A DNA stretch of 39,249 bases from an uncultured Saprospiraceae bacterium (GTDB lineage: Bacteria; Bacteroidota; Bacteroidia; Chitinophagales; Saprospiraceae). The notes under the pieces are model-generated. The model saw only the letters and a list, made by a program, of their open reading frames with translations. It had not been told where the DNA came from and searched no databases. Each line of letters starts with the position of its first letter. Positions within the stretch are counted from its first letter, which is position 1. Of this stretch, positions 1-39,249 are shown piece by piece. Both the position numbers and the translations under genes were made by a program. The stretch spans positions 1 to 39,249 of the forward strand of contig CAKZUV010000048.1 of NCBI GenBank assembly GCA_937921555.1, read 5' to 3'.

Positions 1-50
1 TGATTCGACGAATCCCCGCGCCTGATAATTCTTACAACCAACAATTTTTT

Positions 51-58
51 TATATTTG
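51..58 (+). promoter_or_regulatory. Predicted -7 promoter element of the nuclease gene
   Basis: TATATTTG matches the Bacteroidota -7 consensus TAnnTTTG and lies 24 bases before the nuclease ATG. No convincing TTTG-type -33 box is visible at the usual distance. Confidence 0.5.
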
Positions 59-81
59 TTGTACATTAACACTAAAATACT

Positions 82-1044
82 ATGTCAAATTATAATTCTA
101 ACCGGGGTTCTGTCAAAGGAGGCAACGGCTTTATGGCCAAGGTAGGCATCTTTGTTTTACTTGGAGCGGGACTTTTGTGGCTTTTCAATACCTTTACGGG
201 GCAAAATTTATCTTTGGAAGATGCCATAGAAAATGTGACCAAACCTTCCCAAAACCATCCTAATGATAGGGGCGGGCCAAGTGGTCCCGGTGAACCGGCG
301 GATGTCTCGGAAGTACCAAACGCCGTACTGCCAACGACCAACCTCGGAAAACTGGTTAAACACAGTTATTATGCGCTTTCTTACGTGGAAGAACACGAAC
401 AGCCGGAGTGGGTTGCTTACGAACTGACCAGAGAAAATTTATATCCAAATGCCAAGCGGAAGGATAATTTTCGTCCGGACCCGCGCGTGGCGAAAGGATC
501 GGCTTCTAAACGGGATTACCGGGGGAGTGGTTACGACCGGGGACATTTGGTGCCGGCGGGAGATATGACTTTCAGCGCCAGGGCAATGTCCGAAACGTTT
601 TATTTATCTAACATGAGCCCGCAAGTTCGTAACTTTAACGGTGGAATCTGGCGGGAACTGGAAGAATCGGTACGTTATTGGACTAAAAAATGGGGACGGC
701 TTTACGTCGTAACCGGACCGGTATTGACCGAGGGTATCCGGGAAAAGATTGGTGGAAACGGCGTTTCGGTGCCCGATCAGTATTATAAGGTTTTACTGGA
801 CCTCGACAAACCGGAAATTAAAGCCATCGGTTTTTTGCTTCCTAACGAAGTCAGTAATGAACCCTTAAACGCTTATGCGGTTCCGATTGACGAAATTGAG
901 GCACTGACGGGACTGGATTTTTTCAGCGAAATTATTGATGATCCCAGACTGGAGAAAAAGCTTGAAAGTAACTATAATATCCGGCAGTGGAGTTTTAGTA
1001 AAAGAGCGTTCAATCAGCGCGTCGACAAATGGAACAAACGTTAA
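82..1044 (+). CDS. Membrane-anchored DNA/RNA non-specific endonuclease (NUC1 family)
   Basis: The 320-residue product belongs to the sugar-non-specific, metal-dependent beta-beta-alpha endonucleases of the NucA/Serratia nuclease type. The catalytic signature DRGHLVPAGDM is at residues 152-162, with His155 as the expected general base. The NMSPQ...FNGGIW segment around residues 177-190 supplies the family's metal-binding Asn. A single hydrophobic segment at about residues 19-36 follows a short basic N-terminus without a clear cleavage site, so the enzyme is probably tethered with its catalytic domain outside the cytoplasmic membrane. A low-complexity Gly/Pro linker (about 55-75) separates anchor and domain. 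The gene appears monocistronic. Its likely role is degradation of extracellular or periplasmic nucleic acid, which is inferred from the topology. No associated immunity gene is seen. Confidence 0.9.
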   Translation: MSNYNSNRGSVKGGNGFMAKVGIFVLLGAGLLWLFNTFTGQNLSLEDAIENVTKPSQNHPNDRGGPSGPGEPADVSEVPNAVLPTTNLGKLVKHSYYALSYVEEHEQPEWVAYELTRENLYPNAKRKDNFRPDPRVAKGSASKRDYRGSGYDRGHLVPAGDMTFSARAMSETFYLSNMSPQVRNFNGGIWRELEESVRYWTKKWGRLYVVTGPVLTEGIREKIGGNGVSVPDQYYKVLLDLDKPEIKAIGFLLPNEVSNEPLNAYAVPIDEIEALTGLDFFSEIIDDPRLEKKLESNYNIRQWSFSKRAFNQRVDKWNKR

Positions 1045-1159
1045 AGATCCTGTACATTGGATCACCCAATAAACAAACTTAAATAAGAGCTGGTCTCAAT
1101 TTCGCACCATCATGAAAATTTAGACAAGCTCTAAGCTCAACAAACAAATAGATTAAAAT

Positions 1160-2728
1160 ATGTCAAAGCAAGCAGAATTTTTAAAAAATATTCAGGACGG
1201 ATATACCTTCAAAGGTCGTTTTATTAATTTAGGTGGCGCCATGCTGGACGGTGAAGTTGTACCCGAAGCGATGGTTCGTTTACCGTTGAAAATGATGAAC
1301 CGGCACGGACTGATTGCCGGAGCGACCGGATCGGGTAAAACAAAGACTTTACAAATACTGGCAGAGCAACTTTCTGCGCAGGGAGTTCCCGTTTTACTGA
1401 TGGATGTGAAAGGGGATTTGAGTGGCATTGCGGTTCCTTCCGAGGGACATCCTAAAATTGACGAACGGCATACGAAGATTGGAATCCCCTTTGAGGCGGG
1501 AGATAGTCCGGTGGAATTTTTGACCTTGTCGGAAGAAAAAGGCGCGCGGTTGCGGGCGACGGTTACGGAATTCGGGCCTACTTTATTTTCAAAAATATTA
1601 GAATTAAACAATACGCAGAGTGGAATTGTATCTATTTTGTTTAAGTATTGTGATGATAACGAACTGGCACTGCTGGATCTGGATGATTTTAAAAAGGTGT
1701 TACAGTTTGCTACGGGTGACGGACGCAAAGAACTCGAGGCCGAATACGGTCGGATTTCTACGGTTTCTGCCGGATCTATTTTAAGAAAAATTGTGGAATT
1801 GGAACAACAGGGGGCGGATGTGTTTTTCGGAGAGACTTCTTTTGATGTCCAGGACTTGCTTCGTACCCGCGAAGGAAAAGGGATTGTTTCTATTCTGCGA
1901 CTTACGGATATTCAGGACAAGCCAAAATTATTTTCAACTTTTATGCTGCAGATGCTGGCCGAAGTATACGCTACTTTTCCGGAAGAAGGCGACAGCGACA
2001 AACCAAAGCTGGTAATTTTTATCGACGAAGCCCATTTGGTGTTTGACGAGGCAAGTAAAGCGTTGCAGGATCAGATTGAGTCGATTGTGAAATTGATTCG
2101 TTCCAAAGGCGTAGGGCTGTATTTTGTGACCCAAAACCCAACCGATATTCCGGATGAGGTGTTGAGTCAGCTGGGATTAAAAATGCAGCACGCATTGCGG
2201 GCATTTACCGCCAAGGATCGAAAAGCCATCAAACTGGCGGCGCAAAATTATCCGGATTCCGACTATTATGATACGGCTACTTTGCTGACCGAGCTGGGAA
2301 TCGGAGAGGCACTCGTGACGACGCTCAACGAAAAGGGTATTCCAACGCCACTGGCGCACACGATGTTACGGGCACCACAGAGCCGGATGGATGTGCTGGA
2401 TAAGAACGAAATTGCCTCGGTACTGGACCAGTCGGAGATTATTGAAAAATACAATGAGGTGATCAACCGGGAGAGTGCTTATGAAATTCTTTCCGGAAAG
2501 ATGGCGGAGGCGGAAGAGGAAAAACACAAGGAAGAAATGTCCGAGCAAAAGCGTAAGGCCAAGAAGGGACGGGCGGAAAAATCTACCATTGAGAAAGTTG
2601 TTTCTAATACTACAACTCGGCAGATCGGACGAACTGTCGCCAGAGAACTGACCCGTGGATTGCTGGGGGTATTGGGGATTAAAACAACTACGAGGAGAAG
2701 AAGCCGGAAGAAGACGGGATGGTTTTAG
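1160..2728 (+). CDS. HerA-type ATPase, DUF853 family (YjgR-like)
   Basis: This 522-residue cytoplasmic P-loop ATPase belongs to the HerA/FtsK-like superfamily. Walker A GATGSGKT is at residues 54-61. The Walker B stretch VIFIDEAH is in the middle of the protein, followed by the FVTQNPTDIP segment characteristic of DUF853 proteins. The C-terminus has a charged, probably coiled region rich in Glu and Lys (about residues 440-475) and then a very basic tail ending in RRRSRKKTGWF. Family members are annotated as helicase HerA-like, but their physiological role is poorly defined. No nurA-like nuclease partner is adjacent, which argues against a canonical HerA-NurA resection pair here. It lies on the same strand as the upstream nuclease with a 115-base gap, so co-transcription is possible but not shown. 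Confidence 0.88.
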   Translation: MSKQAEFLKNIQDGYTFKGRFINLGGAMLDGEVVPEAMVRLPLKMMNRHGLIAGATGSGKTKTLQILAEQLSAQGVPVLLMDVKGDLSGIAVPSEGHPKIDERHTKIGIPFEAGDSPVEFLTLSEEKGARLRATVTEFGPTLFSKILELNNTQSGIVSILFKYCDDNELALLDLDDFKKVLQFATGDGRKELEAEYGRISTVSAGSILRKIVELEQQGADVFFGETSFDVQDLLRTREGKGIVSILRLTDIQDKPKLFSTFMLQMLAEVYATFPEEGDSDKPKLVIFIDEAHLVFDEASKALQDQIESIVKLIRSKGVGLYFVTQNPTDIPDEVLSQLGLKMQHALRAFTAKDRKAIKLAAQNYPDSDYYDTATLLTELGIGEALVTTLNEKGIPTPLAHTMLRAPQSRMDVLDKNEIASVLDQSEIIEKYNEVINRESAYEILSGKMAEAEEEKHKEEMSEQKRKAKKGRAEKSTIEKVVSNTTTRQIGRTVARELTRGLLGVLGIKTTTRRRSRKKTGWF

Positions 2729-2743
2729 ATTAGAAGAATGTTG

Positions 2744-2770
2744 AATATTGAATCTCGAATATTCAATATT
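2744..2770. repeat. Inverted repeat downstream of the HerA-type ATPase
   Basis: AATATTGAAT and ATTCAATATT form perfect 10-base arms around a 7-base spacer, 15 bases after the ATPase stop codon. There is no following T-run, so a terminator role is uncertain. AT-rich palindromes of this kind are common between Bacteroidota genes. Confidence 0.45.
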
Positions 2771-2909
2771 GATTGGTCGGTATCACATCTAGAATCTGAT
2801 GATGATCTATTGATAAAATAATTTAGACGAAGGTCAGAACGTTCCATTCCGAATATTCTGATCTTCTTTGTTTTTACACCTGAATAACTTAAAAACGCGG
2901 TATTTATCG

Positions 2910-2917
2910 TATTTTTG
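2910..2917 (+). promoter_or_regulatory. Predicted -7 promoter element of trmN6
   Basis: TATTTTTG fits TAnnTTTG and ends 15 bases before the ATG at 2933. It overlaps the in-frame TTG at 2915, which is why the ATG is preferred as the start. Confidence 0.5.
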
Positions 2918-2932
2918 TTAAAAAAAATATAT

Positions 2933-3670
2933 ATGGCAACGACCAGTGATATAGATAAAAAAGAGCCTTTTCAGTTTAAGCAATTTACCGTTAATCAGCA
3001 GGATTGTACGATGAAAGTAGGGACCGACGGGGTTTTGTTAGGCGCCTGGGCGGATGTTTCGGATGCTGAAAAGGTACTGGATATCGGAACCGGAACGGGG
3101 CTGATTGCCCTGATGATGGCGCAACGCTTGCCGGAAGCGGAAATTCACGCGGTGGAGATCAGCGAGGAAGCCTGTAAGCTGGCCAGAGAAAATTTTGCCG
3201 GAACGGACTGGTCGGAGCGGATGAAAGTATTTAATTCGCCCGTACAGGATTTTGCCAAGTTTACCGATCACCGCTACGATCTGATTGTCAGTAATCCACC
3301 TTTTTTCAGCGGTGGTACCTTTTCCAGTAACGAAGATAAAAACCTGATGCGCCATACCGTTCGGTTACCCAACGGAGACCTGCTGAACTCGGTTCGCCGG
3401 CTCTTGAATAAATCGGGTCGTTTCGTCATGATTTTGCCTTACATCGAAGGATTGCGCTTCGAGGAGATGGCGCGGCAATATCATTTTTACGTGACTAAGA
3501 AAACGAGTGTCCTGCCGACGGAAGGAAAACAGGTAGAACGTCTGCTACTGGAATTTGCGTACGAAGAGGAGCCACTGGAAGAAAAAACGCTGGTGATTGA
3601 AACGGATAAGCGGCATGTTTATACGGAGGATTACGTGGCGTTGACGAAGGATTTTTATTTGAAGATGTAA
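2933..3670 (+). CDS. trmN6: tRNA1(Val) adenine(37)-N6-methyltransferase
   Basis: This SAM-dependent methyltransferase methylates N6 of A37 in tRNA1(Val); the E. coli homologue is YfiC/TrmN6. The product is about 245 residues from the ATG chosen here. SAM-binding motif I reads VLDIGTGTGLIALMMAQ, and the catalytic motif IV is IVSNPPFF. The opening FxFKQFTVNQQDCTMKVGTDGVLLGAW is typical of the family in Bacteroidota. A longer frame could begin at TTG 2915, but that codon lies inside the predicted promoter. The gene sits alone between the DUF853 ATPase and the AT-rich restriction-modification module, and it marks the left edge of that probable insertion. Confidence 0.9.
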   Translation: MATTSDIDKKEPFQFKQFTVNQQDCTMKVGTDGVLLGAWADVSDAEKVLDIGTGTGLIALMMAQRLPEAEIHAVEISEEACKLARENFAGTDWSERMKVFNSPVQDFAKFTDHRYDLIVSNPPFFSGGTFSSNEDKNLMRHTVRLPNGDLLNSVRRLLNKSGRFVMILPYIEGLRFEEMARQYHFYVTKKTSVLPTEGKQVERLLLEFAYEEEPLEEKTLVIETDKRHVYTEDYVALTKDFYLKM

Positions 3671-3783
3671 AAGACTGAATGAGAGGAAAGAGGGGGATGG
3701 GGATGTGATGTGAGAAGGAACTCGTTGGAAAAGTGGATGGGTTAGAGTTATGTACAAGTAGAAAGAAGGTCAACGGAACTTAT

Positions 3784-3791
3784 TAAATTTG
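3784..3791 (+). promoter_or_regulatory. Predicted -7 promoter element of the PLD-type endonuclease
   Basis: TAAATTTG fits TAnnTTTG and ends only 4 bases before the endonuclease ATG at 3796. Transcription would therefore start at or next to the start codon, giving a leaderless or nearly leaderless mRNA. Confidence 0.5.
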
Positions 3792-3795
3792 CAGA

Positions 3796-4989
3796 ATGGA
3801 AATACAACTTTTAGGACAAGGATATGAAAAAGAATCAGAAAATTCCGTAGGAAACCATCTTATCAAATTACTTTTAGATAAAGAATTCCGATCTTTTACA
3901 GCAATATCTGCATTTATTAGCCAAGCTGGAATAACAGGATTATCAACTCATTTTGAAAAAGCAAAACGTCATCTTGACGTTATTACAATTATAACTGGGG
4001 TCGATCAAAAAGGAACATCTAAAGAGGCACTAGAAGCATTAATTAAATTAGATGTCAACGCTTATGTTTTTTATCAACCTTCCGTCACGATTTTCCACCC
4101 AAAGATTTACCTATTTGAAGGAATCAAAAAATCTGTATTGATAATTGGTTCTTCAAATTTAACTGCGCAAGGTCTATTCAGTAACATCGAAGCATCCTTG
4201 CGTTTAAATGTTAATAATGAGGAGGATAACGAAATAATTACCCAACTCAAAAGTTACTACAAAGGGTTATTTGACTTATCTGAACCAAATTTAAAGAAAC
4301 TCAATAAAAAATTAATCAAGGGATTAGTAAAAGCGGAGGTAGTACCAACAGAAGAAGAAAGAAAAGCAATTCAGGATAAAGCAAAAAAAGTCGGTAATAA
4401 GGAAAGCCAAAAGCTCATATATCAAATATTTCCCAAAAGAGAAATTGCAAAAATACCTATATCTTTTAGGAAACCCAGAAAAGGTTCAAAAAAGAAGAAA
4501 ACTAAAAAACAAAGATCAACAGTAAAAAAAGCAAAAACAGCTTTTGATAAAGCTTCTTTATTATGGGAAAGTGGTGAACTTACAGAAAGAGATTTAAATA
4601 TTCCAACTGGAGGGAATACTAATCCAACTGGCTCAATGCTCTTCAAGAAAGGAAAAAATGAAGATATTGATCACAGACATTTTTTCCGAGATGAGATTTT
4701 CAATTCTTTAAATTGGCAGAATGACCCAAAGAAACGTCTTTCACATTTAGAAAGAGCAACTGCAATTTTTACGATAATTGTAGAAGGAAAAGAAAAAGGG
4801 ACTTTTGAATTAAAGCTTTCACATAATTCAAGAACTAATACTACGACATACAAACAAAAGAACTCCATGACCTCAATCAGTTGGGGAGAAGCTAAGGCAC
4901 TTATTGCCAAAAAAGGACTTATTGGCAAATCAGTTAAACTTTACTATCAATCTGAAACAGATGATCAGTTTGTTTTAGTTTTTGAATAA
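3796..4989 (+). CDS. Restriction endonuclease with phospholipase D fold (NgoFVII type)
   Basis: This is a 397-residue putative restriction enzyme. Residues 95-125 hold the single PLD-superfamily motif: His101 and Lys103 in FHPKIYLFEG, followed by IIGSSNLT with Asn121. This arrangement is known from the NgoFVII and BfiI-like nucleases, which act as dimers with one HxK motif per monomer and cut without a metal ion. A strongly basic linker (KPRKGSKKKKTKKQ, about 225-240) precedes a C-terminal domain of about 150 residues that probably recognises DNA. The gene is markedly AT-rich compared with trmN6 upstream. A controller-type regulator and an N6-adenine methyltransferase follow on the same strand, which supports the restriction role. 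The recognition site cannot be read from the sequence. Confidence 0.8.
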   Translation: MEIQLLGQGYEKESENSVGNHLIKLLLDKEFRSFTAISAFISQAGITGLSTHFEKAKRHLDVITIITGVDQKGTSKEALEALIKLDVNAYVFYQPSVTIFHPKIYLFEGIKKSVLIIGSSNLTAQGLFSNIEASLRLNVNNEEDNEIITQLKSYYKGLFDLSEPNLKKLNKKLIKGLVKAEVVPTEEERKAIQDKAKKVGNKESQKLIYQIFPKREIAKIPISFRKPRKGSKKKKTKKQRSTVKKAKTAFDKASLLWESGELTERDLNIPTGGNTNPTGSMLFKKGKNEDIDHRHFFRDEIFNSLNWQNDPKKRLSHLERATAIFTIIVEGKEKGTFELKLSHNSRTNTTTYKQKNSMTSISWGEAKALIAKKGLIGKSVKLYYQSETDDQFVLVFE

Positions 4990-5046
4990 TTTTTTAACAT
5001 AAACCGATAATTTTTCTCAATTTAAGCAATAAGGCCATAATTTTCT

Positions 5047-5054
5047 TATATTTG
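5047..5054 (+). promoter_or_regulatory. Predicted -7 promoter element of the controller-methyltransferase operon
   Basis: TATATTTG fits TAnnTTTG, 19 bases before the controller ATG. Its last four bases are the left end of the inverted repeat at 5051-5071, so promoter and operator overlap. Confidence 0.6.
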
Positions 5055-5071
5055 GACAAAATTAGTCCAAA
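5051..5071. promoter_or_regulatory. Probable controller-protein operator (C-box-like inverted repeat)
   Basis: TTTGGAC (5051-5057) and GTCCAAA (5065-5071) are perfect 7-base inverted arms with an AT-only 7-base spacer. The site covers the end of the -7 element and the expected transcription start, and lies directly before a gene for an XRE-type regulator. Controller proteins of restriction-modification systems bind such symmetric sites at their own promoters. The binding itself is inferred. Confidence 0.6.
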
Positions 5072-5073
5072 AT

Positions 5074-5391
5074 ATGTTTTCTAAATCATTTGGTGAAATA
5101 ATAAAATCTTTTCGAGAACAAAAGAACTTGCCACTTCGTGTTGTAGCAAAAGAGGTCGGTATTGATACTTCCACTCTAGGCAAAATAGAAAAGAATGAAA
5201 GAAACCCTTCCGAAGATTTAATTCGTAAGTTTTCCATTTATTTTAAAATTGACGAAAAGAACTTACTTATTGCTTCCAAAAGTGACAATGTAGCATATAA
5301 ACTAATGGAAGATGATAATGCGATTGAAATATTAAAAGCAGCAGAAGAAAAGGTAAAATATATTACAAAAAACAAAAACGAGGAATCATGA
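5074..5391 (+). CDS. XRE-family regulator, probable R-M controller protein
   Basis: This 105-residue protein has an N-terminal XRE/Cro helix-turn-helix covering about residues 3-62, from FGEIIKSFREQ through GIDTSTLGKIEKNERNPS. The tail is short, Lys-rich and helical. Its size and position match the controller (C) proteins that time expression of restriction-modification genes. The stop codon overlaps the methyltransferase start in an ATGA arrangement, so both are translated from one message. The 7-base-arm palindrome over its own promoter suggests autoregulation. It could alternatively be a general repressor of the methyltransferase, a common pairing in Bacteroidota. Confidence 0.85.
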   Translation: MFSKSFGEIIKSFREQKNLPLRVVAKEVGIDTSTLGKIEKNERNPSEDLIRKFSIYFKIDEKNLLIASKSDNVAYKLMEDDNAIEILKAAEEKVKYITKNKNEES

Positions 5392-6995
5392 AATTAATGT
5401 CAGAAGCTTCTGCTGAAAAATTAAGAGGTGGTTTTTACACTCCTGAACCTATTGCCTCATTCGTTCTTAAATGGGGAATAAATGGGAGTAAGAATTATAA
5501 CATTCTTGAACCAAGTTGTGGTGATGGAGTATTTTTAGAACAAATCAAGAAAAATAAGTTAAAATACGAATCAGTTACTGCAATTGAATTAGATAAAGTT
5601 GAAGCAGAAAAAGCTAAAAGCATTCAACTGAAAAATTATAGAGTAATTAATAAAGATTTTCATACTTATTGCAATGAAACTAAAGATAGTTATGATTTAA
5701 TTATTGGTAACCCTCCATATATTCGATACCAATTTTTTGATAAATATCAACAAGTTGAAGCGGCCGACATTTTTACAAAGGCAGGGTTAAAATATTCTAA
5801 ACTTACAAATGCTTGGGTTTCTTTTGTGGTTGGTAGTTCCTTGTTACTTAAAGAATCAGGTAAAATTGGATTTGTTTTACCAGCAGAAATTCTGCAGGTA
5901 TCTTATGCTCAACAATTGAGAAAGTTTATTGCTTCTTTTTACAACAAAATAAATATCATTTCATTCAAAAAATTAGTCTTTCCAAATATTCAGCAAGAGG
6001 TGGTTTTGTTACTTTGCGAAAAGAATAATTCGGGAAAACATAATATTGAGCATATTGAATTGAATAATGCAAGCGAATTAGAAAGATTGGATATTGAAAG
6101 ATTAAAAAGTCCTAAAAAGCAGATTGATTTTAACTCAAATAAGTGGACTTTTTATTTCCTTGATCAAGAAGAGATAGATTTTCTAGAGACAATTGCAGAA
6201 AGAAGAAAAATACCTACAATAAAAAAATATGCTAAAGTAGAAGTTGGAATAACAACAGGGTCTAATTCTTTTTTTACTGTTCCCTTAACTACGGTTAAAG
6301 AATACAATCTTTCAAATTATGCTAAACCAATGGTTGGAAGAAGTGTACAGGTTAAAAGTGTTATATTTAACGAGGAAGATTGGAAGGAGAATAAAAATTC
6401 AAAAGCAAGGGCACATCTTTTAGTCTTTCCTAAGAAAGATAAGGATCGTCAGAAAAATGGTGCTGCAAAATATATTGAGCAAGGTGAAGAACTTAAAATT
6501 CACCAAGGCTATAAAACTTCAATCCGTGATTTCTGGTATGTAGTACCGTCTTTAAAAATTTCTGATGCCCTATTTATTAGAAGAAATAATCTATATCCAA
6601 GATTAATTATTAATGAAGCCAATGCCTATACCACAGATACAATGCACCGAGTTTTTTTATATCCAACTACAGATATTCAAGCATTTACGGCGAGTTACTA
6701 TAATTCATTGTCTTTAGCATTTACAGAAGTTTGTGGAAGAAGTCATGGAGGAGGTGTTTTGGAATTAATGCCGAATGAAACTGAAAGAGTGCTTTTACCC
6801 TACCGTATCGAGAACAGAGAGTTACTCACTAAAATTGATGAACTGATTCGGTCTAAAACAAATATTGAAGAAGTACTGGCAATTACGAATAAGGTTATTT
6901 TAAAGAAGCATTTCAAGCTGACGAATAAGGAAATCGATCTTGCTCATAACATCTGGAAAAAATTATCGTCAAGAAGATTAAATAGGGGGAAATAA
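5388..6995 (+). CDS. Adenine-specific N6 DNA methyltransferase (Eco57I/TaqI-like)
   Basis: This 535-residue enzyme transfers a methyl group from SAM to N6 of adenine in DNA. The N-terminus carries GGFYTP (residues 14-19, motif X), the SAM-binding motif ILEPSCGDGVFLE (39-51) and the catalytic NPPYIRYQ (108-115). The C-terminal half (about residues 240-535) resembles the TaqI-like specificity region, with ITTGSNSFFTV and GRSVQVKSV segments. It is translationally coupled by a 4-base overlap to the controller gene. The endonuclease lies upstream with its own predicted promoter, so together they form a type II-like module in which methylation should protect host DNA. Base composition is as AT-rich as the endonuclease, unlike flanking core genes, which suggests acquisition as a unit. 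Confidence 0.88.
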   Translation: MKLMSEASAEKLRGGFYTPEPIASFVLKWGINGSKNYNILEPSCGDGVFLEQIKKNKLKYESVTAIELDKVEAEKAKSIQLKNYRVINKDFHTYCNETKDSYDLIIGNPPYIRYQFFDKYQQVEAADIFTKAGLKYSKLTNAWVSFVVGSSLLLKESGKIGFVLPAEILQVSYAQQLRKFIASFYNKINIISFKKLVFPNIQQEVVLLLCEKNNSGKHNIEHIELNNASELERLDIERLKSPKKQIDFNSNKWTFYFLDQEEIDFLETIAERRKIPTIKKYAKVEVGITTGSNSFFTVPLTTVKEYNLSNYAKPMVGRSVQVKSVIFNEEDWKENKNSKARAHLLVFPKKDKDRQKNGAAKYIEQGEELKIHQGYKTSIRDFWYVVPSLKISDALFIRRNNLYPRLIINEANAYTTDTMHRVFLYPTTDIQAFTASYYNSLSLAFTEVCGRSHGGGVLELMPNETERVLLPYRIENRELLTKIDELIRSKTNIEEVLAITNKVILKKHFKLTNKEIDLAHNIWKKLSSRRLNRGK

Positions 6996-7030
6996 AACTG
7001 GATAGAAACAAATATCCATTCCCAAAAAAA

Positions 7031-7066
7031 GAAACCTCCCAGCGTTCCCTGGGAGGTTTCTTTTTT
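7031..7066. terminator. Bidirectional intrinsic terminator after the R-M module
   Basis: GAAACCTCCCAG (7031-7042) and CTGGGAGGTTTC (7049-7060) form a perfect 12-base-pair stem with a 6-base loop. A T6 run follows and an A7 run precedes. It can therefore stop transcripts from the methyltransferase (+) and from the small gene ending at 7077 (-). Confidence 0.9.
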
Positions 7067-7076
7067 ACTAAAATAC

Positions 7077-7334
7077 TCAAACATTAACAGGCCGCGACCT
7101 GACAATCCTGCGGGCGGCGTCGAGGATACGCGTATCCTGGAGTTCGACGAAGCCACCGTCGGGACCGGGGTGAATGTGATTGCCGATAATCTGGTTATCG
7201 GCGTTGTACTTTTTGGCGCCAAAATAATTCCTTACCGTTTGTTCGTCCAGCTCTAATTCCCGGGCGATACGACGTACGCTACCCGTAGGCAGGCTGTGTT
7301 TTAAGTTGCGAAGTTCCTTAAAAGTGATGTTCAT
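7077..7334 (-). CDS. Small putative DNA-binding protein (85 aa)
   Basis: I do not recognise a named family. The 85-residue product starts at an ATG. Residues 1-37 (FKELRNLKHSLPTGSVRRIARELELDEQTVRNYFGAKK) look like a helix-turn-helix, with the segment from residue 18 resembling a recognition unit. The second half contains a Gly/Pro/His-rich turn (HIHPGPDGGFVELQDTRI) and a basic helical end. GC content resembles core genes rather than the AT-rich R-M module next door. It converges on the methyltransferase gene through a shared terminator, and no downstream partner is present. A regulator role is inference from the HTH-like pattern only. Confidence 0.65.
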   Translation of the reverse strand: MNITFKELRNLKHSLPTGSVRRIARELELDEQTVRNYFGAKKYNADNQIIGNHIHPGPDGGFVELQDTRILDAARRIVRSRPVNV

Positions 7335-7644
7335 AATGAGGAGTAATTTTGATTGGTTAAAAAATAGTATCGAGGTATATGCGATTACCGCACAGATTTG
7401 CCAGATTATTTAATGTTCGGTTAATTTATGAAAAAACGTACTATTGTCAAAGTGAAAAATCAGATTATTTTATTTTTATTTCTTTTCAGTTGATGTAAGC
7501 CATATTTTATTTTGTGCGTTTTGATGGCGTAAATATATGAAATATTTTTAATGTTATATTTCTAATCTAAAATATTTTCAAAAAAAATACCGGAACACAG
7601 TGTCGTGTTCCGGTATGGATGTTTTGAAATCGTTGGCGTTTTGC
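7335..7644. other. AT-rich intergenic stretch
   Basis: The stretch is strongly AT-rich between 7400 and 7590 and contains no plausible gene. The only clear structure is the terminator at 7587-7616. The upstream end presumably holds the promoter of the 85-residue gene, but no TAnnTTTG element stands out. Confidence 0.6.
7582..7616 (-). terminator. Intrinsic terminator of the repeat/HhH protein gene
   Basis: On the minus strand, ATACCGGAACAC and GTGTTCCGGTAT form a perfect 12-base-pair stem around a 6-base loop (7587-7616), followed by a U-run (A-run on + at 7580-7587). It lies 28 bases beyond the stop codon at 7645. Confidence 0.88.
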
Positions 7645-9663
7645 TTAAGCAGTTCCGCCGTTCAGTTTATCCTGCCAGGCGGAGAGCTCGCTCCATTTGC
7701 CGTGTGCGGCCATTTTAGCCTGTTCGGACCAAGTACTTGGATCGTGCATTTTATAGCGTGAGCCAGCGTTGGCGAGGATGGTTTTGATTTGATCGGTAGG
7801 TGTTTCGGAAAGCTGTTTCCAGGTATTGATACCTGCTTCGTAGAGCAGTTGTTCAATTTTAGGACCGATACCTTCGACTACTTTCAGGTTATCAGGTTCG
7901 GTGGTAATTACCTCGCTGAGTTCCTCTATCTGTGTGTCTTCTTTTTCGATGCGGGTAGTGATACCATTAGAAGAATGATTTTTAATCACCTTTCGTCCGG
8001 TCACTTCGCGGATCACCTCTACGGGTTTGATGGTCTGTGTGTTGGTGTTGGTAGAAACGGCTACTTCGCGGATTACTTCTACCTCGCGGATCACTTCCAC
8101 CTCCTTGATGACCTGCACGGGCACCTCACGGATTACCTCTATTTCTTTAATCACCTCTACCTCTTTAATCACTTCTACGGGCACTTCCTTAATTACCTCC
8201 ACTTCCTGAATGACCTGCACGGGCACTTCGCGGATCACTTCTATTTCTTTGATGACCTGCACGGGCACCTCTTTCACCACGTCCCGGACAACCTCTACCT
8301 CTTTGATGACTTCTACGGGGACTTCCTTAATGACTTCCACTTCGTTGATCACCTGTACCTCTTTGATCACTTCTACGGGAATTTCCTTCACCACCTCAAT
8401 CTCTTTGATGACCTGAACGGGGACTTCCTTGATTACGTCCACATATTTGATGACTTCGACCTCTTTGATGACCTGAACGGGCACCTCTTTGATTACTTCT
8501 ACTTCTTTGATAACCTCCACTTCTTTTATCATTTCTACGGGCACTTCTTTTACCACTTCAATTTCTTTAACTACCTCAACTTCTTTAATCACTTCAAAAG
8601 GTACTTCTTTAATGACTTCCACTTCGTTGATGACTTCGACCTCTTTAATTACTTCAACGGGTACTTTTACCTCTTTGATTACCTCTACGTTCTTTACTAC
8701 TTCGACCTCTTTGATGACTTCAACCTCAACCTCTTTGATGACTTCGACCTCGTTGATCACCTCTACTTCTTTAATCACTTCCACCTCTTTGATGACTTCC
8801 ACTTCCTTGATCATTTCTACGGGAATCTCTTTAATCACCTCTACTTCTTTGATAATTTCGACTTCCTTCGTCACGGGCACATCGCGGGTTAGTTCGACGG
8901 TTTTCATCACTTCCACTTCTTTCACCACTTCCACCGGTACCTCTTTGATGACCTCTACGATTTCTTTTACTTCGACGATTCTATCTACCATTACTTCCTT
9001 AATCACCTCAATTTCCTTGATGACTTCGACCTCTTTGATGACCTGCACGGGCACTTCGCGGATGACTTCTACCTCTTTGATGACCTCAACGGTCGTCTCA
9101 ACGGGCACTTCCTTGATGATTTCTACCGTTTTGACGTTGTCAATCTCTTTAAACAATTCGACGGGCACCTCTCGGATCACCTCCACCTCTTTGATGACGT
9201 CCTGATTTTTGATAATTACTTTATCCCGGAAAACCTCCACTTCCTTGATAACTTCCACTTCTTTGATCACTTCTACGGGTACTTCCTTAATCACCTCTAC
9301 ATTTTTGATGACTTCAACGGGTACTTCTACCTCTTTGATGACTTCCACTTCCTTGATCACCTCTACCTCTTTCACCTCGCTGGCGGCCTGACGGGCCAGT
9401 CTCAAATCAGTTTCAGTCTGGGCGAATCTAGTTTTCAGGGAATTATAATCCGTTTCTATACTGGTTTTAGCCTTCAGGTTGGTATCCATTTCCATTTGTA
9501 AAGCGGAAAATTTCTTATTGGATTCCGATTCCAGTTCCGAATAGCGGCTGGACATCATATAATTTCTGATCCAGTAGCCTAGCAGCCAGGAGAAAGCCAT
9601 CGCCAGGGCAGCCAGTAACCAGCAGCCTCCGGTGGATAAAAGTAAGATTGAATTCGATAACAT
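7645..9663 (-). CDS. Membrane-anchored V-E-V-I-K-E repeat protein with C-terminal helix-hairpin-helix domain
   Basis: The 672-residue product has four parts. Residues 1-33 hold one hydrophobic membrane segment followed by Arg-rich WIRNYMMSSR, so the positive-inside rule places the rest in the cytoplasm. Residues 40-95 look like a coiled coil. Residues 96-536 are about seventy imperfect copies of a 6-residue unit VEVIKE, regularly replaced by an 8-residue variant VPVEVIKE. Residues 590-672 hold a helix-hairpin-helix-like domain (LKVVEGIGPKIEQLLYEAG) and a Trp-rich tail seen in H3TH/flap-nuclease-like small domains. Codons differ between units, so the array is old or selected at protein level rather than freshly amplified. 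It is divergent from an OmpA-family gene. Function is unknown. A DNA-binding tether is suggested by topology and HhH, but not proven. Confidence 0.85.
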   Translation of the reverse strand: MLSNSILLLSTGGCWLLAALAMAFSWLLGYWIRNYMMSSRYSELESESNKKFSALQMEMDTNLKAKTSIETDYNSLKTRFAQTETDLRLARQAASEVKEVEVIKEVEVIKEVEVPVEVIKNVEVIKEVPVEVIKEVEVIKEVEVFRDKVIIKNQDVIKEVEVIREVPVELFKEIDNVKTVEIIKEVPVETTVEVIKEVEVIREVPVQVIKEVEVIKEIEVIKEVMVDRIVEVKEIVEVIKEVPVEVVKEVEVMKTVELTRDVPVTKEVEIIKEVEVIKEIPVEMIKEVEVIKEVEVIKEVEVINEVEVIKEVEVEVIKEVEVVKNVEVIKEVKVPVEVIKEVEVINEVEVIKEVPFEVIKEVEVVKEIEVVKEVPVEMIKEVEVIKEVEVIKEVPVQVIKEVEVIKYVDVIKEVPVQVIKEIEVVKEIPVEVIKEVQVINEVEVIKEVPVEVIKEVEVVRDVVKEVPVQVIKEIEVIREVPVQVIQEVEVIKEVPVEVIKEVEVIKEIEVIREVPVQVIKEVEVIREVEVIREVAVSTNTNTQTIKPVEVIREVTGRKVIKNHSSNGITTRIEKEDTQIEELSEVITTEPDNLKVVEGIGPKIEQLLYEAGINTWKQLSETPTDQIKTILANAGSRYKMHDPSTWSEQAKMAAHGKWSELSAWQDKLNGGTA
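8056..9378 (-). repeat. Coding tandem repeat, 18-base and 24-base units
   Basis: This is the DNA encoding the V-E-V-I-K-E array, about 1.3 kb of degenerate 18-base units (6 codons) interspersed with 24-base units (8 codons). All three frames of the opposite strand stay partly open because of the periodicity. Unit sequences vary at third positions. The length is a likely source of polymorphism between strains and of assembly error. Confidence 0.85.
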
Positions 9664-10324
9664 AGTCTAGTTATTTGTTATATATGTGATTAAATATTGC
9701 TAAAATCTTAGACCGGACCATCGTCCAGGAGAACTCTGGCAACGGGTGTTACGAATACCTGGCAGGATTAAAATCCAGCAGATGTAACAGCCTGTGCCGC
9801 GTTCTGACTACCTGAAGCACTATATCTTTTTAGAATATGCGCTAGCGGAAAGCCGTCTGCAGTAACGATTTGGAAAAATTAAAGTCCTGGAAATTGTGTG
9901 TAGATCGAATTAAAAAGATTCTCTTCTGACAGTTAAAGGGATTTAAGTTTTCTCTCAATTTTTAAAAATAGTATGTTGATGTATCAATAAGCGAAGGTAA
10001 GATAAACTTTTCTTTTATTAAAAAGAAATCTATTTTTTAATAGAAAAATATTTTTTACCAAAAGTAAATATTCTGATTTTATTTCAATATAATTTAGAAA
10101 ATTATTTTTCCAGATTTCGCACTTTTCGTTAAAAGCCGTACCTTTACAAGCATCATAAATCGTCTTAACGGTTTTATGACGTAGTTTTACCCAAAAAGTC
10201 ATGTACATATTTATAAATTTTACAAATTCGGAAGCATACTGGAAAAAAGTTACCCGTTATTTTAGTCATTTACTATTTTGATTCATGACTTTTCTGGTAT
10301 AAATCCTAAAAACAAACATTTGCG
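9664..10324. other. 661-base intergenic region between divergent genes
   Basis: No convincing gene is visible. About 9690-9850 is of mixed composition with several short self-complementary segments, for example CCAGGAG/CTCTGG near 9726-9740, and could hold a structured RNA or long 5' leader. About 9950-10120 is extremely AT-rich with A/T-run hairpins. An open frame at 9984-10208 (-) has no family resemblance and biased Lys/Phe/Asn content, so I do not call it. The promoters of both flanking genes must lie here, but no clean TAnnTTTG element was found. Confidence 0.5.
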
Positions 10325-11185
10325 ATGAGACCACTATTATTTGTAATATCCTTTTTCTGGATTCTTGGAGGTTCCTTCTTTCTGTCTAAACTATTTTGTC
10401 CTGCGGCTGCCGCCGGCGCTGCTGCTACGACCAGCAATCTTAGTCTGATTGACGGAGATTTCAAAGCGACCTCTACCGGAAATTATAACTTTCCGAAAAG
10501 CACCGCTGCCATTGCGATCACGGATCACGCCAGAGATAATTATTTTAAAAAAACAGCTAATTACCTGATGGATCATCCGGAAAAGACGCTCGCACTGACG
10601 GGTGTTTATGCGATCGATGAATCCAACAAAACAGATTATGCCAACCTGGGAATTGCCCGCGCCGAAGCGGTAAAAGAGGTATTGGTTTCGGATGGTGCGA
10701 GCACAGAACAGATTTCTACCACCGGAATGGAAGCATCTGATCTGGGATTTATTGATAAAAAATTGTACAATTCGGTAAAGTTTGATCTCTCTACCAATGA
10801 CATGGGCGCTGCCGCAGCATCCACCCTCAACTTTGACGACTCCAAAACCGTTTATTTCAACGGAGATGAAGCTGGATTCCCCGAGGATGATCCGAAATTA
10901 CTGGACATCATTGATTATCTGGCTTCCTATATGACAACTAATCCGGACGCAATTATTATCGTCAGTGGTTATACGGATAATCAGGGCAGATCTTCTGAAA
11001 AAATGAAAATTGCTAAACAAAGAGCGGAAAGAATCCGTAGAATCATTCGAGATTCCAACGGAGGTAAATTCTTCCCATCCAAGCAGGTAATCGCAAAAGC
11101 AGTGGGACCGCAGGATCCGCAGGCTGACAACGAAACCGCCGAAGGGATGGCCATTAACAACCGCGTGACGATTGTGGTAGAATAA
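10325..11185 (+). CDS. OmpA-family protein with two tandem OmpA-like domains
   Basis: This 286-residue envelope protein has an N-terminal hydrophobic segment at residues 2-22 and an Ala-rich linker. Two OmpA C-like peptidoglycan-binding domains follow. The first (about residues 55-150) is degenerate, though it keeps the LGIARAEAVKEVL helix. The second (about 170-286) is well preserved: VYFNGDEAGF, VSGYTDNQGRSSEKMKIAKQRAERI and the terminal NNRVTIVV. Known OmpA-like domains bind diaminopimelate in peptidoglycan through conserved Asp and Arg residues; the Asp of GYTDNQG and Arg of KQRAERI fit. It is transcribed divergently from the repeat/HhH gene, and the pair may act together at the envelope. 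That link is inferred from position only. Confidence 0.83.
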   Translation: MRPLLFVISFFWILGGSFFLSKLFCPAAAAGAAATTSNLSLIDGDFKATSTGNYNFPKSTAAIAITDHARDNYFKKTANYLMDHPEKTLALTGVYAIDESNKTDYANLGIARAEAVKEVLVSDGASTEQISTTGMEASDLGFIDKKLYNSVKFDLSTNDMGAAAASTLNFDDSKTVYFNGDEAGFPEDDPKLLDIIDYLASYMTTNPDAIIIVSGYTDNQGRSSEKMKIAKQRAERIRRIIRDSNGGKFFPSKQVIAKAVGPQDPQADNETAEGMAINNRVTIVVE

Positions 11186-11227
11186 TCACTTTCAGGTTAT
11201 TAAAATTTTGCTATTATACCATAGCAG

Positions 11228-11262
11228 AAAATGCACGAAAAGTTTATTTCGTGCATTTTTTG
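11228..11262 (+). terminator. Intrinsic terminator after the OmpA-family gene
   Basis: AAAATGCACGAAA (11228-11240) and TTTCGTGCATTTT (11247-11259) form a perfect 13-base-pair stem with a 6-base loop and run into a T-run. Confidence 0.88.
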
Positions 11263-11292
11263 TTTAAAATGATTCAAGATACCCGTTTTTTA

Positions 11293-11356
11293 TAAACGAC
11301 TAAACGACTAAACGATTAAACAAATAAACAACTCAACAACTAAACATTTCAACAAA
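11293..11356. repeat. 8-bp tandem repeat array upstream of the SDR gene
   Basis: Eight consecutive 8-base units follow the pattern T(A/C)AAC(G/A)AN: TAAACGAC, TAAACGAC, TAAACGAT, TAAACAAA, TAAACAAC, TCAACAAC, TAAACATT, TCAACAAA. The array ends 3 bases before the ATG at 11360, so it covers the entire ribosome-binding region. The same unit recurs at 13060-13107 (inverted) and around 33583-33830. Confidence 0.85.
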
Positions 11357-11359
11357 AAA

Positions 11360-12112
11360 ATGAATTTCAAAAACCAGGTAGTCATCATCACCGGAGCCTC
11401 CGCCGGAATTGGTAAAGCAACGGCGGAAGAATTTGCAACCCGGGGAGCCAGTCTTATCCTGGCAGACCGTAACGAGGCCGCCGGAAAAACGCTCACCGGG
11501 AAATTGGTGGAGCAAGGTGCGGATGCGCATTTTCATCCAGTAGATGTGTCAAATCTGGCTTCCGTGAAAACGCTTTTTGATTTCTGTATGAAAAAATACA
11601 ACCGACTGGATCACCTGATCAATAATGCCGGCATTGCCAATGAGCTTGGTTTTTTCGAGGCGATCACCGACGAAGACTGGCATAAAGTCATCGCCGTTAA
11701 CCAAACAGGCGTCTTCTACGGAATGCGGGCCGCGCTGAAAATCATGCGGGAACAGGGTAGTGGTTCGATTGTCAACACGGCTTCTGCCGCCGGGATTGGT
11801 GCGGCTCCGCGTATGGGCGCCTACGCTGCCTCCAAACACGCCGTCGTCGGAATGACCAAAACAGCGGCCCACGAATACGGAAAATTCAACGTCCGGATCA
11901 ACGCTGTCTGTCCCTCGATCATTGACACTGAAATGGGGACTGGTGGTCTGGCCGGAGATCCAAAATTATTTAAGATGATGGAAATGGCTGTCCCGATGAA
12001 GCGGTTCGGAAAAGCGAGTGAAGTGGCCAAGACGATTTGCTGGTTGTGCAGCGACGAGGCAAGTTATCTGAATGGAGTAGCCTTGTCGGTCGATGGGGGA
12101 TTGAAGGCGTAG
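11360..12112 (+). CDS. SDR-family NAD(P)-dependent oxidoreductase
   Basis: This 250-residue classical short-chain dehydrogenase/reductase has a Rossmann-fold cofactor motif GASAGIGKAT at residues 11-20. The structural NNAGIA is near residue 89. The catalytic Ser is in NTASAAG, and the Tyr-Lys pair is in YAASKH. The C-terminal CWLCSDEASYLNGVALSVDGG is the usual SDR ending. An Asp in LADRNE after strand 2 suggests NAD(H) preference. The substrate cannot be inferred; the family includes 3-oxoacyl-ACP reductases and many sugar, steroid and alcohol dehydrogenases. The gene stands alone behind an 8-bp tandem repeat that takes the place of a normal leader. Confidence 0.88.
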   Translation: MNFKNQVVIITGASAGIGKATAEEFATRGASLILADRNEAAGKTLTGKLVEQGADAHFHPVDVSNLASVKTLFDFCMKKYNRLDHLINNAGIANELGFFEAITDEDWHKVIAVNQTGVFYGMRAALKIMREQGSGSIVNTASAAGIGAAPRMGAYAASKHAVVGMTKTAAHEYGKFNVRINAVCPSIIDTEMGTGGLAGDPKLFKMMEMAVPMKRFGKASEVAKTICWLCSDEASYLNGVALSVDGGLKA

Positions 12113-12203
12113 GGACCTATTGAACGCTAAACTCCTTCTTCTTACAACGTCGTAAATACAATTCATGAATTGTCTCTTTGCCAATAATAAAATCAACAAA
12201 CAC

Positions 12204-12211
12204 TAACTTTG
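12204..12211 (+). promoter_or_regulatory. Possible -7 promoter element at the DTW gene
   Basis: TAACTTTG fits TAnnTTTG, but its last three bases are the TTG that is the only usable start codon of the DTW gene. If this promoter is used, the TTG would not be in the transcript. Confidence 0.35.
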
Positions 12212-12940
12212 CCAACAAAAACAAATAAACCAAGAATTAACTGTTATAAATGCATGAGACCTTCGGAATCCTGTATTTGTAAATACATTCATCCTTTGCG
12301 GACCAAGACCCGTTTTATCATTCTGATGCACCCAAAAGAGTATAAAAGACAAAGAAACGGAACGGGACAGATGACCCGGTTGCAGCTTGAAAATTCGGAG
12401 ATTCTGGTGGGAATAGATTTTACCCATCATAAGCGAGTAAACGAAATACTAAATAAAAAAGAACATTGTTCTTTCCTATTGTATCCGGGAAAAAATAGTT
12501 TTAACTTATCGGTAAGCGAAAGTTCCGAAACAAATATATTTATGGGGGATACGCCATACCTGTTTCTGCTCGATGGTACCTGGCCCTGTGCCCGTAAAAT
12601 GCTTAAATTGAGTAAGAATTTACAACAATTAAAAAGAGTAAGTTTTGATAATAAAATTACCTCAAAGTTTGTTTTTAAACAGCAGCCGGACGCCCTTTGT
12701 CTCAGTACGATTGAATCCGTTTACACGGTTTTAAATTTATTAAAGCAAAGTAATTTTGAACACGCTGATACAAAAGATTTCCTGCTTCCTTTTGAAAAAA
12801 TGATCGAATACCAGCTCGATTATATCCTGAATCCAGACAACGAAAACTATAATCCTACGGCGAACAAAACGTTGCTTCCCAAGAACAAATACAAGATAAA
12901 TCCGCAAAGGAGTGTTATTTTTGAAGGAGAGGGTAGTTAG
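12209..12940 (+). CDS. DTW-domain tRNA-uridine aminocarboxypropyltransferase
   Basis: This 243-residue protein is of the TapT/YfiP type, which adds the aminocarboxypropyl group of SAM to a tRNA uridine (acp3U). The N-terminal cysteine cluster CYKCMRPSESCIC (residues 12-24) matches the CxxCxxPxxxCxC metal site of the family. DGTWPCARKM (near residue 120) is the DTW motif, and QPDALCLSTIES is the second conserved block. An in-frame stop lies shortly upstream and no ATG precedes the cysteine cluster, so TTG 12209 is the only standard start that keeps the zinc site. The next ATG (12254) would delete two cysteines. The exact subfamily, and so the modified position, is not determinable here. Confidence 0.85.
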   Translation: MPTKTNKPRINCYKCMRPSESCICKYIHPLRTKTRFIILMHPKEYKRQRNGTGQMTRLQLENSEILVGIDFTHHKRVNEILNKKEHCSFLLYPGKNSFNLSVSESSETNIFMGDTPYLFLLDGTWPCARKMLKLSKNLQQLKRVSFDNKITSKFVFKQQPDALCLSTIESVYTVLNLLKQSNFEHADTKDFLLPFEKMIEYQLDYILNPDNENYNPTANKTLLPKNKYKINPQRSVIFEGEGS

Positions 12941-12984
12941 AGATTTACATTCTAAAGAGACACTAATCCGTACACGCCACCCGT

Positions 12985-13048
12985 CCGTTCACTCGGTGCG
13001 TTCCCTCTTCGCACGCAGCCCTACTTTGAGTCGGTATCCGTCAGTCAT
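12985..13048. repeat. Interspersed repeat element, copy A
   Basis: The copy shares TTCCCTC, CGCACGC, GCCCT and the terminal GTCAGTCAT, in order, with the element at 13183-13252. Overall similarity is moderate, with several small insertions. It is noncoding. Confidence 0.6.
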
Positions 13049-13059
13049 GCACATCAAAA

Positions 13060-13107
13060 TTGTTTAATTGTTTAATCGTTGATTTGTTTAATCGTTTAAT
13101 CGTTGAC
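13060..13107. repeat. 8-bp tandem repeat array (inverted relative to 11293-11356)
   Basis: Six contiguous units read on + as ATTGTTTA, ATTGTTTA, ATCGTTGA, TTTGTTTA, ATCGTTTA, ATCGTTGA. Their reverse complements are the TAAACGAT/TCAACGAT units seen upstream of the SDR gene. Confidence 0.85.
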
Positions 13108-13128
13108 AGATATCTTTTTTTAATGAAA

Positions 13129-13148
13129 ATCAATAAATCCGCACATCC
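13129..13148. repeat. 20-bp direct repeat of the hisA 3' end
   Basis: The 20 bases here are identical to 13251-13270, which hold the last codons and stop of hisA. The copies are 122 bases apart start to start. Confidence 0.85.
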
Positions 13149-13182
13149 ACGAATCTACACATCCACCAATGCGCCCTCCCCT

Positions 13183-13252
13183 CCGCTTACGCGGTTCCTT
13201 CCCTCGTCGCGCTGTCGCACGCCGCCCTCCTTCGTCGGGATCGGTCAGTCAT
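13183..13252. repeat. Interspersed repeat element, copy B
   Basis: This is the second copy of the element at 12985-13048. Its terminal GTCAGTCAT runs directly into the stop codon of hisA. Confidence 0.6.
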
Positions 13253-13965
13253 CAATAAATCCGCACATCCTCCAGCCGAATCCGACCTTCATAAAGGGCC
13301 TTTCCGACAATGGCTCCGTGGCAACCAACCTCCGCTAAACGCTCCAGATCAGCCAGATCGGATACGCCACCGCTGGCAATTATTTCTAAATCAGCAAAGC
13401 GATCGATCAGCTCTTTGTATAAATCAGTTGCCGCTCCTTCCAGCATTCCGTCTTTGGCAATATCCGTACAAATAACCCGCTGAATTCCTTTTGTTTGGTA
13501 GTCCGCCACAAAATCAAATAAGTCTAAATCACTGGTTTCCTCCCAACCGTGTACTGCAATTTTACGGTCTTTGACATCAGCCCCCAAAATTATTTTATCA
13601 CCACCATATTTATTGATCCAGTTGGTAAAAATAGCTGCTCCCTTTACGGCAATGGTTCCACCGGTAATCTGATGCGCTCCGCTCTCAAAAGCAATATGAA
13701 CATCCTGGTCAGACTTGAGGCCTCCCCCAAAATCAATCGTCAGCGACGTTTTGCTGGCGATTGTTTCCAGGACTTTATAGTTGACAATATGCCGGGCTCT
13801 GGCGCCGTCCAGATCCACTAGGTGCAGGTGCGTGATACCCGCGCCCTCGAATGCTTTTGCCACTTCGAGTGGATGCTCATTGTATACTTTTTTCTGATTG
13901 TAGTCACCTTGCGTAAGGCGAACACATTTGCCATCAATAATATCAATCGCTGGAATAATAAGCAT
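13252..13965 (-). CDS. hisA: Phosphoribosylformimino-5-aminoimidazole carboxamide ribotide isomerase
   Basis: This 237-residue TIM-barrel enzyme catalyses the ProFAR to PRFAR isomerisation, the fourth step of histidine synthesis. Asp8 in [14 protein letters not shown] is the catalytic base. The phosphate-binding motifs are DFGGGLKSD in the first half and [12 protein letters not shown] in the second, the two half-barrels of this duplicated fold. The length is about normal for the family (near 240). hisH lies immediately upstream with a 1-base gap. hisF, which normally follows, is absent: the operon stops here, and the last 20 bases of the gene are duplicated in the spacer downstream. Confidence 0.95.
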
Positions 13966-13966
13966 C

Positions 13967-14560
13967 TTATAAATTTATAAATTCTTTTAAAATAAGCTCG
14001 CCCACGTCACCTGATTTTTCGGGATGAAACTGGGTAGCATAAAAATTATCTTTCTGCAAAGCGGCACTGAACGGTAGAATATAATCGCAGGTTGCTGTGG
14101 TATAATCTCCTTTTTCAACGTAATAGCTGTGCACAAAATAAGCGTAATCACCGGGTTGATTTTTTTTAAATAATGGCGTACTTTTTTCAAACATTATTTT
14201 GTTCCAACCAACGTGTGGAATTTTTTGATCCGTCGCACTAGCTATAAATTTTTTCACCTTCAGTGGAATAATATTAAGACAATCAGTGTTTCCTTCTTCG
14301 GAATATTCACAAAGCAATTGCATACCCAGACAGATTCCGAGTGTCGGTTGTTTTAATCCGCGAATAGTTTCTGCCAGTCCGGTTTTACGTAAATAAGCCA
14401 TCGTATTTTTTGCTTCCCCGACTCCGGGAAAAATAACTTTATCCGCTGATTTTATTTTATCAGGATCACTGCTCAACTCCGCCACGACCCCAATTCGCTC
14501 CAGGGCAAAAAGAACCGATCTTACGTTTCCGGCATTGTAGTCAATAATTACAATTTTCAT
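13967..14560 (-). CDS. hisH: Imidazole glycerol phosphate synthase, glutaminase subunit
   Basis: This 197-residue class I glutamine amidotransferase passes ammonia to HisF for imidazole glycerol phosphate formation. The nucleophile Cys is in [16 protein letters not shown], with the His-Glu pair in [11 protein letters not shown] near the C-terminus. The N-terminal [12 protein letters not shown] and PGVGEA match the family. It is almost contiguous with hisA. The synthase partner HisF is not encoded in this window, so the complex must be completed from another locus. A 219-base gap separates it from hisB upstream, which is unusual inside an otherwise tight operon. Confidence 0.95.
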
Positions 14561-14689
14561 ATTGTTGTTTTTAGGTGACTAACGGTCATCAATCATGTTA
14601 TTCAGGTAACAAAAAAACGCTCTTTTAATGACTTTAAAATTTTGTCAGATCAAGTTTATTTATGTTTATTCTACTCAAAAAAATAATGC

Positions 14690-14704
14690 GATCCCGCTGG
14701 GATC
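14690..14704. repeat. Small GATCCC/GGGATC palindrome in the hisB-hisH gap
   Basis: GATCCC, GCT, GGGATC form a perfect 6-base-pair hairpin in an otherwise AT-rich 219-base gap. There is no following T-run, so it is not an obvious terminator. It resembles the short palindromic repeats scattered in Bacteroidota spacers. Confidence 0.5.
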
Positions 14705-14779
14705 ATTCCGAGTACAAATTTAAAACTGAACAAAATATTTTTATAAAATAAATTGAATGATCCTTAATCAACAGTTCTT

Positions 14780-15916
14780 TTACAGAATCCCTTTCGTTGA
14801 TGGCAATCGCATATTTTCAATATCCCGTTTTACGGCAATTTTAACAGATTTGGCGAAAGCCTTAAAAATAGCTTCAATCTTATGATGCTCGTTGGTTCCT
14901 TCTGCTTTTATATTTAAATTAGCCAGCGCCGTATCGGAAAAAGATTTGAAAAAATGATAAAACATCTCCGTAGGCATATCTCCGATTTTTTCTCTTTTAA
15001 AATCTGCCTCCCACATCAGCCACGGCCTACCGCCAAAATCCAGCGCCACTTGTGCCAGACAATCGTCCATCGGCAACGAAAACCCATAACGCTCAATTCC
15101 CATCTTGTCACCCAGCGCTTGCCGGTACGCACTGCCCAGGGCCAGCGCCGTATCTTCGATGGTGTGGTGTTCATCAATGTGTAAATCTCCTGCTACTTTT
15201 ACGGATAAATCACAACCAGAGTGCCGTGCTAACTGATCGAGCATGTGATCAAAAAAGCCTAGTCCGGTTTCATTTTTTGCCTGGCCGGTTCCATCCAGAT
15301 TCAGTTCAATTTGAATATCCGTTTCTTTGGTTTTCCTTTGAATGGAAGCGGTACGGGCCGGTAGTTTCAGAAACTGATAAATGGCTTCCCAGCTTTGTGT
15401 CGTCAAGGCGATCACTTTCTCTAAATCTTGTTTTTTAGTAGACAGTTCCTCGTCTCCGAGCCCGGTTTCCTGCGAAATAAAAATTCCTTTTGCCCCCAGA
15501 TTTTTAGCAAGCTCCATGTCAGTCAATCGGTCTCCCAAAACGAAAGAATTTGCCAGGTCGTAATCTCCTTCGAGGTATTCGGTCAGCAGGCCCGTTCTTG
15601 GTTTACGGGTAGGGGCCATGTCCGCCGGAAAACTCCGGTCGATGTGCACTGCCGCGAAGTCGATTCCTTCATTTGTAAATGCCTGAAGCATTTTGTTATG
15701 AGCAGGCCAGAAGGTATCTTCCGGAAAACTATCCGTTCCGAGTCCATCCTGATTGGTGACCATGACAAGTTCGTAATCAAGTTCTTTTACGATCCGGGAA
15801 AGGTACTGAAATACACCGGGATAAAATTCCAGTTTCTCCAGAGAATCCAGTTGATAATCTACGGGTGGTTCGATGACCAGGGTACCGTCGCGGTCAATAA
15901 ATAATACTTTTTTCAT
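14780..15916 (-). CDS. hisB: Bifunctional histidinol-phosphatase / imidazoleglycerol-phosphate dehydratase
   Basis: This 378-residue fusion catalyses two histidine steps. Residues 1-170 form a HAD-family phosphatase: DxD Asp8 and Asp10, VTNQDGLGT and the acidic [11 protein letters not shown]. Residues from about 188 form the dehydratase, with [12 protein letters not shown] (222-232) and DEHHTIEDT (248-256) providing His and Glu metal ligands. Compared with the E. coli fusion, the phosphatase loop before RKPRTGL (about residues 91-104) reads [12 protein letters not shown] and lacks all four Cys/His zinc ligands. Similar loops occur in other Bacteroidota as far as I recall. Its start overlaps the hisC stop by 4 bases (ATGA), indicating translational coupling. 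Confidence 0.95.
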
Positions 15917-16962
15917 ATCGGGGAATCAGTTTTAAAGTTTTTTAAGACCGTGATGAGTCGTTCGTTTTCGGCGGCTGTACCTACCGTAAAACGCAGGCAA
16001 CCAGCGCATCCGGTTACGGTGGAACGGTCGCGGGCGATGATGTTGTTTTTTAATAGAAAATTATAAACCGCTCGTGGTTCTTCCATTTGTACCAGCAGAA
16101 AATTAGCGTCGGAAGGATAGACTTTTTTTACAAAATTTAAGTCGTTCAGTGCCTTTTTCAGCATTGCTCTTTGCTCTAAAACAGACTGGACATTTACCGT
16201 TTTTTCGGTTACATTATTCAGTGCGTTCAAGGCTGCAGTCTGCGTCAGTTGATTGATGTTATAGGGAGGTTTCACCTTGTTTAAAAGTTGGATAATTTCC
16301 GGATGAGCGAAAGCCATCCCCAGACGGATGCCGGCTAAACCCCAGGCTTTTGAAAAAGTTTGTAAAACAATCAGTCGGGGATATTTTTCCAATAACTTGG
16401 TACAACTATCTTGCTCCGAAAAATCAATGTAAGCTTCGTCTACTACCAGCATCCCCGGAAAATGATCCAGTAATCGGGTGATTTGCGCCAGCGGAATATC
16501 ATTCCCGGTTGGATTATTCGGACTGCAGATAAAAAGAATTTTGGAACGCTCGTCCACACGTTCAAGTACTTTATTTGTATCTATTTTAAAATCAACAGTC
16601 AAAGGAACGGTAACTATCTTTACATCCGATAGCGCCGCCGAAACTTTATACATTCCGTAGGTAGGTGGCAAGGTAATAATCTCATCTTTGCCGGGTTCGC
16701 AAAATATTCTGATCAGTAAATCAATCGCCTCGTCGCTCCCGTTCCCTAAAAAAATCTGGTCCGGATTCACCTGTTTTTCAATGGCAATCTTTTCTTTTAA
16801 TTTCTTCTGCAACGGATCCGGATAACGATTAAGTCCATTATCAAACGGATTCTCGTTGGCATCCAGAAATACTTCCGCCACTCCGGTAAATTCACTTCTG
16901 GCCGACGCATAAGCTGTCATCGCCAGGATATTTTTTCTAACCATTTTTTTAATCAAATCCAT
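15913..16962 (-). CDS. hisC: Histidinol-phosphate aminotransferase
   Basis: This 349-residue fold type I PLP aminotransferase converts imidazole acetol phosphate to histidinol phosphate with glutamate. The conserved blocks are DANENPF near the N-terminus, [17 protein letters not shown] and the PLP lysine in [15 protein letters not shown]. The Arg in CLRFTVGT near the C-terminus binds substrate carboxylate/phosphate in the family. It lies 44 bases after hisD and overlaps hisB by 4 bases. The first ATG fits the start; the next candidate Met at residue 7 is close and cannot be excluded. Confidence 0.94.
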
Positions 16963-17006
16963 CTCGGAAGTTTAGTTTTGAATTGTCTTTATACAAGTAC
17001 GGGGCA

Positions 17007-18296
17007 TTATTCATTACTAATCCACCTCAGCCGTACACTCACCGCCTCCTTATGTGCCTGCAACTGTTCCGCTTCTGCCATCAGTTCCACCGTTTCGCCA
17101 ATGTTTTGTAAACCCGCCGCACTCAGTTTCTGAAACGTAATTTTTTTAACAAAAGCATCTAAATTCAATCCGCTGTAACTGCGCGCATAGCCGTTGGTCG
17201 GTAACGTATGATTCGTACCACTCGCATAATCGCCCACAGATTCCGGCGTATAATTTCCCATAAAAACAGAGCCGGCGTTGGTCACCCTTTCGGCGAAAGC
17301 CTCTACCGCATCGACGGCAAGAATTAAATGTTCGGGTGCGTACTGGTTGACAATGCTCAGGCCGGCATCACGATCTTTTAAAACTAAAACCGGACTGTTT
17401 TCAAGTGCCTTTTTTGCGATCTCCCGGCGCGGTAATTTTGTTAATTGCATTTCGATTTCCGCCAAAACTTTTTTTGCAAAATCCAAATCAAAAGCGATCA
17501 GGACCACCTGACTATCCACACCGTGTTCGGCCTGAGACAGAAGATCCGATGCAACGAAATCAGCCTTCGCGGTATGATCCGCTACGACCATCAATTCCGA
17601 CGGTCCGGCTGGCATATCAATCGCCGTTCCCTGCTGACTGACCAGTTGTTTTGCTGCTGTAACATACTGATTGCCGGGACCATAAATTTTATAAACTGCC
17701 GGAATGGTAGCCGTTCCGTAGGCCATCGCCGCGATCGCCTGGGCACCGCCTACTTTGAAAATTCGGGTAATGCCACAGAGGTTGGCCGTATATAAAATCA
17801 CCGGATTGATGGATCCGTCTTTTTGTGGTGGTGTGCAAAGAATCATCTCTTTACAACCCGCAATTTGTGCTGGCACCGCCATCATCAGCACGGAAGAAAA
17901 AAGCGGTGCGGTACCACCGGGAATGTAAAATCCCACTTTTTCGATGCCAATACTTTTTTGCCAGCATTCGATACCGGACATGGTTTCAACCCGGGGCGAA
18001 TCGCTTTGCTGACTCTGATGAAAAACGGCGATATTTGACTTGGCGGTCTGAATCGCTTTTTTTAATTCCGGAGCAACCAGATTTCCGGCGGCGATAATTT
18101 CCGCTTCGCTGACTTTAAAATCAGTGATCGTTACCTGATCAAATTTTTGAGTGAAATCTTTTAGTGCGCTGTCTCCTTCTTCCTTCACCTTCTTTAAAAC
18201 CATTCCCACGGTAGACTCCAGATTTTGGGCTTCGTGAACGGGGCGTTGCAGGATTTTTTGCGAAAGTAACGTATCAGGATTTTGATAAATTTTCAT
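17007..18296 (-). CDS. hisD: Histidinol dehydrogenase
   Basis: This 429-residue zinc enzyme performs the last two NAD-dependent oxidations from histidinol to histidine. Characteristic segments include YIPGGTAPLFSSVLM, FKVGGAQAIAAMAYGT, YGPGNQYVTAAK, DMPAGPSELMV and LLSQAEHGVDSQ (zinc and substrate residues Gln and His). Near the end come GNYTPESVGDYASGTNHTLPT and RSYSGLNLD. The length is normal. hisG is only 10 bases upstream and hisC 44 bases downstream, so it is an internal gene of the operon. Confidence 0.95.
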   Translation of the reverse strand: MKIYQNPDTLLSQKILQRPVHEAQNLESTVGMVLKKVKEEGDSALKDFTQKFDQVTITDFKVSEAEIIAAGNLVAPELKKAIQTAKSNIAVFHQSQQSDSPRVETMSGIECWQKSIGIEKVGFYIPGGTAPLFSSVLMMAVPAQIAGCKEMILCTPPQKDGSINPVILYTANLCGITRIFKVGGAQAIAAMAYGTATIPAVYKIYGPGNQYVTAAKQLVSQQGTAIDMPAGPSELMVVADHTAKADFVASDLLSQAEHGVDSQVVLIAFDLDFAKKVLAEIEMQLTKLPRREIAKKALENSPVLVLKDRDAGLSIVNQYAPEHLILAVDAVEAFAERVTNAGSVFMGNYTPESVGDYASGTNHTLPTNGYARSYSGLNLDAFVKKITFQKLSAAGLQNIGETVELMAEAEQLQAHKEAVSVRLRWISNE

Positions 18297-18306
18297 ACTC
18301 TTAGTT

Positions 18307-19167
18307 TTATAGAATCATCTTTTGAATTGGAATAACCAGGATGCCTTCCGCGCCGTGATTCTTTAGTTTTCCAATAATGTCCCAGAATTTTTGCTCATTA
18401 ATAACCGTATGCACAGAACTCCAGCCCTCCGTGGCCAGCGGCATGACGGTCGGACTTTTCATACCCGGTAAAAGCTGGATAATTTCCTTGATTTTATCAT
18501 TGGGTGCATTCATCAGCAGGTACTTGTTGTTTTTTGCCTCCAGGACTGATTCCAGTCTGAAGATCAATTGCTGGTAAGTCGCTTCCAGTTCGGCGGGGAT
18601 GGTTCCGGCTACCAGGCAAGCCTGAGATTTAAAAAGCACTTCTTTTTCTTCCAGATTATTTTTAAACAGCGTGCTGCCGCTGCTAACCAGATCACAGACT
18701 GCGTCGGCGAGACCGATACCCGGTGCAATTTCTACCGATCCGGAAATTTCGTGGATATCAGCCGCCAGGTTATTTTCTTTTAAAAAGCCTTTCAGTGCGA
18801 CCGGATAAGAGGTAGCGATTCGTTTTCCATTGAGCCATGTCGGTCCGGTATAATTGACTTCTTTCGGTACGGCCACGGAAAGCCGGCATTTAGAGAAACC
18901 CAGCGGAAGTACTTTTTGAATATCTTTTTGTTTTTCTACCAGTAAGTTTTCACCCACAATACCAAGATGTGCTACGTTGTCCTGTACATATTGCGGAATA
19001 TCGGAATTACGGAGGTAGAGCACATCCAGTGGAAAATTGCGGGCCTGTGCCTTTAACTGGTCTTTGCCGTTATCGATGGAGATGCCGCATTCTTTGAGCA
19101 TCCGGAGAGAGTCTTCCTGTAATCTGCCGGATTTTTGAATGGCTATTTTTAAGCGGGGTTGGCGCAT
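18307..19167 (-). CDS. hisG: ATP phosphoribosyltransferase, long form
   Basis: This 286-residue enzyme catalyses the committed first step, ATP plus PRPP to phosphoribosyl-ATP. KIAIQKSGRLQEDSL opens the protein, and GSVEIAPGIGLADAVCDLVSSGSTL carries the PRPP-binding region. The C-terminal 80 residues (SPTVMPLATEGWSSVHTVI and following) form the ACT-like HisG_C regulatory domain. This is therefore the long, self-sufficient, histidine-inhibited form that does not need HisZ. It is the first structural gene of the operon. Transcription reaching it must pass the leader and terminator at 19208-19332, so both enzyme feedback and attenuation appear to control the pathway. Confidence 0.95.
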   Translation of the reverse strand: MRQPRLKIAIQKSGRLQEDSLRMLKECGISIDNGKDQLKAQARNFPLDVLYLRNSDIPQYVQDNVAHLGIVGENLLVEKQKDIQKVLPLGFSKCRLSVAVPKEVNYTGPTWLNGKRIATSYPVALKGFLKENNLAADIHEISGSVEIAPGIGLADAVCDLVSSGSTLFKNNLEEKEVLFKSQACLVAGTIPAELEATYQQLIFRLESVLEAKNNKYLLMNAPNDKIKEIIQLLPGMKSPTVMPLATEGWSSVHTVINEQKFWDIIGKLKNHGAEGILVIPIQKMIL

Positions 19168-19202
19168 GATTTTTTATTTTTGAAAAAATTGGATCGTATA
19201 AA

Positions 19203-19241
19203 TAGAAAAAGCGGTTTATCAGATAACTGATAAACCGCTTT
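19203..19241 (-). terminator. Attenuator terminator of the his operon
   Basis: On the minus strand, AAAGCGGTTTATCAG (19241-19227) pairs perfectly with CTGATAAACCGCTTT (19222-19208) around a 4-base loop, followed by UUUUUCUAUU. The 15-base-pair stem lies between the leader peptide stop and hisG (31 bases after the one, 40 before the other). Confidence 0.88.
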
Positions 19242-19272
19242 AGTTAATAATCGTTTAATTTTCAACAAGGCA

Positions 19273-19332
19273 TCATCTATCTGTCTGAGTGATAGTTAAG
19301 AAATGATGGTGATGAAAAATACTTGCGTACAT
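19273..19332 (-). CDS. hisL: his operon leader peptide (19 aa, four consecutive His)
   Basis: A 20-codon frame on the minus strand encodes MYASIFHHHHFLTITQTDR. Codons 7-10 are CAT CAC CAT CAT (19314-19303). It is followed by the terminator at 19208-19241 and hisG. The segment GATAGAT (19281-19275) at the end of the frame can pair with CTATC (19295-19291) just after the His codons. Alternatively it can pair with GTTTATC (19235-19229) of the terminator's 5' arm, using two G-U pairs. Ribosome stalling at uncharged His codons would mask CTATC and favour the second pairing. This is the classic attenuation layout known from enteric hisL; the operation here is inferred. Confidence 0.85.
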   Translation of the reverse strand: MYASIFHHHHFLTITQTDR

Positions 19333-19349
19333 AAACGAGAAAAATTTTG

Positions 19350-19422
19350 TGGTGCCTCCAGGAATCGAACCAGGGACACATGGATTTTCAGTCCATTGCT
19401 CTACCAACTGAGCTAAGGCACC
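19350..19422 (-). tRNA. tRNA-Phe(GAA)
   Basis: This is a complete 73-base cloverleaf. The acceptor stem is GGTGCCT/AGGCACC, the anticodon loop CTGAAAA gives GAA, and the T-loop is GGTTCGATTCC. Position 73 is A and the CCA end is not encoded. The gene ends only 17 bases before the his leader peptide start on the same strand. Confidence 0.95.
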
Positions 19423-19439
19423 TTTTAAAGAAGCGATTG

Positions 19440-19471
19440 CAAATCTATATTGTTTTTAGCTAATCCACAAG
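19440..19471 (-). promoter_or_regulatory. Predicted promoter of tRNA-Phe, possibly also of the his operon
   Basis: On the minus strand TAGATTTG (19447-19440) matches TAnnTTTG, with CTTG (19471-19468) exactly 20 bases upstream as a -33 box. The expected start lies about 10 bases before the tRNA. No separate promoter fits in the 17 bases between tRNA and his leader, though one could lie inside the tRNA gene. Confidence 0.65.
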
Positions 19472-19525
19472 TTTATCGGACACTTCTTGAATTTTTTTTT
19501 TAAATTTCACCTTTAAATCAAAATA

Positions 19526-20398
19526 ATGGGACTACCTCTTTCTAAAATATTAGCTATTCCGGGCATAATTGGCTTTGCGATTTTTTTGTACATCACTTGT
19601 TTCCGGGATGAGTTGTACGCCATGCACATGGTCCCTTTTATCCTTTATCTGGTGGGTATTTACTTTTTGCAACCCGCAATTGACTGGTGGTGGTATCAGA
19701 AATACCCCCCGGATGTAGAAGCCCCCCTCCGTAAAATCTTCGAACAACGGCTGCTATACTACCAACGGCTTTCGGAAAAAAACAAGCAGAAATTCAGAAC
19801 CAGGGTCGCATTATACATCGAAGCCAACGATTTCAGACCTCAGGTAATGGAAGATATTCCGGAAGATGTCAAAGGTATCGTCGCTGCTAATATCGTTCAA
19901 TTGACGTTTGGACAAAAGGATTATTTGCTGAATATGTTTGAACGCATTGTGATTTATCCCGGAACTTTTCCTACTATCCAATATCCAAAAAGCTTCCACT
20001 CGTCGGAAATTTTTGCCGAAGATGGTGTTTTGCTCTTTGCCATGGACCACCTGATGCCCGGTACGCTGCATTCGGATCAATATTTCAATATCGGACTCTA
20101 CGAATACGCGAAGGTCTTCCGGCTGAGTAATCCGCAGAGAACTTATCCGGAACTATCAGAAGAACTTTGGGCTGATTTTGAAAAAATAAGCCGTTTTCCA
20201 CGAAAAAAAGTAGAAGGATTTGTAGGATTGGAAAATCTGGATGTCTGGGCGGTTAGCGTAGTTTTTTTCTTTTCCTTTCCGGAAAAATTTAAGACACAAC
20301 TTCCTGACCTTTATCAGACCCACAGTAATTTATTCAATCAACATCCGGCTAAAACAGAAAATCCCGTCATTGCATCCTACGAGGAAAAACGTAAGTAA
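19526..20398 (+). CDS. MtfA-like membrane protein lacking the HExxH zinc motif
   Basis: This 290-residue protein has two hydrophobic segments (about residues 8-25 and 34-52), followed by a cytoplasmic-type domain resembling MtfA peptidases. RIVIYPGTF (140-148) matches the IIVYPGDF block of MtfA. The following QYFNIGLYEYAKVFR (185-199) aligns with the family's active-site helix containing HEFAH. The two zinc-binding His are replaced: YEYAK at residues 192-196, only the Glu being kept. The protein is therefore probably catalytically dead or has a changed function. E. coli MtfA binds the repressor Mlc, so a binding-only role is conceivable. It is divergent from the tRNA-Phe/his transcript. The assignment rests on motif resemblance by eye. 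Confidence 0.7.
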   Translation: MGLPLSKILAIPGIIGFAIFLYITCFRDELYAMHMVPFILYLVGIYFLQPAIDWWWYQKYPPDVEAPLRKIFEQRLLYYQRLSEKNKQKFRTRVALYIEANDFRPQVMEDIPEDVKGIVAANIVQLTFGQKDYLLNMFERIVIYPGTFPTIQYPKSFHSSEIFAEDGVLLFAMDHLMPGTLHSDQYFNIGLYEYAKVFRLSNPQRTYPELSEELWADFEKISRFPRKKVEGFVGLENLDVWAVSVVFFFSFPEKFKTQLPDLYQTHSNLFNQHPAKTENPVIASYEEKRK

Positions 20399-20426
20399 CT
20401 GGGGTGTTTATTTTTACACTGAGTGA

Positions 20427-20813
20427 CTAATTCATCATCACCGGCGCCATCATATTGAATTGTGGAACCTCCACTTTAAATTTTGCGTCGTCCGTGATTC
20501 TGTTCATCGTATAATATCCGCGCATCGTTCCAATGCCACTTTGTAACGGACACCAGGAAAGATAGCTATGGCTTTCGCCGGGTTTTAATACGGGCTGTTC
20601 ACCGATGACCCCGTCTCCTTCCACTTCGCGGCGAATAGCACAAGCATCGAAAATATACCAGTGCCTTTTCAGTAACTGAACGGTATGCTGACTCTGATTT
20701 TCAATCACGACCTGATACGAAAATGCGAATTGCTGCTTGGCGGGGTTAGACTGTTCTTCCTGATAAGTACAATCCACCGATATTTTGATGCCCTTTGTTA
20801 TTTTGACCTCCAT
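20427..20813 (-). CDS. apaG: ApaG domain protein (Co2+/Mg2+ efflux-associated)
   Basis: This 128-residue single-domain protein has the immunoglobulin-like ApaG fold. The recognisable run is FSYQVVIENQSQHTVQLLKRHW, then EGDGVIGEQPVLKPGESHSYLSWCPLQSGIGTMRGYYTM. Length and motif order match bacterial ApaG closely. ApaG was linked genetically to cobalt/magnesium resistance in enteric bacteria, but its biochemical role remains unclear. It converges on the MtfA-like gene with a 28-base gap. The neighbours give no further clue; unlike enterics there is no ksgA or apaH next to it. Confidence 0.93.
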   Translation of the reverse strand: MEVKITKGIKISVDCTYQEEQSNPAKQQFAFSYQVVIENQSQHTVQLLKRHWYIFDACAIRREVEGDGVIGEQPVLKPGESHSYLSWCPLQSGIGTMRGYYTMNRITDDAKFKVEVPQFNMMAPVMMN

Positions 20814-20987
20814 ATTTTATCTTTATCAGTTAGACGCAAATAAAACAAATACGTTTAACCGTGTTAATTATTGACGTTTATATAACGTTCAAATTCACCA
20901 AATGGTTCCTTTAGAAGTCAAAACTTTTTGTTGTTATAGCATAAATACACCGGGAACTTACCTGCTGACATTCTGGTTCTATTTTCG

Positions 20988-20995
20988 TAAATTTG
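20988..20995 (+). promoter_or_regulatory. Predicted -7 promoter element of mnmG
   Basis: TAAATTTG fits TAnnTTTG and ends 30 bases before the mnmG ATG. No clear -33 TTTG box is seen. Confidence 0.5.
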
Positions 20996-21025
20996 TATAT
21001 AACGTTTTAATAAAAATATCGAATA

Positions 21026-22891
21026 ATGTTTCCAAAGTATGATGTGATTGTGGTAGGTGCGGGCCATGCGGGTTGTGAAGCAGCCGTAGCGGCAGCCAAT
21101 CTTGGCTCAAAAGTCCTGCTGGCCACCATGAATATGAACACGATCGCACAGATGTCGTGCAACCCCGCGATGGGTGGCGTAGCCAAAGGACAGATCGTCC
21201 GGGAAGTAGATGCGATGGGTGGATATTCCGGCATTGTGACGGATCATACAATGATTCAATTCAGAATGCTCAACAAATCGAAAGGACCGGCGATGTGGAG
21301 TCCACGCGCTCAAAGCGACCGGATGCGATTTGCGGAAAAATGGCGGCTGATGCTCGAAGCGCATCCAAACATTGACTTCTGGCAGGAAATGGTAACGGGA
21401 CTCGTGGTAAAAGACGGAATAGCCGTAGGTGTGAGAACCGGAATTGGTCTGGAAATAGAAAGTAAGTCGGTCGTACTAACCAATGGTACTTTTCTGAACG
21501 GTTTGATTCATATTGGTGATAAACAATTTGGCGGAGGCCGGGCGGGAGAAAGAGCCGCTACGGGTATCACCGCTCAGTTGGTTGAACTCGGATTCGAATC
21601 GGGTCGGATGAAGACCGGAACACCTCCACGTATTGATGGCCGTTCGCTCGACTGGGACCGGATGGAGACGCAACCCGGAGATGAAACTCCGGGTAGATTT
21701 TCCTATACGGACACGCCCGCACTGGAAAATCAACGTCCTTGTCACATCACGTACACGAACAAAAAAGTACACGATATTTTACGGACAGGTTTTGACCGTT
21801 CGCCCATGTTCAACGGCCGGATTCAGGGCGTCGGACCGCGGTACTGTCCATCCATCGAAGATAAGATTGATCGCTTTGCTGACAAGGACCGGCACCAGTT
21901 ATTCGTAGAACCGGAGGGTTGGAACACCATAGAAATTTATGTAAATGGATTTTCTTCTTCTTTACCCGAGGACGTACAATACAAAGCCATGCGGCAGATT
22001 GAAGGTTTCGAAAATGCCAAGATGTTCCGTCCCGGTTATGCGATTGAATACGATTATTTTCCACCGACACAATTGAAAATAAATTTAGAAACCCGGAAAG
22101 TAAAAAATCTGTTTTTTGCGGGACAGATCAATGGAACGACCGGATACGAAGAGGCGGCTTGCCAGGGATTGATGGCAGGGATGAATGCTCATCTGGCTAT
22201 CAATGAAGAAGAGCCTTTGATCCTCAAAAGATCAGAAGCATACATCGGTGTATTGATTGATGATCTGGTAAACAAAGGGACCAAAGAACCTTACCGGATG
22301 TTTACTTCGCGGGCCGAATACCGGATTTTGCTGCGTCAGGACAACGCGGATATTCGGCTGTCTCCGATTGCGGAAAAGTTGGGGGTCGCCAATATGGAAA
22401 GCCGGATGGAACGGGTGAACGAAAAAGCCGAGGCGGCCGCGGCGGTCGAGAAACGTTTTAAGAAAATCAGTGTCGGACCGGATGAGTTGAACGCAATGCT
22501 GGAAAAGCAGAACTCCGCTCCGCTGAAGCAAAAACTGAAGTTGCACAATGTGTTAATCCGGCCAAACATCGATATCGATTTGTTACAGGAATATCTTCCC
22601 GCTCTAAAAGAAGAGCTGGCCACCTTCGACGCAGAATCGGTTAACCTGGCGGAAATAAATATGAAATATGCCGGCTACATTCAGAAGGAACAGGAGATGG
22701 TGAACAAGATGAACCGCCTAGAATCTGTGAAGCTACGTCCGGACATGGATTACGCGGAATTGCAGTCTCTGAGTTCGGAAGCGCGTGAAAAACTAACGGA
22801 TTTACGCCCGCATACAATCGGGCAGGCGAGTCGGATCAGCGGAGTTTCTCCGGCGGATATCTCGATTTTGCTGGTACACATGGGGCGGTAA
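21026..22891 (+). CDS. mnmG: tRNA uridine-5-carboxymethylaminomethyl(34) synthesis enzyme, FAD subunit
   Basis: This 621-residue FAD-binding protein acts with MnmE to modify U34 of tRNAs reading split codon boxes. The N-terminus carries the dinucleotide-binding VIVVGAGHAGCEAAVAA. It is followed by MSCNPAMGGVAKGQIVREVDAMGG, KGPAMWSPRAQSDR and RMKTGTPPRIDGRS, where the conserved Cys-free GTPPR block is typical. GYEEAACQGLMAGMNAH and FTSRAEYRILLRQDNAD mark the second half, and the C-terminal helical domain ends in GQASRISGVSPADISILLVHM. The length is normal. MnmE is not encoded in this window. The gene ends in a spacer with several strong hairpins. Confidence 0.96.
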   Translation: MFPKYDVIVVGAGHAGCEAAVAAANLGSKVLLATMNMNTIAQMSCNPAMGGVAKGQIVREVDAMGGYSGIVTDHTMIQFRMLNKSKGPAMWSPRAQSDRMRFAEKWRLMLEAHPNIDFWQEMVTGLVVKDGIAVGVRTGIGLEIESKSVVLTNGTFLNGLIHIGDKQFGGGRAGERAATGITAQLVELGFESGRMKTGTPPRIDGRSLDWDRMETQPGDETPGRFSYTDTPALENQRPCHITYTNKKVHDILRTGFDRSPMFNGRIQGVGPRYCPSIEDKIDRFADKDRHQLFVEPEGWNTIEIYVNGFSSSLPEDVQYKAMRQIEGFENAKMFRPGYAIEYDYFPPTQLKINLETRKVKNLFFAGQINGTTGYEEAACQGLMAGMNAHLAINEEEPLILKRSEAYIGVLIDDLVNKGTKEPYRMFTSRAEYRILLRQDNADIRLSPIAEKLGVANMESRMERVNEKAEAAAAVEKRFKKISVGPDELNAMLEKQNSAPLKQKLKLHNVLIRPNIDIDLLQEYLPALKEELATFDAESVNLAEINMKYAGYIQKEQEMVNKMNRLESVKLRPDMDYAELQSLSSEAREKLTDLRPHTIGQASRISGVSPADISILLVHMGR

Positions 22892-22911
22892 CGCTGGAAC
22901 GGAATGAAGCT

Positions 22912-22932
22912 CCCCGAGGCAAGCCGTCGGGG
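22912..22932. repeat. Strong hairpin downstream of mnmG
   Basis: CCCCGA (22912-22917) and TCGGGG (22927-22932) pair, with an inner GGC-AA-GCC extension and one bulged G. There is no T-run. Confidence 0.6.
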
Positions 22933-22987
22933 TATCGCTCAAAGCTAAACACAGTTAATCGGTAAATTAGTTAATCAGGCCCGCTAA

Positions 22988-23029
22988 CCTGCCTTTGCTG
23001 GATTTCCTGCAGCAGGCACGGCAGGCAGG
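22988..23029. repeat. Palindromic CCTGCCT...AGGCAGG element, copy 1
   Basis: The outer arms CCTGCCT (22988-22994) and AGGCAGG (23023-23029) enclose a GCAGG-rich core containing the internal palindrome CCTGCAGCAGG. A shorter element with identical outer arms lies at 33761-33786. Confidence 0.65.
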
Positions 23030-23038
23030 CGTGTTCAT

Positions 23039-23055
23039 CCGAGGCAGCGCCTCGG
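23039..23055. repeat. CCGAGGC/GCCTCGG hairpin
   Basis: This is a perfect 7-base-pair GC-rich hairpin with the 3-base loop AGC, 10 bases after the CCTGCCT element. There is no T-run, so it is probably part of a palindrome cluster rather than a terminator. Confidence 0.6.
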
Positions 23056-23098
23056 AGAATTCTTATTGATTAAAATTTTCAAATAAAATTCTGGAATA

Positions 23099-23128
23099 AA
23101 AAAGCAGCACTTTACGGTGTTGCTTTTT
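23099..23128. terminator. Bidirectional terminator between mnmG and the aspartoacylase-like gene
   Basis: AAAAAGCAGCAC (23099-23110) pairs with GTGTTGCTTTTT (23117-23128), with one G-U pair and a 6-base loop. The loop and right arm contain the stop and last codons of the minus-strand gene. The A- and T-runs on each side fit termination in both directions. Confidence 0.8.
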
Positions 23129-24080
23129 TTCGTTCTGCGGACCAGCTTTTCACTTCTTTGATAATAAAAAAACCGTCGTCTCCCTGCGGTTGGTATAGCG
23201 GCATCAGAATCATTCCATCGGAAGGCATCAGAATATTGCCATTTTTATCAGTAGCCAGTAAGGTACCTTTTTTTACTTTTTGAAAATTAGTGTACCCCGG
23301 TTGCATGATAAAATTATCTCCCTGCCGAATCGCATGAACGGTAATCAATTCAGAAATCGCAGGCAGATTTTCAGTATGTTTTTTTAATAACAAATCATGA
23401 CGGTGTTCCACGTCTTCGGGCTTGACACATTCGGTGGCCCGCAGAAAATTGACGAGCGCAGAAACGGCGCGGGTGATGGCCATTGGTTCGTTGTGCTGAC
23501 CGGATTCAAAGCAAAGCGCGGTGGTGGAAATGCCAAAATTTTCGGTGGTAAAATAATGTAAAGAGGTTCCCGAAATTCCTTTCAGTAAACCCTTGATAAC
23601 CGGTGCGTGTACGGCCAGACCGATATTGATACTGCGCGCATCATCGGAGACGACCGTGAAGATTCCTCCGTAGGCCGTGGTAGTGTGCAGGTCAAGCAAA
23701 ATAATTTCTTCTGGTTGGTAGTCGGCAATTTCGGAGGTGATACAATCGATGAGTTCCCGCAATTCCTGGTCTTCGGAATCCAGCGTACTGACCGGTGCGG
23801 AAGTAACCCGGTTGATATTTTCAGGAGTCCACTGACGGTTTAGATCTTTGTCAATAAAACGCTTTTTCTGTTCGATGGCCCGGAGATTACCCCGGATGCC
23901 GATGAGTTTACCACGAAAACTAAAACCCGGATTTTTTCGGGGTTCTGCTTTAAGCATAGCAAACAGTTCCTGCAACGCCCGGGTACCAGCGGGTTCGTTT
24001 CCGTGGATACTGCCCAGCACGAGGAGTAATGGTCCTTTTTCACTTCCCTGATAGCTACCGATAATTCTGTCCTTCAGCAC
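23112..24080 (-). CDS. Succinylglutamate desuccinylase / aspartoacylase family protein
   Basis: This 322-residue protein is a probable zinc carboxypeptidase-like deacylase. Zinc ligands are visible in GSIHGNEPAG (residues 23-32, His and Glu). The third His is in ILLDLHTTTAYGG near residue 130. The catalytic Glu is likely in CFESGQHNEP near residue 194. Family members remove succinyl or acetyl groups from amino acids. No arginine-succinyltransferase genes are adjacent, so the substrate is open and the astE name is not justified. The MDR oxidoreductase gene lies 28 bases upstream on the same strand, suggesting one transcript. The end of the gene is embedded in a terminator. Confidence 0.85.
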   Translation of the reverse strand: MLKDRIIGSYQGSEKGPLLLVLGSIHGNEPAGTRALQELFAMLKAEPRKNPGFSFRGKLIGIRGNLRAIEQKKRFIDKDLNRQWTPENINRVTSAPVSTLDSEDQELRELIDCITSEIADYQPEEIILLDLHTTTAYGGIFTVVSDDARSINIGLAVHAPVIKGLLKGISGTSLHYFTTENFGISTTALCFESGQHNEPMAITRAVSALVNFLRATECVKPEDVEHRHDLLLKKHTENLPAISELITVHAIRQGDNFIMQPGYTNFQKVKKGTLLATDKNGNILMPSDGMILMPLYQPQGDDGFFIIKEVKSWSAERKKATP

Positions 24081-24108
24081 GATTTTCTAATTTTAAATAA
24101 CTTCAATA

Positions 24109-25128
24109 CTAACTTACTTTCACCACTACTTTTCCAACAGTCTTACCGGTTTGAAATAATTGAATAGCGTCTATCATTTTGTCAAAATCTACGACGTGGC
24201 CGACGTGCGGTTTTTCGAGATTCAGCTCTTTAAGTTCGCTCAGCAACTGATGCAGCAATTCTGATTTTTCGTATAAATAAATGAGGTTAAAACCGCTGAC
24301 TGTTTTATTTTCTTCGGCCAGTCCCTGCGCATCAATTTTGGGTCGGTTCAAAAACATCCACGCTGCTTTCAGATAATTGGGGCGTTTACCCGGCGAAGCA
24401 TATTGTGCTGCCCCGTAGATAACCATGCGTCCCTGTTCCGTCATTTGTTTAAAGCCTTCGCTGAATATTTTTCCACCGATACATTCCATGACGACGTTCA
24501 GTTTTCGGTCGCCCAGTGCATTTTTAAGATCCTGTCCGAAATTATTACTACGAACAATCATCCGGTCGTATCCTTCTTTTTTACAAAAATCAATTTTGGC
24601 AGCATTGCCCACGGTACCAATGGTAAAAGCGCCATATTTTTTTGCAATCCGGTTGGCTAAAATTCCGACCCCTCCCGCCGCACTATGAATCAGCACGGTT
24701 TCTTTCTTTTCCAGTCTACCCAGATAAATCAAACCATAATAGGCCGTCAATACCTGAACGAGATAACCGCTCGCTTCTTCGTCCGTCCAGCCCTGAGGAA
24801 TGGGAATTACGTAAGTTTCTTCAATGTTTAAGTGAGTGGTGTAGGCACCAAAACGAGTAACCCCCATGATGCGATCACCCACTTTGACAGAAGTAACGCC
24901 CGGTCCCGTTTTCAGAATCGTACCAGCGTATTCCAGTCCGGGAATAAAAGTGCCTTTTGGTGTGGCGCTGTACAATCCAAACATGGCAAAAATATCCGCA
25001 AAGTTAAGTCCGATGGCGGAGATGGCAACGGTTACCTGACCGGCAGGCGGATCGGGTAAATTTTCTTCGACCAGTTTTAGATTATTCAGATTGCCCGCTT
25101 TGAGCGCGTAAGATTTGCGTTTGATCAT
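24109..25128 (-). CDS. Zinc-independent MDR oxidoreductase (quinone reductase / VAT-1-like)
   Basis: This medium-chain dehydrogenase/reductase of about 339 residues starts at the ATG giving MIKRKSYALKAG. A longer frame to 25194 would add 22 hydrophobic and basic residues unlike the family. The catalytic-domain start contains GLNFADIFAMFGLY. The NADPH-binding GGVGILANRIAKKYG lies in the Rossmann domain. RMVIYGAAQ and GKVVVKVS complete the pattern. The structural and catalytic zinc Cys residues of alcohol dehydrogenases are missing, which fits quinone oxidoreductase-like enzymes. The MF-NRPKIDAQGL insertion resembles eukaryotic VAT-1 relatives. The substrate is unknown. It is probably co-transcribed with the deacylase-like gene downstream. 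Confidence 0.85.
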   Translation of the reverse strand: MIKRKSYALKAGNLNNLKLVEENLPDPPAGQVTVAISAIGLNFADIFAMFGLYSATPKGTFIPGLEYAGTILKTGPGVTSVKVGDRIMGVTRFGAYTTHLNIEETYVIPIPQGWTDEEASGYLVQVLTAYYGLIYLGRLEKKETVLIHSAAGGVGILANRIAKKYGAFTIGTVGNAAKIDFCKKEGYDRMIVRSNNFGQDLKNALGDRKLNVVMECIGGKIFSEGFKQMTEQGRMVIYGAAQYASPGKRPNYLKAAWMFLNRPKIDAQGLAEENKTVSGFNLIYLYEKSELLHQLLSELKELNLEKPHVGHVVDFDKMIDAIQLFQTGKTVGKVVVKVS

Positions 25129-25284
25129 AGTGTTATTTAAAAATTTTCTCAAAAAAATAATTGCCCCGCAACCTTTCAAAAACAAGCTTGTCATTAGAGC
25201 AGAAAGAAATATTACAAGACTCCATATTACAAAATCTTTCTTTAAAATTTTCGAAAAAATTAAATTAAAACTAAATAATCCAGT

Positions 25285-26004
25285 ATGAAAAATCTAACCA
25301 TCTTTAACAAGCTCATCCTCAGTTTTTTATTTTTAATAATGACCCTTACGCTTTCGGCGCAGTGGGGCAAGGATGACGCCAACCGGATCGAAGAAGATCG
25401 GGAAGTAGGCAATTTTGATGCGGTAAGCGTAGGCTACGGTATTGATGTACATCTTTATCAGTCTGAGAAAACCAGTGTTTCTGTCAAGGCAAAAAAGGAA
25501 ATAATGGATAATATAATTACCGAAGTTAAAAACGGTACACTCGTCATCAAACTGGATAGCTGGAAAAGAAAAAATAGAGGAAATATGGATGTGACAATCC
25601 ACGCTCCATTTTTAAATGAAATTTCTGCCAGCGGAGGTTCCGATGTTTATGGAAAAGGAAGCTGGAAAGCGGATGATCTCGAAATTAATCTCAGTGGTGG
25701 ATCAGACCTGGAAATGGATTTGACGGCTGACAGGGTTATATGTAATGCTTCCGGTGGATCTGATATTGAGCTGACGGGCAGTGCGGATAAAATTGACATT
25801 AGCTGTAGCGGCGGTTCTGACGTAGAGGCTAAGCAATTTGTAGTAAAGCACAGCAGTATCAGTGCCAGTGGTGGTTCTGACGTAGAAATTCATACCACCG
25901 AATCCATCAATGCGAGCGCTTCGGGAGCGAGTGACATTACGTACAAGGGAAATCCTTCGCAGGTAAAAGTACAAAGTAGTAGATCATCTGATATTTCTAA
26001 TTAA
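25285..26004 (+). CDS. Secreted DUF2807 (head GIN domain) protein
   Basis: This 239-residue protein has a signal peptide (about residues 1-27, ending LTLSAQ). The mature part is a putative beta-helical DUF2807 domain: FDAVSVGYGIDVHLYQSEK near the start, then six regularly spaced turns with the core SGGSD or SGASD (residues about 115-225). Such repeats form stacked coils of a right-handed beta-helix. Proteins of this family are frequent in Bacteroidota and are annotated as putative auto-transporter adhesins on weak grounds. The role is unknown, and surface or periplasmic localisation follows from the signal peptide. The gene is isolated, divergent from the MDR gene and convergent with punA. 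Confidence 0.87.
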   Translation: MKNLTIFNKLILSFLFLIMTLTLSAQWGKDDANRIEEDREVGNFDAVSVGYGIDVHLYQSEKTSVSVKAKKEIMDNIITEVKNGTLVIKLDSWKRKNRGNMDVTIHAPFLNEISASGGSDVYGKGSWKADDLEINLSGGSDLEMDLTADRVICNASGGSDIELTGSADKIDISCSGGSDVEAKQFVVKHSSISASGGSDVEIHTTESINASASGASDITYKGNPSQVKVQSSRSSDISN

Positions 26005-26120
26005 ATAGCATTTTCAATCAAGATTCCCTACCCCAAAAAGCATTTTTAGTTTATAATTTCGCTGAAGCTGTATAAGAATTCGAAAAGAAACCGAGGCATG
26101 AAGATTTTTCAGTCAATCGA

Positions 26121-26165
26121 CCCTCTTTTTGGAGTGCGTAGCCGCGCTACGGACGACAAAAAAGG
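26121..26165. repeat. Imperfect long hairpin in the DUF2807-punA spacer
   Basis: A left arm beginning CCCTCTTTTTG and ending GTAGC (26138-26142) pairs with GCTAC (26146-26150) and a right arm ending AAAAAAGGGG. It forms a stem of roughly 20 base pairs with a few mismatches and a 3-base top loop. It may act as a terminator for one or both convergent genes or belong to a palindromic repeat family. Confidence 0.55.
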
Positions 26166-26251
26166 GGAAGAGTGGCAGAAAAAGATCAGGACGCAGGTAT
26201 TTTTGGAGTTTTTAAACAGCTTCGTTTATAGAAAGACTTGTAATAAACAGA

Positions 26252-27079
26252 TTACGAGTCTTCTTTTTTGAGCAGAGATTTGACAATCTGACACATTTTT
26301 GGTGCGGTCTCCTGAGCGAGTGCAATGACCGATTCAACGGTAGTCTCTTTGATAATTTCTTTGGGATAGCACTGATTGGAAACAACCGACAAGGCAAAAA
26401 CGGGCAAGCCGGAATGCCGGGCTACAATTACTTCCGGAACGGTGGACATCCCGACCAGGTCACCACCGATGCGGTGTAAGAATTCATATTCAGAAGGCGT
26501 TTCTAAATTGGGACCTTGCAGACAAACATAGACGCCTTCGTGGGCACGGATACCTTTCCGTTTTGCAATCGCCAGCGCCCGCTGATTTTTATCCAGATCA
26601 TAGACTTTCATCATGTCCGGAAAACGGACACCCAGCCGTTCGTCGTTCGCACCACGTAGCGGATTTTCCGGTTGGAGATTGACATGATCTTTAATAAAAA
26701 CAATGTCGCCGGGAAAAATGTGTTGACTGGTACTGCCTGCTACGTTGCTGACAATTAGTTCCTTGATTCCTAAAAATTTTAATACTCGAACGCCAAAGGT
26801 TACCTCCTGCATCGAATAGCCTTCGTAGTAATGAAATCTTCCGGCCATGGCTACGACGGGCTGTCCGGCGAGATGACCAAAAACAAGCCGGTTCTGATGA
26901 CTGGCAACGGTACTTTCGGGAAAGTGCGGAATGTCTGTGTACGCTATTTCGCCCACAATGTCGATATCTTCGACGAGTCCTCCCAGCCCCGTACCGAGAA
27001 TAATACCGGTGGTCGGGGTAAAAGAAATTTTATCCTGAATGAAGGCTACGGCCTCCTGAATTCTATCGTATAACATCAA
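26252..27079 (-). CDS. punA: Purine-nucleoside phosphorylase (trimeric, PNP I type)
   Basis: This 275-residue phosphorylase cleaves purine ribonucleosides with phosphate, releasing base and ribose-1-phosphate. Visible family motifs are IILGTGLGGLVEDI, HFPESTVASHQNRLVFG (phosphate His), AMAGRFHYYEGYSMQEVTF, VSNVAGSTSQHIFPGD, and near the C-terminus GPNLETPSEYEFLHRIGGDLVGMSTVPEV with the catalytic base region VSNQCY. It lies 63 bases after mqnC on the same strand, probably in one operon. Either of two adjacent ATG codons could be the start. Salvage of guanosine and inosine is the safest role; a link to purine release in the futalosine pathway is speculative. Confidence 0.93.
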   Translation of the reverse strand: MMLYDRIQEAVAFIQDKISFTPTTGIILGTGLGGLVEDIDIVGEIAYTDIPHFPESTVASHQNRLVFGHLAGQPVVAMAGRFHYYEGYSMQEVTFGVRVLKFLGIKELIVSNVAGSTSQHIFPGDIVFIKDHVNLQPENPLRGANDERLGVRFPDMMKVYDLDKNQRALAIAKRKGIRAHEGVYVCLQGPNLETPSEYEFLHRIGGDLVGMSTVPEVIVARHSGLPVFALSVVSNQCYPKEIIKETTVESVIALAQETAPKMCQIVKSLLKKEDS

Positions 27080-27142
27080 GTTGATTTTATTGAAAATCCG
27101 GAAGTTATTGTTTTACCATTACTTGATGATTGCGTTTTATTC

Positions 27143-28285
27143 CTAATCCACAATCATCCCCTCTTCCTGCAAATCCTGTTCTTTAATATTGGCTGGCAGT
27201 TCCCGGAAGTCATACTGTTGATTTCTCAGTTGAGGAACAAAACCCGCGTCCCGGATCGCCTGCTGAATACCCGAAGCGGTAAATCTAAACGCCGCACCCG
27301 CCGCCGAAACCACATTTTCCTCGATCATAATACTCCCAAAATCATTGGCGCCCGCGTGCAAACAAACCTGAGCGACCTGTTTTCCGACTGTTAGCCACGA
27401 AGCCTGAATGTTTACAACGTTGGGAAGCATGATCCGGCTCATGGCAATCATCCGGATATACTCGTCCCCGGTACAGGTATTTCTGGCTCTTTTTATTTTT
27501 TTCAATAAAGTTCCTTCGTCCATAAACGGCCAGGGAATAAACGCTAAAAATCCTTTTGCATCTGCCGGTTTTTCGGACTGTACCTGCCGCAAGTCAACGA
27601 AATGCTGCATTCGTTCCAGATTGGTTTCGATGTGACCAAACATCATGGTTGCAGAAGTTGTAAGATGAAGTTTATGGGCCGCCCGCATCACATCCAGCCA
27701 TTCCTGACCGCCACATTTTCCTTTGGAGATCAGACGCCGGACGCGGTCATCCAGAATTTCGGCACCCGCTCCCGGCAGAGAATCCAGTCCGGCCTCTTTC
27801 AACGCTTTCAGTACCTCGATGTGGGTAGATTTTTCGAGTTTGGTAATGTGCGCAATTTCCGGCGGGCCGAGTGCGTGTAATTTTAAATTTGGATAAAGAG
27901 ATTTTAGTTCACTGAACAGATCACAATAATATTTCAGTCCAAGATCCGGATGGTGTCCGCCCTGCAGTAATAATTGTTCGCCACCGAAGGCAAAAGTTTC
28001 TTCGATCTTCTTTTTATAATCTTCGATGGAAGTAATGTACACTTCTTCGTGCCCCGGGCGCCGGTAAAAATTGCAAAATTTACAATTGGCAATACAGACG
28101 TTGGTAGTGTTGGAATTACGATCAATAATCCAGGTAACCACGTTCCCCGGAACGTGGTGCTGACGGATTTTATCGCCGACGTACATCAGTTCGGCAGTAG
28201 TCGCATTTTCAAATAAAAAAACACCTTCTTCGGCAGTCAGAAATTCGAGTTGCAGGGCACGGCTTAAAAGATCAGAAATATTCAT
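27143..28285 (-). CDS. mqnC: Cyclic dehypoxanthinyl futalosine synthase (radical SAM)
   Basis: This 380-residue radical SAM enzyme of the futalosine route to menaquinone cyclises dehypoxanthinyl futalosine. The [4Fe-4S] cluster motif reads CIANCKFCNFYR (the CxxxCxxC pattern). GEQLLLQGGHHPDLG and LHALGPPEIAH follow, and LPGAGAEIL and TTSATMMFGH are typical of the MqnC/MqnE/CofH group. The FYR after the third Cys and the C-terminal ASWLTVGKQVAQVCLHAGANDFGS favour MqnC over MqnE. The other mqn genes are not in this window. It is divergent from the rimP operon and upstream of punA. Confidence 0.92.
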   Translation of the reverse strand: MNISDLLSRALQLEFLTAEEGVFLFENATTAELMYVGDKIRQHHVPGNVVTWIIDRNSNTTNVCIANCKFCNFYRRPGHEEVYITSIEDYKKKIEETFAFGGEQLLLQGGHHPDLGLKYYCDLFSELKSLYPNLKLHALGPPEIAHITKLEKSTHIEVLKALKEAGLDSLPGAGAEILDDRVRRLISKGKCGGQEWLDVMRAAHKLHLTTSATMMFGHIETNLERMQHFVDLRQVQSEKPADAKGFLAFIPWPFMDEGTLLKKIKRARNTCTGDEYIRMIAMSRIMLPNVVNIQASWLTVGKQVAQVCLHAGANDFGSIMIEENVVSAAGAAFRFTASGIQQAIRDAGFVPQLRNQQYDFRELPANIKEQDLQEEGMIVD

Positions 28286-28371
28286 AATAGCAGCGATGGA
28301 TTAATTCTCATTTAAAACACCAAAGTAAGGAATAGAGTTTACAGAAACTCACTGGTAAGTCAGATAAATCG

Positions 28372-28403
28372 TTTGGAATTTATACGAAAATAACCTATAT
28401 TTG
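28372..28403 (+). promoter_or_regulatory. Promoter of the rimP-nusA-infB operon
   Basis: TTTG (28372-28375), a 20-base spacer and TATATTTG (28396-28403) give a full match to the Bacteroidota -33/-7 consensus. It is the cleanest promoter in the window. Confidence 0.8.
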
Positions 28404-28420
28404 TGCAAACAAACCTCGGA

Positions 28421-28450
28421 GAGGGAGCCAAATGGTTCCCTCTTTTTTTT
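28421..28450 (+). terminator. Leader terminator / attenuator before rimP
   Basis: GAGGGAGCC (28421-28429) and GGTTCCCTC (28434-28442) form a 9-base-pair stem (one G-U pair) with a 4-base loop, followed by T8. It begins about 10-15 bases after the expected transcription start and 87 bases before rimP, so every transcript from the strong promoter meets it first. Confidence 0.85.
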
Positions 28451-28480
28451 ACAGTTAACGAATGGAGGACCATTGAGCAA

Positions 28481-28510
28481 AGCTGGTTTAAGCTGGTTTA
28501 AGCTGTTTAT
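28481..28510. repeat. Triple 10-bp direct repeat in the rimP leader
   Basis: AGCTGGTTTA, AGCTGGTTTA and AGCTGTTTAT are contiguous 10-base units between the leader terminator and the rimP start. Confidence 0.75.
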
Positions 28511-28536
28511 GCTTCGTTCTCTTTTAAAATACGATC

Positions 28537-29010
28537 GTGATTTCAGCTCAGTTGACGCAATTATTAGAAACAAAATTTCAGGAAGAGGAGTTTGCAGACT
28601 GTTTTATTATAGAAATAAAAAGTTTGCAGAACAAGCGGGTGGAAATTTACGTAGACAGTGACTCTGGTATTACTTTTAAAAAATGCCAGCAACTGAGCCG
28701 TTACCTCGAAGCTGAAATAGATGAAAAAGGATGGTTGGGTGAAAAATACACCCTGGAAGTATCCTCTCCCGGTATTACCCGTCCACTGAAATTCGCCCGG
28801 CAGTATCCAAGAAACATCGGCCGTAAACTGGAGGTAAAGCAACTGGAAGGGGATACAAAAACCGGTACCTTAATCGAAGTAGACGACAAGCAAATCACCC
28901 TGGAATCCAAACAAAGAATCAAGGAAGGTAAAAAGAAAAAAACGGTTATCGTTCAGGATATTATTCCGTTTGACAATATCAAAGAAACTAAAGTAAAAAT
29001 CACATTTTAA
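28537..29010 (+). CDS. rimP: Ribosome maturation factor RimP
   Basis: This 157-residue protein is needed for maturation of the 30S subunit. The start is a GTG at 28537 (reading ISAQLTQLLETKF), since no ATG in frame gives the complete N-terminal domain. The N-terminal alpha/beta domain has VEIYVDSDSGITFKKCQQLSRYLEAEID. The conserved YTLEVSSPGITRPLKFARQYPRNIGRKL junction leads into the C-terminal SH3-like domain with TGTLIEV and IPFDNIKETKV. It heads the rimP-nusA-infB operon, with nusA 10 bases downstream, the usual order in bacteria. Confidence 0.93.
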   Translation: MISAQLTQLLETKFQEEEFADCFIIEIKSLQNKRVEIYVDSDSGITFKKCQQLSRYLEAEIDEKGWLGEKYTLEVSSPGITRPLKFARQYPRNIGRKLEVKQLEGDTKTGTLIEVDDKQITLESKQRIKEGKKKKTVIVQDIIPFDNIKETKVKITF

Positions 29011-29020
29011 AAACTAAAGT

Positions 29021-30283
29021 ATGAATCTGGTAGATACTTTTTCAGAATTTAAAACTGGAAAAAATATTGATCGCCCTACGATGGTGCGCGTATTGGAAGA
29101 TGTTTTCCGGACACTAATTAGAAAAAAATACGGGTCGGATGATAATTTCGATGTAATTGTAAATACTCAAAAGGGAGACCTTGAACTTTGGCGAGTAAGA
29201 GAGATTGTGCCGGACGGTGAGGTACTGGATGAGCGTAGTCAAATTTCTATTTCTGAAGCGTTGGCCATCGACGAAGATTACGAAGTCGGGGAAGAATGTT
29301 ACGAACAACTATTTCTGGAGCATTTTGGCCGACGTGCGATTATGGCGGCCCGTCAGACGCTGATTTCCAGAATTATGGAACTGGAAAAAGATGAAGTATT
29401 CAAAAAATATAACGAACGGGTGGGAGAAATCGTACTCGGTGAAGTACACCAGATTCTGAAGCGGGAAATCCTGATCCTGGATGATGCTACGGGCACGGAA
29501 CTGATCATGCCACGTAATGAAATGATTCGCGGAGATTTTTACCGCAAGGGAGATATGGTGAAAGGTGTGATTCGTAAAGTGGAAATGAAAAATAACAATC
29601 CGGTGGTGATCGTATCGCGGACGGACAGTACTTTCCTCGAAAAATTAATGGAACAGGAAGTACCCGAAATCGAAGATGGATTGATTACTATCAAGCGCAT
29701 TGTCCGTATGCCCGGTGAACGTGCCAAAGTAGCGGTAGAGTCGTACGATGACCGAATCGATCCGGTAGGTGCCTGTGTGGGGATGAAAGGATCGAGAATT
29801 CACGGAATTGTCCGAGAATTGAAAAACGAAAATATTGATATTGTCAATTTTACCAGCAACGAAAACCTGTTTATTCAGCGGGCTTTGACACCGGCAAAAG
29901 TGACCAAAATCGACCTGGATCTTGAAACCAAAAGAGCATCCGTTTATCTGGAACCAGAGCAGGTATCGCTGGCCATCGGTAAGGGCGGAACCAATATCAA
30001 ACTGGCCAGTCGTCTGACCGAATTTGAAATTGATGTCTTCAGAAATACCGTAGAAGTAGAAATTGACGACGTTGAACTGGAAGAATTTAAAGATGAAATC
30101 GAAGGCTGGATCATCGAGGAGCTGAAAAATATTGGCTGTGATTCTGCTAAAAGTGTACTGGCGCTAAGCCGTCAGGAACTTATTCGCCGGTCTGATTTAG
30201 AGGAAGAAACGGTCGATGAAGTGCTAAAAGTACTGGCTGCGGAATTCGAAGAAGAAGAGTCGAAAAAAGAAGAAGAAGAGTAA
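29021..30283 (+). CDS. nusA: Transcription termination/antitermination factor NusA
   Basis: This 420-residue RNA polymerase-binding factor has the N-terminal NusA domain at about residues 1-130 (FSEFKTGKNIDRPTMVRVLEDVF). An S1 domain follows at about 135-200 (GEIVLGEVHQILKREILI). The KH1 domain (VGACVGMKGSRIHGIVREL) and KH2 domain (VSLAIGKGGTNIKLASRL) lie around 240-345. A short helical C-terminal part with an acidic tail EEEESKKEEEE ends the protein. It lacks the longer acidic repeats of E. coli NusA, as is normal outside Gammaproteobacteria. In E. coli NusA controls its own operon through leader terminators; the hairpin at 28421-28450 is a possible counterpart. Confidence 0.95.
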   Translation: MNLVDTFSEFKTGKNIDRPTMVRVLEDVFRTLIRKKYGSDDNFDVIVNTQKGDLELWRVREIVPDGEVLDERSQISISEALAIDEDYEVGEECYEQLFLEHFGRRAIMAARQTLISRIMELEKDEVFKKYNERVGEIVLGEVHQILKREILILDDATGTELIMPRNEMIRGDFYRKGDMVKGVIRKVEMKNNNPVVIVSRTDSTFLEKLMEQEVPEIEDGLITIKRIVRMPGERAKVAVESYDDRIDPVGACVGMKGSRIHGIVRELKNENIDIVNFTSNENLFIQRALTPAKVTKIDLDLETKRASVYLEPEQVSLAIGKGGTNIKLASRLTEFEIDVFRNTVEVEIDDVELEEFKDEIEGWIIEELKNIGCDSAKSVLALSRQELIRRSDLEEETVDEVLKVLAAEFEEEESKKEEEE

Positions 30284-30300
30284 AATCTCTGAAATATAGG

Positions 30301-30436
30301 ACAAAATAGCCGAATAAGAGGTGGAAAACCCTTGTTTTTATGTGAAATAACACTTAATAATAAGTAGTTTTCTCGTATCTTTGCAATCCGGAACCATATA
30401 TACAATTTATATGTTTACGTATTACGGCTATTTTGT
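30301..30436. repeat. 12-bp inverted repeats flanking the infB promoter
   Basis: ACAAAATAGCCG (30301-30312) and CGGCTATTTTGT (30425-30436) are exact inverse copies. With one mismatch the arms extend to 14 bases. No target-site duplication is evident at the ends. Confidence 0.65.
30376..30383 (+). promoter_or_regulatory. Predicted internal -7 promoter element for infB
   Basis: TATCTTTG fits TAnnTTTG and lies about 200 bases upstream of infB, inside the inverted repeat. Confidence 0.5.
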
Positions 30437-30582
30437 TCAATTTGACAAAAGCGTTTTATGATGAGTTTTTTAAATCCAATAATTTTATTAAAATGATTTA
30501 AAATGTAATTCAAATTACTTATCGGAAAGGCTGTTGTCTATCATTAACAAATATCGCTTACTTCGCCACTAAAAAATATTGA

Positions 30583-33459
30583 ATGGCTCAAAGATTAGTT
30601 AAGGTAGCAAAAGAATTAAATGTAGGAACCACTACCATCGTCGAATTTCTGGCGAAAGTGGGTCATGAAATTGACAACAAACCTACTGCCAAGGTTTCCG
30701 ATGAGATGTACGATGAGTTGCTCAAGGAATTCCGGAATTCTGCTGCCATCAAAGAAAAAGCCGACCAATTAGTTATTGGCACCCGCTCCACTCCGAAAAA
30801 AGAAGAAGCGCCTAAAAAAGAAATATCTTTTTCTCCTCCATCCGCTCCTACTCCTCCACCACCTCCTTCTCCACCCGTCGAAGAAAAACAACCTGAACCC
30901 GTCGTGGAAGAAACGCCCGTCGTCGAACCGGTAGTCGAAGAACCCGTGGTCGCAGAGACAGAAACGGAAGAAATTGTAGAAGAAATAGTTGAGGTAGAAG
31001 AAACAGATGATGCGTCATCGCCCAAAATTGGTTTAACCATCAAGGGGAAAATTGACCTTAACAAGAAAAAACCTAAGGCGAAGAAACAAGATAAAAAGAA
31101 AGCCAATCCTGAACCCGAAGTAGAAGTCGTTTCATCCGAAGAAACTGCACCTCCGGCTGAAGAGACACCCGCTCCGGCAAAAGCTAAGGAAACGAAAACA
31201 GAGGAAAAGAAACCCGAAGAGGCAGCAGAAGCCGTCAAGGATGCCCCAGCCAGCACAGAGACTCCAGCAAAAGCGGGAGAGGACATGATGCGGGCTAAAA
31301 CTCCTCAACTCAAAGGGCTTAAAATATTAGGTAAAATTGATGCCGATAAGCTCAAACCTGCCAAGAAGAAAAAGACTGTTAAGACAGATACTACCAAAAA
31401 ACGCCGGAAGCGTAAGGTTACCCAGGTCGTAGTTAATAATAACAACCGACCACCCCAGCGACAAGGTTCCAGACCCGGAGGTAATAACCGGGGCAACAAC
31501 TCCAACCGCCGTGGCGGTCGTAACGAAGTCAAAGAAGTTTCTCAAAAAGAAATTGATGAGAAAATCAAACAGACAATGGCCCGTATCTCCGGAGGCGGTA
31601 AAAATAAACGTTCCAAAATTCGTCGTGATAACCGCGAGCGAATGAGAGAAAAGCAGGAAACGCTGGAGAGCGAAAAGGAAACTGGAAAACTCCAGTTAAC
31701 CGAATTCGTATCGGTTTCCGAGCTGGCAAGTTTGATGGGCGTTTCAGTTACGCAGGTAATTACCACTTGTATGAATCTGGGGGTAATTGTTTCTATCAAT
31801 CAGCGACTGGACGCAGAAATTATCGAATTACTCGCCGAAGAATTTGGTCACGAAGTCGAATTCATCAGTGCCGAAGAAGAGCAGGATGAAGACGAGGAAA
31901 TCGTTGACAACCCGGAAGATTTATTACCAAGAGCGCCTATCGTCACGGTGATGGGTCACGTTGATCACGGTAAGACTTCTTTACTGGATTATATCCGCTC
32001 CGCCAACGTGGCAGAAGGGGAAGCCGGGGGAATCACCCAGCACATCGGAGCACACGAGGTTTCCGTAGGCGAAGATAAAAAACGGGTTACTTTCCTGGAT
32101 ACACCGGGTCACGAAGCCTTTACCGCGATGAGAGCGCGTGGTGCCAAAGTAACGGACATCGCCATCATTATCGTAGCGGCGGACGACAATATCATGCCAC
32201 AAACCAAGGAAGCCATCAGTCACGCTCAGGCAGCTGGTGTACCTATCATTTTTGCGATCAACAAGATTGATAAAGATGGGGCAGATCCGGAAAGAATAAA
32301 AGGAGAACTCGCCCAGATGAATTTCCTCGTAGAGGACTGGGGCGGAAAATATCAGTCACAGGATATTTCGGCGAAGACCGGAAAGAATATTGACTTATTA
32401 CTGGAAAAGGTGCTACTCGAAGCAGAAGTGCTCGAATTGTCCGCCAACCCTGACCGGGAAGCGATTGGTACGGTGATTGAAGCATCGCTGGATAAAGGTC
32501 GTGGTTTTGTTACTAAACTATTGGTACAGACCGGAACCCTGAAGCAGGGAGATGTGATGCTGGCCGGAGAATTTTCCGGTAAGGTCAAAGCCATGTTTAA
32601 TGAGCGTGGTAAGAAAGTCAAAAAGGTAGGTCCTTCACAACCGATCCTCGTACTTGGACTGAGCGGAGCACCACAGGCCGGAGAGAAATTTAAGGTCATG
32701 GAAAGCGAACAGGAAGCCCGACAGGTTGCTTCCCGTCGTGCGCAGATCCACCGCGAACAGGCAGTAAGAGCCAATAAGCGGATCAGTCTGGATGAAATCG
32801 GTCGTCGTCTCGCATTGGGTAGCTTTAAGGAGCTGAACCTGATTGTGAAGGGTGACGTGGATGGTTCCATCGAGGCATTATCTGATTCGTTGATCAAACT
32901 TTCGGTTGAGTCTATTCAGGTGAATGTGATTCACAAAGCCGTTGGACAAATCATTGAATCTGACGTACTCTTAGCTTCGGCTTCCGACGCAATCATTATT
33001 GGTTTCCAGGTACGTCCTTCGCTCGGAGCGCGTAAGCTCGCAGAACGGGAGGGTGTTGAAATCAAGATGTACTCTATTATCTACGAAGCCATCGAGGAAA
33101 TTAAGATGGCGATGGAGGGAATGCTGGAACCAACCAAAGAAGAAAAGATCGCTGCACAAGTTGAAGTGCGGGAGGTTTATAAAATCAGTAAAGTTGGTAC
33201 CATTGCCGGATGTTTCGTACAAGAAGGCAAAGTTCTCCGGAACAATTATATCAGACTTATCCGCGATGGTATCGTAGTCTTCCCGGTGAAAGAAGGTCAG
33301 AAGGGCGAAATCGCTTCTCTGAAACGACACAAAGATGATGTGAAGGAAGTGAAAAACGGACTCGAATGTGGTTTGTCGATCAAAAACTTTAATGATATCA
33401 AAGTCGGCGACGTAATCGAAGCATACGAAATTATCGAAGTGAAACAGACGCTTTCTTAA
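30583..33459 (+). CDS. infB: Translation initiation factor IF-2
   Basis: This 958-residue GTPase delivers initiator tRNA to the 30S subunit. The N-terminal IF2_N domain (residues 1-55, [24 protein letters not shown]) precedes a long disordered Pro/Glu/Lys-rich stretch (about 85-330) and a basic Asn/Gly/Arg segment. A second IF2_N-like domain ([19 protein letters not shown]) follows. The G domain begins with G1 GHVDHGKT at residues 458-465, then DTPGHEAF and [13 protein letters not shown]. Domains II-IV end in [18 protein letters not shown]. The expanded, charged N-terminal region is common in Bacteroidota. It probably has its own promoter and leader besides reading through from nusA. Confidence 0.96.
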
Positions 33460-33478
33460 GTATTATGATAACAAAATA

Positions 33479-33515
33479 AAAAAAGCCCGCGATAACTACT
33501 ATCGTGGGCTTTTTT
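33479..33515 (+). terminator. Terminator of the rimP-nusA-infB operon
   Basis: AAAAAAGCCCGCGAT (33479-33493) pairs with ATCGTGGGCTTTTTT (33501-33515), with one G-U pair and a 7-base loop ending in T6. It starts 20 bases after the infB stop. Confidence 0.9.
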
Positions 33516-33582
33516 AGTTAAGAACTTTTCTAAAGTTCCATTAATTGGCTAGAATCAGCAAATTTTTTTTGATTTGAGTATT

Positions 33583-33598
33583 CTAAACGATTCAACGA
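33583..33598. repeat. Two 8-bp repeat units
   Basis: TAAACGAT and TCAACGAT are the same 8-base unit as in the arrays at 11293-11356 and 13060-13107. Confidence 0.6.
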
Positions 33599-33760
33599 TG
33601 AGCCAAGTGATTTTCGCGCAGAGGAGCAGAAAACCATCCCTTCGGGAGGCAGGCGCTGAGCGATCGTGTGTATCTTTTATCGCGAAGATGTTACATGATT
33701 AATTTTATCAAATACGTTTCTGGGTTTTCGTTTTTCTAGTTTTTAGAGCAGGCTCAACGA

Positions 33761-33786
33761 CCTGCCTGCTGACGCAGGAAGGCAGG
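33761..33786. repeat. Palindromic CCTGCCT...AGGCAGG element, copy 2
   Basis: Arms CCTGCCT (33761-33767) and AGGCAGG (33780-33786) enclose a 12-base core with GCTGACGCAGG. It shares outer arms with the longer element at 22988-23029, and an 8-bp repeat run follows directly. Confidence 0.65.
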
Positions 33787-33835
33787 TTCAACAAGCAAAG
33801 CGATTCAACGATTCAACAACTCAACGAGCGCAGCG
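33787..33835. repeat. Degenerate 8-bp tandem repeat run before nadC
   Basis: Units TTCAACAA, GCAAAGCG, TTCAACGA, TTCAACAA, CTCAACGA and GCGCAGCG follow in near-perfect 8-base phase, with one extra base. It is related to the arrays at 11293 and 13060, with some GC-richer units. Confidence 0.65.
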
Positions 33836-33846
33836 ATCACCCCCTC

Positions 33847-34716
33847 CTACAATTCTTTCACTACCTTCAGACTAATATCCATACTCTGCGCCGAGTGTGT
33901 CAAAGCACCAGAAGAAATAAAATTAACACCCGTCTGAGCTACCTTTCTAACCGTATTGATCGTAATACCACCGGAAGCCTCCGACTCAAATTTTCCGTCA
34001 ATTGTCAAAACCGCTTCGCGCAGGATTGGAATATCAAAATTATCCAACATAATCCGTGTGACATTTCCCACGTTCATTACTTCGTAAAGTTCCACCAGGT
34101 TCCGGACCTCAACGGTGATCCCCAGATCCAGCTTATTCTCTTTTAAATATTCGTTGACCCGTTCGATGGCTTTCGTGATACTGCCGCAGGCGTCGATATG
34201 GTTGTCTTTGATCATAATCCAGTCGTACAAGCCGTAGCGATAGTTATAACAACCACCGATTTTTACTGCCCATTTTTCTAAAAAACGAATCAAAGGCGTC
34301 GTCTTGCGGGTGTCCAGAATTTTTACATCCAGATCTTCCACTTCAAAAGCAAAGCGATTGCTCAATGTCGCAATCCCACTCATCCGCTGCATCGTATTAA
34401 GAACCAGCCGCTCGGCCATCAGCATAGCGCGCGCATTACAATCGACCTCAAAAACGATATCGCCAAAATTGACGCTTTCCCCGTCTTTTATGTACAGGTC
34501 CATTTTACTTTTTGGATCTACCTTTTTAAAAATATGCTGCGCCAGTTCTACCCCTGCGACTACGCCAGCATCTTTAATTAGTAACTTAGAGCGAGTACGG
34601 GCACCGGGAGGAATACAAGCCAGAGAAGTATGATCCCCGTCCCGGACATCTTCGTGTAGTGCCTGTTCGATAAATTGATCAATCTGCTGATCGGTAATAG
34701 TTTGGGTAAAATCCAT
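33847..34716 (-). CDS. nadC: Nicotinate-nucleotide pyrophosphorylase (carboxylating)
   Basis: This 289-residue quinolinate phosphoribosyltransferase of de novo NAD synthesis forms nicotinate mononucleotide from quinolinate and PRPP. The recognisable blocks are EDVRDGDHTSLACIPPG, LVLNTMQRMSGIATLSNRF, the PRPP/quinolinate site ILDTRKTTPLIRFLEKWAVKIGGCYNYRYGLYDWIMIKDNHI, and the C-terminal SGGITINTVRKVAQTGVNFISSGALTHS. The length is normal. nadA and nadB are not nearby. The DUF3109 gene lies 39 bases upstream on the same strand, so the two may be co-transcribed. Confidence 0.95.
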   Translation of the reverse strand: MDFTQTITDQQIDQFIEQALHEDVRDGDHTSLACIPPGARTRSKLLIKDAGVVAGVELAQHIFKKVDPKSKMDLYIKDGESVNFGDIVFEVDCNARAMLMAERLVLNTMQRMSGIATLSNRFAFEVEDLDVKILDTRKTTPLIRFLEKWAVKIGGCYNYRYGLYDWIMIKDNHIDACGSITKAIERVNEYLKENKLDLGITVEVRNLVELYEVMNVGNVTRIMLDNFDIPILREAVLTIDGKFESEASGGITINTVRKVAQTGVNFISSGALTHSAQSMDISLKVVKEL

Positions 34717-34755
34717 ATTAGGTTTAGTTTTTTCAAAAACAAATTAGAGCAATAA

Positions 34756-35352
34756 TCAGTCCTGATTCGATGGGTTATTTTTTATATGATTAACCGTTTC
34801 GTCGAGTTGTTTGTAGAAATCTGCTCCGTATTTTCGGACCAGTGCATCCTTGACAAATTTATATACGGGCAACTTTTCTTTTTTACCAAGTGTACAAGCT
34901 GCACTGCAAATATCCCATTCGTCGTAGTTGAGTGCCTCAAAAGACCGGTGCTCGTCTTTGTTGACCCGGATCGGGTAGAGATGACAGGATATTGGTTTAT
35001 AAAAATCTGTCACGCCGTCGCGGTACGCTTGTTCGATCCCACATTTTGCGATTCCCAGAGCATCCTTGGTCATATAAACACAGGCGCCATTTTTCAGTAA
35101 AGAAGTGCCATATTCCTTTGGTTCTTCGAAAAAAGTAAACAACCCTTTTTTTTCAATTTCGGCAATTCCTTCCGGTGCCAGATAAGGTTTGATATCCTCG
35201 TAGATAGCCTCCAGTTTTTTCATTTCAACCTTTTCCAGTGGCGCTCCGAAATCCCCTTCCCAGCAACAAGCACCTTTACAGGCCTTCAGATTGCAGAGGA
35301 AATGTTCGTCCACTACCGCATCACTTATCAAAATCTCATCAATAATAATCAT
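34756..35352 (-). CDS. DUF3109 family cysteine-cluster protein
   Basis: The product is about 198 residues from the ATG giving MIIIDEILIS, where members of this family usually begin. A frame extending to 35412 would add 20 residues without family character. Cysteines lie in FLCNLKACKGACCWEGDFGAP near the N-terminus, NGACVYMTKDALGIAKCGIEQA in the middle and ISCHLYPIRV and DICSAACTLG later. The pattern resembles the YkgJ-like CxxxCxxCC metal-binding clusters. DUF3109 is widespread in Bacteroidota. A bound metal or Fe-S cluster is likely, but no function is established. It sits just upstream of nadC on the same strand. Confidence 0.87.
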   Translation of the reverse strand: MIIIDEILISDAVVDEHFLCNLKACKGACCWEGDFGAPLEKVEMKKLEAIYEDIKPYLAPEGIAEIEKKGLFTFFEEPKEYGTSLLKNGACVYMTKDALGIAKCGIEQAYRDGVTDFYKPISCHLYPIRVNKDEHRSFEALNYDEWDICSAACTLGKKEKLPVYKFVKDALVRKYGADFYKQLDETVNHIKNNPSNQD

Positions 35353-35472
35353 TTCCGTGTTTTTTCTGTCCAGTTTATCCTTTCCTGCGTAATTATGGAA
35401 TATTTTAAACAACTTCCTTTAAAGTAATCAATAGAAAATTGTATTTTGCCAATAAATAACAATCGTAAAATT

Positions 35473-35904
35473 ATGAAAAAAATACTCCTTTGCCTACTCT
35501 GCTTACTTCCGGTAGTGTTTTTACAGGCACAAAAAAGTAAGACAGATGATGTTCAGGCGGCCGAACGAACAGCAAAATTAGAGCAAATGTTGACCTTGGA
35601 TAAGAATCAGGCGGCGGCAGTTTTAGAAATTCAGGAAAGAAAATCTGATCAGGTGGCCGAACTTAGAGACTTAAAACAAAATGATCCGTCTAAATATTAT
35701 AAAAAACTGCAGAGCATTCACGAAGGCAATGAAATCGCGGTACAACGACTGCTACGAAAAGACCAGTTAAAAGCATATCATGCACACCGCCATGGACTGC
35801 GGATACAAAAATCCCAATTGATCAAAAAGATGAAAATGTCCAATGCCTCACAGCTGGATATTGAAGAAGCAGTTCGTCGTCTGGAATACGATTTTTCGTA
35901 CTAG
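35473..35904 (+). CDS. Small secreted helical protein (Spy-like appearance)
   Basis: This protein of about 143 residues starts at the ATG giving MKKILLCLLCLLPVVF, a classic signal peptide with probable cleavage after LQAQ (about residue 20). A TTG start 27 bases upstream would place extra residues before the signal and is less likely. The mature part is almost all helical and charged. LEQMLTLDKNQAAAVLEIQERKSDQ, then RLLRKDQLKAYHAH, recalls the two LTxxQ-like repeats of Spy/CpxP periplasmic chaperones, but the resemblance is weak. It ends with a helical EEAVRRLEYDF. It lies between the divergent DUF3109 gene and gltA. No function is assigned. Confidence 0.75.
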   Translation: MKKILLCLLCLLPVVFLQAQKSKTDDVQAAERTAKLEQMLTLDKNQAAAVLEIQERKSDQVAELRDLKQNDPSKYYKKLQSIHEGNEIAVQRLLRKDQLKAYHAHRHGLRIQKSQLIKKMKMSNASQLDIEEAVRRLEYDFSY

Positions 35905-36059
35905 TAGATTATCTTGATATTAAACGATTTTTTTAAAACTTTTTGAAATACAAAGAGTTAATTGTTTGTAACATGGTTAATAAGTCCTAAGTATATACCT
36001 AACACAGTACATAGAAAATATTTTCTGTTCTAACAAAAATAAAACTGAACGCTGACAAA

Positions 36060-37388
36060 ATGGATCCGTTAAAAAAACAATTTCAAGAAAAAGCAACTGC
36101 CCTCCGGGACGAAGTAAAAGCCCTATTAAAAGTACACCGCGAAGCGAAAGTAGGAGATGTCAATCTGGGCAATGTCTTCGGAGGTATGAGAGGTGTCAAG
36201 AGTATGATCTGGGAAACTTCTAATCTTGATCCCATCGAAGGAATCCGGTTCCGGGGATATTCCATTCCGGAGCTCAGAGAAAAATTACCCACCGCAGAAG
36301 GAGACAAAGAACCGTTGCCCGAAGCCTTATTCTGGTTAATGCTAAGTGGAGATATTCCTACCAAGGAACAAACTGACTGGGTCAGCGAACAATGGCGGCA
36401 AAGAGCGGAAGTTCCAGCCCACACATTTGCGGTGCTGGATGCCCTGCCTCAGGATACGCATCCAATGACGCAGTTTAGTATTGCAATCGTTTCTTTGCAG
36501 TCTGAGAGTGTTTTTGCAAAAAAATATTCAGAAGGAATCAGCAAGCACGATTACTGGGATCCCACTTACGAGGATGCAATGAATCTGATTGCCCGTCTGC
36601 CAAAAGTTGCAGCATACATCTACCGTCGAACCTTTCACGGTGGAGATCACATCGACGCCGATCCAACGCTGGACTGGGCCGCTAACTTTGCGCACATGCT
36701 GGGTATAAAAGATAAAGACTTTAAATCATTGATGCGGTTGTATCTGACCATTCACGCGGATCACGAAGGTGGAAATGCTTCGGCCCACGCAACGCACCTC
36801 GTTGGGTCAACTTTGAGTGATTGTTATTTTTCACTGGCCGGAGGAATGAACGCTTTGGCAGGTCCACTACACGGACTGGCTAACCAGGAAGTGATCAAGT
36901 GGATATTTGAAATGATTGAGAGCCTTGGAACCCGTCAGCCTTCCAAAGAGCAAATTAAAGAATACGTCAACAAGACACTTTCGGAAGGAAAAGTGATCCC
37001 TGGTTACGGACACGCTGTACTCCGGGAGCCTGATCCGCGATTTACCGCTCAGCGTAAATTTGCCGAAGACTACATTAAAGATTCTGATATTGTAAATGTC
37101 GTATGGAAATGTTTTGACGTAATTCCGGATATCCTGAAAGGACTCGGAAAAGTGAAAAATCCATGGCCTAACGTGGATGCACATTCCGGGGCTATTCTGG
37201 TACATTATGGTATCAAAGAATACAGCTTCTATACCGTGCTCTTCGGGGTATCGCGTGCACTCGGTGTATTATCTGCGTTGTGCTGGTCCCGTGCGCTTGG
37301 CTTCCCGTTGGAGCGACCAAAATCGGTTACCACTAAATGGGTAAAAGAATTTTTAAAAGAAAAAGAAGAAGAAATTACGATGAATTAA
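36060..37388 (+). CDS. gltA: Citrate synthase, mitochondrial/eukaryotic-like type
   Basis: This 442-residue Si-citrate synthase condenses acetyl-CoA and oxaloacetate. Active-site residues are in AGPLHGLANQE (first His), PGYGHAVLR (second His) and WPNVDAHSG (Asp). The whole protein follows the animal mitochondrial enzyme rather than E. coli GltA. Matching runs include GGMRGVK, GIRFRGYSIPE, EPLPEALFWL, LTIHADHEGGNASAH and TVLFGVSRALGVL, ending in SRALGFPLERPKS. The NADH-inhibited N-terminal domain of the E. coli type is absent. It is followed by a strong terminator, so it is probably a single-gene transcript. Confidence 0.95.
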   Translation: MDPLKKQFQEKATALRDEVKALLKVHREAKVGDVNLGNVFGGMRGVKSMIWETSNLDPIEGIRFRGYSIPELREKLPTAEGDKEPLPEALFWLMLSGDIPTKEQTDWVSEQWRQRAEVPAHTFAVLDALPQDTHPMTQFSIAIVSLQSESVFAKKYSEGISKHDYWDPTYEDAMNLIARLPKVAAYIYRRTFHGGDHIDADPTLDWAANFAHMLGIKDKDFKSLMRLYLTIHADHEGGNASAHATHLVGSTLSDCYFSLAGGMNALAGPLHGLANQEVIKWIFEMIESLGTRQPSKEQIKEYVNKTLSEGKVIPGYGHAVLREPDPRFTAQRKFAEDYIKDSDIVNVVWKCFDVIPDILKGLGKVKNPWPNVDAHSGAILVHYGIKEYSFYTVLFGVSRALGVLSALCWSRALGFPLERPKSVTTKWVKEFLKEKEEEITMN

Positions 37389-37421
37389 TTTTTTATCAAT
37401 AAGTTCTTAATTAAAATTTGT

Positions 37422-37460
37422 GATTGGCTCAAAAAGATATATTTTTGAGCCAATCTTTTT
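37422..37460 (+). terminator. Terminator after citrate synthase
   Basis: GATTGGCTCAAAAA (37422-37435) and TTTTTGAGCCAATC (37442-37455) form a perfect 14-base-pair stem with a 6-base loop, followed by T5. Confidence 0.9.
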
Positions 37461-37524
37461 ATATAGGAGTTTTAAAACAACTTCATAAATAAAATTGACC
37501 AATTAGTAACCAAAATAAACGATT

Positions 37525-37914
37525 ATGAACGCGCCAAAAGAACTGAAATATACCAAGGATCACGAGTGGGTAAGAGTAGAAGGAGACATAGCGACCGTCG
37601 GAATTACCGATTTTGCTCAAAAAGAACTGGATGAACTCGTCTACGTTGAAGTAGAAACGGTAGGCGAAACACTCGCACAGGAAGAAACTTTTGGAACAGT
37701 AGAAGCCGTAAAAACAACTTCTGAATTGTTTATGCCCGTTTCGGGAGAAGTCCTGGAATTCAACGAGGAACTGAACGAAAACAAGGGAGATAATCCTACG
37801 TTGGTCAACGAAGACCCATACGGAAAAGGCTGGATCGTAAAAATCAAATTGAGTGATCCATCCGAACTGGATAATCTGATGGATGCGGCCGGATACGTCG
37901 AATTGGTAAGCTAG
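37525..37914 (+). CDS. gcvH: Glycine cleavage system H protein
   Basis: This 129-residue lipoyl carrier shuttles the methylamine intermediate between GcvP, GcvT and GcvL. The lipoylation lysine is Lys63 in [55 protein letters not shown] is the conserved N-terminal part, and [15 protein letters not shown] the C-terminal part. Length and motifs are normal. The P, T and L partners are not in the window. vanZ and tonB follow on the same strand, an order I recall from other Bacteroidota. Confidence 0.95.
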
Positions 37915-38045
37915 AGGGACCGTTTATACGTAGAAAAGATATTTTTTTTAAAAAAAGTAAAAAAATCACACCTCTACCCACCAAAATCAACCTTTTCATC
38001 ATCTTATTATCATAGCACAAAGGTGCTGCACTCAAGAACAGTAAT

Positions 38046-38414
38046 TTGAAATATTATATCCCAGCCATTCTATGGAGTCTCGTAATTCTGTTTTTATCCA
38101 CGGAAGGAGGCATTAACCTTCCTCCGAGTTGGTGGGATTTTATTGCAATAGATAAGGTAGGACACCTGGTAGTTTATGGGATTTTTTGTATCCTTTTATT
38201 GTACGCTTCTACCCACAACCGGACCCTTGCACTGGAAAAAAAAGGGGTGATAATGGCGCTTGGCGTCAGTATTATCTACGGAATTGGTATGGAAGTGATC
38301 CAATATACCTTTTTCCCCGGCAGATTTTTTGAGATACCGGATATTATTGCTAATATTATCGGTTCATTCGTAGGACTATATTTATTTAAACGTTTTATTC
38401 ATAAAAATTTCTAA
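38046..38414 (+). CDS. VanZ-like family membrane protein
   Basis: This 122-residue integral membrane protein probably has four transmembrane helices: about residues 4-18, 35-53, 63-80 and 95-115. The conserved KVGHLVVYGIFCILL and GIGMEVIQYTFFPGRFFEIPDIIANIIGSFVGLYLF identify a VanZ-like/phosphotransbutyrylase-type domain. The start must be TTG 38046: an in-frame TAG lies at 38013 and no ATG or GTG occurs between. The function of VanZ-like proteins outside teicoplanin resistance is unknown, so no resistance role is claimed. It lies 131 bases after gcvH and 2 bases before the tonB start, hence is probably co-transcribed with tonB. Confidence 0.85.
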   Translation: MKYYIPAILWSLVILFLSTEGGINLPPSWWDFIAIDKVGHLVVYGIFCILLLYASTHNRTLALEKKGVIMALGVSIIYGIGMEVIQYTFFPGRFFEIPDIIANIIGSFVGLYLFKRFIHKNF

Positions 38415-38416
38415 CT

Positions 38417-39249
38417 ATGTTATCAGACATCGCAATAACAGGCGGCACACTGGTCGCTCTACTGGGCGGGTTTTTGCTCCTGGTAATTGGCCTGATCTTA
38501 TTGATCAAGGGAAAATTTAAAAGTAGTGGAAATTCGGATTTACGAGAGGCATACGCCAATCAACCCAATAAATCACCACTCAACAGAACTAAATATCCAC
38601 AAGTGGATGCTTTTAGTATGAGCGGAACATTTTTCAATACTGGGTTGCTGATCGCGCTTGCTATCACCATTCTGGCTTTCAGCTGGACTACTTACGAGGA
38701 TGTAGTAATCATTCCCGAAGGTGCCCTGGAGATGGATGATGACATCGAAGTGGAGCCACCTCGTACCGCCGAACCGCCACCGCCACCTCCGCCGCCACCA
38801 CCTCCGGTAATCGAAGAGGTACCCGAAGAGGAAATTGAAGAGGAAGAGGAAATCGAATTCGTTGACCAGAGTGTCGAGGAAGAAACCGTGGTCGAAGCAC
38901 CTCCGGCTCCCGAGCCGGTAGAAGAGGCGCCACCGCCACCTCCGCCGCCACCTCCACCACCAGCTCCCGAAGTGGAGGAAATCTTTACGGTTGTGGAAGA
39001 AATGCCTCGTTTCCCGGGTTGTGAAGACAAACCCAAAGCGGAACGTAAGGCGTGTGCCGATCAGAAGATGCTGCAGTTTATTTATAAGAACATCAAATAT
39101 CCGGCAATCGCCCGTGAAAACGGGGTGGAAGGTTCCGTAGTAATTCGTTTCTACGTAGATAAAGATGGATCTGTAAAAGAACCACAAATCCTCAAGGATA
39201 TTGGAGCCGGAACCGGTTCGGAAGCCATGCGGGTTGTCAATCTGATGAA
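38417..39249 (+). CDS. Energy transducer TonB (3' end cut by the window)
   Basis: An open frame of 277 codons starts at ATG 38417 and runs off the window. It has a hydrophobic helix at about residues 8-30 and a second one near residues 72-88 (FFNTGLLIALAITILAF). A long periplasmic spacer follows, with two pure proline runs of 11 residues each separated by acidic stretches. The TonB C-terminal domain then begins: FTVVEEMPRFPGCED, KNIKYPAIARENGVEGSVVIRFYVDKDGSV. A Cys pair (PGCED...KACAD) is typical of Bacteroidota TonB. It should transmit proton-motive force from ExbB-ExbD to SusC-like outer-membrane receptors. The first hydrophobic helix is additional to the usual single TonB anchor. Confidence 0.9.
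   Translation, partial: MLSDIAITGGTLVALLGGFLLLVIGLILLIKGKFKSSGNSDLREAYANQPNKSPLNRTKYPQVDAFSMSGTFFNTGLLIALAITILAFSWTTYEDVVIIPEGALEMDDDIEVEPPRTAEPPPPPPPPPPPVIEEVPEEEIEEEEEIEFVDQSVEEETVVEAPPAPEPVEEAPPPPPPPPPPPAPEVEEIFTVVEEMPRFPGCEDKPKAERKACADQKMLQFIYKNIKYPAIARENGVEGSVVIRFYVDKDGSVKEPQILKDIGAGTGSEAMRVVNLM

What the first reader, a model, noticed from the sequence alone, without database searches (positions are those of the whole stretch)
7645..9663. Membrane-anchored V-E-V-I-K-E arm ending in a helix-hairpin-helix: candidate membrane-to-DNA tether
The sequence shows one transmembrane segment with Arg residues on its C-terminal side, a short coiled coil, about 440 residues of 6- and 8-residue V/E/I/K repeats, and an HhH domain with a Trp-rich tail. 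By the positive-inside rule the arm and the HhH domain are cytoplasmic, where an HhH can meet DNA. An arm of this length could span tens of nanometres. I know no characterised protein with this layout. Synonymous variation among units suggests selection on the protein repeat, not recent slippage.
Basis: partly seen in the sequence, partly recalled or inferred. Interest (0 to 1): 0.78.

Follow-up and report, generated by a model that had tools for sequence, protein, structure and literature searches.

The report
Envelope-anchored β-arm and HhH module
Bacteria of the Saprospiraceae carry an undescribed gene module in which a protein with a wall-binding-type (OmpA) domain is paired with a membrane protein whose long, two-faced repeat arm ends inside the cell in a helix-hairpin-helix domain, so it looks like an envelope-anchored internal scaffold; binding to DNA is possible but not shown.

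Summary
The 672-aa ORF has one transmembrane helix, a coil, a 454-aa V/E/I/K arm and a C-terminal HhH domain. The arm is under strong purifying selection, and its length is fixed to within 2 residues across genus orthologs.

The bigger finding is that the protein is half of a conserved module. 49 of 50 arm proteins with a membrane anchor lie next to a gene for an N-terminally anchored OmpA-family protein (window 10325-11185). An arm-less version (OmpA plus TM-coil-HhH) occurs elsewhere in Bacteroidia. In Saprospiraceae a third gene often follows: HU-like helices + arm + HhH, without a membrane anchor.

The arm is a charge-segregated two-faced strand: acid residues on one face, basic on the other, with unit spacing even in 2,594 of 2,600 cases. 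Its composition resembles eukaryotic epiplastins. The C-terminus is cytoplasmic by sequence.

DNA tethering is only partly supported. The same HhH domain ends L27, S16 and S1 in this genome, and elsewhere L17, L21, NuoE and photosynthetic protein-O. In the window protein it has no net charge, behind an acidic linker.

Best reading: an OmpA-coupled, membrane-anchored cytoplasmic scaffold whose arms co-assemble and whose HhH domains are connector nodes. No assembly, binding or localisation has been shown.

The parts
7645..9663 (-). ARM-A gene: TM - coil - V/E/I/K arm - HhH, 672 aa
9622..9624 (-). Cys14 codon at the predicted periplasmic end of the TM; Cys near this end in 47 of 49 genuine ARM-A proteins
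   Evidence: (invariant C14 among 8 orthologs)
9559..9621 (-). transmembrane helix (about residues 15-35), C-terminus inside by positive-inside rule
9370..9558 (-). coil (about residues 36-98), helical in the AlphaFold model with pLDDT about 80
8005..9366 (-). V/E/I/K arm, residues 100-553, two-faced alternating pattern, even spacing
7891..8004 (-). acidic linker (residues 554-591); net charge -3 over the 60 aa before the HhH
7654..7890 (-). C-terminal ~79-aa HhH domain (residues 592-670), GIGPK hairpin
10325..11185 (+). divergently transcribed partner: N-terminal TM, Cys25, OmpA-like repeat 1, OmpA domain with the D...R pair
10397..10399 (+). Cys25 codon just after the TM of the OmpA-family partner (Cys near TM end in 51 of 52 partners)
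10523..10744 (+). first, degenerate OmpA-like repeat of the partner
   Evidence: E=8.3e-6
10853..11158 (+). OmpA domain of the partner (GYTDNQGRSSEKMKIAKQRA keeps Asp and Arg 15 apart)
9664..10324 (.). 661-bp divergent intergenic region shared by the two genes (divergent order in 13 of 49 pairs)

Best explanation
The gene is one half of an envelope-anchored scaffold module. The OmpA-family partner sits in the inner membrane and reaches into the periplasm; where the Asp/Arg pair is intact, as here, it should grip peptidoglycan. It pairs at or near the membrane with the ARM-A protein (this ORF), whose coil, 454-residue arm and HhH domain lie in the cytoplasm. The arm is a two-faced extended strand, one face V/K and the other E/I/P, that lies against other arms, both ARM-A and the soluble HU-like ARM-B, to form ribbons or a mesh below the membrane. 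The HhH domains are connector nodes joining arms to each other or to other HhH-tagged partners, possibly including nucleic acid. Shown: the genes, domains, conserved gene pairing, topology signals, arm pattern and selection. Inferred: the OmpA/ARM-A contact, arm assembly, node binding and wall attachment.
For: (1) 49 of 50 ARM-A genes with at least 900 bp upstream have an OmpA-family gene within 1 kb: 36 same strand (22-120 bp apart) and 13 divergent. The window's genome has about 38 OmpA-family genes, so chance adjacency is about 2% per gene by my estimate. In Bacteroidia at large, 14 of 15 loci with an HhH protein bearing a TM have the OmpA gene next to it, against 0 of 14 without a TM. (2) Arm: 2,594 even and 6 odd spacings over 94 proteins; acid residues 0.7% on face 0 and 51% on face 1, basic 30% and 1.6%. 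(3) Arm length 452-454 aa in the genus, pN/pS about 0.05. (4) Topology in 44 of 49 by K/R bias; two-TM variants keep the same orientation. (5) ARM-B genes share arm and HhH, lie right after ARM-A in 14 loci, and have N-terminal helices like HU. (6) Composition is at or above the range published for epiplastins (V+I 46%, charged 40%, A+G 0.2%, PMC6212826).
Against: AlphaFold gives the arm pLDDT of about 25 and no strands, so beta structure rests on the sequence pattern alone. Only 30 of 54 OmpA partners pass a strict Asp/Arg regex; some others keep Asp and Arg, but the 167-180-aa partners have lost the motif, so wall binding is not universal. The Cys pair is absent in several arm-less members. 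The tallies are over related loci, not independent events. No assembly, interaction or localisation data exist.
Confidence: 0.42

Rival explanations
1. Membrane-to-DNA tether: the HhH domains, the HU-like ARM-B and its Lys/Ala-rich tails bind the chromosome, and the arm spans the gap from envelope to nucleoid.
For: GIGPK hairpin kept across 126 distinct copies. The fold resembles HhH regions of DNA polymerase iota, RadA and pol theta. ARM-B N-terminal helices match HU (E=0.003). Some ARM-B have histone-H1-like K-rich N-tails, and mean linker charge before the HhH is +6 (ARM-A) and +9 (ARM-B).
Against: The window protein's HhH has net charge 0 and its linker -3. The same domain ends L27, S16, S1, L21, L17 and CBM48-like proteins and NuoE and protein-O, where its function is called obscure (PMC12079452). 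A close structural match is NusA AR2, solved bound to SuhB. Only the HU dimerisation helices match, not its DNA-binding arms.
Confidence: 0.25
2. The arm is only a passive spacer holding the HhH away from the membrane; the two-face pattern is a by-product of copying two even-length units (6 and 8).
For: Arm-less orthologs with the same OmpA partner exist. Arm length varies between 42 and 502 aa in the family. Two even-length founding units alone give mostly even spacing. VEVIKE repeats occur as a short spacer in an unrelated phosphatase lipoprotein (L084).
Against: Even spacing holds in 569 of 571 long degenerate gaps (10 or more residues, 452 distinct sequences), where drift should produce odd lengths. 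Charge segregation is almost complete. Length is fixed within the genus.
Confidence: 0.17
3. Ribosome docking: HhH-tagged ribosomal proteins pair with the membrane HhH, placing ribosomes at the envelope.
For: In this genome the same domain ends L27, S16 and S1 as well as the arm proteins.
Against: Genomes exist with only the membrane form (G104, G135, G166) or only a ribosomal form (G082, G123), so the two are not obligate partners.
Confidence: 0.08
4. ComEA-like periplasmic DNA receptor with the HhH outside the cytoplasm.
For: One N-terminal TM followed by a C-terminal HhH.
Against: K/R bias puts the C-terminus inside in 44 of 49, and two-TM variants agree. ARM-B relatives lack a TM. Neighbours are OmpA, not competence genes. 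The best Pfam hit is HHH_5, not the ComEA-type HHH_3.
Confidence: 0.03

Closest known systems
Epiplastins / alveolins / articulins (eukaryotic membrane-skeleton proteins) and Caulobacter 'articulins' (PMC6212826)
   Same: Medial low-complexity domain rich in V, I, E, K with acid-base dyads, almost no A/G/L; globular or helical ends; several paralogues per genome
   Different: Stricter 6/8-residue units and charge-segregated faces; TM anchor, OmpA partner gene, HhH and HU-like ends; bacterial, no epiplast known; convergent or horizontal origin untested
HhH tail domain of alphaproteobacterial NuoE, reaction-center protein-O and L21 (PMC12079452; NCBIfam L21/NuoE models)
   Same: Same C-terminal domain by profile (8yy9_O E=1.2e-7; NuoE-type chain 9wqv_a E=4.5e-4)
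   Different: Here carried by envelope-anchored arm proteins in an OmpA operon; function unknown in both
MotB/Pal-type OmpA-domain anchors
   Same: The OmpA partner has an N-terminal TM, a linker and a C-terminal OmpA domain with Asp...Arg in the window
   Different: Paired with a cytoplasmic arm protein rather than a motor or Tol; OmpA domain degenerate in part of the family
HU/IHF nucleoid proteins
   Same: The first two helices of ARM-B match HU (residues 1-30)
   Different: The HU beta-saddle and arms are not matched; the V/E/I/K arm follows instead

Membership tests
Epiplastins (definition in PMC6212826) | Medial domain enriched in V, I, E, K (V+I 33 +/- 7%, charged 35 +/- 6%), poor in A, G, L | tested here: met
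   Window arm: V+I 46.3%, charged 40.1%, A+G 0.2%, L 0.4%; V+I exceeds the published mean by almost 2 SD, on the side of enrichment
Epiplastins (definition in PMC6212826) | Predicted beta-strand / coil, no alpha-helix, in the medial domain | tested here: inconclusive
   AlphaFold shows no helix and no strand, pLDDT about 25; alternation pattern fits a strand
Epiplastins (definition in PMC6212826) | Encoded by an organism that builds an epiplast | not testable with these tools
   No ultrastructure data; the host is a bacterium, so it is at most epiplastin-like
HhH tail domain of L21/NuoE/protein-O | C-terminal domain aligning with the conserved GxGPK hairpin | tested here: met
DNA-binding HhH proteins | Binds DNA through the hairpin | not testable with these tools
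   Hairpin conserved; window copy net charge 0
OmpA-type peptidoglycan-binding proteins (partner gene) | OmpA domain above the Pfam cutoff with Asp/Arg pair | tested here: met
   Window partner E=1.9e-20, GYTDNQGRSSEKMKIAKQRA; degenerate in part of the family
HU/IHF (ARM-B N-terminus) | Whole HU fold including the DNA-binding beta-arms | tested here: inconclusive
   Profile matches only HU residues 1-30, E=0.003; PF00216 in 6 of 20, best E=0.0063; HU helices superpose, rmsd 1.5 A over 34 columns, E not significant
ComEA | Periplasmic C-terminal HhH | tested here: not met
   Positive-inside bias gives a cytoplasmic C-terminus

The most novel reading that the evidence does not exclude
A bacterial analogue of a wall-to-nucleoid linker: an OmpA domain on the peptidoglycan, coupled through the inner membrane to charge-segregated beta-arms that assemble into a submembrane mesh with HU-like and HhH ends holding the chromosome.
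Probability: 0.17. Interest if true: 0.93.

Novelty: new variant of a known kind. Interest (0 to 1): 0.72.

Why it matters
It defines a conserved, uncharacterised module in Bacteroidota: an OmpA-family anchor with a cytoplasmic TM-HhH protein, expanded in Saprospiraceae by long two-faced arms. If the arms assemble, bacteria have an epiplastin-like membrane skeleton coupled to the envelope. If the HhH or HU-like ends hold DNA or ribosomes, it gives a testable physical link between the envelope and the cell interior. It also exposes a widespread C-terminal domain on ribosomal, respiratory and photosynthetic proteins whose function is unknown.

Tried and rejected
ComEA-type DNA uptake: topology and context do not fit. 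Slippage artefact: codons differ among units and orthologs are length-locked. Regular beta-solenoid: unit spacing is irregular (4 to 20), which a fixed rung does not allow, though this was not modelled. AlphaFold on the full ARM-A and ARM-B: arm uninformative. Foldseek on the ARM-A model: no significant match. VIA-align on the ARM-B model: best Z 9 to pol theta, below what that tool calls trustworthy for helical domains. Cys-Cys covariation between partners: the automatic test misplaced the TM in window-type proteins, so only conservation is reported. HhH tree: too short to resolve A from B; only the DUF1508-type class groups together. Literature: no paper in the library joins Saprospiraceae with HhH, and none of the searches turned up this module.

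Full report
Observation. The ORF at 7645-9663 (minus) is real and coding. It has a TM (about residues 15-35), a coil, a 454-aa V/E/I/K arm (100-553), an acidic linker and a C-terminal ~79-aa HhH domain (592-670). Three genus orthologs differ in the arm by a single 2-residue step. Arm pN is 0.03-0.05 against pS 0.69-0.85, and 14 of 15 EVEVIKE units in the window have distinct codons. The arm is therefore maintained by selection on the protein, and so is its length. The + strand ORFs over the repeat are shadows.

The family. A degenerate-peptide scan of GTDB genomes with the arm gave 77 loci, nearly all Saprospiraceae or Chitinophagales. By BLAST the arm occurs in 42 of 199 sampled genomes of the family and, in a sample of 392 from the phylum, only in the window's own genome. 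The phylum search used a stricter cutoff and few family members, so other occurrences are not excluded. Nearly every complete arm protein ends in the same HhH domain. Two main classes emerge: ARM-A (TM, coil, arm, HhH) and ARM-B (no TM; HU-like N-terminal helices, arm, HhH). A third set adds DUF1508-like repeats before the HhH. The window's genome has three arm proteins: this one and an ARM-A/ARM-B pair on contig 88.

The module. The OmpA-family gene next to the window ORF (10325-11185) is the conserved partner. 49 of 50 ARM-A genes with enough upstream sequence have it within 1 kb, 36 on the same strand 22-120 bp upstream and 13 divergent as in the window. The one exception is a mis-started HU-type protein in an operon that already has OmpA. 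The window's genome has 44 OmpA-domain matches in about 38 genes. The same pairing holds for arm-less TM-coil-HhH proteins of other Bacteroidia: 14 of 15 loci with a TM, but 0 of 14 loci where the HhH sits on a soluble protein. The core module is thus OmpA + TM-HhH, and the arm is an insertion in Saprospiraceae. ARM-B follows ARM-A directly in 14 loci. A P-domain protein, in some cases with its own HhH, lies in 16 loci.

Topology. 44 of 49 ARM-A proteins have more K/R after the TM than before. Three of the other five (L101, L104, L105) have an extra N-terminal TM with a Cys between the two, giving the same cytoplasmic C-terminus; one ties and one is mis-started. Cys near the periplasmic TM end is present in 47 of 49 genuine ARM-A proteins and near the TM end in 51 of 52 OmpA partners. 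In arm-less members it is often missing, so a disulfide is only a suggestion. The K/R test is uninformative for the OmpA partner; its orientation is taken from the OmpA domain.

The arm. Spacing between successive core motifs is even in 2,594 cases and odd in 6, over 94 proteins. In gaps of 10 or more residues, where sequence has drifted, it is even in 569 and odd in 2. Registering residues by parity gives one face of V (about 59%) and K/R (30%) with 0.7% acid, and another of E/D (51%), I and P with 1.6% base. This is the pattern of an extended strand with complementary faces, not of a helix. These counts share ancestry and are not independent trials. AlphaFold is silent on the arm (pLDDT about 25). 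[quoted passage not shown]).

The HhH domain. In the window's genome the same domain ends L27, S16, S1, a CBM48-like protein and a coiled-coil protein. In other Bacteroidia it ends L21 and L17. By profile it is the tail of reaction-center protein-O and NuoE, whose authors call its function obscure (PMC12079452). The hairpin is nearly invariant. The fold is close to HhH regions of pol theta, RadA and pol iota, and to NusA AR2, which has been solved bound to SuhB. The window copy has net charge 0 and an acidic linker, while many relatives have Lys-rich linkers. DNA binding is thus possible for the family but weakest for this protein.

Mechanism. I favour an OmpA-coupled scaffold (0.42). Shown: gene pairing, domains, topology signals, arm pattern, selection. 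Inferred: OmpA/ARM-A contact, arm co-assembly, HhH nodes and wall attachment. DNA tethering (0.25) is compatible with it as the role of the nodes. A passive spacer (0.17) would not need the near-perfect face segregation, and ribosome docking (0.08) is weakened by genomes that have only one of the two HhH forms.

Verdict. The DNA claim is unproven, and the important context (OmpA partner, HU-like sister, shared tag domain) lay outside the finding.

Noticed in passing
L002:864-1550; L008:39-1157; L006:1-1743 (minus); L007:988-1737: In the window's genome the same HhH domain is the C-terminus of ribosomal proteins L27, S16 and S1 and of a CBM48-like protein; in other Bacteroidia it sits on L21 (L117, L119, L129) or L17 (L124).
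   Followed up: partly
L043:7019-7990; L078:6907-7881; L048:8156-8866: Proteins with two proprotein-convertase P-domains and no obvious signal peptide lie by the arm genes in 16 loci; some end in the same HhH.
   Followed up: partly
L034, L039, L045, L050, L058, L059, L062: The DUF1508-type arm genes have their own conserved neighbours: a TPR protein and a protein with a weak DnaJ match.
   Followed up: no
L108:736-2953: A third OmpA + TM-coil-HhH pair in the window's genome, without an arm and with a diverged HhH.
   Followed up: partly
L084:4971-6749: Pseudoalteromonas alkaline-phosphatase-like lipoprotein with a short VEVIKE spacer right after its lipobox Cys: an unrelated use of the repeat.
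   Followed up: no
L100:4257-6194: Protein with VPVEVIKE repeats in a bin labelled Malacoplasma, with some odd spacings; function unknown.
   Followed up: no
window 3796-6995: A PLD/NgoFVII-like protein and an Eco57I-type methyltransferase lie side by side: a likely restriction-modification pair.
   Followed up: no
window 7789-8892 and 8489-9205 (+): Long antisense ORFs created by the repeat; shadows, not genes.
   Followed up: yes
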